This document shows positions 1-49,556 of a stretch of DNA of 49,556 nucleotides, piece by piece. Numbering within the stretch: the stretch's first letter is position 1; each line of letters begins with the position of its first letter. A program made the translations under genes and the position numbers. Under the pieces are notes generated by a model, which was given only the letters and a program-made list of their open reading frames with translations, had not been told where the DNA came from and ran no database searches. The DNA is from Myxococcales bacterium (GTDB lineage: Bacteria > Myxococcota_A > Polyangia > Polyangiales > Houyiibacteriaceae): NCBI GenBank assembly GCA_024640845.1, contig JAHEEE010000024.1:1-49556 (forward strand), given 5' to 3'.

Positions 1-492
1 CAGCGGAAGGCCGCCGCGGGTGGCGGGCTCGAAGGTCCACGTCTGAACCGCCTCGACCGCGGCAGCATCAAAATCGGATCCCGCGGAGTGCTCGACCACG
101 ATATCGGTGACTTTGGCGTCGACAGTGATGGTGACTAGCAGGATCACCGTCGGGTGCAGGCCCGAGCCTTCACGGCCCGGAGGGAAGACAGGCGGCGGCG
201 AATCGACGAGGTGCGGTGGATGAAGATCAGCGTCAGCGTCAGCGTCAGCGCCAGCGCCAGCGTCGGCGTCAGCGCCAGCGTCCGCGTCGGCGTCAGCGCC
301 AGCGTCAGCGTCCGCGCCAGCGTCCGCGTCGGCGTCCGCGTCCGCGTCGGCGTCCGCGCCAGCGTCCGCGTCGGCGCCAGCGTCGGCGTCAGCGTCCCGC
401 ACCGGCCCCTGTGCGTAGCTCCGCCCTCCCACCCAGAGCAGCAGTACCCCGAGCGCGATCGCGCATATCTTTCCTCTACGATTCCCTTTCAC
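1..492 (-). CDS. TonB-domain protein, N-terminal part (runs off left edge)
   Basis: The gene starts at a GTG at 492-490, with GGCAGGAG just upstream and two in-frame TGA codons right before it, so no earlier start is possible. The first ~30 residues are a signal peptide (KGNRRGK, a Leu/Val-rich core, then SYAQ). About 57 residues of Asp-Ala/Gly-Ala repeat follow. After that comes a typical TonB C-terminal domain opening ([13 protein letters not shown], then [13 protein letters not shown] and [17 protein letters not shown]). That domain normally contacts TonB boxes or energises outer-membrane receptors. In Myxococcota it is often found at the N-terminus of a TonB-dependent receptor; the cut edge prevents telling whether a plug and barrel follow. 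It lies 58 bases after a His-rich secreted protein on the same strand, which suggests metal uptake (inference). Confidence 0.85.
226..396 (-). repeat. Hexamer-based Asp-Ala/Gly-Ala coding repeat
   Basis: About 171 bases of degenerate GTCAGC/GTCCGC/GCCAGC hexamers. Read on the minus strand in the TonB-domain frame they encode a ~57-residue acidic linker of DA and GA dipeptides between the signal peptide and the TonB domain. The opposite strand reads as Arg-Gln or Ser-Val repeats, which are artefacts. A very similar repeat lies in the kinase gene at 42737-42817. Confidence 0.85.
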
Positions 493-550
493 TCATCACT
501 CCTGCCTTCGCGCAGATCGCGCGGTTTACGTTCGGTTGGTGCTCGAACGT

Positions 551-937
551 TCAGGCAGGAGGTGAGTTCTTGGGGGCGACTCGGAAGCGTCGGCTCTCGA
601 ACGGGAGGAATGGGTGAGTGAGTGAGAAAGACTGCTCGCGTTCCGCAAGCGGCGCCGAGGCCTGCGCGCCGACGATCAGAGGAAGCGCATCTCGACGGTC
701 GGCCGTGAGTGCACAATGCTCATGTGTGTCGTCCGCACCGTCCTCCGTGGCGCCCCGAAACACCGGCAAGCTGCTCTCTCGTTGCGACGTGCCCCCGTGA
801 TGATGAGCTTCCGCATCGTGGACCAGCTCCCCGTGCTCGGCGCAGCGCGTGTGCTCGACCAGGAGCATGTGGCCTCCGCTCGAGCCCTGAAGAAGCAGCG
901 CAAACAACCCTGCGAGGGCGCAAGCGCGCCGAATCAT
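551..937 (-). CDS. His/Cys-rich secreted protein, possible metal binding
   Basis: I do not recognise a named family. From the ATG at 937 the protein has 128 residues. It starts with a signal peptide (MIRRACALAGLFALLLQ), followed by a His/Cys-rich segment (VEHTRCAEHGELVH, AEAHHHGG, then DDTHEHC). The C-terminus is basic and aromatic with no obvious domain. The spacing of His and Cys suggests a periplasmic metal ligand (inference). An in-frame ATG at 979 with a GGGG tract upstream would add 14 residues before the hydrophobic core, so the start is uncertain. The TonB-domain gene follows 58 bases downstream on the same strand, consistent with a metal-uptake pair. Confidence 0.75.
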   Translation of the reverse strand: MIRRACALAGLFALLLQGSSGGHMLLVEHTRCAEHGELVHDAEAHHHGGTSQRESSLPVFRGATEDGADDTHEHCALTADRRDALPLIVGAQASAPLAEREQSFSLTHPFLPFESRRFRVAPKNSPPA

Positions 938-1089
938 TACAGATCCAAGCGAGTTTCGAGGGGGCCGGGACATCGCCAAGCCCCGAGTATGACCGAATCG
1001 CTCGCCTCATCAACCGAGCACCTGATGTGCGCTGGAGCGGGTCACCCTGTCGGGCTACACCCTTCCTTCGCTCCGCAAGCTAGGATGGA

Positions 1090-2646
1090 ATGGGCTTGGG
1101 AGCCTATTTGATTTCGATGTCGCGGCACGATCCCACCGAAGTAACACGGCGCCACGTATTTGCGCAGCAAGGCCTCTCGAAAAAGGAGGAGCAGGCGCGC
1201 ATCGTCGTGCTTGCCGGCGAGCTTGCGGGGGACAAGTACGCGATCGATCAGACGCTCACTCTCGGTCGTGGTGAACAAGCCGACGTGAGGATCGACGACA
1301 CGCTGGTCTCGCGCGTGCACGCGCGCATCTTCACACATGACAACGGCTCGTTCGTGATCGAGGACCTGCAGAGCCGCAATGGAACGCTGGTGAACGGGAT
1401 GGCGATCACGAAGCAGGTCCTGACCTATGGAGATCGGATTCAGATCGGGAGCAGCCTACTGCTGTTTGCGCACCACGACCCGATGGAAGAGCAAGTTGCC
1501 CAACGCCGCAAGCTCGAAGCGATTGGGCGGCTCGGCACCGGCGTTGCGCACGACTTCAACAACCTCCTCGGTGCCGTTCGTTCCAGCATCGACTTCCTCA
1601 ACGCACTTCCGAGCGAAACCAAAGTGGGGGACCCGGACGTACGAGAGGCCTTCAACGACATTCGTGGCGCTGCTGCCGCGGCCACGGAGATGACCAGCCG
1701 GCTACTTGGATTCGCTCGCGAGGTTCGCGGCAGTCACACCGAAGTCGACTTGTCCGAGCTTTGTCACCACGTCGTTCAGCTTGCCCGCCATACCTTTCAC
1801 CGGAGCATCAGCATCGACGCGCGCATTGAGGGGGGCCTCAAAGTGAGCGGAGACCGCGGGCAGCTTCATCAGCTACTGATGAACTTGATGATCAACGCGC
1901 GCGACGCGATGCCCAATGGCGGCAAGCTCACGATCACAGCGAAGAAGGCGGACAAGATCGAGCTCGAGAAAGCGCCACTCAATCCGTTGGTCGCACATGC
2001 GGTCATCACGGTTGAAGACACCGGTGTCGGGATGGACGACGCCACTCGCGAGCGCGCGTTCGATCCCTTCTTCACGACGAAGGGCGACCAGGTGGGCGCA
2101 GGGTTGGGTCTCGCCGCGGTGTACGAGATCGCCAAGACACACAACGGGCACATCACCGTGCACAGCGTGCCCAATCGCGGAAGCCAGTTCCAGGTCGTGT
2201 TTCCGCTGACGAGCGACCGGCCCATGGTGCCAACGGAGCCGAGTTTGCCTGCGATCACGCTGCCGAGGACGCAGCTCCTCATTCTCTTGGTAGACGATGA
2301 GGACGTCGTGCGACGGAGCGCGGGTAGGGTCGTCCGCCAGAGCGGACACCGCGTAATCTTCGCGAAAAGCGGGAAGGAAGCGCTTCGGATCTACACCGAG
2401 ACGCAGCCGCGACCGGATCTGGTGCTGATGGATCTCAACATGCCCGGCATGACAGGCGACCAGGCGTTCGAGGAACTGAAGGCGCTCGATGCCGAGGCTC
2501 CAGTCGTGTTCGTGTCGGGCTACTGGGATCGAGACCTCGAGCGAAAGCTGCGAAGCATGGGCGCGCTGGGGTTCGTCCAAAAGCCCTACGAAGCTGCTAC
2601 GCTTCGGGACGCCATCGTTCAGGCGATGACGGCCCAGGCTTCATGA
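1090..2646 (+). CDS. FHA-domain hybrid histidine kinase with C-terminal receiver
   Basis: A cytosolic 518-residue signalling protein without membrane segments. Residues ~36-126 are an FHA domain (LGRGEQADVRID, then SRVHA and SRNGTLVNG), a fold that binds phosphothreonine. Residues ~137-375 are the kinase: His154 in GVAHDFNN, N-box NLMINARDAM, DTGVGM, FDPFFTTK and GAGLGL. Residues ~392-515 are a receiver with acidic pair DDED, likely phospho-acceptor Asp448 in LMDLNMPG, and Lys in VQKPY. No DNA-binding output is present. AGGA precedes the ATG at 1090; MSRHD at 1117 is a later alternative. The stop overlaps the next start as ATGA, so translation is coupled to the methylase. The FHA domain suggests input from a Ser/Thr kinase (inference). 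Confidence 0.95.
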   Translation: MGLGAYLISMSRHDPTEVTRRHVFAQQGLSKKEEQARIVVLAGELAGDKYAIDQTLTLGRGEQADVRIDDTLVSRVHARIFTHDNGSFVIEDLQSRNGTLVNGMAITKQVLTYGDRIQIGSSLLLFAHHDPMEEQVAQRRKLEAIGRLGTGVAHDFNNLLGAVRSSIDFLNALPSETKVGDPDVREAFNDIRGAAAAATEMTSRLLGFAREVRGSHTEVDLSELCHHVVQLARHTFHRSISIDARIEGGLKVSGDRGQLHQLLMNLMINARDAMPNGGKLTITAKKADKIELEKAPLNPLVAHAVITVEDTGVGMDDATRERAFDPFFTTKGDQVGAGLGLAAVYEIAKTHNGHITVHSVPNRGSQFQVVFPLTSDRPMVPTEPSLPAITLPRTQLLILLVDDEDVVRRSAGRVVRQSGHRVIFAKSGKEALRIYTETQPRPDLVLMDLNMPGMTGDQAFEELKALDAEAPVVFVSGYWDRDLERKLRSMGALGFVQKPYEAATLRDAIVQAMTAQAS

Positions 2647-3764
2647 TCAAGTATATTGGCTCCAAACGCGTGCTCGTGCCCCATATCGTGCGCGGGGTGG
2701 CCGCGTTTCCGAAGTCGGCGCGTGTGCTCGATCTGTTCTCCGGCACCTCGCGCGTGGCGCGCGGTCTCAAAGAGAGCGGCCGCTTCGTCATCGCCAACGA
2801 CCACTTGAGCTACGCAGCGATGCTGGCGCGATGCTACGTGCAGGCCGATGCATCCAGATGGCGCGACGAGGCTACGCGGCTCGTTGCCGATCTCGCCACG
2901 ACGCCGCCTGCGCCTGGGTACTTCACCAAGGCGTTCTGCGAGGATGCGCGCTACCTCCAGCCCCGAAACGGAGCTCGTGTGGATGCGATTCGCGAGGAGA
3001 TCGCGCGCCGGTCGTTGCCGCCAGAGCTCGAAGCGATCGCGTTGGTGTCGCTGATGGAGGCGGCTGACCGCGTCGACTCCACCACCGGCGTTCAGATGGC
3101 GTACTTGAAGAAGTGGGCGGCTCGCTCCTTCAACGAGCTCGAGCTTCGGGTCCCAGCGCTCTTGGAAGGCCCCGGCCAATCACTTCGGCTCGAAGCGGCC
3201 GAAGCAGCGGCCTGCGTCGAGGCAGACGTGGCGTATATCGATCCCCCGTACAACCAACACAGCTACATGGGGAACTACCACATGTGGGAGAGCCTGATCC
3301 GCTGGGACAAGCCAGACACCTACGGCATCGCCAACAAGCGGGTGCAGTGCAAGGAGTACAAGAGCGACTTCAACTCGAAGCGTCGAATCCACCAGGGCCT
3401 CCGTGACGTCTTCGACGCTCTGCGGTGCAAGCACCTGTTGGTGTCGTTCAACAACGAGGGGTATGTCGACCGCGAAGAGATGGTCGAGCTCTTGTCCGTG
3501 AAGGGTCACGTGGGGGTCGTTGCGGTCGACTTCAAACGCTACGTCGGGGCGCAGATCGGCATCCACAACCCGGATGGACAAAAGGTTGGGAGGGTGAGCC
3601 ATTTGCGAAACAAGGAGTATCTGTTCGTCGTGAGCGAGCGGCGCGACGCGGTGGAAGCGGTGGTCGCTGCCCTCGAGGCCAGCATCGCGGACGCCGCGCT
3701 TGCGCGGAGCGCCTCGAGGGGCAAAAGGAAGACCCATGAAGTTGACCGAAGTATTGAACGATGA
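2643..3764 (+). CDS. D12-class DNA adenine-N6 methyltransferase
   Basis: A 373-residue protein matching the MethyltransfD12 family, which transfers a methyl group from SAM to adenine N6 in DNA. Visible motifs are the N-terminal KYIGSK, the SAM-binding motif LDLFSGTSRVA (~29-39) and the catalytic DPPY (~200-203, in YIDPPYNQHSY). No restriction endonuclease gene is adjacent, so it looks like an orphan methylase. It overlaps the upstream kinase by four bases (ATGA) and is followed by a DUF6918-like gene whose start lies inside its 3' end. Coupling to a sensor kinase is unusual for this family and raises the possibility of signal-dependent methylation (inference). The recognition site cannot be read from sequence alone. 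Confidence 0.93.
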   Translation: MIKYIGSKRVLVPHIVRGVAAFPKSARVLDLFSGTSRVARGLKESGRFVIANDHLSYAAMLARCYVQADASRWRDEATRLVADLATTPPAPGYFTKAFCEDARYLQPRNGARVDAIREEIARRSLPPELEAIALVSLMEAADRVDSTTGVQMAYLKKWAARSFNELELRVPALLEGPGQSLRLEAAEAAACVEADVAYIDPPYNQHSYMGNYHMWESLIRWDKPDTYGIANKRVQCKEYKSDFNSKRRIHQGLRDVFDALRCKHLLVSFNNEGYVDREEMVELLSVKGHVGVVAVDFKRYVGAQIGIHNPDGQKVGRVSHLRNKEYLFVVSERRDAVEAVVAALEASIADAALARSASRGKRKTHEVDRSIER

Positions 3765-4170
3765 AACCACCCGCGCTCAGATCATCGAAGATGTGGTGCG
3801 CCTGGTCGACGGGGAAGTAGGCAAGCAGCGCGGGATCAGCGGCGTCGCCGTGAAGGCAGGCTACAAGCTCGTCCAAGGGGTGAAGCCAGGGTTCGTGCGG
3901 AACGTCGTCGGGGCGTTGCTGCCCGAGTTCGCTACCGCCTTGGAGCCAATCCGCGAACAAGCGCTGTCGCAAGGGCAGTCGGTGTCGAGCTACTTCCAGG
4001 CCCACGCGCCCCAGATCGCAGAAGCGCTTCTTGCGGTCACCGATCGCAAGGCCCAACGGTCCGAGCACGGTTCGGTCAAAGGCGCGTACTCCAAGCTCCG
4101 CGGCTCTGCGCGCAAGAATGTCGAATCCGCCGTGCCCGGCCTCGGCGCGATCGTCGAAAAGTATACCTGA
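3736..4170 (+). CDS. DUF6918-like small cytosolic protein
   Basis: A 144-residue protein starting at the ATG at 3736, behind an AAGGAAG ribosome site; an in-frame start at 3700 is less likely. It begins MKLTEVLNDETTR and contains GVKPGFVRNVVGALLPEF and AVTDRKAQRS, ending in a helical segment. This agrees with what I recall of the DUF6918 family, for which no function is established. It is helical, has no signal peptide or membrane span, and overlaps the methylase gene by 29 bases, so the two are probably cotranscribed. It converges on the acyltransferase gene with a 12-base gap. Confidence 0.8.
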   Translation: MKLTEVLNDETTRAQIIEDVVRLVDGEVGKQRGISGVAVKAGYKLVQGVKPGFVRNVVGALLPEFATALEPIREQALSQGQSVSSYFQAHAPQIAEALLAVTDRKAQRSEHGSVKGAYSKLRGSARKNVESAVPGLGAIVEKYT

Positions 4171-4182
4171 AGGCGTCTGCGC

Positions 4183-5034
4183 TCAGTTTTCGAGCGGTAC
4201 GGACGGCTCGTTGGCGTCTTTTCCAGAGCTTCCCGTCGCCAGCATCTCGATCACCGCGGCCCTCGTGCGATCGCGCAAGTCGATGACGCTCTCTTCAGCA
4301 TCGAGCTCGATGTTGGGGTAGATCGGCTTGCCGATCTGAACCGTGACGAGGCGATCGTCGCGGTCCTTGCTCGCGCCGGTGTCCACCGAGTCGCGGGACA
4401 TCAGGGTAAACGTACCCCTCAGCGCGACTGGGACCACGGGCTTGCCGGCCAGAATGGCGGCCTGGAAAGCGCCGTTCTTGAACGCCTTCAGCTTGCCGTC
4501 GGCCGTGCGCGTGCCCTCTGGGAACACCAAAAGCGGCTTTTCCTCGCGGAGCACGCTCTCGAACGCCTCCATGACCGCGAGAGCTGCATCTTTGCCCTTG
4601 TTGCGGTCGACCGGCACGTGCCCTGCCAACCTCAAATGCCAGCCGAGAAACGGGACGTTCATGACCGAGCGCTTGGCCGCCCACTTGAAGTCGCCCGGTA
4701 GTGCAGCGCCGAGGACCAAAATGTCGACGAGGCTTTCGTGATTGCTCGCGTAGACAAATCCGCCCTCCGGAACGTTCTCTTGGCCGGTCGCCTTGATGTA
4801 GATCCGGAGGCCCTTCGCCGACGACTGGCTCCACTTCTTGGCACACCAAGTCGAAACACGGCCCTTCGTGAACGGTCCCGCGGTGACCGAGAGCGTCCCC
4901 CAGCCGATCGTACGCATCCCGAACGGAACCCATTGCCGGACCCACTGCGCCCGTTGGCTCCAGCCCATTTCGCCACCCTTGCGGAAGATGCCCCACTCGG
5001 TGCGCGCCCAATCCAGCGTGTCTTTCAACCCCAT
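4183..5034 (-). CDS. 1-acylglycerol-3-phosphate acyltransferase (PlsC family)
   Basis: A 283-residue lysophospholipid acyltransferase that would acylate lysophosphatidate or a related acceptor at the membrane. It shows the catalytic NHESLVD (HX4D) block, the RNKGKD segment and the FPEGTR acceptor-binding block, followed by VVPVALRGT. The start is taken as the ATG at 5034 with AAGG six bases upstream; the longer frame to 5181 would overlap the reductase gene and has no family similarity. It is the last gene of a minus-strand run with sigma factor, hydrolase and reductase-like protein, 49 bases after the reductase stop. A second PlsC-type gene at 34431-35180 is clearly divergent from it. Confidence 0.93.
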   Translation of the reverse strand: MGLKDTLDWARTEWGIFRKGGEMGWSQRAQWVRQWVPFGMRTIGWGTLSVTAGPFTKGRVSTWCAKKWSQSSAKGLRIYIKATGQENVPEGGFVYASNHESLVDILVLGAALPGDFKWAAKRSVMNVPFLGWHLRLAGHVPVDRNKGKDAALAVMEAFESVLREEKPLLVFPEGTRTADGKLKAFKNGAFQAAILAGKPVVPVALRGTFTLMSRDSVDTGASKDRDDRLVTVQIGKPIYPNIELDAEESVIDLRDRTRAAVIEMLATGSSGKDANEPSVPLEN

Positions 5035-5083
5035 CCGAGCCTTAACTACCACCCCCGCGAAACCATGGAAAGAGGCCGGCCAC

Positions 5084-6247
5084 TCAGGCCATTGGTCGGA
5101 CTGGGATCGGCGGAACGTTGGAAAGATCGAGCGTTTCGGGGAGCCCGCGATGAGGAAACTCGAAACCCACGGATTTCGCATACGCGCAGGGCTTGGCGCC
5201 GTATGAAGTGAAGGGCGTTGGTGCTGTGCCGAGCGCGCGCACCGCGCGCACGTTGTCGTACACCATGTCTGCGCTGACGTGCGGGACGAACCCGCTCAAT
5301 AAAGTGCCGATCCGTCGGAGCGGGCCCCGTTGGGGCAATCGCGCCAGCAAGTCAGATACGCCTTCGAGCGGACCCGCGAGACCCCCCGCGAAACGAGGCA
5401 TTCGCTTGCCGAGACCCGCCGAGATGGCCGTCGCGATCTCGCCGATCGTCCGCGATTCGGTTCCGGCGCTCAGATGAAAGGTCTCCGTCGTCAGATCTTC
5501 ACGCACGTGAAGCTCGGCGATGCCATGCCCGGCCCAATCCGCGTTGACGATGTCGATCCGTATCTGTGGGTCGAACGGCACGATCGGCCACTCGCTCAAC
5601 ACACAGATGGCGCGGAGCATGTCGAACTGAGTCGTCTCCCCGAAACGCGAGTCGCCGATGACACTGCTCGGCCGGAGGTACACGCACGGAACGTCCGACA
5701 GGAGCTCGCGAACCATGTGCTCGCAGAACTTCTTCGTGCGCGTGTAAGCGTTGAAGTCGCTCCGGTTCCAGTCGAGCGGCTCGTCTTCCATGACGACCGC
5801 ATGAGGGCTCACGCCGGCAACGCCGACGGTCGAGACCAGGCTGAAGCGCCGCAGCGGGTGGTCCTCCTGAATTGCGCGCGCGAGCTTGATCACCGACAGC
5901 GTGCCGCGCAGGTTGTGGTTCACGCAGGCGCGTTCCGACCGGAGGTTGAGAGACGCCGCGGCGTGGAGTACCGACTCCGCGTTTGAAATCAACCAGTCGT
6001 AGTCGGCCGCGCAGATGCCGAGGCTCGGTTCTCTCAGATCTCCGCTGATGAAACAGATGCGGTCGAGGTGGCGGTGAAACTCATCGGCCTCCATGTGAAG
6101 CTGTAACGATCGCCACAGGCGCTCGACGCCCGCGTCGTAGTCAGGCGCTCGAACGAGCAGCGCCAGCTCGTGGTCGGTGTTCCGAAGCAGCCACTCGGTC
6201 GCATAGGACCCGAGGTAGCCAGTCCCCCCTGTGATGAAGATCGCCAT
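5084..6247 (-). CDS. NAD(P)-dependent thioester-reductase-like SDR protein
   Basis: An extended short-chain dehydrogenase of 387 residues. The Rossmann motif is TGGTGYLG at the extreme N-terminus, and the catalytic Tyr/Lys pair is in AYTRTKK, with the upstream Ser in SLVSTVG. The segment YLRPSSVIGDSRFGET fits the male-sterility/thioester-reductase branch (NAD_binding_4), which reduces acyl thioesters or acts on acyl chains. The ATG at 6247 was chosen because it begins directly with AIFITGGTG and lies five bases after the hydrolase stop. Partner genes for a hydrolase and an acyltransferase suggest an acyl-lipid pathway; the substrate is unknown. Confidence 0.88.
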   Translation of the reverse strand: MAIFITGGTGYLGSYATEWLLRNTDHELALLVRAPDYDAGVERLWRSLQLHMEADEFHRHLDRICFISGDLREPSLGICAADYDWLISNAESVLHAAASLNLRSERACVNHNLRGTLSVIKLARAIQEDHPLRRFSLVSTVGVAGVSPHAVVMEDEPLDWNRSDFNAYTRTKKFCEHMVRELLSDVPCVYLRPSSVIGDSRFGETTQFDMLRAICVLSEWPIVPFDPQIRIDIVNADWAGHGIAELHVREDLTTETFHLSAGTESRTIGEIATAISAGLGKRMPRFAGGLAGPLEGVSDLLARLPQRGPLRRIGTLLSGFVPHVSADMVYDNVRAVRALGTAPTPFTSYGAKPCAYAKSVGFEFPHRGLPETLDLSNVPPIPVRPMA

Positions 6248-6252
6248 CGCGC

Positions 6253-7080
6253 TTAGCCTGTTGGGCGCCCGGCTGAAGTCAAGAGCGCGACCAGCGCGTC
6301 CGGGGCGTCTACATGGACCCAATGCCCGGCATCCGCAACGATGTGCATGGAGACTCGGGAATTCCTCGCCGTGATCCCGCCGAGACGCGTGCGGTCAGCG
6401 TCGGAGAACGCGCACGATCGGTCTGCAATGACCAGGTCGAGCGTCGTGGGCTCGGGTGGAGCCTCGACGACCGCCCAGAGGTCGGTTCGCGCGTAGTCCT
6501 CGATCAGAGCCTGGATGACTCCGAGATCCGGGCCAAACGTTCGGCTGCCGTCCTCGGTGCGGCGCAGGTTCATTGCGAGCCATTGAGCGATGCCGGGTGG
6601 TTGACCCGCGTCGGTCACGGCCGAGACGAAGGCTTCCCGCGACGACCACTGCCGGGGCAGCTCACTCAGAGCCTGAAGCACGCTCGCGGTCGCCGTGGCA
6701 TCTCCGTCAGCTTCGGTAGCCGAAGGCGAGGCGTCGATCACCCAGCATTCGGTGGGCCGGCCGGCGCGGTCTTTCAGCCACTCCAACACCACCTTGCCCC
6801 CAAAGCTGTGCCCGAGAGCGCCTTGCACCGGCAAGCCGAGCGCTCGCTCGAGCTCCGCTACATCGGACGCCGCAGCCGCCAAGGTATGGGGGCCCCCGAG
6901 GCCGAGGGAGTCACCGTGCTCTCGAAGATCCACGAGGATCGCTGCCCAACCGGATCGCGCCTCGACGAAGCGCCGAGCAACGCCGCGCCAGTTGGCCCGG
7001 GTCCCCAGAATTCCATGCATAAAGAGCATGTAGCGGCTCGGCTCGCCGGATTTCGGTGCCAGGATGCTGTGAGCAAGCAC
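6253..7080 (-). CDS. Alpha/beta hydrolase
   Basis: A 275-residue alpha/beta-hydrolase-fold protein. The oxyanion-hole region is MLFMHGILGTRANW, the nucleophile elbow is GHSFGG, and the catalytic His is probably in ADAGHWVHVDAP near the C-terminus. These are the marks of an esterase or thioesterase-like enzyme; residues do not fix the substrate. It starts at GTG 7080 with AAGG upstream, 35 bases after the sigma-factor stop, and its own stop is five bases before the reductase start, so the genes are surely cotranscribed. No signal peptide is present, so it is cytosolic. Confidence 0.92.
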   Translation of the reverse strand: MLAHSILAPKSGEPSRYMLFMHGILGTRANWRGVARRFVEARSGWAAILVDLREHGDSLGLGGPHTLAAAASDVAELERALGLPVQGALGHSFGGKVVLEWLKDRAGRPTECWVIDASPSATEADGDATATASVLQALSELPRQWSSREAFVSAVTDAGQPPGIAQWLAMNLRRTEDGSRTFGPDLGVIQALIEDYARTDLWAVVEAPPEPTTLDLVIADRSCAFSDADRTRLGGITARNSRVSMHIVADAGHWVHVDAPDALVALLTSAGRPTG

Positions 7081-7115
7081 GAGCTTGCCTTACCACAGAT
7101 GGCGAGAAGTCCCGA

Positions 7116-7817
7116 TCAACGGGCGGGCGCGACCGAGGGGATCGCCGGGACCAACTGCTGCAGCGCCTTTTCCAGGCGAAAGATGGCGCTGTCGGTCATC
7201 GGTCGGCGTTTGGCGCGCGCTCGGCCGACTTCGAGGCTCTGGAGGTATGCGCTCATCTTTCGACGGGCCTCGTGAATCCTCCAAGCGATGGTTCCTTCGG
7301 TCGTCTCGAGAACGACCGCGGCTTCCTTGTAACTGAGCCCTTGCAGGGTCGTCAGCACCACGGTGGTCTGTAGAAGCGGTGTCAGCTCATCGAAGGCTTC
7401 CAGTAGGGCGCGGTATCGATCGCGAAGCTCGGTCGCGCGCTCGGGGTCGCCCTTGGCGTCCACCGCCACGGCGGCCACGAGTCGTGGGTCGTCCATCGGG
7501 ACCGTCTTACGCCGCTTGCGATCGCGCTTTGCGTTCAGCGCCCGATGAAGGGTGATCCGGTAGATCCAAGTGAAGAACTCGCTTCGTCCCTCGAACTCCG
7601 GAAGCTTGTGATACGCCTTGAGAAACGCGTCTTGTGTGATGTCATCCGCGTCGCTCGCCTGACCCGTCAGGTGCAACGCCAGCGAGTACACGCGCGCCCT
7701 ATACTTTCGCACGAGCTCGTTGAACGCGGCAGTGTCGCCGTCCTTGGCTCGGGCGACCAGCTCCGCGGCTTCCGCCCCGCGCCGCTGCGCCTCACTAATG
7801 CGTCTTTCCTGGCCCAA
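7116..7817 (-). CDS. ECF-type RNA polymerase sigma factor
   Basis: A 233-residue sigma-70 family regulator. Region 2 includes FNELVRKYRARVYSLAL, DADDITQDAFLKAY and FFTWIYRITLHRALN; region 4 has the helix-turn-helix LSYKEAAVVLETTEGTIAWR. The only usable start is TTG 7817, since an in-frame TGA lies shortly upstream and no ATG follows early. No anti-sigma gene is adjacent; the downstream genes encode hydrolase, reductase and acyltransferase. A C-terminal extension of about 35 residues follows region 4. It diverges from mreB across about 160 bases that contain a perfect hairpin, so it may autoregulate from there (inference). Confidence 0.95.
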   Translation of the reverse strand: MGQERRISEAQRRGAEAAELVARAKDGDTAAFNELVRKYRARVYSLALHLTGQASDADDITQDAFLKAYHKLPEFEGRSEFFTWIYRITLHRALNAKRDRKRRKTVPMDDPRLVAAVAVDAKGDPERATELRDRYRALLEAFDELTPLLQTTVVLTTLQGLSYKEAAVVLETTEGTIAWRIHEARRKMSAYLQSLEVGRARAKRRPMTDSAIFRLEKALQQLVPAIPSVAPAR

Positions 7818-7856
7818 TACGCCCCCATCCGTTCAGGTCCCCTAAAGGCTACTCAC

Positions 7857-7876
7857 TTTGGGGGCCCACCCCCAAA
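7857..7876. promoter_or_regulatory. Perfect hairpin between sigma factor and mreB
   Basis: TTTGGGGG at 7857-7864 and CCCCCAAA at 7869-7876 form an 8-bp stem with a 4-base loop. It lies in the divergent promoter region, about 40 bases upstream of the sigma-factor start and 105 bases before mreB. It could be an operator or a leader structure; no promoter boxes could be assigned with confidence. Confidence 0.4.
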
Positions 7877-7897
7877 TCTGTGGGTTGAAAGGGGTAA

Positions 7898-9019
<1,122 letters not shown>

Positions 9020-9040
9020 CGCGAGGGGAAAGACGCGGCG

Positions 9041-9889
9041 ATGAACTACTTCCAGACAATTCGAGATGCCGCCATCTTGCTTGCCCTGGTAGTCATCCCC
9101 GCGATCTTCCTGCGCGCCAATCTCCGAGACCCATCCGAGCTTTCCTGGCTCGACCGCGCGTTGCTCCAGGTGAGCGGTCCGGTGCAATACGTCGCCGAGT
9201 GGTCTGCGGATGGAGCCACCAGTGTGATCGAGGATTACGTGTACCTCGTAGACGTCAAGAGTGACAACGACCACTTGCGCGCGGAAAACGATCGTCTGCG
9301 CCGTGAAATGAGAGCACTTCGCGCAGACGCGCAGCGCATAGCGCAACTCGAGTCGCTCCTTGGTCTGCGTGAGCGGATCGCAACGGAAACACGAACCGGC
9401 AGAGTGATCGCAAAGGACATCTCGCCATCGTTTCGGGTCGTGAGGCTTTGGGTCGATCAGGGTGAGCAGGCGGGGCTTCGGGCCGGCATGCCCGTGGTTG
9501 CGAACGAAGGCTTGGTCGGTCAAATCAGACGGGTGTCCGGTCGGTTTGCCGACGTGCTACTCACGATCGACCCAGAGAGCCACGTGGACGTCGTCGTAGG
9601 CGAGACGCGCGCGCGCGGCAGGCTCGAAGGACTCGGCAGACGCAGCCGCTACCGCTGCCGCATCCAGTTCGACCGGCCCAACGATCAGGTTGCGGTCGGC
9701 GACGAGGTATTCACCTCCGGCCTCGGCAAGAAGTTCCCCGCATCGATTCTCGTTGGATACATAAGCAAGATCAGCGATCAGGAGTTTGGCCTCCACCAGG
9801 AGGGCGAGGTCACGCCCTCGGTCGATTTCACTCGGCTCGATGAGGTGCTGATTCTCACTTCAGGGCCCAAGGGCGGCGAGAGGCGCTGA
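9041..9889 (+). CDS. mreC: Rod-shape-determining protein MreC
   Basis: A 282-residue MreC: one N-terminal membrane segment (AAILLALVVIPAIFL), a coiled coil around residues 72-110 (HLRAENDRLRREMRALRADA), then the periplasmic beta-domain with GLVGQIRRVSGRFADVLLTID and GDEVFTSGLGKKFPASILVG. MreC links MreB to PBP2 and RodA in the periplasm. It starts 21 bases after mreB and is followed within 12 bases by mreD. The length and domain order are normal. Confidence 0.96.
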   Translation: MNYFQTIRDAAILLALVVIPAIFLRANLRDPSELSWLDRALLQVSGPVQYVAEWSADGATSVIEDYVYLVDVKSDNDHLRAENDRLRREMRALRADAQRIAQLESLLGLRERIATETRTGRVIAKDISPSFRVVRLWVDQGEQAGLRAGMPVVANEGLVGQIRRVSGRFADVLLTIDPESHVDVVVGETRARGRLEGLGRRSRYRCRIQFDRPNDQVAVGDEVFTSGLGKKFPASILVGYISKISDQEFGLHQEGEVTPSVDFTRLDEVLILTSGPKGGERR

Positions 9890-9901
9890 GGTAGGAACGC
9901 C

Positions 9902-10417
9902 GTGCACGCAGTCCGAGGCAGTCTTCTCATGGTTCTCGTCGTTTTCGCGATGCTTTTGGGGCAATCGGTCTTCGCCCGCGTGCTCGCGCCCTATCCCTTT
10001 GCGCCTTACCTCGGATTGCCGTTCGTGTTTGCGCTCGGAACCGGCCCGGGGGTGCGAATCCTTCGAGGCGCCGCGACGGCGTTTGCCCTCGGCTACCTTT
10101 ACGACCTCTTCACTGGGAACCCGCTTGGGATCCACACCTTGGTGTTTGTCGTCGGCTTCCTCTTGGCGTGGCTGATCGGCTACTTGCTCTCCTTTCGAGG
10201 CGTGCCCTTCGAGATGGTGCTCACCTTCGCGCTTACCCTGATGCTCGGCGGGCTCCTCGAGGGAGTTCGCGCCTTCGTTCCCGGTGGCATGACCTGGAGT
10301 GGACTGACGTTGACGATGTCGCTCTTCGGGTCCGCGTTCGCCACCGCGCTCGTCGCGCCGCTACTGTTCGCAATCGCCAGGCGTGTCGATCCCGGGACGG
10401 AGCGAGCGCCCGCATGA
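9902..10417 (+). CDS. mreD: Rod-shape-determining protein MreD
   Basis: A 171-residue integral membrane protein with about five hydrophobic helices, starting at GTG 9902. Features shared with MreD are the N-terminal LLMVLVVFAMLLGQS, FAPYLGLPFVFALG and the conserved GYLYDLFTGNPLGIHTL, which carries the family's acidic residue between helices. Sequence conservation in this family is low, so position between mreC and PBP2 is an important part of the call. Its stop overlaps the PBP2 start as ATGA. Confidence 0.93.
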   Translation: MHAVRGSLLMVLVVFAMLLGQSVFARVLAPYPFAPYLGLPFVFALGTGPGVRILRGAATAFALGYLYDLFTGNPLGIHTLVFVVGFLLAWLIGYLLSFRGVPFEMVLTFALTLMLGGLLEGVRAFVPGGMTWSGLTLTMSLFGSAFATALVAPLLFAIARRVDPGTERAPA

Positions 10418-12270
10418 TCACCCTCTCGCAAAGGCGTGAGGTCGGGGAGTTCCGAAAACGTTACCGATGGATGGCGCTGTTCGTCGCGTTGGTGTTCGGC
10501 GGGATCATCGTCAGGGTCGCGCAGGTCCAGCTCTTTCAACGCGACCGGTGGTCGGGCATCGCGCAGCAGAACATCACCAAGACACTGGAGCTCCCGGCGA
10601 CCCGTGGGGTCATTCGTGACGTCGAGGGGCGAGTCGTCGCCTCGAACCGCCCGTCGTACGACGTGTATGCGACCCCCCGCTTACTCGAGTCCGAGGACCT
10701 CGATCGGATTGCTTCCTTGATGGGGCTCACGGAGGAGGAAAGCAGCGCGCTCGAGGCCCGCATCGAGGGGCTCCCGCCCGAGCGGCGCACCCACCAGATT
10801 CAGCTCTACCGCGACATCGATCGAGACCAGCTCGCCGCACTCGAGACCCATCTTGCCGAGCTTCCCGGGCTCGACATCGTCACCGTCCCGCTGCGCGACT
10901 ATCCATACGCCACGCTGGGCGCCCATCTGATCGGCTACCTCAACGAGGTCAACGAAGACGATTTACAGGCTGTTGGCGACCTCCGTGCGTACCGGTCCGG
11001 CGACCGCATCGGACGCAATGGGCTCGAGAAGCGCTACGAGGCGCTGCTCAAAGGGTCGCGCGGCTTTCGCCGGATGGTGGTGGATGCTCGCGGCAGGGCG
11101 CTCGAAGGCGCACGGCCGGACTCGCTCGACGTGCAGATGCTGAAGAAGCCGGTTCCCGGGCACGACATCCAACTCACGTTGGATATGCGTCTCATGGAGG
11201 CGTTCGACCGAGCGTTTCGGCCCCATCCCTCGGGCGCGGCCGTGGTCGTGGACATCCACACCGGTGCCATCCGCGCGCTCTACTCGAAGCCCGTCTACGA
11301 TCCGAACGAAATGAGCAGCGGCCTCAGCACGCGCCGCTACGCCGAGCTCACGGGCGACCCGTTTCGCCCGCTCATCGACAAGACGATCTACGAAACCTAC
11401 TTCCCGGGGTCGACCTTCAAAGTGTTCACCGCGCTGGCCGCGCTCGAGGACGCCGTCGTCGACCCCGCCCAGCGGGTCGAGTGCACGGGATTCCTCAAGA
11501 TCGGGAGGCAGAAATTCCGCTGCAACAAGCGGCACGAATGGGTCGACCTCTATGATGCGGTCGTCCAGTCGTGCAATGTCTATTTCTGGGTCCTTGCCGA
11601 AGAGGTTGGAATCGAGCGGATCAATCGTTTCGCCGAAGCCTTCGGCTTCGCCGAGCGCACGGGCATCGGAGTGAACAGCGAGGCGAAGGGGTTCTTGGCC
11701 ACCCGAGAGTGGTACGAGGAGCACTACGGGGCATTTCGCATCGGCTACACGCTCAACACCGCCATCGGGCAGGGCAATACGCGGGTCACCGTGCTCCAAC
11801 TCGCGATGGCCTACGCCGCCATCGCGAACGGCGGAGTGCTCTACGTGCCACAAGTGGTTCAGAACGTTCGTGCTCCGGACGGGTCGTTGTCCGAGACGTT
11901 CGAGCCCCGGGTAAAGCACGACATTGGCATTTCGGCCCAACACCTCGACCTGATTCGGAGGTCTCTCGTAGACGTGGTCCAAGACGAGGACGGCACGGCT
12001 TATAGAGCGCGCAACAAGGACGGCCTCCCGGTTGCCGGCAAGACGGGAACGGCTCAGGTCGTCAGCCGCAAGGGCCGTTCGGAGGAGTCTTCGAGCGCCT
12101 GGTATCTCGATCGGTCGCACGGATGGTTTGCGGGCTTTGCACCCGCCGACGACCCTCAGGTCGCCTTCGCAGTTCTCGTGGAGCACGGGGGATCAGGAGG
12201 GGCGAGCGCTGCCCCGATCGCGATGTCGGTCATGCAGCAGTACTTCGGCACACAGGAGGAGGCAGAGTAA
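10414..12270 (+). CDS. mrdA: Penicillin-binding protein 2 (elongation transpeptidase)
   Basis: A 618-residue class B PBP that crosslinks peptidoglycan in the periplasm during elongation. It has one N-terminal membrane anchor (WMALFVALVFGGIIVRV), a dimerisation domain with the conserved ATRGVIRDVEGRVVASN, and a transpeptidase domain with Ser333 in PGSTFK, the SCN triad and the KTGTAQ box. The ATG at 10414 overlaps the mreD stop; the open frame begins much further upstream but that part is out-of-frame mreD. Length is close to the E. coli enzyme. A 3-base gap separates it from rodA. Confidence 0.97.
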   Translation: MITLSQRREVGEFRKRYRWMALFVALVFGGIIVRVAQVQLFQRDRWSGIAQQNITKTLELPATRGVIRDVEGRVVASNRPSYDVYATPRLLESEDLDRIASLMGLTEEESSALEARIEGLPPERRTHQIQLYRDIDRDQLAALETHLAELPGLDIVTVPLRDYPYATLGAHLIGYLNEVNEDDLQAVGDLRAYRSGDRIGRNGLEKRYEALLKGSRGFRRMVVDARGRALEGARPDSLDVQMLKKPVPGHDIQLTLDMRLMEAFDRAFRPHPSGAAVVVDIHTGAIRALYSKPVYDPNEMSSGLSTRRYAELTGDPFRPLIDKTIYETYFPGSTFKVFTALAALEDAVVDPAQRVECTGFLKIGRQKFRCNKRHEWVDLYDAVVQSCNVYFWVLAEEVGIERINRFAEAFGFAERTGIGVNSEAKGFLATREWYEEHYGAFRIGYTLNTAIGQGNTRVTVLQLAMAYAAIANGGVLYVPQVVQNVRAPDGSLSETFEPRVKHDIGISAQHLDLIRRSLVDVVQDEDGTAYRARNKDGLPVAGKTGTAQVVSRKGRSEESSSAWYLDRSHGWFAGFAPADDPQVAFAVLVEHGGSGGASAAPIAMSVMQQYFGTQEEAE

Positions 12271-12273
12271 TCG

Positions 12274-13383
12274 ATGGCGATTGGCAGAACGATTCGGGAC
12301 GAGTTCGATTGGCCGTTGTTCATCGCGGTTTCGACCATTGCGCTCTTCGGCGTCCTCAACCTTTACAGCGCTACCGACGGCGGCACGACCTCGGATGCAT
12401 ACATTCAGCAGCTCTACTGGCTCGTGCTCGGATTCGGTGTGGCCGCGCTCACCGCGGCGATCGACTACCGGCACTTCGAGCGGTACGGGTGGCTGATCTA
12501 CGGGGCCTGCGTCCTTGCGCTGATCTTGGTGTTCGTCCTCGGCAAGAGCGTGCGCGGCTCGACGCGCTGGATCGCGCTTGGTGGGTTCTCGCTCCAGCCG
12601 AGCGAGCTGATGAAGATTGGGCTGATCATCGCCCTCGGGAAGTACCTCCACCACGACACGAAGACGGGTGGGCGTACGCTGGTCGACCTGATCATTCCAG
12701 GGCTCATCTGTGCGCTGCCGATGGCTCTCGTTCTTCTTCAACCGGATCTCGGTACGGCGATGATCCTCGCTTTCATCTTCGGCAGCGTGATGATGCTGAC
12801 CCAGCTCAAGCTGCGTTCGATGGTCACGCTCCTCGCCACCTTCGTGGTCGCCGCGCCCGTGACCTGGTTCTATCTGCTCAAGGACTATCAGAAAGAGCGA
12901 ATCACGGCGTTTTGGGGCCGGCTCGGGGGCACCCAGACCGATCTGCTCGACTCCGGGTGGCACACACACCAGTCCCTGGTGGCGATTGGCAGCGGCGGCC
13001 TGACTGGAAAGGGCTTCACTCAGGGCACGCAGACGCGCTTCCGGTTTTTGCCCGACCAGCACACCGATTTCCCCTTCCCGGTTTGGGCCGAAGAGCACGG
13101 CTTCATCGGCGCGTTGCTCTTGATCAGTTTGTATCTGTTCTTGGTTCTGTGGTCCCTGCGGGTGGCCTCTCAGGCCAAAGACCGGTTTGGGGCCGTGGTC
13201 GCGGTTGGTGTCGGCGCCATGCTCTTTTGGCAAACCGTGGTCAATCTCGGGATGGTCTCGGGGCTCTTGCCCGTCGTCGGGATGACGCTTCCGCTCTTTT
13301 CCTACGGTGGCTCGAGCTTGCTCTCGACGATGTTGGGCTTAGGCTTGTTGATGAACGTGTCGATGCGGAGATTCTCACATTGA
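12274..13383 (+). CDS. rodA: Peptidoglycan glycosyltransferase RodA (SEDS)
   Basis: A 369-residue polytopic SEDS glycosyltransferase that polymerises lipid II with PBP2. Conserved blocks include STRWIALGGFSLQPSE, QPDLGTAMI, the loop DSGWHTHQSLVAIGSGG, FLPDQHTDFPFPVWAEE and GMTLPLFSYGGSS, with about ten membrane helices. It starts four bases after the PBP2 stop codon region, and the next gene begins at or just after its stop, so it belongs to a single transcript with the mre genes. Confidence 0.97.
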   Translation: MAIGRTIRDEFDWPLFIAVSTIALFGVLNLYSATDGGTTSDAYIQQLYWLVLGFGVAALTAAIDYRHFERYGWLIYGACVLALILVFVLGKSVRGSTRWIALGGFSLQPSELMKIGLIIALGKYLHHDTKTGGRTLVDLIIPGLICALPMALVLLQPDLGTAMILAFIFGSVMMLTQLKLRSMVTLLATFVVAAPVTWFYLLKDYQKERITAFWGRLGGTQTDLLDSGWHTHQSLVAIGSGGLTGKGFTQGTQTRFRFLPDQHTDFPFPVWAEEHGFIGALLLISLYLFLVLWSLRVASQAKDRFGAVVAVGVGAMLFWQTVVNLGMVSGLLPVVGMTLPLFSYGGSSLLSTMLGLGLLMNVSMRRFSH

Positions 13384-13400
13384 GCCAGTCGGACAAAGTG

Positions 13401-14204
13401 ATGGTCGGTGTCTTGCAGATGACGTCCACCGCTGAGGTCGACGCCAACATGAGCACGGTGCACCGGCTTGTCGGCGAGGCTGCGAGTCGCGGGGCGCGGA
13501 TGGTGCTCGTCCCGGAGTGCTTCGCGTACCTCGGCCCCGAGAAGGGCAAGGTCGAAATCGCTGAATCGCTCGACGAGGGCGGTCCCATCCTCGAACGCTG
13601 CAGGCGGGTGGCACGCGACGCAGGCGTCGACGTGGTCTACGGAGGCTTCTGGGAGAAGAGCAGCACGCCGGGAAAGGTAAGAAATGCATGCGTGTACATG
13701 CGCACCGACGGAACCATCGCGTCCGTCTACCGAAAGATCCACCTCTTCGATGTGGACTTGGCGGACGGCACCAAGCTCCTCGAGTCCGAGACGGTCGAGG
13801 CAGGCTCGGACGCAGTGGTTGCCGATGCGCCGTTTGGCACGCTCGGGCTCAGCGTCTGCTACGACCTCCGCTTTCCAGAGCTCTACCGACGGCTGGTCGA
13901 TGCCGGGGCGATTGCGCTCGCGATTCCGGCGGCGTTCACGCTGACGACTGGCAAGGACCACTGGCACGTCTTGTTGCGCGCTCGCGCGATCGAGCAGCAG
14001 TGCTACGTCTTGGCGGCCGCTCAAACCGGCCATCACTACGGGAAACGCTGGTCCTATGGGCACGCGCTGATCGCCGATCCCTGGGGCACCGTCCTCGCCG
14101 AGTGTGGTGAAGGGGAGGGAGTGGCCGTCGCCGAGGTCGACCCCGCGTACGTCGAGAAAGTACGCGCCGCTGTTCCAAGCCTCGCCCACCGCCGGCTTGG
14201 TTGA
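13401..14204 (+). CDS. Carbon-nitrogen hydrolase, Nit1/deaminated-glutathione amidase type
   Basis: A 267-residue nitrilase-superfamily amidase. The catalytic triad is visible: Glu in LVPECFAY, Lys in YRKIHLFDV and Cys in SVCYDLRFPELY. The HWHVLLRARAIEQQCYVLAAAQ and YGHALIADPWG blocks place it with Nit1/YbeM proteins, which repair deaminated glutathione in the cytosol. An in-frame TTG at 13380 overlaps the rodA stop, with GGAG upstream, and would add seven residues; ATG 13401 is the more conventional start. A metabolite-repair enzyme at the end of a cell-elongation operon is a neighbourly oddity rather than an evident functional link. Confidence 0.92.
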   Translation: MVGVLQMTSTAEVDANMSTVHRLVGEAASRGARMVLVPECFAYLGPEKGKVEIAESLDEGGPILERCRRVARDAGVDVVYGGFWEKSSTPGKVRNACVYMRTDGTIASVYRKIHLFDVDLADGTKLLESETVEAGSDAVVADAPFGTLGLSVCYDLRFPELYRRLVDAGAIALAIPAAFTLTTGKDHWHVLLRARAIEQQCYVLAAAQTGHHYGKRWSYGHALIADPWGTVLAECGEGEGVAVAEVDPAYVEKVRAAVPSLAHRRLG

Positions 14205-14221
14205 GCCGCAGGCCCCAAACG

Positions 14222-14258
14222 CATCGAGCCCCGACGGCGGAACCGACGGGGCTCGATG
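14222..14258. terminator. Hairpin between convergent genes, probable bidirectional terminator
   Basis: CATCGAGCCCCG at 14222-14233 and its perfect reverse complement at 14247-14258 form a 12-bp stem around a 13-base loop. It sits between the 3' ends of the amidase (plus) and lipoprotein (minus) genes, 18 and 22 bases from their stops. A clear T tract is lacking on both sides. Confidence 0.65.
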
Positions 14259-14280
14259 ACGATTGACGCTCGGCGTCGTG

Positions 14281-14982
14281 TTATGGTGCTGGAGGTGGAA
14301 GCGTCACCGAGGGCTTCACGTCGCCGTCCCACGTGCAGGCTGGGTTGCTGCCCGCGGTCGACAAAGTGAGCGGAACAGGCGTATCGATGGCGAATGTGAT
14401 GTCGGTTACCTCGATTTCGACGGAGCCATCGACTGCGGTCCACAGGCCCACCGTTGCCGGCGTAGTCACGACGACATCTTGCGGCGTTTCGAAGTCGACC
14501 GTGCATGGCGTCGTCGCGCACACTTGGAGCGGGTCATCGCTGCCGCCGACCTGGTCGACGATACCGGACGCCTGGCCAATCACGGCGGTCTGGACCAACT
14601 GACCAAGCTCTTCCACCGTCACCTCTTCAATGACGAGCTGGACCCTCGTGTCGACTTCCGTCGGTCCATCCGGCGTGCCGCTCTTCGCGGCGAGAATGAT
14701 GTTTATCGGAACCTCGATCACACCTAGGCCGTCGCATGTCACGGAGGCCTGTGACGCCGTGTAGGTGTCGTCGATCTCCTCGCCCGCACCGCAGATGTCC
14801 GACGCGTTGCCATCCTGAGGGCAGGTAACCGCGGGAGGCTCATCGCCGCCGGTGCCGCCGCCACCCGCGGTGCCGGCCGTACCGGCCGAGCCGCCGGTGC
14901 CGCCATCGTCGTCGCTACATCCGATTAATCCAAGCGTGCCGGCAAGCACACCCACCAACAGAAGTTTAGCAAATCTCGTCAT
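14281..14982 (-). CDS. Secreted lipoprotein with Gly-rich linker, unknown function
   Basis: A 233-residue lipoprotein. The ATG at 14982 has an excellent AAGGAG site nine bases upstream. The signal peptide ends in the lipobox LIGC (Cys about residue 22). An acidic SDDD and a Gly/Thr-rich linker of ~25 residues follow. The mature part has two Cys pairs (CPQDGNASDIC, CATTPC) and beta-rich stretches such as VEIEVTDITFAID. I recognise no family. The Gly-rich linker resembles those of the lipoproteins at 20849 and 21829. Asp after the lipobox Cys would influence sorting in enteric bacteria, but the rule here is not known. It is 116 bases downstream of the DUF1295 gene. Confidence 0.85.
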   Translation of the reverse strand: MTRFAKLLLVGVLAGTLGLIGCSDDDGGTGGSAGTAGTAGGGGTGGDEPPAVTCPQDGNASDICGAGEEIDDTYTASQASVTCDGLGVIEVPINIILAAKSGTPDGPTEVDTRVQLVIEEVTVEELGQLVQTAVIGQASGIVDQVGGSDDPLQVCATTPCTVDFETPQDVVVTTPATVGLWTAVDGSVEIEVTDITFAIDTPVPLTLSTAGSNPACTWDGDVKPSVTLPPPAP

Positions 14983-15098
14983 CCCTTGATTCTCCTTGAT
15001 AGGCCCGGCCATGCGAAGCTTGGCACAGACGAAGCTCCCCGCCCAACCGCGGTTCGGGGTCGTTTATCTGGAGAACCCGGGCAGCGCAACCGGTCTGC

Positions 15099-15926
15099 CT
15101 ACCGAGGGAACCACGGCATGAGGCGGCTCGTGGTCCTCTGATAAGCCGCATAGTCGGGGTACTTGCGAAGCGAGATCTTCTCGGTGAGCCAAGTCGACCC
15201 TTGGAAGAGGAGGGTCAGCAGGACGGCGCCGATGATGGTCCAGTTGAGCCGCCCTGCGCCCGCCGCAATCGAAAAGACGTAATAAGTCCACCACATCGCC
15301 TGCTCGCAGAAGAAGTTCGGGTGCCTCGAGTATCGGAAAAGCCCCTCTGTGAGGAAGGGTTGCTCCGGCCTCTCTCCGCGCGCGATCGCCGCGTACTTCG
15401 CGGTTTGAAACCGCCACTGCTGTTCATCTGCGACGGTTTCGCCGATGAGGAACAGGATGAAGGCCGCGGCGGCAGCGTAGTCGAGCCCATTGAGAGGGAC
15501 GCCTGCGGCTCGATATGCGGCATACGAGGGAACGACGATCAGGAGGAGCAGGTAGTTCTGAAACGGAGCCAAAAAAGTAGCGTTGAGGACCTGGAACCAG
15601 GCTTGCCCGATCTTCCCTTGGATCTCCTCCCATCGGTAGTCCTCCCCCCCGGGCTTGTAGCCGCCTTTGCGCGCGAAGTTGTAGGTGAGTCGGACACCCC
15701 AGAGGAGGGTCAGCGCGGCCATGAGGTTGAGTCGCGCGTCGTCGAACCCGGCGTAGGCTGCGAAGTGGACCGCAAACAGCGGTGGGGTGATCGACCACAG
15801 GCGGTCGACCCAGGAGTACTCCTTGGTGATGAGCGACAGGATCCAGCAAAGCAGCGCGAACCCACCGGCAACCCACAACGCGGTCACGAGTGGGTCGGTT
15901 GATTGATAGAGCTCGAGCAGCCGCAT
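15099..15926 (-). CDS. DUF1295 membrane protein (steroid 5-alpha-reductase-like)
   Basis: A 275-residue polytopic membrane protein of the DUF1295 family, related to steroid 5-alpha-reductase and isoprenylcysteine methyltransferase folds. Key conserved segments are SWVDRLWSITP, GVRLTYNFARKGGY, GLFRYSRHPNFFCEQ and SRLMPWFPR at the end. About seven hydrophobic helices are evident. Known relatives bind NADPH or SAM, but the reaction of this branch is not established. It begins 23 bases after the sphingosine-phosphate-lyase-like gene, which suggests a role in lipid metabolism (inference). Confidence 0.9.
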   Translation of the reverse strand: MRLLELYQSTDPLVTALWVAGGFALLCWILSLITKEYSWVDRLWSITPPLFAVHFAAYAGFDDARLNLMAALTLLWGVRLTYNFARKGGYKPGGEDYRWEEIQGKIGQAWFQVLNATFLAPFQNYLLLLIVVPSYAAYRAAGVPLNGLDYAAAAAFILFLIGETVADEQQWRFQTAKYAAIARGERPEQPFLTEGLFRYSRHPNFFCEQAMWWTYYVFSIAAGAGRLNWTIIGAVLLTLLFQGSTWLTEKISLRKYPDYAAYQRTTSRLMPWFPR

Positions 15927-15949
15927 CCGATTCTCCCGCTATTTCTCTT

Positions 15950-17515
15950 CTAGTTCCCGGACGCCTTGGGCGCCTGGTTGTCCCGACCCACCGCCTGCGC
16001 ACCGTCGCCGACCTCGTAGAGAACGTCCAGGTAGCGCTCCAAGAGATCGGTGACGACCCCTTGAACGGGGACGGTGCTCGCCATCCCGTAGATCGGAGCC
16101 ATGCCGCCCTCCTGCTCCGGGTGTGCTTTGACGTGTTTGACGGCATCCCGGAGGTCCCTCAGGAATCGCTCGGCGACGCCCTCCTCGGTGTGCCTGAGGG
16201 TGACCGCGAGGTGGACGCTCGGAGGCCTGTGGAGACCGTTGAGATTCCAGTTCCGCTTCGTCATGAAGTCGAGGACGCGGTAGATGTCGAGCTCATCGGA
16301 TGCGAACGCGATGACCCAAAGCGGGTCGCCAAGCACTCTGAGCTCCGGAATCGACTCGATACCGGCCCGAACCCTTGCTCCGGTTTCGAGGATGCGGCGG
16401 CTTGCCTCGAGGTACCCATTGCGTCCGATGGACACCATCGCCGCCCAGCAGGCCGCGCTGAGGCCGCCCGGCCGGCTTCCGGCAAAGGTCGGCGAGAAGT
16501 AGAGCCCTCCGGGCCAGTCGGCGACCTTGTAGTATTGATAGTGTCGAAGCTCGCGGTTGCGGTAGAGGATCACGCTCGTGCCCTTGGCTGCATAGCCGTA
16601 CTTGTGTGTGTCCGCGGACATCGAGGTGACGCCGGGTAGACGGAAGTCGAAGGGGGGAACCTCGTAGCCGAGTTGCTCAGCCCAAGGGAGGATGAAGCCG
16701 CCGAGGCAGGCGTCGGTGTGGAAACCGATGCCACGTGAGCGAGCAAGCTCCGAGAGCTCTTCGATCGGATCGACCGCGCCGTGTGGAAACGAGACTGCAG
16801 AGCCCACGATGCAGATGGTGTGTCGGTTGACGGCCTTCTTCGTGGCCGCGACGTCGGCGCGGAAGTCCGCGCCAACCGGGACCTTGACTAGCTTGATGCC
16901 GAAGTATTGGGCGGCCTTGTCGAAGGCGGCATGCGCTGTGGTCGGAACGACCAGCTCCGGCGAGGTGATTCCCTTCCTATCTCGCGCCCAGTCGCGATAG
17001 CTCCGCATCGCGAGCAAAATGCTCTCGGTGCCTCCGCTTGCGACCGAGCCGCATACGTCCGCGTCGACGGCGCTCCGAGCACCGAGCATGTTGCCGGTCA
17101 TCGACACGATTTCCGCCTCGTATTTCGCGATGCTTGGCCACAAGTCGGAGTGAAGCGGGTTCGTTTGCGATGTGATCGCGTACGCTTCGTTGAGAAACTC
17201 GATATGCGCTGGGTCGCCGTGGTACACGGCCCCCGACACGTATCCGTCCTTCCAGCGATCCGCCTCACGTCGATCGAGTGTTCGAAGCGATTGAAGAACC
17301 TGATCGCGGTCGATCCCTTGCTCTGGCAGGGTCGGGTAGCTCTCCACCTCACCGGCGTATGGTTTCGCCGACCTCCGAAGCTCGTCCATGATCGGCGCGT
17401 ACTCCGCGTCGATTCGCTTTCTCACGATTGGGAGGCGCTTTGCGTAGCGGTAGATTCGAGCGACCAGAGGCTCAAACGGGCCAAGCTTGAGGCTGGCGAT
17501 GTCTTTGAGGTCCAT
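15950..17515 (-). CDS. Sphingosine-1-phosphate lyase-like PLP enzyme
   Basis: A 521-residue group II PLP-dependent decarboxylase-fold protein. The closest family by eye is sphingosine/sphinganine-1-phosphate lyase, which cleaves the phosphorylated sphingoid base to an aldehyde and phosphoethanolamine. Evidence: [59 protein letters not shown] and the PLP Lys305 in [14 protein letters not shown] proline-rich N-terminal helix is not strongly hydrophobic, so membrane association is unclear. It lies 32 bases after a sugar-kinase gene, giving an order kinase then phospho-lyase. Other amino-acid decarboxylases share the fold, but the motif set favours the lyase. Confidence 0.88.
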
Positions 17516-17547
17516 GCGGTTTGACTACTCCACGGCGGCTCGATTCG

Positions 17548-19134
17548 CTAGCGCTGACCAACGCCGCCATTGAGACGTTGATACATCCCCGCGCTGTGCT
17601 TGTGGATCTCCAGAAACGCCTTGAAGAGCTCGTCGTAGACGAGACGGTTTTTACGATCCGGTGTGTAGCGCTTTTCGATCGGGACCCTCGAGGAGATCTG
17701 CTCGACCTCGAGCTTTCCGAGCCCCACCGCCGCCACGAACGCAGCGCCGCGCACGTTCGCCGAGAGCGGGTCGGCTACACGCTCGATCGGCCGATCGAGC
17801 ACGTCGGCGAAAATCTGACACCACAGCTCCGACTTGGCCCCGCCGCCTATGAATCGGATCGATTCGAACGGGCGCCCGATGAAGGACTCGACTCCGCCCA
17901 TCAACCAACGCGTGTTGTACGCGACGCCTTCCAGGACGGCTCGGACCATGTGCGCTCGCGTCGTCCGCAAGGACACGTTCGAGAACGCGGCTCGGAGTGT
18001 CGGGTCGGCTACGGGCGTGTGCTCTCCGTAGAGCCACGGGGTGAAGATGACCTTGTCGCTCCCCGGAGGAGCCTCCTGTGCGATCACGTTGAGTCGCTCG
18101 AGCGCGTCTTCCGGCGCGCCGCCTGGGCGAAGCGCGTCGTCGCGGCAAAACACGCTGTCACGAAGCCAGGTCATGCAAGCGCCCGCCGTCTCCTGCTCGT
18201 TCCCGATGAAATAGCGGCCGGGCAGAGCCGAGGGGAGCGACGCCATGTTGTGGATCAGGTCGGTCTTCTTGAACGGAACGTGGCAGGTCAGCCAGGACGA
18301 GGTGCCCACGTACAAGTGCCCCTCGAAATCCCCGACGGCCCCCGAGCCGACCGCTGCTGCAGGGACATCGGGAGTGCCTCCGACGACCTTGGTGGCCTCG
18401 TTCAGCCCGAGCTCTGCGGCCGCCTTCGGTGAGAGCGTTCCGATCACGTCCACGGCGCGCCTCAGGTCAGGCAGCTTCTCGCGGGGCAGAGTGGTCTGGG
18501 CCAGCAGCTGATCGTCATACTGGATGTTGTCGATGTCGCGGTTGTTCGTGACCCAATGAAGCGCAATCGAGTCCGTCGTCGCGAAGAATTTTCCGGTCAG
18601 CCGCAGGTTCAAGTAGTCCTTCGGCTCCATGAACTTGTAGGCGGCCTCGTAGATCTCGGGCTTCTCGTGGCGCAGAAACAAGATGTGCGCCACGGGCTCC
18701 TTGCCTGCGAGGCTCGGAACGCCCCCCGTCTTGCGGAGCCAGCTCTCGAGCTTCAGCGCGCCGTACCCCTGAATCCGCACCAAACCGCCGGCGACCTCGG
18801 GGACGTACTTCGCGCCGCGCGAGTCCAACCAGATGATGGCGTTGCACAACGCGTTCCCATCTGCATCGACGGGAACCGTACCGGCCCACTGCGAGGTCAC
18901 CGCGACCGCGAGGATCTTCTCGCGCGGCACGAGCTCCTGGTCCGTGATCCGACGGGCGGCGGTGGTGATCGCGCGCCACCAACCGTCCGGGTCCTGCTCC
19001 GCCCCCCCGCCGTCGCTCAGGAAAAGCTCCGTCGACTCGACCTCGGAGGCGAGTACCTCACCCTCCGTCGTAACGAGCGCAACTTTGGGTCCGCTCGTTC
19101 CGAGATCGATGGCGAGAATGCATTCGGGCTCCAT
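17548..19134 (-). CDS. FGGY-family carbohydrate kinase (xylulokinase-like)
   Basis: A 528-residue cytosolic sugar or polyol kinase. The N-terminal ATPase-fold block is ILAIDLGTSGPKVALV; others are AVTSQWAGTVPVD, WLDSRG, MEPKDYLNLRLTG, VVGGTPDVPAAAVGSG and the C-terminal RFIGGGAKSELWCQIFADVL. The set fits xylulokinase more than glycerol kinase, though the substrate cannot be assigned. The ATG at 19134 is 15 bases after the TRAP-type binding-protein stop, so the two are likely cotranscribed: uptake of a compound followed by phosphorylation is a reasonable inference. Isomerase genes that normally accompany xylulokinase are absent here. Confidence 0.9.
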   Translation of the reverse strand: MEPECILAIDLGTSGPKVALVTTEGEVLASEVESTELFLSDGGGAEQDPDGWWRAITTAARRITDQELVPREKILAVAVTSQWAGTVPVDADGNALCNAIIWLDSRGAKYVPEVAGGLVRIQGYGALKLESWLRKTGGVPSLAGKEPVAHILFLRHEKPEIYEAAYKFMEPKDYLNLRLTGKFFATTDSIALHWVTNNRDIDNIQYDDQLLAQTTLPREKLPDLRRAVDVIGTLSPKAAAELGLNEATKVVGGTPDVPAAAVGSGAVGDFEGHLYVGTSSWLTCHVPFKKTDLIHNMASLPSALPGRYFIGNEQETAGACMTWLRDSVFCRDDALRPGGAPEDALERLNVIAQEAPPGSDKVIFTPWLYGEHTPVADPTLRAAFSNVSLRTTRAHMVRAVLEGVAYNTRWLMGGVESFIGRPFESIRFIGGGAKSELWCQIFADVLDRPIERVADPLSANVRGAAFVAAVGLGKLEVEQISSRVPIEKRYTPDRKNRLVYDELFKAFLEIHKHSAGMYQRLNGGVGQR

Positions 19135-19149
19135 CGGGAGAACGCCCGA

Positions 19150-20160
19150 TTACTCCGCCGCCGCTTCGACTGCCTGGAGCAGGCTCTTGCTGTAGACACC
19201 GTTTTGAGCAAGCTGCTCGCGCGCTGTCTTGGCGGCGGCGTCCCAAGCGGCTGCATTCGCGCTCGTGTCGACCTCGCTGATCCCCCGAGTGAGGAGCGTT
19301 TGGTATGCGCGGTCGTCATCGCGACCGACGATTTCGTCGAGCTTCGAAGCGGCGCGCTTCGCCGTATCGAGCAAGGTCTGTTGGTCGGCTTTGCTCAGCT
19401 CGTCGAACTTCTCCCTGCTGATGACGGAGCCGCCCACGATGATGTTGAAATTGCTCGAGGTCATGTAGTTGAGCTTCGTGTACCACTGGAACGCCACCGC
19501 AGACATCGCCGACGCCGGCACGACTTCGAGCGCTGCGTTCTTGAGGCTCGGAAGAACCTCCGACGCGCCCACGCGAACCGGTTTGGTTCCGAGGGCCTTC
19601 GCGTACGCCATCCCGATGGCGTTGTTCTTGCCGGCCCAAGTCGGCTTCCCCGCGAGGTCTGCGGGCTTTGCGAACGGGCTCGACGAGAACACGCGGTTCT
19701 TCCCGCCGTCGCCCCAAGCCAGAAGCTTGAAGCCACCATCTTCGATCATCTTCTGAAGCTTGGCGTCGAGCTTTTCGCGCACACGGTCGAGCTGTGCATC
19801 CTCGGTGAGCAGGCCGGGAGCGCTCAGCACCTGGAGCTCCTTTGCGATCATACTCAAGCCGGTCGTGGCGACGCCCGCAGCATCGAGCTTGCCGTCTTTG
19901 ATCCGCTTGATGAGATCGCGGTCGCTTCCATCGCTACCGCCCGAAAAGACACGAAGCTCGACGCGGCCCTCGGTCTCTTTTTCGAGCGTTCGGCTCCATG
20001 CCTTCAGCACTTTGACGAACGACGAGCCCGGAGGTGCGAGCGAAGCGATTCGGATCGTCGTCGTGGTCGCGGCAGGCGTCTGGGAGACGGCCGGGCGACC
20101 GGGAACGAACAGAGCCGCGAAGGTGAGCGCGACAACCAGCGCTTGCTTTCGGTGTTGCAT
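19150..20160 (-). CDS. TRAP-type (DctP) solute-binding protein
   Basis: A 336-residue periplasmic binding protein of the DctP family. After a signal peptide (QALVVALTFAALFVPG) the mature part starts IRIASLAPPGSSFVK and shows the family's helix VFSGGSDGSDRDLIKRIKDG, LLTEDAQLDRVREKL, LPSLKNAALEVVPASAMSAVAFQWY, and a long C-terminal helix. DctP proteins deliver acids or other ligands to DctQ/DctM membrane partners; none is present in the window, so the partner must be elsewhere or replaced. The ATG at 20160 gives a normal signal peptide; a GTG at 20235 would add a charged tail. Confidence 0.88.
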   Translation of the reverse strand: MQHRKQALVVALTFAALFVPGRPAVSQTPAATTTTIRIASLAPPGSSFVKVLKAWSRTLEKETEGRVELRVFSGGSDGSDRDLIKRIKDGKLDAAGVATTGLSMIAKELQVLSAPGLLTEDAQLDRVREKLDAKLQKMIEDGGFKLLAWGDGGKNRVFSSSPFAKPADLAGKPTWAGKNNAIGMAYAKALGTKPVRVGASEVLPSLKNAALEVVPASAMSAVAFQWYTKLNYMTSSNFNIIVGGSVISREKFDELSKADQQTLLDTAKRAASKLDEIVGRDDDRAYQTLLTRGISEVDTSANAAAWDAAAKTAREQLAQNGVYSKSLLQAVEAAAE

Positions 20161-20277
20161 GGCAACTGCTCGGACGGCGTGCAGCCGCGTTTCTTCAGTG
20201 CGGGCCGCGCTCAACCAATGCTTCGAGGTTCTCACAGCTCTGCCCCTTACCAGAAGGAGAGCAGGCGAACCAAGTGC

Positions 20278-20562
20278 TTAGGCGAGGTCCTCTTCTTCGC
20301 GCCGCCGCGACACGATGTAAGCGACGCCTCCGACGAGCAGAACGAGTGCGCCCCCAGCTGCGCCGGGATCAAGCTCAGGAACGCTTCCACTAGACGAGCT
20401 CGCTTTCGACGCCTTCGAAGCCTTGTATTCCTCGATCTTCTCGCTGCGTTGGCTCCACCAGTTCGTCCACCAGCTTCCCCAACTCGCGTCGGCTTCCGAG
20501 ACAGGTGCGAGGAGCATCAGTCCGGCGGTCAACGTGAGACTTATCATGAATCGCTTCAACAT
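20278..20562 (-). CDS. Small secreted protein with VPEID/PEP-CTERM-like sorting tail
   Basis: A 94-residue protein: N-terminal signal peptide (FMISLTLTAGLMLLAP), a Trp-rich segment (WGSWWTNWWSQ), a Lys/Ala/Ser-rich linker, then VPELDPG, a hydrophobic helix and a basic tail SRRREEE. This tripartite tail is the pattern of exosortase-recognised CTERM domains. The processing enzyme is not encoded in the window. Function of the short mature part is unknown; the four Trp may bind carbohydrate or membrane (inference). It is directed away from the Cys-rich lipoprotein operon, sharing a 286-base intergenic region with it. Confidence 0.85.
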   Translation of the reverse strand: MLKRFMISLTLTAGLMLLAPVSEADASWGSWWTNWWSQRSEKIEEYKASKASKASSSSGSVPELDPGAAGGALVLLVGGVAYIVSRRREEEDLA

Positions 20563-20848
20563 TATCGTTTCTCTGCCTCTCAGAGTTACATCCGTTTACA
20601 TTCTTGAAGCAAGCCGGCTGATCATGCAAGCACATTCGTCAGCGGTCGCGGGTACTTTTTTCGCCTTATCTCGTGCATCTACAAAATTGCCACTTAGTTG
20701 AAAGCAAGCGGCTACGCCAAGTTACAACTTGGTGCTTAGCGCGCTCGTTGTGAGATGTCCCACACGATTGGCCGATTGGGTAGTCAGCGGCGGCCCAAGA
20801 CTTGCGGTAGCGGAAAATTTCAGTGAATTTGTTTCTTAGGAGGCCCTC
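20563..20848. other. AT-richer divergent intergenic region
   Basis: A 286-base gap between the CTERM gene (minus) and the Cys-rich lipoprotein operon (plus). Its composition is visibly richer in A/T than the flanking genes. No ORF is convincing. It contains one inverted repeat (20717-20732) and ends with the strong AGGAGG site for the lipoprotein gene. Promoters for both directions are expected here, but no boxes could be assigned. Confidence 0.6.
20717..20732. promoter_or_regulatory. Inverted repeat, possible operator
   Basis: CCAAGTT and AACTTGG separated by two bases form a 7+7 dyad about 115 bases upstream of the lipoprotein operon, in the AT-richer gap. The shape is typical of a dimeric regulator's site. 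No regulator gene is adjacent. Confidence 0.4.
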
Positions 20849-21832
20849 ATGGCTTATCGATGGCTTGGAGCATGGCTGTTCATCGCGGCGTGCTCGGTTG
20901 GTTGCGCAAATGATGGAACGGGGGGTCCTCCCTTCAGCGGTTCCGGTGGCAGCGGTGGCTCGGGGGGCGCGGGGGGCGCTGGCGCGTCGGCGGGTCAAGC
21001 GGGCACCGGTGGCACGGCGGGTACAGGCGGCACCGCCGTTGCGTGCACGACCAGCGCGCTGTGTCGATCCTGTCCTGCGGATCGTATCTGCGAGAGCGCC
21101 ACCGATTGCGCAGACGGCCTAGTGTGCATCGAGACCGGCTGCGACGATCTCGACGGCGCTCCCATCAAGCAATGCGTATTCGCCGGCGGCGGCGCTTGTA
21201 CGTCGAGCGCGATGTGCGTCGGGGGGCGCGAGTGTCTGGAGGTTCCAGGCGAGGGCAATCGCTGCGTGAAGCTGACGCCCGGCTGTGACGCGAGCTACGA
21301 CTGTGCGCCCGGTTTCAACTGCGAGGTCGGCAACTGCGTCGATCGCCGGCTTCCCTGCGATTCCGGAAACGGCGATGCCGACTGCCCCAAGAACCACGTT
21401 TGCGGCGGCACCGCGGTCTCGAGCTTCTGCGTTCGGATCCATCGCGATTGCTCCGAACCATTCGAGTGCGTGGATGTTGCAACGCATTGCGAGGATATCG
21501 ATGGTGATGGAAACAAGGAGTGTGCGGGCTCCTTGGATGCCAATGATCCGTCCTCCGGCGCATGTACCAATGCGCAGTGCGGTGATCCATCGCCGGTCTG
21601 CGAAGTCAGCAGCGTAGGAAGCACGGCGCAATGCGGGCAGTACGGCCTTTGCATCGACGCCAACGACTGCGCCTCTGGTTTCGACTGCGTTGCGCTCTGG
21701 CCCGATGGTCGCAAAGAGTGCGTTCCGCCCGGCGGAGACTGTTCGAGCTTCAGCGATTGTCCGGTGCGACAGGTGTGCGCATCGCCGCGCGAGGGCGGGG
21801 CGCCGAGCTGTCAGGTGGGATTGCAGCCATGA
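20849..21832 (+). CDS. Cys-rich lipoprotein with Gly-rich linker (first of a tandem pair)
   Basis: A 327-residue secreted lipoprotein. A perfect AGGAGG lies upstream of the ATG. The lipobox is CSVGC, followed by a ~45-residue Gly/Ser/Thr linker and then a long Cys-rich domain. Cys pattern segments include CRSCPADRIC, CADGLVCIETGC, CAPGFNCEVGNCVDR, CPKNHVC and CASGFDCVALW. The aspartates between Cys pairs (DIDGDGN) may bind calcium. No enzymatic family is recognised. The next gene is a paralogue, overlapping by four bases (ATGA). Such proteins are common on myxobacterial surfaces, where a role in adhesion or complex assembly is guessed. Confidence 0.9.
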   Translation: MAYRWLGAWLFIAACSVGCANDGTGGPPFSGSGGSGGSGGAGGAGASAGQAGTGGTAGTGGTAVACTTSALCRSCPADRICESATDCADGLVCIETGCDDLDGAPIKQCVFAGGGACTSSAMCVGGRECLEVPGEGNRCVKLTPGCDASYDCAPGFNCEVGNCVDRRLPCDSGNGDADCPKNHVCGGTAVSSFCVRIHRDCSEPFECVDVATHCEDIDGDGNKECAGSLDANDPSSGACTNAQCGDPSPVCEVSSVGSTAQCGQYGLCIDANDCASGFDCVALWPDGRKECVPPGGDCSSFSDCPVRQVCASPREGGAPSCQVGLQP

Positions 21833-22911
21833 GTCCTTTCGACCGAGCGCTTCCAAGGCCGATGCTCTTGGTTCTTTGCTGCGCGCTATCACTAAGCGTT
21901 GCATGCGGTGAGGCGGCCCCTTCCGGGCCAACGTTCGTTCTCGGAGGGACTGGCGGCACTGGCGGCACGGCAGGCAGCGGCGGCATCGTAGGCAGCGGCG
22001 GGAGCGGGGGCAGTGCGGGCACCGGAGCTTCCGCGGGCAGCGGCAGCGGCGGCGATGGGGGCATGTCAGGTACGGGCGGCTCTGGCGCGGTTGGCGGTGG
22101 CATGGGGGGCGCGGCCGGTGGTTGTGCCACCAGTGCGCTCTGCCACACCTGCCCCGATCGACTGCTGTGCGATACCGACAATGACTGTGCGTTTAGCGGC
22201 TATGTCTGTGTCGCCTCGGGCTGCGATACGCTTGAGGGCGCAGCGATCAAACAGTGTCAACCCTCTCGTGGCGGTTCGTGCATCGACGAAGGGGAGTGCC
22301 CCAACACGAGCGACTACGACTGCATCAACGTCGGAGCTGGCGGCAAGCGATGCGTACGCGTGACTCCAGGGTGTGACCCCGCCAACGAGACCTACGACTG
22401 CGTTCCGGGTTTCTCCTGCGAGGGTGGGGCCTGCGTCGACCGACGGGTTCCCTGCGACAACTACCTGGACTGCCCGAAGAACCACGTGTGCAGCGTGACG
22501 CCGACGGCGAGTTTCTGTGTTCGGGTATTTCGGACCTGCCACCGGGATGAGGACTGCGGCGGCTTCGGTTCGTTCTGTGCAGACATCGACGCCGACGGCG
22601 AGAAGGAATGCGCCGGCGAGCTCGGGAGCTCGGGCGAGCCCTGTGTCAACGCCGTCGACTGTGGCGGCTCCGCTCCGGTGTGCGAAGCAGGCGCCAGCGG
22701 CACGAACGCTTCCTGCGGTGATTTCGGTCTTTGTACCGGCGACCAATGCGACTCCGGCTTCGAGTGCGTTGCGCTTTGGCAAGACGGCCGGAGCGAATGC
22801 GTACCGGTCGGAGGCTCATGTGACCAGGTGAGCGATTGCCCGCCCCAGCAAGTCTGCGCCGCATCTCGGAGCGGCAACCCCCCCAGCTGTCAGGCCGGGA
22901 CAGCACCTTAG
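21829..22911 (+). CDS. Cys-rich lipoprotein with Gly-rich linker (second of the pair)
   Basis: A 360-residue paralogue of the preceding gene, starting at the ATG at 21829 in an ATGA overlap. The signal peptide ends in VACGEAAP, with Cys as the lipobox residue. A longer Gly-rich linker (~75 residues) precedes the same Cys framework: CHTCPDRLLCDTDNDC, CVASGCDTLEGAAIKQC, CVPGFSCEGGACVDRRVPC, CPKNHVC, CDSGFECVALW and CPPQQVC. The shared framework shows a tandem duplication that has since diverged. Translational coupling suggests the two products are made together, perhaps as partners. Function is unknown. Confidence 0.9.
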   Translation: MSPFDRALPRPMLLVLCCALSLSVACGEAAPSGPTFVLGGTGGTGGTAGSGGIVGSGGSGGSAGTGASAGSGSGGDGGMSGTGGSGAVGGGMGGAAGGCATSALCHTCPDRLLCDTDNDCAFSGYVCVASGCDTLEGAAIKQCQPSRGGSCIDEGECPNTSDYDCINVGAGGKRCVRVTPGCDPANETYDCVPGFSCEGGACVDRRVPCDNYLDCPKNHVCSVTPTASFCVRVFRTCHRDEDCGGFGSFCADIDADGEKECAGELGSSGEPCVNAVDCGGSAPVCEAGASGTNASCGDFGLCTGDQCDSGFECVALWQDGRSECVPVGGSCDQVSDCPPQQVCAASRSGNPPSCQAGTAP

Positions 22912-22919
22912 GAGGCAAC

Positions 22920-25388
22920 GTGAAAACCCAACCCCTCACTCCATTCGTTCTATTCTTGATGGCCGTTATCTTGCCTGCGTGTCAGGGCGGCGACCCGAGC
23001 GCTGCGGGGTCCGTCGACGGGACGTTGATCAGCGGGCCGGCGACCTGCAGCAGTGGTGTGCCGACTTGCAACTCGGCGTCCGACTTTCCCGACCAAAACG
23101 ACCTTTCGGGCACGAACATGCAGAACTTGGTGTACTCGTCGACCGACGGTGGCCTCACACTCAACCCCGGCAGCGCCAACATCGTCGACACCGACAGTGA
23201 TGGCGTACCGGATCCAGCAGATGAATGTGCGGGACCCGGCTGGCGACTTCCCTGTGACGGAGACGCGAGCAACGACGGGATCTACCAGACGCTCTACTAC
23301 AACGCGAATAGCGACATCACGGTTCGAGCGGACATCAACATCTCGGGCAAGGTTCAAAAGGCGGACGCCTACATCCTGATGGACGCCACCGGTTCCATGG
23401 GCGGCGAGCAGGCGCAGCTCGTTGCCGACCTCACCACCGGAACTTTCGTCAGCGTGAGCCAATGTCCCAGCGGAGCGGGGACGGGGCTCGTCGGCGCGTT
23501 GCAATGTGCGATTCCGGATCTGTGGCTTGGCGTGGGTGACTTCAAAGAGGTCTCCTATTTGCCCCACAACGATCGTTTCGTCATGGCGCCGTACCACCAC
23601 TACCTGGACATGACCGACAACGTGCAACACGTCGTCGACGCAGTGTCGACCTTCGTCGCGGATAACAACCACGACTACCCCGAAGCCACGACGCAGGCGC
23701 TGTACTCCGTCGTCACAGGTCAAGGGCTCGGCGACCTCGTGCCGAACCGAGGCGCTTGCCCTTCCACGCCGGCCGGCCGTTGGGGCTACCCCTGTTTTCG
23801 CGACAACGTTCTTCCAATCATCATCCTCGTGACCGATGCCGACATGTGGAACGGCCCGGTGAACAACGGTCACACCTATGGCAACCCGCCCTTCGACGGG
23901 ACGCTGGGGCTCGGCACGATGCTGCCACCCGTAGAGCAGTCTCCGAACGTTCTTTACTCCAACGATCCCTTCACGGCTTGGGATCTGGGCGACCTTTCGA
24001 AGAAGTCGATGACCGTGATGGGCAGCAACGTGACGATGGGCAACGACGCACAAACCTGGGACAAGGGCGCCTGCTACCGATGTGGCGGCACCGGGTGTTG
24101 GGCGGACGGTCGCGACGCGTTCCTCAAGTTCTCGTTGAGCACGCCCTCGGACATGTTCATCAGTGGCGAGGGCTCCGCCTATCATACCGTCAACGCTGCG
24201 CTTTTCGATTCAGCGCTGAACCCGGTGAACTGCAACGGCGGACCCGGAACCGGCGGCGACTACTGGGGCCGGTTTACCGAAAGCTTGCTCCCAGCCGGCG
24301 ACTGGTACGCGGTTTCCGATGCTTCGGTGGCGACCAACCAGTCGGTCTGGAACCGGATCGGCAATTTCCAGCTGCGCATCCACAACCAGACCGCCCATCC
24401 GTTGGGGGACCCGAGCTGGATGACGACTGATCTTCCCATTCCTTGGACCACCGTCGAAACCGAGCTTCTCGCGTCGGGTGTGAAGATCGTCAACGTCGTC
24501 AGCCCGAACTCGGGGGGTCTGATCGCGATTCCGGACGTGACCGCGCTCGCCCAGGCAACGGGCTCGCTCGACCAGTTTGGTGACCCGTACCTGGAGATCA
24601 TCAATGGCGACGGCTCTGGGCTCTCGACCGCGATCCTCGACGCCGTTCGCTCGCTGGTGGGGGACACGCGTCGCGACGTCACGCTGGTACCCGAAGACAA
24701 CCCGACGACACTGATGGTCGACGAAAGCGGCTTCGTCACTGCGGTCACCGCGACCTCCTGCCCGACGACGGGCATCCAGAACTGCCTCGGCGGCCAAGGG
24801 ACAAACACCTGCGAGGCCTGCCTGGCCGATACGCAGCTGGGCTTTTCGTTCCGCTTGGGCAACGACATTCAGGCTCCGACGGCCGCGGCTCAGGTGTTTG
24901 ATTTCGACATGGTCGCGATCGCGGATGGCACCGCCGAGCTCTCGCGGATTCCCGTCCGCGTCATGATCCCGGAGGCAGGGGCCAACTACGGGGCGGGCTT
25001 CTACGAGAACACCTACGATTCGGACGTCGTCTGCGTGATGCCGCCGGATCCTCCACCTCACGAGCGTCCCGATTGGGGCATCTTGAGCTGGGCAGGCTCC
25101 ACGCCCTCGGACAGCAGGGTGACCTTCGAGTTCTTCACGGCGGACGACGCGGCGGATCTCGACACGGTGATCCCCGTGTCGCTCACGTATTGCACCGACG
25201 CGGCTTGTCCGCCGGGGTCGAGGACCAATCAGGAATACGATATCGGTCAAGAGCTCTTCGCAAGCGGGGAGTTGAACTACCAACCCTATCTGCGGGTGCG
25301 CGCGAGGCTCGAAGCCTCGACAGACAGCTTGAGCACGCCCGTGTTCCAAGGCTGGTCGATGCAGTTCGACTGCGTGCCGGCCGACTAG
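22920..25388 (+). CDS. Large VWA-domain lipoprotein
   Basis: An 822-residue surface lipoprotein, starting at GTG 22920 behind AGGAGG. Lipobox: ILPACQGG. A calcium-type repeat (DTDSDGVPDPADEC) lies near residue ~95. A von Willebrand A-like domain follows with the MIDAS motif DATGSMGGE (~160) and a second Asp/Thr-rich strand VTDADMW. Later regions are beta-rich with scattered Cys and end FDCVPAD. VWA/MIDAS domains bind ligands through a divalent metal and are common in adhesion and motor-associated proteins; which applies here is not known. It is eight bases after the second Cys-rich lipoprotein and shares its stop with the convergent propeller gene in CTAG. Confidence 0.9.
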   Translation: MKTQPLTPFVLFLMAVILPACQGGDPSAAGSVDGTLISGPATCSSGVPTCNSASDFPDQNDLSGTNMQNLVYSSTDGGLTLNPGSANIVDTDSDGVPDPADECAGPGWRLPCDGDASNDGIYQTLYYNANSDITVRADINISGKVQKADAYILMDATGSMGGEQAQLVADLTTGTFVSVSQCPSGAGTGLVGALQCAIPDLWLGVGDFKEVSYLPHNDRFVMAPYHHYLDMTDNVQHVVDAVSTFVADNNHDYPEATTQALYSVVTGQGLGDLVPNRGACPSTPAGRWGYPCFRDNVLPIIILVTDADMWNGPVNNGHTYGNPPFDGTLGLGTMLPPVEQSPNVLYSNDPFTAWDLGDLSKKSMTVMGSNVTMGNDAQTWDKGACYRCGGTGCWADGRDAFLKFSLSTPSDMFISGEGSAYHTVNAALFDSALNPVNCNGGPGTGGDYWGRFTESLLPAGDWYAVSDASVATNQSVWNRIGNFQLRIHNQTAHPLGDPSWMTTDLPIPWTTVETELLASGVKIVNVVSPNSGGLIAIPDVTALAQATGSLDQFGDPYLEIINGDGSGLSTAILDAVRSLVGDTRRDVTLVPEDNPTTLMVDESGFVTAVTATSCPTTGIQNCLGGQGTNTCEACLADTQLGFSFRLGNDIQAPTAAAQVFDFDMVAIADGTAELSRIPVRVMIPEAGANYGAGFYENTYDSDVVCVMPPDPPPHERPDWGILSWAGSTPSDSRVTFEFFTADDAADLDTVIPVSLTYCTDAACPPGSRTNQEYDIGQELFASGELNYQPYLRVRARLEASTDSLSTPVFQGWSMQFDCVPAD

Positions 25389-27616
25389 CGGGTGCCGCCC
25401 TTGATCAGGGTGAGCATTGGCTTGGGCGCGTAGCCGGCGAGGTAGCCACTCTCCTCGGCGACGTAGATCCAGCCGCGTTCGTCGACCCGCATGAGGTCGG
25501 GGACCAGATCGCATGGAAGGCTCGCGGAGAGCTTCTGGCCGTCGGCGGGCCGGACCACGTGCACCGACGACGCAGGAACGAAGAGCGCGCCTCCCCGAAG
25601 GACGGGTTCGAGTCGGCGCGGGATCTCGTCTGCCAATGCGTCCGCGAGGTTGGTGCTCCAGCGAATCTCGCCAGTGCCTACGTCGAGGGCGCTCAGCTGG
25701 CCGAAGGGCGCATTGACGACCCAGGTCTCGTCGATTGTGAGACCGGCTCCCCCGATACCGAGGCCGGGGTCGCGTGTCTCCCAAAGCTCCTCGCCGGTGG
25801 CGAGGCAATGTGCCGAGAGCGTTGGCTCGTCGCCTGCGCGCGAGATGAGCGCGACGCTTCCGGCGGCGCATGGATCCGATGTCGGCGGCCCCGGCAGCTT
25901 CTGCTGCCAACGCGGTTGCCCGCTGAAGAGGTCAACGGCGAACAGCATGCCTTCCCTCGACCCGCGAACCGCGGCCGCGACCACGGTTTCCTTCCGGACC
26001 AGCGGCTTGAATTGAAAGCATCCTCGCTCGGCGAAACGCCAGACGTCTTCGCCCGTCGCGACGTCGAGGGCGTGAATCGCGTCCTCGCCGCAGGTCACCA
26101 GCAGAATACGACCGACCTTGGTCAGTCGGAACTCGCCCCCACTTCGCGAAGAGAAGCGCCAGCGTGGCTCGCCGGTTCGGACGTCGATTGCGACCAAGCG
26201 GTGACTTCCTTCGGTCACCACCGCCACAGGCGGAATGTTGCCGCCGCCTGCCATGAGGCCCACCGGAGGTCCGCCGATTCGCGGGGTGATTTGCGTCGAG
26301 CAATAGGGTTCGCCGTCTTCGACGCTGCAAAGCTCGACCTCTCCGTCGCTCGACAGTCGGATCAGGACCGACCCGGCCATCAAGGTCGTCGATGCTTGAC
26401 CCGGGCGCGCCCAGAGGACTTCTCCGCTGTCGCGCGAGACCGCGACGACGTGCGTCTGGGTTGCGACGACGAGGCGGTCGCCGCACATGAAGACCGAGTT
26501 GGCGTCCAGGCCTTCGAGGCAGATGCGCCAGCGTTCGTCGAAGAGGAGGGAAGGGAGGTTTCCCGGGGCAGGCCCAAGCTCGGAGTCGCCTTCATGGTGC
26601 ATCCGCAGCCGATCGGGGTCGAGGTTCACGAAGCTGTCTGCGCTTCGTCGCGAGCGAATCTCGCGGCGCAGGGCGCGCACCTCCTCGCGGAGGGCCCGAA
26701 CCCGCAGGTTGCGGCTCTGACCCCGATCCGACGCCACGAGGCTTCGAAGCAAGTCGCTCGCCAGCTTGAGGATCGGAAGCGCCGCTTCTGCGATCGTCAA
26801 CGAGGTGGCGGTGAGGTCTCCGCGTCCCTCCGAAGAGAGCTCGACGCTCACGAGCTGGTGGGACGATTTGCGCATCGCGACCTGGAAGCCGCCGGCGCGG
26901 AGCCTGACGTGGGTCGGTCGTGTGCTGTCCCACGAGTCGACCAGGGTTCGTACCGCGACGACCATGCGGTGCGCCGCGAGCAACACCGGGCCCCGCACCA
27001 ACGAGAGCCGCCTGCCGCGAACGAATGCCCAGAGGTGGCCTTCGAACAAGAGCGCGTGCACGTCGGCACGCGACGAACGGCCCTGCGATGATGAGGACGA
27101 CGGATAGATCGCCGCCTCGTATCCAAAGGCGAGCGGGACATGCTCGCCCGGCGTGTCGAGCTCGCCACCCCGCTGGTTCATCGGCGCGCTACGGCCTTCG
27201 GGGTCAGGCGCGATCTTCGTCGCGAGCGCTCGCTCCGCCACGCGGATCGCGATCTGCCGGGCGGTTGGATCGAGCTCCTCTGCCGCAGTCTCGAGCATCG
27301 ACTGTGCACAAGTGTCCAGGAGTCGCCGGAGCGGGACCTGGCGGTCGAGCTGGTAGACGACGGGCGTGCTGGCCGTTCCGTAGCAACTCACCAAGATGGA
27401 GCTTCCACGGCGAACGAGCGCGTATTCGACCGCGGCGCTCGCGAGCGGCAGCAAGACTTTTCGTCGCGATCCGATCGCGAGTGCAGCCGTAGCGGCCGTC
27501 AACTCGGCCAACGCCGGTATTTCCACATCGAGCTCGGCACCGAGCAGGAGGTTGGCAACACCGAGATTCGCCCGTTTTCGAGCGTGTGAGGGGGATTCGT
27601 CCGGGTGGGCGACCAT
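25385..27616 (-). CDS. PQQ-type beta-propeller protein
   Basis: A 743-residue protein with a C-terminal beta-propeller of the PQQ/BamB-like type. Blades repeat the pattern VVAVSRDSGEVLWAR, LVAIDVRTGEPRWRF, IHALDVATGEDVWRF, LFAVDLFSGQPRWQQ and LSALDVGTGEIRWST. The N-terminal ~400 residues are alpha/beta-rich and unidentified, with a Ser-run (YPSSSSSQG) and an Arg-rich helix (REEVRALRREIRSRR). No signal peptide is visible, so it may be cytoplasmic. The start is the ATG at 27616; the upstream open frame has no coding character. Probably a scaffold or sensor; no enzyme residues are identified. Confidence 0.88.
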   Translation of the reverse strand: MVAHPDESPSHARKRANLGVANLLLGAELDVEIPALAELTAATAALAIGSRRKVLLPLASAAVEYALVRRGSSILVSCYGTASTPVVYQLDRQVPLRRLLDTCAQSMLETAAEELDPTARQIAIRVAERALATKIAPDPEGRSAPMNQRGGELDTPGEHVPLAFGYEAAIYPSSSSSQGRSSRADVHALLFEGHLWAFVRGRRLSLVRGPVLLAAHRMVVAVRTLVDSWDSTRPTHVRLRAGGFQVAMRKSSHQLVSVELSSEGRGDLTATSLTIAEAALPILKLASDLLRSLVASDRGQSRNLRVRALREEVRALRREIRSRRSADSFVNLDPDRLRMHHEGDSELGPAPGNLPSLLFDERWRICLEGLDANSVFMCGDRLVVATQTHVVAVSRDSGEVLWARPGQASTTLMAGSVLIRLSSDGEVELCSVEDGEPYCSTQITPRIGGPPVGLMAGGGNIPPVAVVTEGSHRLVAIDVRTGEPRWRFSSRSGGEFRLTKVGRILLVTCGEDAIHALDVATGEDVWRFAERGCFQFKPLVRKETVVAAAVRGSREGMLFAVDLFSGQPRWQQKLPGPPTSDPCAAGSVALISRAGDEPTLSAHCLATGEELWETRDPGLGIGGAGLTIDETWVVNAPFGQLSALDVGTGEIRWSTNLADALADEIPRRLEPVLRGGALFVPASSVHVVRPADGQKLSASLPCDLVPDLMRVDERGWIYVAEESGYLAGYAPKPMLTLIKGGTR

Positions 27617-27686
27617 GTTGTTTTTCCAACGCGAGCTGGGAAGAAAATGGTACTTGCTGCGTTCGAGTCGGATCCAAAAAAAGGCG

Positions 27687-27705
27687 TGTTGACGTATATG
27701 TTGAC
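27687..27705. promoter_or_regulatory. Direct repeat in divergent promoter region
   Basis: TGTTGAC occurs at 27687-27693 and again at 27699-27705, a 12-base period close to one DNA turn. It lies in the ~100-base gap between the propeller gene (minus) and the Nudix gene (plus). It could be a regulator site; the second copy also looks like a -35 box, but the start is too close for that to serve the Nudix gene. Confidence 0.35.
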
Positions 27706-27719
27706 AGCGCAGGATGGGG

Positions 27720-28133
27720 ATGGGCGACGAAGCAAAACAATGGGTCGCTGTGACGGTGCTGGTGTTTCGCAGCGGCCGGGTGTTGTCGATGCGCCGCGCC
27801 GCAACGCAGCAGGCGGGGCCGGGGCTGTGGGAGGGCGTATCAGGACGCGTCCGTGTCGGCGAAGATCCGATCGCCGCGGCTCGACGAGAGATCGTCGAGG
27901 AAACCGGGCTTCGGGTTCGCGTTCTTCCGCAACCGATCACGGCCTATGCGGCGCTTCGAAGGGGGGAGCCCATGACGGTGATCGTCTTCAGCGCGATTCA
28001 CGAGAGCGGTGAAGTCACATTGTCGGACGAGCACGATGACTACCGGTGGTGTGACATCGACGAGCTCACCGAGCTTGGAGCCCCGGTGCAGCTCGCGGAT
28101 GCGGCGCGTGTCGCCTGGCCCCGGTCGGAGTAG
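27720..28133 (+). CDS. Nudix hydrolase
   Basis: A 137-residue Nudix-fold pyrophosphohydrolase. The Nudix box matches the consensus exactly: G, five residues, E, seven residues, then REIVEETGL (GRVRVGEDPIAAAR...). It would cleave a nucleoside diphosphate linked to another group; the upstream segment VLVFRSGRVLSMRRA and QAGPGLWEG suggest the MutT/NUDT-like side. The ATG at 27720 has AGGA five bases upstream; an ATG six bases earlier is an alternative. Its last 68 bases overlap the end of the convergent glycosyltransferase gene. Confidence 0.93.
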   Translation: MGDEAKQWVAVTVLVFRSGRVLSMRRAATQQAGPGLWEGVSGRVRVGEDPIAAARREIVEETGLRVRVLPQPITAYAALRRGEPMTVIVFSAIHESGEVTLSDEHDDYRWCDIDELTELGAPVQLADAARVAWPRSE

Positions 28134-29259
28134 CAGCTGCCGCGCCGAGCCACTCTTGCATGGCCTCGACGTACGCAGGCGCACTGTGGTGCGATGCGAG
28201 GTATGTCGATGCTCGTTCAACGAGGCGATTCGCTGCTTCCGGATCGCGGAGCAGGCGCACCGCTTCGAGCGCGATTGCTTCAGAATCGTCATTCGGGACG
28301 ACGGCACAGCTATCTGCGATCGGCAGCGCTGCGGAGGCCCGCTCCATCGCGACGACCGGCACTCTTCGCGAGAAGGCGTCCAACATCTTGATCGGGAGAC
28401 CGCCTTCCGTGCGCCGTGGGACCCAAGCAAGGTCCGCAGCCCCGTGGACGCACATGCGGAGGCGCTCCGAGCTGAGCCCACGGAAATCCAAGGCGTTGGC
28501 GACGCCGCGAACGCTTGCAGCTCGCTGGGCCGCTCCGGTGTCCGATTCGGTCGCGACCAGAAGCCGAGCCTTTCCTTCCACGCGGCGCAGCTTCGCCAGA
28601 GCGTCGAGCAGATGCTCCCATCCTTGGTAGCGATCGAGGTTGCCGGCGTAGAGGCAGATCCTCGCATCGGCCGGCAGATCGAGAGCAGCACGCGCGGCGT
28701 CTTTCGGCACGCGCGCGACCGAGGCCGGCCAGGGGACCGGGACGTAGTGTGCGCCCTGAAGCAGGCTGGCGAGCGATGGTGCGACGGCCGCAACGCGAGC
28801 AGCGCGCGCGCAGACCCAGTGCTCGGCTGCGCGCCCGATCGCGTTCACCGCCGAACGAGGCAGCCTCGGAAAGTAGACGGGCAGCTCGTGGGAGAGAGAC
28901 GTGTGTGCGAGGTAGTACACCGGCGCGACGTTCGCGACGATGGAGGTCAGCGCAGCCTCGATGTGGTGCGCGACAATCGCCTTCGGTCGCAGGCGCCGAG
29001 CGAGGGCTCGTATCGACGCGACGAAGCGCGCATCGAGGGCGACCTTGCCCCAGGACGGGCCGGATCGAAGAGAGCGAACTTTCGGGAAATCCGGCGTTCG
29101 ATGCACCTCGTAGGGTGCGTCGAGCGCGTATGCGCCGTGTGCGTAGGTGAGGAGATGGGCTGGGTGCGCAGACGTCGACCAAGCCCGCAGCATCGCATCG
29201 ACGGCAGCCTGCGTGCCTTGGTGGCTCGGGAATGGCAGGCATGCGACGTGCAAAATCAT
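28066..29259 (-). CDS. Group 1 (GT4-like) glycosyltransferase
   Basis: A 397-residue GT-B-fold glycosyltransferase. The N-terminal half begins MILHVACLPFPSHQG; the C-terminal half carries RICLYAGNLDRYQGWEHLL, LLVATES, ADLAWVPRRTEGGLPIKMLDAFSRRVPVVA, where the Glu/Gly-rich donor-binding loop of GT4 enzymes lies. Substrates cannot be inferred. The ATG at 29259 overlaps the stop of the upstream alkaline-phosphatase-like gene (ATGA). The C-terminal ~20 codons overlap the Nudix gene on the other strand and read as a Pro/Ala/His/Arg tail, so the tail may be recently acquired. Confidence 0.9.
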   Translation of the reverse strand: MILHVACLPFPSHQGTQAAVDAMLRAWSTSAHPAHLLTYAHGAYALDAPYEVHRTPDFPKVRSLRSGPSWGKVALDARFVASIRALARRLRPKAIVAHHIEAALTSIVANVAPVYYLAHTSLSHELPVYFPRLPRSAVNAIGRAAEHWVCARAARVAAVAPSLASLLQGAHYVPVPWPASVARVPKDAARAALDLPADARICLYAGNLDRYQGWEHLLDALAKLRRVEGKARLLVATESDTGAAQRAASVRGVANALDFRGLSSERLRMCVHGAADLAWVPRRTEGGLPIKMLDAFSRRVPVVAMERASAALPIADSCAVVPNDDSEAIALEAVRLLRDPEAANRLVERASTYLASHHSAPAYVEAMQEWLGAAAATPTGARRHAPHPRAAPGLQAR

Positions 29260-30920
29260 TCGATGTAGCCAAGAGCGCGCAGCCGCGCTTCAACGCGCGC
29301 GCCGTTGGGACGCATGCGGCGGCGGGCCTCGGTGACCGGGGGCAGCGGCCGCGACCTGATGACATCCGTTTCCTCGAGCGCCTCCCAAAGGACGCGACCT
29401 GCAAACGAGGTCGGTACCGAGAGACCCAGGCGTTCAAGCAGCGTTGCGCTCAAATCCGCAATATGCGCGTCGATCCTCCCGGCAGCTCGAATACTCGGCC
29501 CCCCGAGGGCCATGAAGCCATGCGAGCGATGGCTTCCAGGAAGGCTTCGACCCTTTTTGCCGAGATACTCGTCTTCAGAGAGCCGCCGGAAGGATTGCGT
29601 TTGCTTGCCGCTTGGCATGAGGTTGTAGGAGTAGCCCGCGTCGAGCTCGAGCTCGACGAGGAGGTCCGGCGCGCGGTCCACGTGTGGCCCGTCGAAGAGA
29701 TCTTCCCTCGGGATGATGTCTCGAAAGACCCGGTTGCCGGTCCAGGGATCGCGCGTGCCGAGGAGCGCCGCGCGCACACGAAGCGCAGTGTCACGCATTT
29801 CCTCACGCGGTACGATGCCATTCGGTTCGCGTCCTTTGACGTTCAGATGGATGCCGGGGAAGTAGTTGAGCTCGTCGCTGAATGCGATGGTCTCTGCCAT
29901 ATCGATGGCGCCGAAGCGTACACTCGATTCAAGACGGCTCGGGAGCCACGCATTGCCGAGGCGAAAAATTCGCTCTCGCAAACGCGGCGGCAAACCACGA
30001 AGGGCCAGCTCCTTCAATTTGGCCGCGCTGTCCCCGCGCTTCGTTCGGAAGCGCAGGAGACCCTGATCGGCGAGAAGCCGATTGAGGTGCAACACCTTGT
30101 CGGAGGATCCGCCAGATCCGTGGTCGCTCAGTACGGTCACCTCGGTTTCCGCGCCGCTCGCGTCGAGGAGCGTGCCCACCGATTGGTCGAGCGCTCGGTA
30201 GACGCGGCGGAGCCCATCGCGCGCCGCGGCTGTGACGTGTTCGGGCCGACGCGGCGACTCGGGATCATGATGGGCCCATAGGTAGTGGGACGCAGTGTCG
30301 CTTTCCCCGAAGTACACAGCGAAGACATCCCAATCCTCGCGGTCGAGCAGCCAACGGGCCCACCCGGTCTTGCGAAGGGCACGGCGCTCCAGCGCTGCCG
30401 GCAATCGATCGACCCATCCGGGCTCGTCGGCGTGGAACTCGTCCACGTCGTCGAAGGTCGGGGGGCCGAACTCACGCAACGTCTGGTCGTAGAGCGACGG
30501 TGGCCACATGAACGAGCGGTCGGCTTCGAACGCCACGGGCGCATCCCAACCGCTGACGAACACACCGTGCTCTAGCTCTTCGGGCGGCCACGTCGCGGGA
30601 AAGCTCAGACAAGCGCAGCGAAGACTGAGCGCGTCGAGTTGCTTGAAGATGGTTGGCGCCTCGCGCACCGTCCCCGCCGTGAATCGCACCTGGTATCCGT
30701 TGCGCGTCGTGAAATCGAAGACGCCGTGTCGCGCGGGGTCGAGCCCGGTCAGAAACGTGGTCCAGTTCGGCAGCGTCGCCGGCGGCTGCACCGACTCGAG
30801 GGCGGCGTACGCTCCGCGCTCCATCAGGGAATGGAGATTGGGGAGCGGATGCGGACCGAGCTGCTGGACGACTCCGAGATCGAGACCGTCGAGACCAATG
30901 ACCAGTGCGCGTGCCGACAC
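29256..30920 (-). CDS. Alkaline phosphatase superfamily (nucleotide pyrophosphatase/phosphodiesterase-like) protein 1
   Basis: A 554-residue metal-dependent phospho-transferase-fold protein. Metal ligands and nucleophile are visible: VIGLDGLDLG near the start, Thr in LPNWTTFLTG, GESDTASHYLWAH, LSDHGSGG and HRSHGFMALGG. No signal peptide, so apparently cytosolic. GTG at 30920 begins directly with SARALVIGLDG. Superfamily members hydrolyse phosphate mono- or diesters; the exact activity is open. Overlap with the glycosyltransferase start shows the two are translated together, suggesting glycan or glycolipid phosphate processing (inference). Confidence 0.9.
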   Translation of the reverse strand: MSARALVIGLDGLDLGVVQQLGPHPLPNLHSLMERGAYAALESVQPPATLPNWTTFLTGLDPARHGVFDFTTRNGYQVRFTAGTVREAPTIFKQLDALSLRCACLSFPATWPPEELEHGVFVSGWDAPVAFEADRSFMWPPSLYDQTLREFGPPTFDDVDEFHADEPGWVDRLPAALERRALRKTGWARWLLDREDWDVFAVYFGESDTASHYLWAHHDPESPRRPEHVTAAARDGLRRVYRALDQSVGTLLDASGAETEVTVLSDHGSGGSSDKVLHLNRLLADQGLLRFRTKRGDSAAKLKELALRGLPPRLRERIFRLGNAWLPSRLESSVRFGAIDMAETIAFSDELNYFPGIHLNVKGREPNGIVPREEMRDTALRVRAALLGTRDPWTGNRVFRDIIPREDLFDGPHVDRAPDLLVELELDAGYSYNLMPSGKQTQSFRRLSEDEYLGKKGRSLPGSHRSHGFMALGGPSIRAAGRIDAHIADLSATLLERLGLSVPTSFAGRVLWEALEETDVIRSRPLPPVTEARRRMRPNGARVEARLRALGYIE

Positions 30921-31021
30921 GTGGGCAGGCTAGCACCGTCCTGACGCTGAGCTCCATACGCGAGTGGCGTCGGGAGGTTTGTTTACAACCACCCGCCCGG
31001 ACGCCTTCGGCGGCTGTTGGT

Positions 31022-31150
31022 CCCGCCCCACCGCCCCCACACTATCTCCTACCCCCGCCCGTAGTCCTCCCTCCGCGCCCCTTGCTTCGCTCGGGCTTGG
31101 CGGCGCTTCGCGCCGGGCTTCGCCGTTCCGGCTCGCGCTGCCGCGCATGA
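31022..31150 (-). repeat. GAA-loop hairpin repeat, copy 1
   Basis: Reverse-strand copy of the element also present at 47449-47565 and 47605-47712. On the plus strand, stems are GCCC/GGGC (31077-31080 with 31093-31096), CGGCGC/GCGCCG around TTC (31101-31115) and GCCG/CGGC around TTC (31122-31132). The first and third differ in sequence from the other copies but keep pairing. It ends in a C-rich (minus-strand G-rich) tract. Confidence 0.8.
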
Positions 31151-31176
31151 CTTGGTGGGGCCCTCGCGTTTACTCA

Positions 31177-31293
31177 GGAGAATCGGTCGGGATGCGCGGC
31201 ACAGGGAGTGGGCGGGAGGCAAGTTGTATTCCGCCGTGTGTCGACGGCCGAGCGGGCCCCGCTCCCGAGCACGTGCGTCGCGACCGATTCTCC
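31177..31293 (-). ncRNA. Candidate structured RNA or MITE-like long hairpin
   Basis: GGAGAATCGGTCG at 31177-31189 has a perfect reverse complement at 31281-31293. The pairing continues inward with one mismatch and two G-U wobbles to 31198/31272, giving a ~22-bp stem. A second stem pairs 31204-31212 with 31258-31266. The nested layout argues against chance. It lies 52 bases downstream of the second phosphatase-like gene. No target-site duplication is visible at the ends, so a mobile element is not demonstrated. Confidence 0.5.
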
Positions 31294-31344
31294 GATCCGT
31301 GAACCGGCGCACCATTCGAGGGTGTTCGCTAGCGCCAACGCAGC

Positions 31345-32718
31345 CTACCTCGACCAATCCCTTCCCAAAATCCCCGGGGGCCTCTCCACTCCGAACAGCC
31401 CGAGCACGGTCGGCGTGATGTCGTAGATCTCGGCCCCCTCGACCCTTCCTCTGCGCGTGACTTTTCCACCGCTCATGATGAAGATGCCATTCCACCCGTG
31501 GTTGCAGCCGTCGGGTCCGGTGTCGTTCTCCGTGAGGACCCTCCGGCCCGTACCGACCGACCCGATCGCGCGGAGCTTGAGGTCGTCGAAGTACACCATG
31601 AGGTCGGGCGGAAACCCGCGGGTCTGGAGGTAGTATTCCTGTGGGACACGGACTTGAACCGGGATGGGCGCGCCATCGTCATCGTGCAGCGCTTCGAGAT
31701 CCTTCCGCAGCCCTGCGCGCAGCGCTGCGACCTTGGCGCCGGGAATGATGCCAGCCGGCTCGCGGCCGGCGACGTTGAAGAAGACCCGCGCGTAGTAGCC
31801 CCCTTCCGCCCATGCCTTCGTGCGACCCCAATCGATCTCGTCGTGGCTCAAACGCCCGGTTTGCTCAATCGGCTTCCGAAGGGCCAGGTAGCCTCGCTCG
31901 ATCAGCCAGTCGTTGATGCAGAAGCCCCCGTGCATCGCGCGCGCTCCGTGATCGCTGACGACCAGTACGACCGAGTCGTCGTCGAGACCCGCGCAGAGCC
32001 TGCCGATGTGGTCGTCGAGCCGCGCGTAGTAGTCGCGCCCAAGGCCCTCGAACGAATTGCCGCTCTCGTGCCTCGGGTGTTCGGGATCGATGTAGCGCCA
32101 AAACGCGTGATGAAACCGATCGACCCCGATCTCGACCATCATCATGAAGTCCGGCTCGTGTTCGTTCCAGATGAAGCGCGCGATCTCGAAGTGCTGTTCG
32201 GTCATCGCCACGATGTCTCGATAAATCCGATCGAGGTCGTCCGACCGAAAGTCATCGACGTCTGCTTGATACCGGCCGAATCGTCCTTCGAGATCGGCTT
32301 CGAGCCCGCGAGGGAAGCACCAGGGCTCGTCGCCGCCTGGGTACAGGAAGCCCGACACCAGCTGTCCGCGAACCGGGGTCGGCGGGAAGGTGAGCGGAAC
32401 GAACAACGGAGCCACGCGAAGGCCCTGCTCGCCCAGCCAATCCCACAGACGCTTCACGCGCACGTCTGCACCGGTAGCCAAGCGAAGCCCCGTCTCACCC
32501 ACGATGCGGTTTCTGAAGCCGTAGAGCCCGAGCTCGCCGGCGTCGCGGCCGCTCACCATACATGTCCATGCGGGCACGGTAATCGGCGGCTCGGAGCTTC
32601 GCATCGGGCCCCAAGTTCCCTGGTCCATCAGCCGGGCGACATTCGGCATCGAGCCCAGATAACGACCGAACACGAGCTCAGGCGCCGCACAGTCGAGCCC
32701 GATCACCACCACTCTCAC
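31345..32718 (-). CDS. Alkaline phosphatase superfamily protein 2
   Basis: A 457-residue relative of the gene at 29256, in the same superfamily. Visible residues: VVVIGLDCAAPEL at the start, Thr in TVPAWTCMVSG, EIGVDRFHHAFWRYID, VVSDHGARAMHGG and CNHGWNGIFIMSG. The start is GTG 32718, four bases after the stop of the hybrid kinase; the upstream extension of the frame runs into that gene. No signal peptide. Substrate unknown; the family includes phosphoglycerol transferases and phosphodiesterases acting on lipids and glycans. Placement directly behind a kinase gene implies coexpression. Confidence 0.9.
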   Translation of the reverse strand: MRVVVIGLDCAAPELVFGRYLGSMPNVARLMDQGTWGPMRSSEPPITVPAWTCMVSGRDAGELGLYGFRNRIVGETGLRLATGADVRVKRLWDWLGEQGLRVAPLFVPLTFPPTPVRGQLVSGFLYPGGDEPWCFPRGLEADLEGRFGRYQADVDDFRSDDLDRIYRDIVAMTEQHFEIARFIWNEHEPDFMMMVEIGVDRFHHAFWRYIDPEHPRHESGNSFEGLGRDYYARLDDHIGRLCAGLDDDSVVLVVSDHGARAMHGGFCINDWLIERGYLALRKPIEQTGRLSHDEIDWGRTKAWAEGGYYARVFFNVAGREPAGIIPGAKVAALRAGLRKDLEALHDDDGAPIPVQVRVPQEYYLQTRGFPPDLMVYFDDLKLRAIGSVGTGRRVLTENDTGPDGCNHGWNGIFIMSGGKVTRRGRVEGAEIYDITPTVLGLFGVERPPGILGRDWSR

Positions 32719-32722
32719 ATGA

Positions 32723-34357
32723 TCACCGAGGGTTGATGAGGTCGGCGGCTTCGTAGATGGTTCGCTCGAGGTGACCCAGCTCGAAAGGCTTTTCAATTCG
32801 GAGGTTTGGGACGCTTTCGAGGAAGTCCCTGGCGCGCTGGGTAAACGCGCCGCCCGTCATGAAGACGATGCGGTCGTTCATCGGCGTCGCCCGCTGCAGG
32901 GCAGCTCGGTAGACGTCCATGCCTGTCATCTCGGGCATGATGAGGTCGCAGAGAATGACATCGTAGGCGTTCTCCCCCATAAGCGCGACCGCCTCCCGGC
33001 CGTCGCTTGCCGTCGTGACGTCGTGATCGACGAGCGCCTTTTGGATCAAGCGCGCGATCACCGGCTCGTCATCGACGACTAGGATCGACAGGGTCCCGCC
33101 GGCTGCACGCCGGATCGCGCTGATGGATGGAGGCGGCACCGTCAGCGGACGCTGCGCGCGCGTCGCCTTCGGGAGAACGACACGCGCGACCGTGCCCTGC
33201 CCGGGGTGGCTCTGAATTTCGATCGTTCCTTCGAGCGAGTGCACGATGCGTCTGCAAATCGAAAGCCCGAGCCCCGTACCGCGGCCGGCGGGCTTCGTCG
33301 TCACGAAGGGATCGAAGATCCGCCTCAGAAGCTGCGGCGAGATCCCGGGTCCGGTGTCCTGGACCTCGATGCACACTTGGTTCTTTTCGGTGCTCCGCGC
33401 GCGAATCGTGATTGTATTCTGTGCTTTGTCGCCGGGCTCGATCGCTTGAGCGGCGTTGACGATCAGGTTCAGGAACACCTGGTTCACGCGCGTCCTCGAT
33501 CCACGAGCATAGAGCCTGCCTTCTTCGTACTCGCGAACGACGTTGGCGCGGTGCTGGATCTCGGGCTGCGCGATTCGGATCGCCGAGTCGAGCGCCTGCT
33601 TGAGATTCACCGTCTCGACCTCTGCACCGTCGCCTCCATGCGATAAAAGACCGATTTCACTCGATATTATGCGGATCCTTTCGGCCCCCTCGTACGCTTC
33701 TTCGAGGAGCTCGGCGGCCTCGGCGGGGATGGACTCTGCCCCTTTCCGAAGCGTGCGCAGATGGTTCCACACGAACGTGAGAGGGTTCTTGATCTCGTGA
33801 ATGATGCTTGCGGTGAGCGTCCCGATGGCGCTCATCCGCTCCGCAAGGAGGAGACGTTGCTGCAACTCGTGCTCCGCGGTCATGTCGACGACCGAGACGA
33901 TGGCGCGCTCGAATCGGCCCTCGCTGCTCGGCAAGAAGCGCCAGTGAACACGAACATCTCGCGGCTCGCGCGCACAGGTCATGATCGCGGTTTCGACGTG
34001 CACGTCGCGTTCGTTTCGGAACGCTGCCATCAGCACCCGCAGGAAGTCCGCTTTCGATTCTGCGGTCAAGAGCTCGGATGATCGACGGACGCACTCTTCC
34101 TCGCTTGCAGCGCCGACCAACGAGACAGCGCCTCCGCTAACCCGGCGGACTCGCGTCCGGTGGAGGCACTTCGTCAGAGCTTCCGGGTCTTTGCGCACGA
34201 GCTGCTTGAACTCGTCGGCGTCGCTGCACCCCTGCGCCTCGATCCAGGCCAGTGTCTCTCGGAAGTCGAGGTCCCAAAGCGCTGCCGGCAGTACATCCCA
34301 AACACGGTCATCGTGCTCGGGCGCGGGGGCCTCGGACTGGGGGATGAGACGCACCAT
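32723..34357 (-). CDS. PAS-type hybrid histidine kinase with C-terminal receiver
   Basis: A 544-residue cytosolic kinase. Residues ~20-165 form a PAS-like sensor (ending VSVVDMTAEHELQQR); the kinase domain carries His187 in ASIIHEIKNPLT, the N-box NLIVNAAQAIEPG, QDTGPGI, FDPFVTTKPAGRGTGLGL; the receiver has VVDDEPV, Asp471 in LCDLIMPEMTG and Lys in IEKPFE. No DNA-binding output is present, so the receiver probably passes phosphate on. ATG 34357 is chosen over a TTG 39 bases upstream. It precedes phosphatase-like gene 2 by four bases. Domain logic matches the kinase at 1090, but the sensor differs. Confidence 0.93.
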   Translation of the reverse strand: MVRLIPQSEAPAPEHDDRVWDVLPAALWDLDFRETLAWIEAQGCSDADEFKQLVRKDPEALTKCLHRTRVRRVSGGAVSLVGAASEEECVRRSSELLTAESKADFLRVLMAAFRNERDVHVETAIMTCAREPRDVRVHWRFLPSSEGRFERAIVSVVDMTAEHELQQRLLLAERMSAIGTLTASIIHEIKNPLTFVWNHLRTLRKGAESIPAEAAELLEEAYEGAERIRIISSEIGLLSHGGDGAEVETVNLKQALDSAIRIAQPEIQHRANVVREYEEGRLYARGSRTRVNQVFLNLIVNAAQAIEPGDKAQNTITIRARSTEKNQVCIEVQDTGPGISPQLLRRIFDPFVTTKPAGRGTGLGLSICRRIVHSLEGTIEIQSHPGQGTVARVVLPKATRAQRPLTVPPPSISAIRRAAGGTLSILVVDDEPVIARLIQKALVDHDVTTASDGREAVALMGENAYDVILCDLIMPEMTGMDVYRAALQRATPMNDRIVFMTGGAFTQRARDFLESVPNLRIEKPFELGHLERTIYEAADLINPR

Positions 34358-34430
34358 GGACGTGGGATCGTAGCTGGACAAAGCCCGACGGACCAAAACG
34401 CAGCAGCACCGGTGCCCAGGAACGGCAAAA

Positions 34431-35180
34431 TTAGCGCTCGGTGGCGCGCAGCTCTGTTCGACCTCGGTGGACGAGGCGCTCTACTTCGGCCCTTGCGGCG
34501 ACGGCAGCGGCTCGCGCGTCCGACGCGTCGGGAAGAGGGTCGCCGACATGAACCGCGATTCGCGTCTTCTCTCGCGCGGCGACGTTGGACATGTGTTCCG
34601 TGAACGACTCCTTGCCGTAGTGGACGGCCGGCGAGTAGGCGAGGCCGACTGGGATGACGAGAGCGCCCAATGACCGAACGGCCGCAAACGTGCCGGGGTG
34701 GAACTCGTGCACCGAGTCGCCCGGAAAGGTTCCGCCCTCGGGAAAGGCGACGACGACGCGTCCCTCTTTGACGCGCCTCCGGACCTCCCGGAGAGCCGAC
34801 GCACCGCTACGCCGATCATCACGATCGACGAAAATCGTACTGCCGTGCTTCGCCATGCGGCCGAGCAAGGGCCAGTCGGCGACGTCGTGTCGGCTGACGA
34901 GCACCCCTCGCGACAACGACAGCATCACACCGATGTCGAGCGCGCTTTGGTGGTTCGCCACGACCAAAGCACCCCGATCAAGGTCGAGCGAACCCCGCAT
35001 GAGGAGCTCGACCCCGAACAAGCGCAGGACGCCGTGCGTGAAGCGATCGCGATAGCGCGCGAGGAGCGCCGGCCGCGCCTCCTCGGAGAGCAGCAGGCGG
35101 TGGGCTTCGTACGCCGCGAGATTCCCTGCCGACCATCCAATGAAGCCGCCGGTCCGCAAAAACGCCCGGAGCTTGCTCAC
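34431..35180 (-). CDS. 1-acylglycerol-3-phosphate acyltransferase-like protein (PlsC family)
   Basis: A 249-residue acyltransferase with the catalytic HX4D block VANHQSALDIG and VVVAFPEGGTFPGD in place of the usual FPEGTR. The N-terminal half contains hydrophobic GGFIGWSAGNLA, consistent with membrane association. GTG 35180 is the preferred start, since upstream codons have no family similarity and overlap the divergent algH gene. It differs in length and sequence from the PlsC-like gene at 4183. It is the first gene of a minus-strand run leading into the hybrid kinase. Confidence 0.88.
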   Translation of the reverse strand: MSKLRAFLRTGGFIGWSAGNLAAYEAHRLLLSEEARPALLARYRDRFTHGVLRLFGVELLMRGSLDLDRGALVVANHQSALDIGVMLSLSRGVLVSRHDVADWPLLGRMAKHGSTIFVDRDDRRSGASALREVRRRVKEGRVVVAFPEGGTFPGDSVHEFHPGTFAAVRSLGALVIPVGLAYSPAVHYGKESFTEHMSNVAAREKTRIAVHVGDPLPDASDARAAAVAARAEVERLVHRGRTELRATER

Positions 35181-35238
35181 TTTCGCCGCCCTGGAATTTG
35201 GACTCGCGACCCCTCCGATTTGGTGGCAGTCTCGAATC

Positions 35239-35811
35239 GTGGCGGCATCTCTCGCACCTGGGTTCCTAGTCGCAGCGCCTTCGATGCGCTGCCCCTTCTT
35301 CAATCATACGCTGGTGTTGTTGATCGATCACGGCGAAGAGGGATCTTTTGGTTTCGTCATCAACCGCATGACGGATCTCGAGATTGTCGACGTGTTCAGG
35401 GAGGTGGGCGTGACTGGCGATGCAGCGAGCTCTGTCCAGGCGCCGGTGTTGCTTGGTGGGCCGGTCTCCCCGGAGTCTGGCTGGATCCTCTACGACAACG
35501 AAGGCGTTCCGCAGCCCTCTTCCGGCAAGACGATTCCCGTCGGCGACCGGATCTCTTGCTCCGCGTCGATCGAGATCCTAGAGCGCATCGCACGAGGCGA
35601 CGGGCCCGAGACCTGTGCGATGATGCTGGGCTACTCGGGCTGGGGTGCGGGTCAGCTCGAGAGTGAAATGAAGCTTGGCTCGTGGATCCCGGTCGATCTC
35701 GACTACGCGCTAGTCTTCGAGACTCCAATCGACATGCGCTGGGAGGCCGCTCTGGCAACCCTCGGCATCGACCCCGCGCGGGTGATCGACAATCAGGTCG
35801 CCAGCGCCTGA
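35239..35811 (+). CDS. AlgH/YqgE family protein (UPF0301)
   Basis: A 190-residue cytosolic protein of the YqgE/AlgH family, whose function is not settled. Conserved N-terminal block ASLAPGFLVAAPSM, then FNHTLVLLIDHGEEGSFGFVINRM, VLLGGPVSPE and GYSGWGAGQLESEM. The GTG at 35239 gives the normal family length; an ATG at 35140 would add 33 residues and overlap the divergent gene. It heads the long plus-strand run. A hairpin covers its stop codon. Confidence 0.9.
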   Translation: MAASLAPGFLVAAPSMRCPFFNHTLVLLIDHGEEGSFGFVINRMTDLEIVDVFREVGVTGDAASSVQAPVLLGGPVSPESGWILYDNEGVPQPSSGKTIPVGDRISCSASIEILERIARGDGPETCAMMLGYSGWGAGQLESEMKLGSWIPVDLDYALVFETPIDMRWEAALATLGIDPARVIDNQVASA

Positions 35812-35818
35812 GCTGGCG
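35799..35818 (+). terminator. Hairpin over the algH stop, possible attenuator or terminator
   Basis: CGCCAGC (35799-35805) pairs with GCTGGCG (35812-35818) around a 6-base loop that contains the TGA stop. It is followed by a short CGTTTCG only, so termination would be partial at best. Confidence 0.4.
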
Positions 35819-35845
35819 CGTTTCGTCGCCTTGTTCGAACCTGGA

Positions 35846-35864
35846 CGAGAGGCTAACCCTCTCG
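35846..35864 (+). promoter_or_regulatory. Hairpin covering the probable ribosome site of the BamD-like gene
   Basis: CGAGAGG (35846-35852), CTAAC loop, CCTCTCG (35858-35864) form a perfect 7-bp hairpin that ends exactly at the ATG at 35865. The 5' arm holds the only purine-rich ribosome-site candidate (GAGAGG), so folding would block initiation. This is compatible with a translational switch or thermosensor. Confidence 0.5.
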
Positions 35865-36665
35865 ATGATGGGCGTTGGCCTCGAAAGGTGCTTCCTCGTG
35901 CTGCTTCTCGTTCTCGGGGCGGCGTGTGGAGGCGGCTCCGGCACCGGTAAGAGCGGGAAGAGCCTTCTCAAACCAGGCGACGATGCCCGCGCTGCGTACG
36001 AACGCGCGTTGCTGGACTTTCGCCGGGGGGATTGCCTCAACGCCGAGCCGACGTTTCGGGAGATTCGACGGGAGTTCCCGTACAGCCGCTTTGCCGCCCT
36101 CTCCGAGCTCCGCATCGGCGACTGCCAATTCAAAAACGAAGCCTACCCCGAAGCAATTCAAACATACCGGCAGTTCGTTCGAATTCGACCTTCCCACAAG
36201 GAGATTCCTTACGCGCGATTCCGCATTGCCGAAGCGTATTACAATCAGATCCCCAGTGGCTGGTTCATGACCCCGCCCACCCACGAGCGCGACCAGAGCG
36301 CCGCCCGCGACGCGCTGATTCAGCTCCGCCGCTTCGTCGTCGACTACCCGGACGACCGGCGCATCCCCGAGGCCGACAAGCTCATGGCGGATTGCATGGC
36401 AATGCTCGCCGAGCACGAGTTCTACGTGGCGCGCTTCTACATGAATCGAAAGGCATACCGCGGGGTGCTGTCTCGGCTCCAAGGGTTGCTTGCCGCGTAC
36501 CCCGGTAGCCGCATCGAACCGGGCGCCCTCTTATTATTGGCCGAGGTCTACTACCGGACCGACAACATCGACGCCGCGCGCACGACCCTCGCCCAGATCG
36601 TGGACCGCTATCCGGACAGCAACGAGGCCAAGACCGCCAAAGGCCTGCTCCGGAAGATGGGCTGA
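35865..36665 (+). CDS. BamD/ComL-like outer-membrane assembly lipoprotein
   Basis: A 266-residue lipoprotein with signal peptide and lipobox LGAAC (Cys about residue 21), followed by a GGGSGTGKSG linker and TPR-like helices. The family signature FREIRREFPYSRFAALSELRIGDCQF and FPYSRYA-type repeats, YRQFVRIRPSHKEIPYARFRIAEAYY, fit BamD/YfiO, part of the BAM complex inserting outer-membrane beta-barrels. Later repeats include AYPGSRIEPGALLLLAEVYY and VDRYPDSNEAKTAKG. ATG 35865 abuts a hairpin; the next ATG at 35868 is equivalent. A TPR protein follows by 56 bases. Confidence 0.88.
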   Translation: MMGVGLERCFLVLLLVLGAACGGGSGTGKSGKSLLKPGDDARAAYERALLDFRRGDCLNAEPTFREIRREFPYSRFAALSELRIGDCQFKNEAYPEAIQTYRQFVRIRPSHKEIPYARFRIAEAYYNQIPSGWFMTPPTHERDQSAARDALIQLRRFVVDYPDDRRIPEADKLMADCMAMLAEHEFYVARFYMNRKAYRGVLSRLQGLLAAYPGSRIEPGALLLLAEVYYRTDNIDAARTTLAQIVDRYPDSNEAKTAKGLLRKMG

Positions 36666-36721
36666 GCGCACAGGGCGCGGATTTCTGGCCACCGATCCCT
36701 GCCGTCGTTACCTTCGCGGCC

Positions 36722-37429
36722 ATGGCTCCTTGGGCTCAACAACTTCTCGACGCGGCAAACGAGCACTACGACCGCGCCGAATACCCTCTCGCGCAGCCCT
36801 ACTACGAGAAGCTCGTGCAGCAAGGGCTCCGCTACGCCGACGTCTTCAATCGCCTCGGCGTCATCTATCACCTCGGCGGGCGGCTCGCTGAAGCGCGTTG
36901 GTGCTTCCAGCAGGCGCTCGAAGTCAACTCGGGCTATCTCGAGGCCGCGCTCAACCTCAGCGTCACCTGCAACGAGCTCGGAGAGTATGGCTCCGGCGTG
37001 CGAACACTGCAACGCGCCCAGCAGCAAACCGACACCACGAATGATGCGTACCGCAGGGGAAAAGTGGCCAACGTTCACCGATCGCTTGCGCGTGCGTACA
37101 TCGATCTGGACCGTCCCGAGGACGCGATGCACGAGCTCGGACGAGCGCTGCGGCTCTGTCCGAACTTCCATGACATCCGGCTCGAGCTCGCCAAGCTGCT
37201 GCGCCTCCGGGGCAATGCGCGCGGTGCTCGCGAAGAGCTCACGTTGATCCTCCAGCTCGACCCCGGGCACCACGATGCACGTGCGCTCCTCGGTGTCATG
37301 GAAATCGAGATCGGCGACCATGCCGAAGGTGTCCAACATCTGCGAACCGTCGTCGCACAACGTGCCGACCACCCGGTGGCGCGCGCCTACTTGCAACAGG
37401 CCGAATCCGGCGTCCGTCAAGCCTCGTGA
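36722..37429 (+). CDS. Tetratricopeptide repeat protein
   Basis: A 235-residue protein made of about five TPR units, without a signal peptide: YYEKLVQQGLRYADVFNRLGVIYHLGGRLAEARWCFQQALEVN, AALNLSVTCNELGEY and AMHELGRALRLCPN are typical repeats. TPRs bind partner proteins; the partner is unknown. Similar spacing to its neighbours (56 bases each side) puts it in the algH-bamD run. It differs from the BamD-like protein in lacking a lipobox, so it is probably cytosolic. Confidence 0.85.
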   Translation: MAPWAQQLLDAANEHYDRAEYPLAQPYYEKLVQQGLRYADVFNRLGVIYHLGGRLAEARWCFQQALEVNSGYLEAALNLSVTCNELGEYGSGVRTLQRAQQQTDTTNDAYRRGKVANVHRSLARAYIDLDRPEDAMHELGRALRLCPNFHDIRLELAKLLRLRGNARGAREELTLILQLDPGHHDARALLGVMEIEIGDHAEGVQHLRTVVAQRADHPVARAYLQQAESGVRQAS

Positions 37430-37485
37430 ACCCACGCGACGCTTTGCTTTGTGGACGGTCGAAACGGTGCCACAATCCCTGAAGC

Positions 37486-39522
37486 GTGCCCCCGACGATT
37501 CTTCTGCTCGATGACGATACTCAGTTCCGGGCGAGTGTCACTCCCGCCCTCGAAGCGTTTGGGCTTCGGGTCCTGAGCGCCACCAAGGGGAGCATCGCCC
37601 GCGCTCTACTGGAGGAGGACGAGCCCGCGTTGCTCGTGGTCGACGGACTGCTTCCCGACACGAACGGCATCGTGTGGATCGAGGAGCTTCGGGCCGAAGG
37701 CTACACGACGCCGGTCATCTTCGTCTCGGCGTTCTATCGTGACCTCACGACCTTCAAGCATCTGACGCACGACCTCGATGTCATCAAGGTGTTCCACAAG
37801 CCTGTGGCTGTGGATCGATTTGCGCGCGAGGTGGCGAGCGCGGTCGCGGCGCCGATGAGCCTCACGCCGGCTGCTGACCGCAGGGTCGACGATCCGGATG
37901 AGCGGATCCTGTACCCGGAGGAAAGCTCCGAGCCGGGCGTCGACCCCGAAAAGGCCCGAAGCTCGTACGTCAGCCTTCTTCCGATCGCCGCCGACAACCT
38001 CACCGGCGCGATTCGGCGCGTCCACGCCGAGGCGGAGCGAACGAGTGTCGTCGCGGAAGCGTTGCGCCAGGCGCACGATCTCCACGGAGCCGCGGACACC
38101 CATGGCTTGCAGGAGATTTCGGAGGCGGCAGGGCGCATCGAGGCGGAGCTTCGTCAGCTTCAACGCTCGGGCCGCCTCGACTGGTCGGCAATGTTCGAGT
38201 CGATCGACACCGTTCGCGCCCACGCGGCCGATGCGGTTGGGAGGGTCCCGGGCTCTCAGCCTGCTGCAGCGGCGACCCCGTCGGTCACGCCGGCCGCGAG
38301 TTTCTTCCTGCATCGCCCGATACCGAGTGACTTCGTGCCGACATTGCTCGTGCTCGAGGACGACCCCGCGATGATCGCGTACCTTCGGTCCGCGTTCGAC
38401 GAGCTGCTCGTGCATCTCAGGCCGGTCTCGAGCGTCGAGGAGGCGCTCAAAGTGGCCGGCCGCAACGCGCCAACCGCAGCACTTGTCGGATGGCCGCTCC
38501 AAGACCGCGATGCGCTCCCACGCTTCATCCAGCTGTTCCGCGGCATTCATGATTGCAGCCAAACGCCAGTCATCTTGCTCTCGGTCGACGACGACCCGCA
38601 CACACGCGCTCTAGCGGCCCAGCTCGGGATCGACATCTTCCTCCCGCATCCCGTCGAGCTCGTACGCTTGCACCATGCCGTGAGCACCGCGTTCGAGCGC
38701 GCCCTCACCCCTCGACCAAAGATTGCCGTATTGCGCGACCCCGAAGTGGCGAGCGCCATCAAGGACGCCGGGATCGAATGCATGCTCTTCTTCAGCCTCG
38801 ACGAGCTCTTGCGCGAGCTCGACGTCGAGTGTCCCGATGTCATCTTGCTCGGGTCCAGCGTGACCGCCAAGCAGGTCCCGAGCATCATCCGCATGTCGGC
38901 ATGGGAATCGGACTGCTCGCTGCTCTGCTTCGACGATTCCCCCCTTGCTGGGGAGCCGCAGATCACGGAGGCGTTAGGCCGGGTGTCGGGGTGGCTGGTC
39001 CCTCTGCATCGGGAAGCGGAACGCATCGCGAGATTGCGCCGGCGGCAACAGCGCTGCAGCCAGACCGGGCTCCTTGCGAGATCCTCCGCCGTAGCTGCGC
39101 TCGAGGCCGGGCTTTCGTTCGCTCAACGACATGCGCACACTTACTCGATCGGTTTCATCCAAGCGACGGGCCTCGACGAGCTCGACCACGTGCGAAGTCG
39201 TCGCCTCCGCACGCACCTCGGTCGGGTGGTCAACGGCCGTTTTCGACGAGAGGACGTTCGGGGGCGTTGGGATGAAGACACCTTTGTCGTCGGGTTCGAC
39301 GGTTCGAGCGCGCGCGCCGTAGTCGAGGTGATCCGGCGTTTGCAAGATGAGCTCGAATCGCAGCGGGCGCGCGCGCCCGAGGAGCTCTCGGCTCTTCGGA
39401 CCGCGATCGGGCTCGCATCCTATCCACTCGACGGCGACACGACCCGGTCACTGGTTCTCAAGGCCCACGAGCGGCTTGGCACCGCCGTCGAGCGCGGCCC
39501 CGACTCTCTGGTCTGGCGCTAG
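37486..39522 (+). CDS. Multi-receiver signalling protein with Hpt and degenerate GGDEF
   Basis: A 678-residue cytosolic protein starting at GTG 37486. Receiver 1 (~4-120) is intact: acidic LLLDDD, Asp53 in VVDGLLP and Lys105 in FHKPV. An Hpt-like helical region (~160-255) has candidate His197 in RQAHDLHGAA. Receiver 2 (~285-400) keeps the acidic pair but replaces the phospho-acceptor region with LVGWPLQD, so it is probably inert. A third receiver-like segment (~412-520) is also degenerate. The last ~150 residues resemble a GGDEF domain whose active-site loop reads RWDEDTF rather than GGDEF, suggesting no diguanylate cyclase activity. A phosphate relay with scaffold domains is the likely role (inference). 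Confidence 0.88.
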   Translation: MPPTILLLDDDTQFRASVTPALEAFGLRVLSATKGSIARALLEEDEPALLVVDGLLPDTNGIVWIEELRAEGYTTPVIFVSAFYRDLTTFKHLTHDLDVIKVFHKPVAVDRFAREVASAVAAPMSLTPAADRRVDDPDERILYPEESSEPGVDPEKARSSYVSLLPIAADNLTGAIRRVHAEAERTSVVAEALRQAHDLHGAADTHGLQEISEAAGRIEAELRQLQRSGRLDWSAMFESIDTVRAHAADAVGRVPGSQPAAAATPSVTPAASFFLHRPIPSDFVPTLLVLEDDPAMIAYLRSAFDELLVHLRPVSSVEEALKVAGRNAPTAALVGWPLQDRDALPRFIQLFRGIHDCSQTPVILLSVDDDPHTRALAAQLGIDIFLPHPVELVRLHHAVSTAFERALTPRPKIAVLRDPEVASAIKDAGIECMLFFSLDELLRELDVECPDVILLGSSVTAKQVPSIIRMSAWESDCSLLCFDDSPLAGEPQITEALGRVSGWLVPLHREAERIARLRRRQQRCSQTGLLARSSAVAALEAGLSFAQRHAHTYSIGFIQATGLDELDHVRSRRLRTHLGRVVNGRFRREDVRGRWDEDTFVVGFDGSSARAVVEVIRRLQDELESQRARAPEELSALRTAIGLASYPLDGDTTRSLVLKAHERLGTAVERGPDSLVWR

Positions 39523-39559
39523 CATCGGGCTCGCGCTCCAGCCGGGAAGACGCTAAGCT

Positions 39560-40570
39560 TTGGACATCGAACCCTCTGCGCAGAGCGGCCCCACCGAGGC
39601 CGATGTAGCCGCCGACATCGAAGTGGCCGACCCGACGCTGCTGCTCCGGCTCACGGGCCCGGGCGGATCGAACCTGCGGGTGCTCGAGGCCGAGCTCGGC
39701 GTATCGATGGGGTTGCGCGGTTCGACGATTCACGTCCACGGCCAGAACCGTGAAGTCGAGCTCGTCGAACGAGTGTTACACGAGCTCATCGACGCGCTTC
39801 AGGTGCGAGAGCTCTCGCCGGTCGAGATGGCGCGCGCCGCGCGAACGCTCCAAGAGTACCCTCAGATGAGGCTTCGCTCGCTGCTCGACGACGTGGTGCT
39901 GACCACGTCGAGCCGCCGCATCGTGTCGCCGAAGGGCGTGACACAGCAACGCTACATTCAGGCGATCCGCTCGCGCGACATCGTCTTCGGAATCGGCCCC
40001 GCGGGCACGGGCAAGACCTACCTCGCGATGGCGATGGCGATCCGAGCCCTACAGGAACGTCAGGTCAAGCGCATCATTCTGACGCGACCTGCGGTCGAGG
40101 CAGGCGAACGGCTCGGATTCCTGCCGGGCGATCTCGCCGAGAAGATCAATCCATATCTGCGTCCGCTCTATGACGCCCTCCACGACATGATGGAACCCGG
40201 GCGGATCACCGCGCTCATCGAGCGTGGCACCATCGAGGTCGCGCCCTTGGCCTTCATGCGCGGTCGCACCCTGAACGACAGTTTCGTCGTCCTGGACGAG
40301 GCCCAGAACACCACGGCCGAGCAGATGAAGATGTTTCTGACCCGGCTTGGCTTCGACTCCAAGACGGTGATCACCGGTGACGTGACCCAAGTCGACCTGC
40401 CCGGCGGTGCCAGGAGCGGCCTTCGCCACGCGGAGAAGGTGCTGGCCGAGATCGACGGCATCGACTTCGTCTACTTCACACACGCGGATGTGGTCCGCCA
40501 TCCGCTCGTCCAACGGATCGTCCAGGCGTACGACGCCTATGAATCGCGATCTTCGGGCGGTGACATCTAA
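39560..40570 (+). CDS. PhoH-family ATPase
   Basis: A 336-residue PhoH-like protein. It starts at TTG 39560. An N-terminal KH-like region (~25-85) precedes the ATPase with Walker A GPAGTGKT (~146-153), the conserved TRPAVEAGERLGFLPGDL, Walker B VVLDEAQN and GDVTQVDLP. PhoH proteins are predicted ATPases, often near RNA-maturation genes such as ybeY; those are absent downstream, where cysteine synthase follows after 26 bases. Function in this setting is unproven. Confidence 0.93.
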   Translation: MDIEPSAQSGPTEADVAADIEVADPTLLLRLTGPGGSNLRVLEAELGVSMGLRGSTIHVHGQNREVELVERVLHELIDALQVRELSPVEMARAARTLQEYPQMRLRSLLDDVVLTTSSRRIVSPKGVTQQRYIQAIRSRDIVFGIGPAGTGKTYLAMAMAIRALQERQVKRIILTRPAVEAGERLGFLPGDLAEKINPYLRPLYDALHDMMEPGRITALIERGTIEVAPLAFMRGRTLNDSFVVLDEAQNTTAEQMKMFLTRLGFDSKTVITGDVTQVDLPGGARSGLRHAEKVLAEIDGIDFVYFTHADVVRHPLVQRIVQAYDAYESRSSGGDI

Positions 40571-40596
40571 GCGCGCCCTGGTATGCTAGCGGCCAC

Positions 40597-41505
40597 ATGA
40601 CCGACCGAATCTATGATGGTGCACTGGACCTGATCGGCCACACGCCTCTGGTGCGCCTCTCGCGGATCGCTGGGGACAAGGGCGCCGAAATCTGCGGAAA
40701 GCTCGAGTCGAGCAACGTCGCCGGATCTGTGAAAGATCGCCCGGCCTTGTCGATGGTGCTTGCGGCGGAGGCCGCGGGGGAGCTACGGGAGGGCTCGACG
40801 ATCGTGGAGGCGACGAGCGGCAACACGGGCATCAGTCTCGCGATGATCGCGGCAGTTCGAGGCTATCGATGCGTCATCGTCATGCCGGAGGACATGAGCG
40901 AGGCACGCCGGCACCTGCTGAAGGCGTATGGTGCAGAGGTCGTCCTCACAGGCGCCGAGGACGGAATGGCCGGCGCGGTCGAGCAGGCAGAACGGATCCT
41001 CAACACGACCCCCGGTGCGGTGATGTGCGGCCAGTTCGACAACCCCGCTAACCCAGACGTGCACGCAAAGACGACGGCGGAAGAGATTTGGGAAGCAACC
41101 GGTGGCGAGGTCGACGTGTTCGTTGCCGGCGTAGGCACGGGCGGGACGCTGACCGGCGTCGGCCGGGTCCTGAAAGAGCGCAACCCCGAAGTCCGTGTCA
41201 TCGCTGTGGAGCCCCGCGCCAGCGCGGTGCTCTCCGGTGGCAAGCCCGGGCTTCACGGAATCCAGGGCCTCGGCGCAGGCTTCATTCCCGAGGTGCTCGA
41301 CACGGAGCTGATCGACGACGTGATCACCGTGACGGACCTCGCTGCCGAGCGCATGACCAGGCGTCTCGCCCGAGAGGAAGGTTTGTTGCTCGGTCCATCC
41401 GCGGGAGCCAACGTGCACGCGTCGCTCGAAGTCGGGCGCAAAATGAAGCCCGGGCAGCGGGTCGTCACCATCTTGTGCGACGGTGGCGAACGATACCTCT
41501 GCTGA
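40597..41505 (+). CDS. Cysteine synthase (O-acetylserine sulfhydrylase)
   Basis: A 302-residue PLP enzyme converting O-acetylserine and sulfide to cysteine. The PLP Lys46 is in NVAGSVKDRPA; the phosphate-binding GTGGTLTG and substrate loop TSGNTGIS are intact, and SAGANVHASLEVG is the C-terminal signature. It ends GGERYLC, slightly shorter than usual relatives that continue past GERYLST. It sits five bases upstream of a uracil-DNA glycosylase gene and is surely cotranscribed with it. Confidence 0.95.
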   Translation: MTDRIYDGALDLIGHTPLVRLSRIAGDKGAEICGKLESSNVAGSVKDRPALSMVLAAEAAGELREGSTIVEATSGNTGISLAMIAAVRGYRCVIVMPEDMSEARRHLLKAYGAEVVLTGAEDGMAGAVEQAERILNTTPGAVMCGQFDNPANPDVHAKTTAEEIWEATGGEVDVFVAGVGTGGTLTGVGRVLKERNPEVRVIAVEPRASAVLSGGKPGLHGIQGLGAGFIPEVLDTELIDDVITVTDLAAERMTRRLAREEGLLLGPSAGANVHASLEVGRKMKPGQRVVTILCDGGERYLC

Positions 41506-41510
41506 CCGGG

Positions 41511-42224
41511 ATGAAGAGTCTCGTTCAGCTGTCGCGAACGTTGAGCCGCGCCGTCGGGAAGCTCGATTTCAGCGATCCGGTGACCCACGTCTACAATCCG
41601 CTGGCGTATGCGCGGCGCCCCCATGAGCTCTACCTCGAGCGCTTCGGCGCGGGCCACAAAGAGGTGGTACTGGTTGGGATGAACCCTGGGCCGTTTGGGA
41701 TGGCGCAAACCGGTGTGCCCTTTGGCGACGTGCAGTTCGTGCGCAATTGGATGGGGATTGAAGCAAGAGTCGAGCGGCCGACGAGCGAGCATCCGAAACG
41801 CCCGGTGCTCGGCTTCGATTGCAAGCGTTCGGAGGTGAGCGGTTCTCGGCTCTGGGGTTGGGCGCGAAGCCGCTTCGGCTCTCCCGATGCGTTTTTTTCT
41901 CGGTTCTTCGTCGTCAACTACTGCCCGTTGGTTTTCCTCGAAACGACCGGTCGCAACCGCACACCCGACAAGCTGCCTGCGAAAGAACGCCAGGCCTTGC
42001 AGTCGGTCTGCGACCAGGCCCTCCGTTCTGCGGTCGACATCTTGCGGCCCAAACACGTGGTTGGCGTTGGAGTGTGGGCGACCAAGCGAGCAAGCGCGGC
42101 GCTCGGGGAAGGAGCCGTGCCAATCGGGACCGTGCTGCATCCTAGCCCCGCGAGCCCCAGAGCAAACCGCGGCTGGGCGGAGCAAGCCGAAAGCGACCTT
42201 CGCGGGCTCGGCATCAAGTTCTAG
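41511..42224 (+). CDS. SMUG1-type uracil-DNA glycosylase
   Basis: A 237-residue glycosylase of the SMUG1 branch, which removes uracil and oxidised pyrimidines from DNA. The hallmark motif GMNPGPFGMAQTGVPFG (~56-72) and the second motif HPSPASPRANRGW (His about 210) are both present; the latter holds the intercalating loop. The ATG at 41511 lies five bases after the cysK stop. SMUG1 homologues are mainly known from animals with scattered bacterial occurrence; length is near that of the human protein. Confidence 0.93.
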   Translation: MKSLVQLSRTLSRAVGKLDFSDPVTHVYNPLAYARRPHELYLERFGAGHKEVVLVGMNPGPFGMAQTGVPFGDVQFVRNWMGIEARVERPTSEHPKRPVLGFDCKRSEVSGSRLWGWARSRFGSPDAFFSRFFVVNYCPLVFLETTGRNRTPDKLPAKERQALQSVCDQALRSAVDILRPKHVVGVGVWATKRASAALGEGAVPIGTVLHPSPASPRANRGWAEQAESDLRGLGIKF

Positions 42225-42272
42225 CCGCCTCGGGCCCAGCATGCGCTATGCTCTGCCTCGGGGACCGAACCA

Positions 42273-42545
42273 ATGTTGAGAAGAGTCGTCTACATTGCGG
42301 TCATTGCGGCGCTCGGATGGGGTTGCGGCCATGAGTCCGCCGCAACCCAGCAGATTCGGAGCGCGGCCTCGGTGGACCTCGCGTGCGACGCGTCGATGAT
42401 CGAGTTCGTCGATGACCAGCCGATGCGAAAGCGGGTCAGCGGTTGCGGCCGGACGCTCACGTACATGTACAAGTGCAACGCAGCCGCAGGCGGCGGTCAG
42501 AGCTGCCGGTGGAAGCCGGTTCGCGACGACAGCAACAAGCTCTAG
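42273..42545 (+). CDS. Small secreted lipoprotein
   Basis: A 90-residue protein with signal peptide (MLRRVVYIAVIAALG) and lipobox LGWGC. The mature part has a conserved-looking core LACDASMIEF, RVSGCGRTLTYMYKC that I recall from other myxobacterial small lipoproteins (ungrounded in a named family). Four further Cys may form disulfides. Function is unknown. Its stop shares CTAG with the convergent kinase gene. Confidence 0.85.
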   Translation: MLRRVVYIAVIAALGWGCGHESAATQQIRSAASVDLACDASMIEFVDDQPMRKRVSGCGRTLTYMYKCNAAAGGGQSCRWKPVRDDSNKL

Positions 42546-43762
42546 CCCCCGTCAGGCCGCGCATCCTGCAACTGCGCGCGCAGCTCTTCGATGTCCGGGC
42601 TGCTCGGATCGAAGCGAGCGGCTGCATCGAGCGCTGCGCTCGCCGCACCGAAATCGCCGTTCTCGAGCGCCTCGCGCGCGCGCGCGAGCTCGTCCTTTGC
42701 GGCCTCCTCCCGTTCATGTGGGGAGAGCACGGCGGACCCAGCATCAGCGCCGGCGTCAGCGCCGGCGTCAGCGCCAGTGTTCGCGCCCGCGTCAGCGTTC
42801 GCGCCCGCGTCAGTGTTGGCAGCGTCGCACTGCTCGATTGCCACCCAAAGCGCCACCAGGATTCCCAGAGTCAGGACCATCATGAAAGGCAGGCCTTTTC
42901 GTTTACGCGCGGGCTTGGCCGGCTTTCGACCGTCGTACGCCTCCCGTAGAGCCGAAACGAAAGTGCGCGCGCTCGCGTAGCGGCTCGCAGGCTTCTTCTC
43001 CAGAGCTCTCAAGATCGCGGTGTCCACAGTCGACGGGATTCTCGCGGCGCGATTGGCTTCGCTTGGCGGAACAGGACGTCCGTTCATCACCTCATGAGCG
43101 ACCGCGATCGCTTCCGTCCCTGGGAACGCGCGTTCGCCGCTCGCAGCCTCGTACATTACCGCACCGAATGAAAACAAGTCGCTCTGCTCGCTGTACTCGC
43201 CCTTGCTAAGCGTCTCGGGCGCCGAGTAGCAGGGTGTCCCGAGGAACTGACCCTCCTTCGTCAGGTCGGCATTGGGGACACGGGCGATTCCGAAATCAGC
43301 GAGCTTCACTTGCCCGTTTTCCGTGATCAGCAGGTTCTCCGGCTTCAAGTCGCGGTGGATGACCCCTGCCATGTGCGCGGTCGCGAGTGCGTCGCCGACT
43401 TGCCTTGCCACCTCGAGCAAACGCTTCTCTGCGAGGGGCCCGCCCTTTTTGAGCTCGTCTTTGAGCGTGTGACCTCGAACGTATTCGAACACGAGGTAGG
43501 GGCCGACCTGCGGATCGTCACCAACATCGAATATCTGAACGATATTGGGATGATGCAGGCGCGCTGCCGCCCGCGCCTCGTTCTGGAATCGGCCGAGAAA
43601 GACCTTCCGCATCTCTTCGTCCAACACCAGGTCGCGCAGCGTCTTCACCGCCACCGGCCGATCGAGGTCGGCATCGTGCGCGAGATAAACGTTGCCCATG
43701 GAGCCGGACCCGAGAAGCCTCTCGATTCGGTAACGACCGATCTGTTTTGGCAGGTCCACCAT
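42542..43762 (-). CDS. Membrane-anchored Ser/Thr protein kinase (Pkn type)
   Basis: A 406-residue eukaryotic-like kinase. The kinase domain (~10-270) has the Gly-rich loop LGSGSMGNVY, VAVKTL, HRDLKPENLL, DFGIARV and APE, so it looks active. One membrane segment (MMVLTLGILVALWVAI, ~295-312) is followed by a 27-residue Asp/Ala/Asn/Gly linker and a C-terminal helical segment (EEAAKDELARAREALENGDFGAASAAL) that may be a partial TPR. Location would be the inner membrane with the tail outside. It lies 32 bases downstream of pyruvate kinase, and its stop overlaps the small lipoprotein stop. Confidence 0.94.
   Translation of the reverse strand: MVDLPKQIGRYRIERLLGSGSMGNVYLAHDADLDRPVAVKTLRDLVLDEEMRKVFLGRFQNEARAAARLHHPNIVQIFDVGDDPQVGPYLVFEYVRGHTLKDELKKGGPLAEKRLLEVARQVGDALATAHMAGVIHRDLKPENLLITENGQVKLADFGIARVPNADLTKEGQFLGTPCYSAPETLSKGEYSEQSDLFSFGAVMYEAASGERAFPGTEAIAVAHEVMNGRPVPPSEANRAARIPSTVDTAILRALEKKPASRYASARTFVSALREAYDGRKPAKPARKRKGLPFMMVLTLGILVALWVAIEQCDAANTDAGANADAGANTGADAGADAGADAGSAVLSPHEREEAAKDELARAREALENGDFGAASAALDAAARFDPSSPDIEELRAQLQDARPDGG
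42737..42817 (-). repeat. Asp-Ala/Gly-Ala coding repeat in the kinase gene
   Basis: Eighty-one bases of GTCAGCGCCGGC-type repeats, coding on the minus strand for ~27 residues of DAGA/GADA between the membrane segment and the C-terminal domain. Composition matches the repeat in the TonB-domain gene (226-396). Confidence 0.8.
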
Positions 43763-43794
43763 GGGCGCGATCTAGTCCATCGCGGGGCGCGGAG

Positions 43795-45204
43795 CTACAG
43801 GCGGTGCAGCTTGACGGTGTTCGTGCGGCCCGATGTGGGCCATCCGACGACCATCGCGAACGCTTCTCCAGTCTTGCACAGCTTCTCGCGCGCGAGCAGG
43901 GACGTGGCGATACGCAAGGTTTCGTCCAAGGACTCCGGAGGCACTTCGATGCGCGGGATGACCCCCCACTCGAGCGCCAGGCGACGGGCAACCCGCAAGT
44001 CGCTCGTGACAGCGAGGATGGGTGCTCTGGGTCGGTGTTCCGCCAACAAGCCGGCCGACCTTCCATCCTGGGTGAACACCACGATCGCCTTGAGTGGAAG
44101 GTGCCGGGTCAGCACTGCGGCGGCGCGAGCGGCGGCGTTGGAAAACGGCCAGTCCTCGTCGCCGACGTTCTGTAGCTTGCTGAACGTCCGCGCCAAATCT
44201 TCGATGTAGTCCGACTCCACCTCCCGAATGATCGCGTCCATCATGGTCACGGCCTGCGTTGGATAACGCCCTGCGGCCGTCTCGCCGCTGAGCATGACGG
44301 CGTCGGTGCCATCCATCACCGCGTTGGCCACGTCGGCGGCCTCGGCGCGGGTCGGGCGAGGATTGCGGATCATCGAATCCAGCATCTGGGTCGCGGTAAT
44401 GACGACTTTTCCACGCGCATTGGTCTCTCGAATGATCCGTTTCTGGACGAGTGGAACCTTCTCCGCTCCAAGCTCCACGCCGAGGTCCCCGCGGGCGATC
44501 ATGATGCCGTCCGCTACGTCGAGGATCTCGGAAAGCGCCACCAGCGCTTCGGGCCTTTCGATCTTCGCGATCACGGGCACGTCGCCCGCCAACGCTTTGG
44601 CTTCCATGACATCGTCGGCTGACCGTACGAAGGACAGCGCGACGTAGTCCGCGTCGAGCTCGGAGACGGCGAAGGGGAGGTCTAGGCGGTCCTTTTCGGT
44701 CAGGGCGGGCCCCTTGATCGCGACGCCGGGGAGGTTGAGCCCCTTGTGGTTGGAGAGCACGCCTCCATCCTCGACGATCGTGTGCACAGTCGAGCCTTCG
44801 ACGCGGTCGACGCGAAGTCGAATCATGCCGTCATCGAGCGCTACAGTGTTGCCCGGCTGAAGATCCGCGGCGAGCGAGTCCTCGGTGACGGAGACTATCT
44901 CTTGCGTACCCTCGACATCGTCCGTCGTGAGTGCGAAGCGCGCTCCGGGCACGAGCTGGATCGGGCCGTTTGCAAACTTCCCGATCCGCATCTTCGGTCC
45001 CTGCATGTCCGCGAGAATCGCCATAGGCCACCGAGCTTCGCGCGCTGTCTCTCGAACTAGCCTCGCGGTCTTCGCGTGGGTTTCGTGATCGCCGTGCGAG
45101 AAGTTGAGGCGCGCGCAGTTCATACCCGCCTCGACGAGCGCTTGAATCTGCTCCTTCGTGCTGCTGGCAGGACCGAGCGTACAAACGATCTTCGTGCGTC
45201 TCAC
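43795..45204 (-). CDS. pyk: Pyruvate kinase
   Basis: A 469-residue enzyme making pyruvate and ATP from phosphoenolpyruvate and ADP. Conserved: RRTKIVCTLGPAS at the start, ARLNFSHG, ADMQGPKMRIG, IAKIERPEAL, the signature MIARGDLGVELG, ATQMLDSMIRNPRPTRAEAADVANAV and GTDAVMLSGETAAGRYP. It starts at GTG 45204. The C-terminal allosteric domain is complete. It follows an outer-membrane-like gene by 36 bases and precedes the Ser/Thr kinase by 32, forming a three-gene run. Confidence 0.97.
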   Translation of the reverse strand: MRRTKIVCTLGPASSTKEQIQALVEAGMNCARLNFSHGDHETHAKTARLVRETAREARWPMAILADMQGPKMRIGKFANGPIQLVPGARFALTTDDVEGTQEIVSVTEDSLAADLQPGNTVALDDGMIRLRVDRVEGSTVHTIVEDGGVLSNHKGLNLPGVAIKGPALTEKDRLDLPFAVSELDADYVALSFVRSADDVMEAKALAGDVPVIAKIERPEALVALSEILDVADGIMIARGDLGVELGAEKVPLVQKRIIRETNARGKVVITATQMLDSMIRNPRPTRAEAADVANAVMDGTDAVMLSGETAAGRYPTQAVTMMDAIIREVESDYIEDLARTFSKLQNVGDEDWPFSNAAARAAAVLTRHLPLKAIVVFTQDGRSAGLLAEHRPRAPILAVTSDLRVARRLALEWGVIPRIEVPPESLDETLRIATSLLAREKLCKTGEAFAMVVGWPTSGRTNTVKLHRL

Positions 45205-45240
45205 GTGCCCGTTGTAACCGTCTTCTCGGACGGGGCCAAC

Positions 45241-45885
45241 CTACCGCGGGCGATACCTCGGCGGGTCCCAACTGCCGAGCTTGGATTTGAACCCCAAACG
45301 AACGACGAATGTCGCGTATAGCGTCCATTGTGTGCGATCTTCGGTCGGCTGTGTGTTCCGATACGATGGGTCGGTATTCACGTAACGAGTCGCGATGCGG
45401 AGCCAAAGACCCCGTACGGTCGTCAACGGTCGATAGAGTGGAAGCGCGAATCCGAAGCCCACGCCGAGACCTACACTTCGGTCTCCGTCGAGGAGGAATG
45501 CGGGCCCGATCTCGAAGAAAATCGACTGGAGCAACAAGTCCGCGAACTCGTTCCACGTCTGCTTGTAGAGAAAGAAGAGCGCTGGAAAGAGAGGACGAAG
45601 GTCTACGCCGACAAAGAGGTGCTGGCCCGAATCGGGACCCCAACGACCTGAGAGGACGACTCCGGCGGTGTCCGCGACGAGGAAACGCGCCTCGCCGAGG
45701 ACGTTTGGATCGGCCTTGCCGTCGAGCCATGTGCCGCCGCCACCCGCGCCGAGGGCGAGCGTGAGTCCGCGATCCCACCGGCCGTAGAGTCCGTCACCCC
45801 CGCGCTGAGCGCTTGCTGATGCGCTAAACGTCGCGAGGATGAGGACCGAACCGACGATCACCCCTAGACGGGCGCCCCGTGCCAT
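45241..45885 (-). CDS. Predicted outer-membrane beta-barrel-like protein
   Basis: A 214-residue protein with signal peptide (VIVGSVLILATFSASASAQ) behind a GGGGGA ribosome site at the ATG at 45885. The mature part is alternating hydrophobic/polar with many Gly and aromatic residues (LTLALGAGGGGTWL, VGLGVGFGFALPLY, WTLYATFVVRLGFKSKLG), the pattern of a small barrel, ending in a basic tail (WDPPRYRPR) rather than the usual aromatic. No family recognised. It is first in the run with pyk and pkn. Confidence 0.8.
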   Translation of the reverse strand: MARGARLGVIVGSVLILATFSASASAQRGGDGLYGRWDRGLTLALGAGGGGTWLDGKADPNVLGEARFLVADTAGVVLSGRWGPDSGQHLFVGVDLRPLFPALFFLYKQTWNEFADLLLQSIFFEIGPAFLLDGDRSVGLGVGFGFALPLYRPLTTVRGLWLRIATRYVNTDPSYRNTQPTEDRTQWTLYATFVVRLGFKSKLGSWDPPRYRPR

Positions 45886-45939
45886 GATTCCCCCATGCAC
45901 TGGCCGGCGTGGCGGGTCAAGAGACTGAGGCTGTAGACT

Positions 45940-47148
45940 GTGAGCATGGGGCGTCCGTTCGGCTTGGGGCTTCGAAGCCAGCTCATGCTCGCGCTCGTCG
46001 TTGCGTTCGGCGCGGCCTTCGTGTTGCTGAGCCTGGTGACGGCGCGGCTCGACGCAATCGACGCTGTCGACCCGGGCTCCGAGCCCGCCCACTCCGTTGA
46101 GGCGAGTGAGGCTGACGCCGCCCCGGCGCCGCAACCGAGCCAGGGAGATTCCCCCCGCCGTACCTTGTTCCTGTTCTATCTCGGGTTGACTGCTGCAACG
46201 GTGCTGCTGCTTACCTACGTATTGCTTACTTACTTCATCGTCCGACCGATCGATCGTTTGCGACTCGCGTCGGAGCGGTTGGCCTCGGGAAGCTTGCGCA
46301 CCGAAGTGCCGGTCCAGGGGGCGGCCGAGGTCGCGCGTTTGGCAGCAACGTTCAACGAGATGGCGGCCCAGCTTCGACAGGACCGCGCCGCGCTTCAAGA
46401 GCGACTCGAGCAGTTGGAACGAACGACGGCAGAGCTCACGACGGCGCAAGAACAGCTCGTGCGAAGCGCACGCCTAGCCGCCGTGGGTCGGCTTTCCGCA
46501 GGTGTCGCGCACGAGATCGGCAATCCGCTCGCCGCGATTCGAGGCCTGCTCGACCTGATGGAGCTGGGTGACCTCGGTCCCGACGAAGAGCGCGAGTTCA
46601 TCGCTCGCATTCAGCGAGAAACCGAGCGTATCCATCGCACGATTCGCGACCTCCTCGACTTCTCGCGTGGTGAGCCGGGCGACCATGTCGACCGAGTCGA
46701 GAGCTCGGCTGACCTCGGCGAAGTCGTTTCCGACACGGTAAAGCTCGTCGACCGCCAAACGCGCTTTCGCGACATCGATCTCACGCTGCGTTTGGACGAT
46801 GGGCTTCCGAGGGTCAAAGGAGATCACGAGCGGCTTCGTCAGCTCATGCTGAATTTGCTGTTCAATGCCGCTGATGCCCTGGGGGGCAGAGGAAGGGTCG
46901 AGGTTCGCGCAGAGAACGGGGCCGGTGCGGTGCTGCTCACGATTGAAGACGACGGCCCCGGGATCGACGAAGCAATTCTCGATCAGGTGTTCGACCCCTT
47001 CGTCACGACGAAGCCAGCAGGGCAGGGCACCGGCCTCGGGCTGGCCGTGTGTTACACGATCGTGGAGAGGCTTGGCGGATCGATCGAGGCGGGGAATCGG
47101 GCCGCGGGCGGGGCGGTGTTCGAAGTAACTTTGCCGATCGCACGGTAG
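45940..47148 (+). CDS. HAMP-domain sensor histidine kinase
   Basis: A 402-residue kinase. Two membrane segments (~16-36 and ~77-100) flank a short ~40-residue acidic/Pro-rich periplasmic loop. A HAMP domain (~101-150) and coiled-coil linker follow, then His191 in VAHEIGNPLAAIRG, N-box NLLFNAADALGG, EDDGPGIDE and FDPFVTTKPAGQGTGLGL. No receiver or partner regulator gene is adjacent. Starts at GTG 45940 or ATG 45946; both in frame. It diverges from the outer-membrane-like gene across ~54 bases. Confidence 0.94.
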   Translation: MSMGRPFGLGLRSQLMLALVVAFGAAFVLLSLVTARLDAIDAVDPGSEPAHSVEASEADAAPAPQPSQGDSPRRTLFLFYLGLTAATVLLLTYVLLTYFIVRPIDRLRLASERLASGSLRTEVPVQGAAEVARLAATFNEMAAQLRQDRAALQERLEQLERTTAELTTAQEQLVRSARLAAVGRLSAGVAHEIGNPLAAIRGLLDLMELGDLGPDEEREFIARIQRETERIHRTIRDLLDFSRGEPGDHVDRVESSADLGEVVSDTVKLVDRQTRFRDIDLTLRLDDGLPRVKGDHERLRQLMLNLLFNAADALGGRGRVEVRAENGAGAVLLTIEDDGPGIDEAILDQVFDPFVTTKPAGQGTGLGLAVCYTIVERLGGSIEAGNRAAGGAVFEVTLPIAR

Positions 47149-47161
47149 ACCGCAGGTCTAC
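47145..47161 (+). terminator. Hairpin over the kinase stop codon
   Basis: GTAGACC, GCA, GGTCTAC: a perfect 7-bp stem with 3-base loop that includes the TAG stop at 47146-47148. There is no T tract, so it may only stabilise the 3' end. Confidence 0.4.
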
Positions 47162-47361
47162 GCTGGCACGCGGGACGCCCGGGCGGCGAGGTGCACACGG
47201 GTCTCGGAAGAACGCGATAGGGGTTTCACGGGACGGGCGGCCTGCAGATGCGGCCTCGTAGGACTGGGAGGGTCAGGCCGCGCACGCCGCCCTCGGACGG
47301 CGCGCCAATCGCGGTGGTTGCTGTCTTGCGATTGGCACTTCGTACGCCCGCTCCAACCCCC

Positions 47362-47415
47362 ATCACGTTTTTCCGAGCCCCTTATGAACGACTCTTTGCG
47401 AAAGAAGGGCTGCGA
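47362..47415 (+). repeat. Hairpin family 2, copy A
   Basis: Begins ATCACGTTT and ends in GGGCTGCG, like the copy at 47732. The enclosed stem is AGCCC (47376-47380) with GGGCT (47407-47411), and an inner TCTTT/AAAGA stem around GCG (47393-47405). Confidence 0.55.
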
Positions 47416-47448
47416 CGGTGTGTGCACGCGGAAGACCCAGTTCTCAAG

Positions 47449-47565
47449 ACATGCGCGGCAGCGCGAGCCCGAAGGGCGAAGCCCGGCGCGCATGCGCCGC
47501 CAAGCACGAGCGAAGCGAGGTGCGCGGAGGGAGGACTACGCGGTGGGGGTGGGTGGGTCGGATGT
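47449..47565 (+). repeat. GAA-loop hairpin repeat, copy 2
   Basis: Stems: GCCC-GAA-GGGC (47467-47477), CGGCGC/GCGCCG with a GCAT loop (47484-47499), GCAC/GTGC (47504-47523). Ends in a G-rich tract with four or more runs of three G. Copies 1 and 2 also share about 20 bases 5' of the first stem. Confidence 0.8.
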
Positions 47566-47604
47566 AATTAAACCAAACCAGCTCACCGACCACCCTCCAG
47601 ACAG

Positions 47605-47712
47605 CAACCCGCGAGCCCGAAGGGCGAAGCCCGGCGCGAAGCGCCGCCAAGCACAAGCGAAGCGAGGTGCGCGGAGGGAGGATTACGGGTGGGGGTGGGC
47701 GGGTCGGATCTA
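47605..47712 (+). repeat. GAA-loop hairpin repeat, copy 3
   Basis: Stems: GCCC-GAA-GGGC (47615-47625), CGGCGC-GAA-GCGCCG (47632-47646), GCAC/GTGC (47651-47670). Followed by GCGGAGGGAGGATTACG and a G-rich tract as in copy 2. Confidence 0.8.
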
Positions 47713-47731
47713 AGAAAACCTCCCGACGCCA

Positions 47732-47780
47732 ATCACGTTTCGCGGACCCCGTAAAGTGACTTCGTCACCACGGGGCTGCG
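47732..47780 (+). repeat. Hairpin family 2, copy B
   Basis: ATCACGTTT, then CCCCGT (47747-47752), GTGAC-TTC-GTCAC (47756-47768) and ACGGGG (47770-47775), then GGGCTGCG. The frame matches copy A while the stem sequence differs. Confidence 0.55.
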
Positions 47781-47844
47781 CGCCGAAGGCCCGTGGGCGA
47801 TGCGAAGCATCGGCTTTCCGGGCTGACGCCAGCTTCATGCCCCC

Positions 47845-49556
47845 TCAATCCGAGGTGAATGCGTTTTCTACGGCCGCGTCCTCCGCCTCTGCTGTCTCCG
47901 GCGTCACCGCGGCCCCTCCGCCGAGCGCTTCCCTGATCGCCTGCGCCTGGCGTTTCGTTGCCCCTGCTTCGATCAGCTGCTCGTCGGTGGCAGCAAGCAC
48001 ACCGCTCATCGAGCCGAGCGCGCGTAGCAGCTTTCCCCGGGTTTTCGGGCCAACTCCGGGAACTCCATCGAGCTCGCTTTGCAGCCGTCGCTTCTTCCCG
48101 ACCTTCTTGCGCAGGGCGTTGGAGGCGCGATGTGTCTCGTCGCGCGCGAGCAACAACAGCGATAGCGCCGAGCTCGACCTCACCGCAATCGCGTTCTTCT
48201 GCCCCGGGCGAAACACGCGATCGCCTTCCTCCTCACCGGTCGCCGTAACTCGGGGCTTGGCCACCGATGCGACTTCGAGATCCTTTACCCCGATGTCTTC
48301 GATTGCTCGCATTGCGACGCCGAGCTGTCCCTTGCCCCCGTCCACGACCAGAAGGTCCGGAAGCTCCCAACCTTCTTCCTCGTTCTTGCCTCGCCGGAGG
48401 CGCCGCACGAGGACTTCGTACATTGCCCCATAGTCGTCGCCACCGCTGACGGTTTTCACGCGAAAGCTCCGGTAGCGTTCCTTGGCCGGCGATCCGTCTT
48501 GGAGCGCAACGAATACGGCGACCGTCTCCTCACCTCCCGTGTGGGAGATGTCCACGCATTCGATTGTCCGAGGAAGCACGCTGAGTCGCAGCTGCTTCTG
48601 GAGTCCTTCGAGCCTCGCCTCGACGTCTTCGCGGGCGCGCTCGTTTTCTCGGTAGGCGTGCTCAGCGTTCTCACGCGCGAGATCGAGGAGCTTTGCTTTG
48701 GCCCCCCGCTTGGGTTGGACGATGTGCACGCGGCGCTTTCGATCCTCGCTCAACAGCTCCTCGATCGCCTCGCTCATCTCGATTGGAACCGGGATGAGGA
48801 TCTCGTCCGGCACTGAGGGCCGCTCGGCGTAGTGTTGCCGGAGGAATCCGCCCAGCATCTCGTCATTAGGCACCGCGACACGGCGCAGCGGAAGCGTGCG
48901 CACGCCAAACAGGCGCCCGCCGCGCATGCTCAACACGGCCACCTCCACTTGGTCGCCCTGGCGGTGAAATCCGATCACATCCTGATCCGACTTCTGCACC
49001 CCGGCCACGCGCTGCTCTTCCTGCGCTCTCTCGACCGCGCGGAGCTGGTCGCGGTACACCGCGGCACGCTCGTACTCTAGGTCGCCGGACGCGACCTGCA
49101 TTCGCGCGTCGAGATCGCGCACGAGCTCGTCGTGACGTCCGTCGAGGAAGCGGGCTACGTTGGCGACCTGCGCTCGATACTCCTCTTGGTCCACATCGAG
49201 AACGCACGGACCCGGGCAACGCTTGATTTGATATTGCAGACACGGTCGCGAACGCATCCGAAACTCGGTGTCGGTGCAGGTCCGGAGCTGGAAATACCGG
49301 TTGACGAGGCGCAATGTCTGCCTTGCGGCGGTCGCGGAGTGATACGGACCAAAGTACTGGGCGCCGTCGGGCTTTGGCCGACGGACGACCTCGATCCTCG
49401 GCCAGGGCTTTTTGGCATCGAGTCGCAACGACAGGTACTCCTTGTCGTCCCGCAGCTTCACGTTGTACTTCGGCTGGTGCGACTTGATGAGCTGGTTTTC
49501 GAGCAGCGCCGCTTCTTTGTCGGTGTGGGTTACGAACGTCTCGATGTCGGCGAGCT
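47845..49556 (-). CDS. uvrC: Excinuclease ABC subunit C (5' end beyond window)
   Basis: The C-terminal ~570 residues of UvrC, the nuclease of nucleotide-excision repair. The N-terminal GIY-YIG domain is cut at the right edge: only its end (ETFVTHTDKEAALLENQLIK) is present. Seen: the HQPKYNVKLRDDKEYL block, YFGPYHSATAARQTLRLV, a UVR region (SGDLEYERAAVYRDQLRAV), the RNase H-like nuclease core with VDISHTGGEETVAVFVA and LLVVDGGKGQLGVA, and C-terminal HhH repeats (LDGVPGVGPKTRGKLLRALGS). It ends with an acidic tail. It converges on the gap that holds the hairpin repeats. Confidence 0.97.
   Translation of the reverse strand, partial: LADIETFVTHTDKEAALLENQLIKSHQPKYNVKLRDDKEYLSLRLDAKKPWPRIEVVRRPKPDGAQYFGPYHSATAARQTLRLVNRYFQLRTCTDTEFRMRSRPCLQYQIKRCPGPCVLDVDQEEYRAQVANVARFLDGRHDELVRDLDARMQVASGDLEYERAAVYRDQLRAVERAQEEQRVAGVQKSDQDVIGFHRQGDQVEVAVLSMRGGRLFGVRTLPLRRVAVPNDEMLGGFLRQHYAERPSVPDEILIPVPIEMSEAIEELLSEDRKRRVHIVQPKRGAKAKLLDLARENAEHAYRENERAREDVEARLEGLQKQLRLSVLPRTIECVDISHTGGEETVAVFVALQDGSPAKERYRSFRVKTVSGGDDYGAMYEVLVRRLRRGKNEEEGWELPDLLVVDGGKGQLGVAMRAIEDIGVKDLEVASVAKPRVTATGEEEGDRVFRPGQKNAIAVRSSSALSLLLLARDETHRASNALRKKVGKKRRLQSELDGVPGVGPKTRGKLLRALGSMSGVLAATDEQLIEAGATKRQAQAIREALGGGAAVTPETAEAEDAAVENAFTSD

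Follow-up and report, generated by a model that had tools for sequence, protein, structure and literature searches.

What kind of element is a short intergenic repeat whose hairpins change their bases on both arms and keep their pairing? The question is raised by a 49,556-nt contig (C121; this whole stretch is referred to as the window) of a 4.14 Mb Myxococcota MAG (G000; GCA_024640845.1; the own genome), in which a sequence-only reading had reported three copies of such a repeat, at 31022–31150 on the minus strand and at 47449–47565 and 47605–47712 on the plus strand. All three copies were found there. The arms reported for stem 1 (GCCG/CGGC in copy 1, GCCC/GGGC in copies 2 and 3) and stem 3 (GCCC/GGGC in copy 1, GCAC/GTGC in copies 2 and 3) were confirmed, as were the invariant stem 2 (CGGCGC/GCGCCG, with a GAA or GCAT loop) and the G-rich tract after each copy. 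A covariance model (R1) was built on an alignment of 89 core copies, and the conserved core, named core C, was placed in the window as follows.

31058–31148, minus strand: core C, copy 1 (covariance model, 94.8 bits; alignment A1)
47451–47542, plus strand: core C, copy 2 (covariance model, 101.7 bits)
47597–47689, plus strand: core C, copy 3 (covariance model, 91.2 bits; direct repeats D2 and D9)

Copy 3 is a direct tandem repeat lying 147–148 nt after copy 2, and its conserved part begins at 47610. The consensus of the 89 aligned copies consists of three hairpins within about 90 nt. In copy 1, stems 1 and 2 read GCCG-GAA-CGGC and CGGCGC-GAA-GCGCCG, and stem 3 reads CC-AA-GCCC ... GGGC-GC-GG. 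Over 18 pairs, 99.1% of stem cells are paired, compared to 88% in column shuffles, and sliding the partners along the 89-copy alignment cuts pairing to at most 44.7%. Cells changed on both sides number 129, against 41 expected from the shuffles (the cells count sequences, not independent events), so the claim that both arms changed with pairing kept holds across the 89 copies. In a larger set of 158 core copies, 99% of stem positions are paired. Five pairs of alignment columns covary, in stem 1 (22/26) and stem 3 (54/85, 60/80, 61/79, and 62/78), and the covariation holds both in relatives alone (108 distinct copies) and in the own genome alone (50).

The perfectly paired types of stem 3 are CCC/GGG, GCA/TGC, CGC/GCG, GCG/CGC, CAC/GTG, and GCC/GGC. 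The commoner ones occur together with either state at the remaining covarying pairs, giving 16 haplotypes, and this free combination indicates that changes recur or that copies recombine. Little variation is seen in stem 2 or at the base of stem 1; some copies were retrieved with a search pattern in which much of stem 1 and of the 5' arm of stem 2 is specified in advance. Stem 3 contains an AA/GC 2x2 internal loop in 88 of the 89 copies. In most copies, stems 1 and 3 are capped by GNA apical loops closed by G-C, and the 7-mer GCGNAGC is present at least once in all 89 copies and at least twice in 74, while being absent from 86% of shuffles. Single copies folded with standard DNA energy parameters were not more stable than shuffles, and the consensus structure was not recovered from them.

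The repeat first seen as a three-copy element is real, but the flagged 110 nt are only one module, core C, inside a larger composite (up to about 600 nt), with repeated sequence reaching about 350 nt upstream of the core. Module order and orientation are fixed: S, then A or the left part of A with B, then K, then C with its G-rich tail, h, and T. Core C is often doubled in direct tandem, the second about 150 nt on, and D sometimes follows T. A BLAST architecture scan mapped 43 clusters in the own genome, mostly S-A-K-(C-G)1-2-T or S-Al-B-C-G-T. The window composites and their parts are listed below.

30958–31294, minus strand: composite 1, B-C-G-h-T
30958–31013, minus strand: end modules h (CCGCCGAAGGCGTCCGGGCGGGTGG) and T (AACCTCCCGACGCC) of copy 1 (architecture map, sequence)
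31014–31066, minus strand: G-rich tail of copy 1 (sequence)
31177–31293, minus strand: module B, a hairpin of about 117 nt (inverted repeat I7, architecture map)
47170–47830, plus strand: composite 2, S-A-K-C-G-C-G-T-D
47170–47197, plus strand: start module S of the second composite, GGACGCCCGGGCG(T/G)CGAGGTGCACA (consensus, architecture)
47198–47381, plus strand: module A, a branched hairpin of about 185 nt (alignment A5, pair counts)
47382–47448, plus strand: linker K, from module A to the core (consensus, architecture)
47530–47573, plus strand: G-rich tail of copy 2 (GGTGGGGGTGGGTGGGTCGG) and TAATTAAACC (sequence)
47676–47740, plus strand: G-rich tail of copy 3 and end module T (AACCTCCCGACGCCAATCACGTT) (sequence, architecture)
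47741–47830, plus strand: module D (CCCCGTAAAGTGACTTCGTCACCACGGGGC...) (architecture map)

Module A is closed by an inverted repeat of about 25 nt (CGGGTCTCGGAAGAACGCGATAGGGG / CCCCCATCACGTTTTTCCGAGCCCC), has about 40 copies in the own genome, and covaries across copies in a branched fold (alignment A5). It is also found without the core, for example in G001, a genome that lacks C. Module B lies directly upstream of copy 1, has inverted ends (GGAGAATCGGTCG / CGACCGATTCTCC), and has about 11 further long matches in the own genome. Module D is a separate dispersed hairpin repeat of about 78 nt that follows some composites, sometimes in tandem, with further sites at G000:C96 and L017 1069–1500. 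The modules appear to be separate families that join in various combinations. At two loci of G001 (L278 and L279), module A is followed by an apparent inverted module B. A canonical motif for a potential G-quadruplex is present in 101 of 151 family tails, compared to a mean of 6.3 in shuffled tails, and in several composites the tail can alternatively pair with a downstream C-rich stretch. Arrays of 6-nt units (CAGCGT / CGGCGT / CCGCGT) were observed at window positions 203–430 and 42690–42833, and similar arrays occur beside several element copies.

An open reading frame crosses some composites and a small protein was considered, but coding is not conserved: the frame shifts from copy to copy with loop length (3 or 4 nt) and further one-base indels. 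An integron attC site was set aside by eye, with no core-site motif seen.

We searched the own genome and its relatives to establish the size and range of the family. At least 49 BLAST matches to the flagged element were identified in the own genome, and the covariance model returned 82 core matches at E < 0.01, a count that is a lower bound because many contigs end inside repeats. Module A or the core was seen at the ends of contigs C2, C35, C97, C99, C112, C115, C126, C128, C142, and others; contig ends of this kind indicate that the repeats break the assembly and that copy numbers are undercounted. The same model found the core in 15 of the 19 genomes of the genus, that is, in the own genome and 14 further species, with no core match in four congeners (G001, G008, G016, and G018). 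Across the order, the 15 positive genomes out of 184 all belong to this one genus (0 of 165 in other genera), and among 379 genomes drawn from the phylum there is a single weak match outside the genus (33 bits). The element-bearing MAGs are labelled Myxococcales, Polyangiaceae, or Deltaproteobacteria. A phage or plasmid origin was rejected, as an exact-pattern search of viral contigs (IMG/VR) and a BLAST search of plasmids (PLSDB) both gave zero matches. Rfam gave nothing credible at gathering or relaxed thresholds.

Genes were predicted with a frame-based finder, and the baseline consisted of element-free intergenes at least 60 nt long. The 79 element-bearing intergenes comprise 42 convergent, 32 tandem, and 5 divergent arrangements, compared to 20, 26, and 15 in the baseline. 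Enrichment between convergent genes is modest on this small baseline (P value = 0.017), and divergent arrangements are depleted (P value = 0.003). Copies do not fall equally in coding genes: they are intergenic, with 11 overlapping predicted genes, and the overlaps inspected are mostly at uncertain start codons. Placement between convergent genes fits insertion where it is least harmful. Copies had been described as lying in sense orientation downstream of a gene, which is correct for copies 1 and 2 but does not apply generally, as tandem-gene sites have 13 sense and 19 antisense copies. The proposal of a 3'-end regulatory module is unsupported, since orientation to tandem genes is symmetric and placement fits least-harm insertion. 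Copy 1 is flanked by two minus-strand PF01663 genes (29256–30920 and 31345–32796; type I phosphodiesterase / nucleotide pyrophosphatase).

The second window composite (47149–47844) lies between a histidine kinase and uvrC (Pfam). In eight relatives, the kinase and uvrC stop codons are about 0–130 nt apart, compared to about 700 nt in the own genome. The uvrC site is thus empty in nearly all relatives examined, indicating that the composite was gained. No target-site duplication is definable at this site, where the intergenic stretch of the relatives is too diverged. Certain intergenes carry the element in two species, in several cases with opposite orientations, a pattern consistent with tolerant sites being used more than once.

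If a structure is kept in RNA, G·U should be accepted on that RNA's strand; if a palindrome is kept in DNA, the two strands should be treated alike. The 158 core copies contain 9 G·U cells and 6 A·C cells; in the control, RNase P RNA from this genus, the counts are 126 and 6, respectively (P value = 0.0003). The comparison is limited in that short GC-rich core stems may not tolerate wobble and in that each cell stands for a sequence and not for an independent event. Cells changed on one side and on both sides number 5 and 243 in the core, and 49 and 18 in RNase P. GNA loops give DNA mini-hairpins exceptional stability, with a Tm of 78 °C for d(GCGAAGC) (PMC4686876). The lack of a G·U excess over A·C, together with the GNA apical loops, favours core hairpins kept as folded single-stranded DNA, with an RNA role less likely. 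The sequence-only reading had left RNA and single-stranded DNA side by side; the kept structure stands, and of the two the DNA form is the one favoured. Module A has 28 A·C and 8 G·U cells. On the opposite strand this lean amounts to a G·U excess, and an RNA of that strand is a possibility for module A. Comparing G·U and A·C counts, with RNase P as a yardstick, gives a strand-symmetric test that helps separate DNA-level from RNA-level conservation of hairpins. A further caution is that strong covariation in an intergenic repeat does not by itself prove a functional RNA.

We consider it probable that core C is the central module of a composite, modular, non-autonomous BOX/REP-like repeat that folds as single-stranded DNA and is restricted to the genus. 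Composites were gained in intergenic spaces, mostly between convergent genes. The hairpins would be kept for a role as folded single-stranded DNA, either on the lagging strand or in the course of transfer, and a putative trans-acting enzyme would recognize this form, as in the E. coli REP/TnpA-REP system. Template switching between hairpin arms probably helps to keep the arms perfect, and any effects on neighboring transcripts would be side effects. A more tentative proposal is that the family represents a new class of mobile repeat acting as single-stranded DNA, with a multi-hairpin BOX-like build, GNA mini-hairpins and a REP-type AA/GC mismatch that together mark it for a putative recombinase or transposase of the genus, and arms renewed by template switching.

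Several candidates for a mobilizing enzyme were evaluated. The own genome has one RAYT-like Y1 transposase gene (L213 1456–2112, on G000:C81; PF01797, with NF047646 below cut-off), with neither a core copy nor a palindrome beside it. None of 20 PF01797 loci across the genus has a credible core copy. RAYT/IS200 transposases are present in 13 of the 19 genomes of the genus, and no REP-transposase-like gene was detected in the (incomplete) assemblies of several genomes rich in copies. This transposase was rejected as the mobilizer because it is not linked to copies and its presence does not track theirs. Recurrent neighbor proteins were also rejected, the largest neighbor families looking by eye like ordinary household genes. 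No autonomous partner with A-type ends was identified in the own genome, where all paired A ends are about 160 nt apart and none are at insertion-sequence distance.

The near absence of one-sided intermediates in the core would also arise if the repeats were inert and under no structural selection, with arm-to-arm template switching during replication making paired changes in single steps. Template switching has been proposed as both the creator and the maintainer of hairpins (PMC8794818), DNA-stable GNA loops would promote switching between arms, and the 16 haplotypes point to recurring or recombining changes. Arm copying, however, gives no explanation for loops, an AA/GC mismatch, and linker bases that are conserved like the stems; copying across the mismatch would erase it; and there is scarcely any variation in stem 2 or at the base of stem 1. 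Mutational upkeep of inert repeats is an unlikely account of the family, and the more than 100 diverged copies provide a natural set in which to ask whether selection or template switching lies behind compensatory changes.

Movement of the composite by an ordinary double-stranded DNA transposase, as an insertion-sequence MITE with the inverted ends of A or B, has comparably poor prospects. Modules A and B are both bounded by inverted ends, can be found where the core is missing, and adjoin or replace each other, and empty sites exist. Against this, the spacing of paired A ends in the own genome does not match an insertion sequence, no recurrent transposase adjoins the copies, no target-site duplication was definable at the diverged uvrC site, and the core, which also occurs alone, lacks a terminal inverted repeat. 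Least probable is a structured RNA, with the core (and module A) transcribed as a 3'-end stabilizer, terminator, or small RNA and its stems kept for the RNA fold, since the strong covariation, conserved loops, sense position of two window copies, and precedent of BOX repeats, which are transcribed (PMC3049150), are set against the G·U and A·C counts of the core and module A, the symmetric orientation at tandem genes, the lack of an Rfam family above threshold, and a copy number that varies down to absence in four congeners.

The preferred reading, a modular repeat folding as single-stranded DNA, was compared to known repeat systems; our literature search turned up no comparable family described from the phylum. 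MITEs such as Correia elements and RUP are likewise non-autonomous, hairpin-forming, and dispersed, but the whole composite has no terminal inverted repeat, no target-site duplication was definable, and no partner insertion sequence was found. CGTC-tagged REPs without a dedicated transposase (PMC3733652) are also high-copy palindromes with no linked transposase, but are single palindromes of 20–40 nt bearing the CGTC tag.

The suggestion of a REP-like element is supported by dispersed, intergenic, double-changed hairpins and the AA/GC mismatch in stem 3. Stems of E. coli REPs have a conserved AA-GC mismatch that is required by TnpA-REP (PMC8266576), and REP/BIME elements with TnpA-REP (RAYT) share with this family high-copy intergenic hairpins, the mismatch, and mosaics with other modules (PMC8266576, PMC2817692). 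The family differs in its core of about 90 nt with three hairpins, where a REP is a short palindrome (20–50 nt), in its direct and not inverted doublets, and in a RAYT-like gene that is not flanked by copies. Neither a GTAG nor a CGTC tetranucleotide is found beside any stem in the 89-copy consensus. The shared mismatch is a small-motif resemblance to REP and no proof of common descent.

Compared to the BOX repeats of Streptococcus pneumoniae (boxA-boxB(n)-boxC; PMC3049150), the family has other modules in another phylum, is G+C-rich with a G-tract, matches no Rfam family, and covaries without wobble intermediates. The ends of BOX are similar to those of an insertion sequence, and for the composite no such insertion sequence was found. 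The likenesses are ordered modules with the middle module in direct tandem, strong secondary structure, intergenic position, enrichment between convergent genes (reported for pneumococcal BOX and other small repeats; PMC3049150), companion repeats, and occurrence in few related species. Ordered modules with a variable, directly repeated middle module, which define a BOX-type repeat, are found in the 43 own-genome clusters. The family thereby unites marks of two kinds of repeat, the modular build of BOX and the mismatch of REP.
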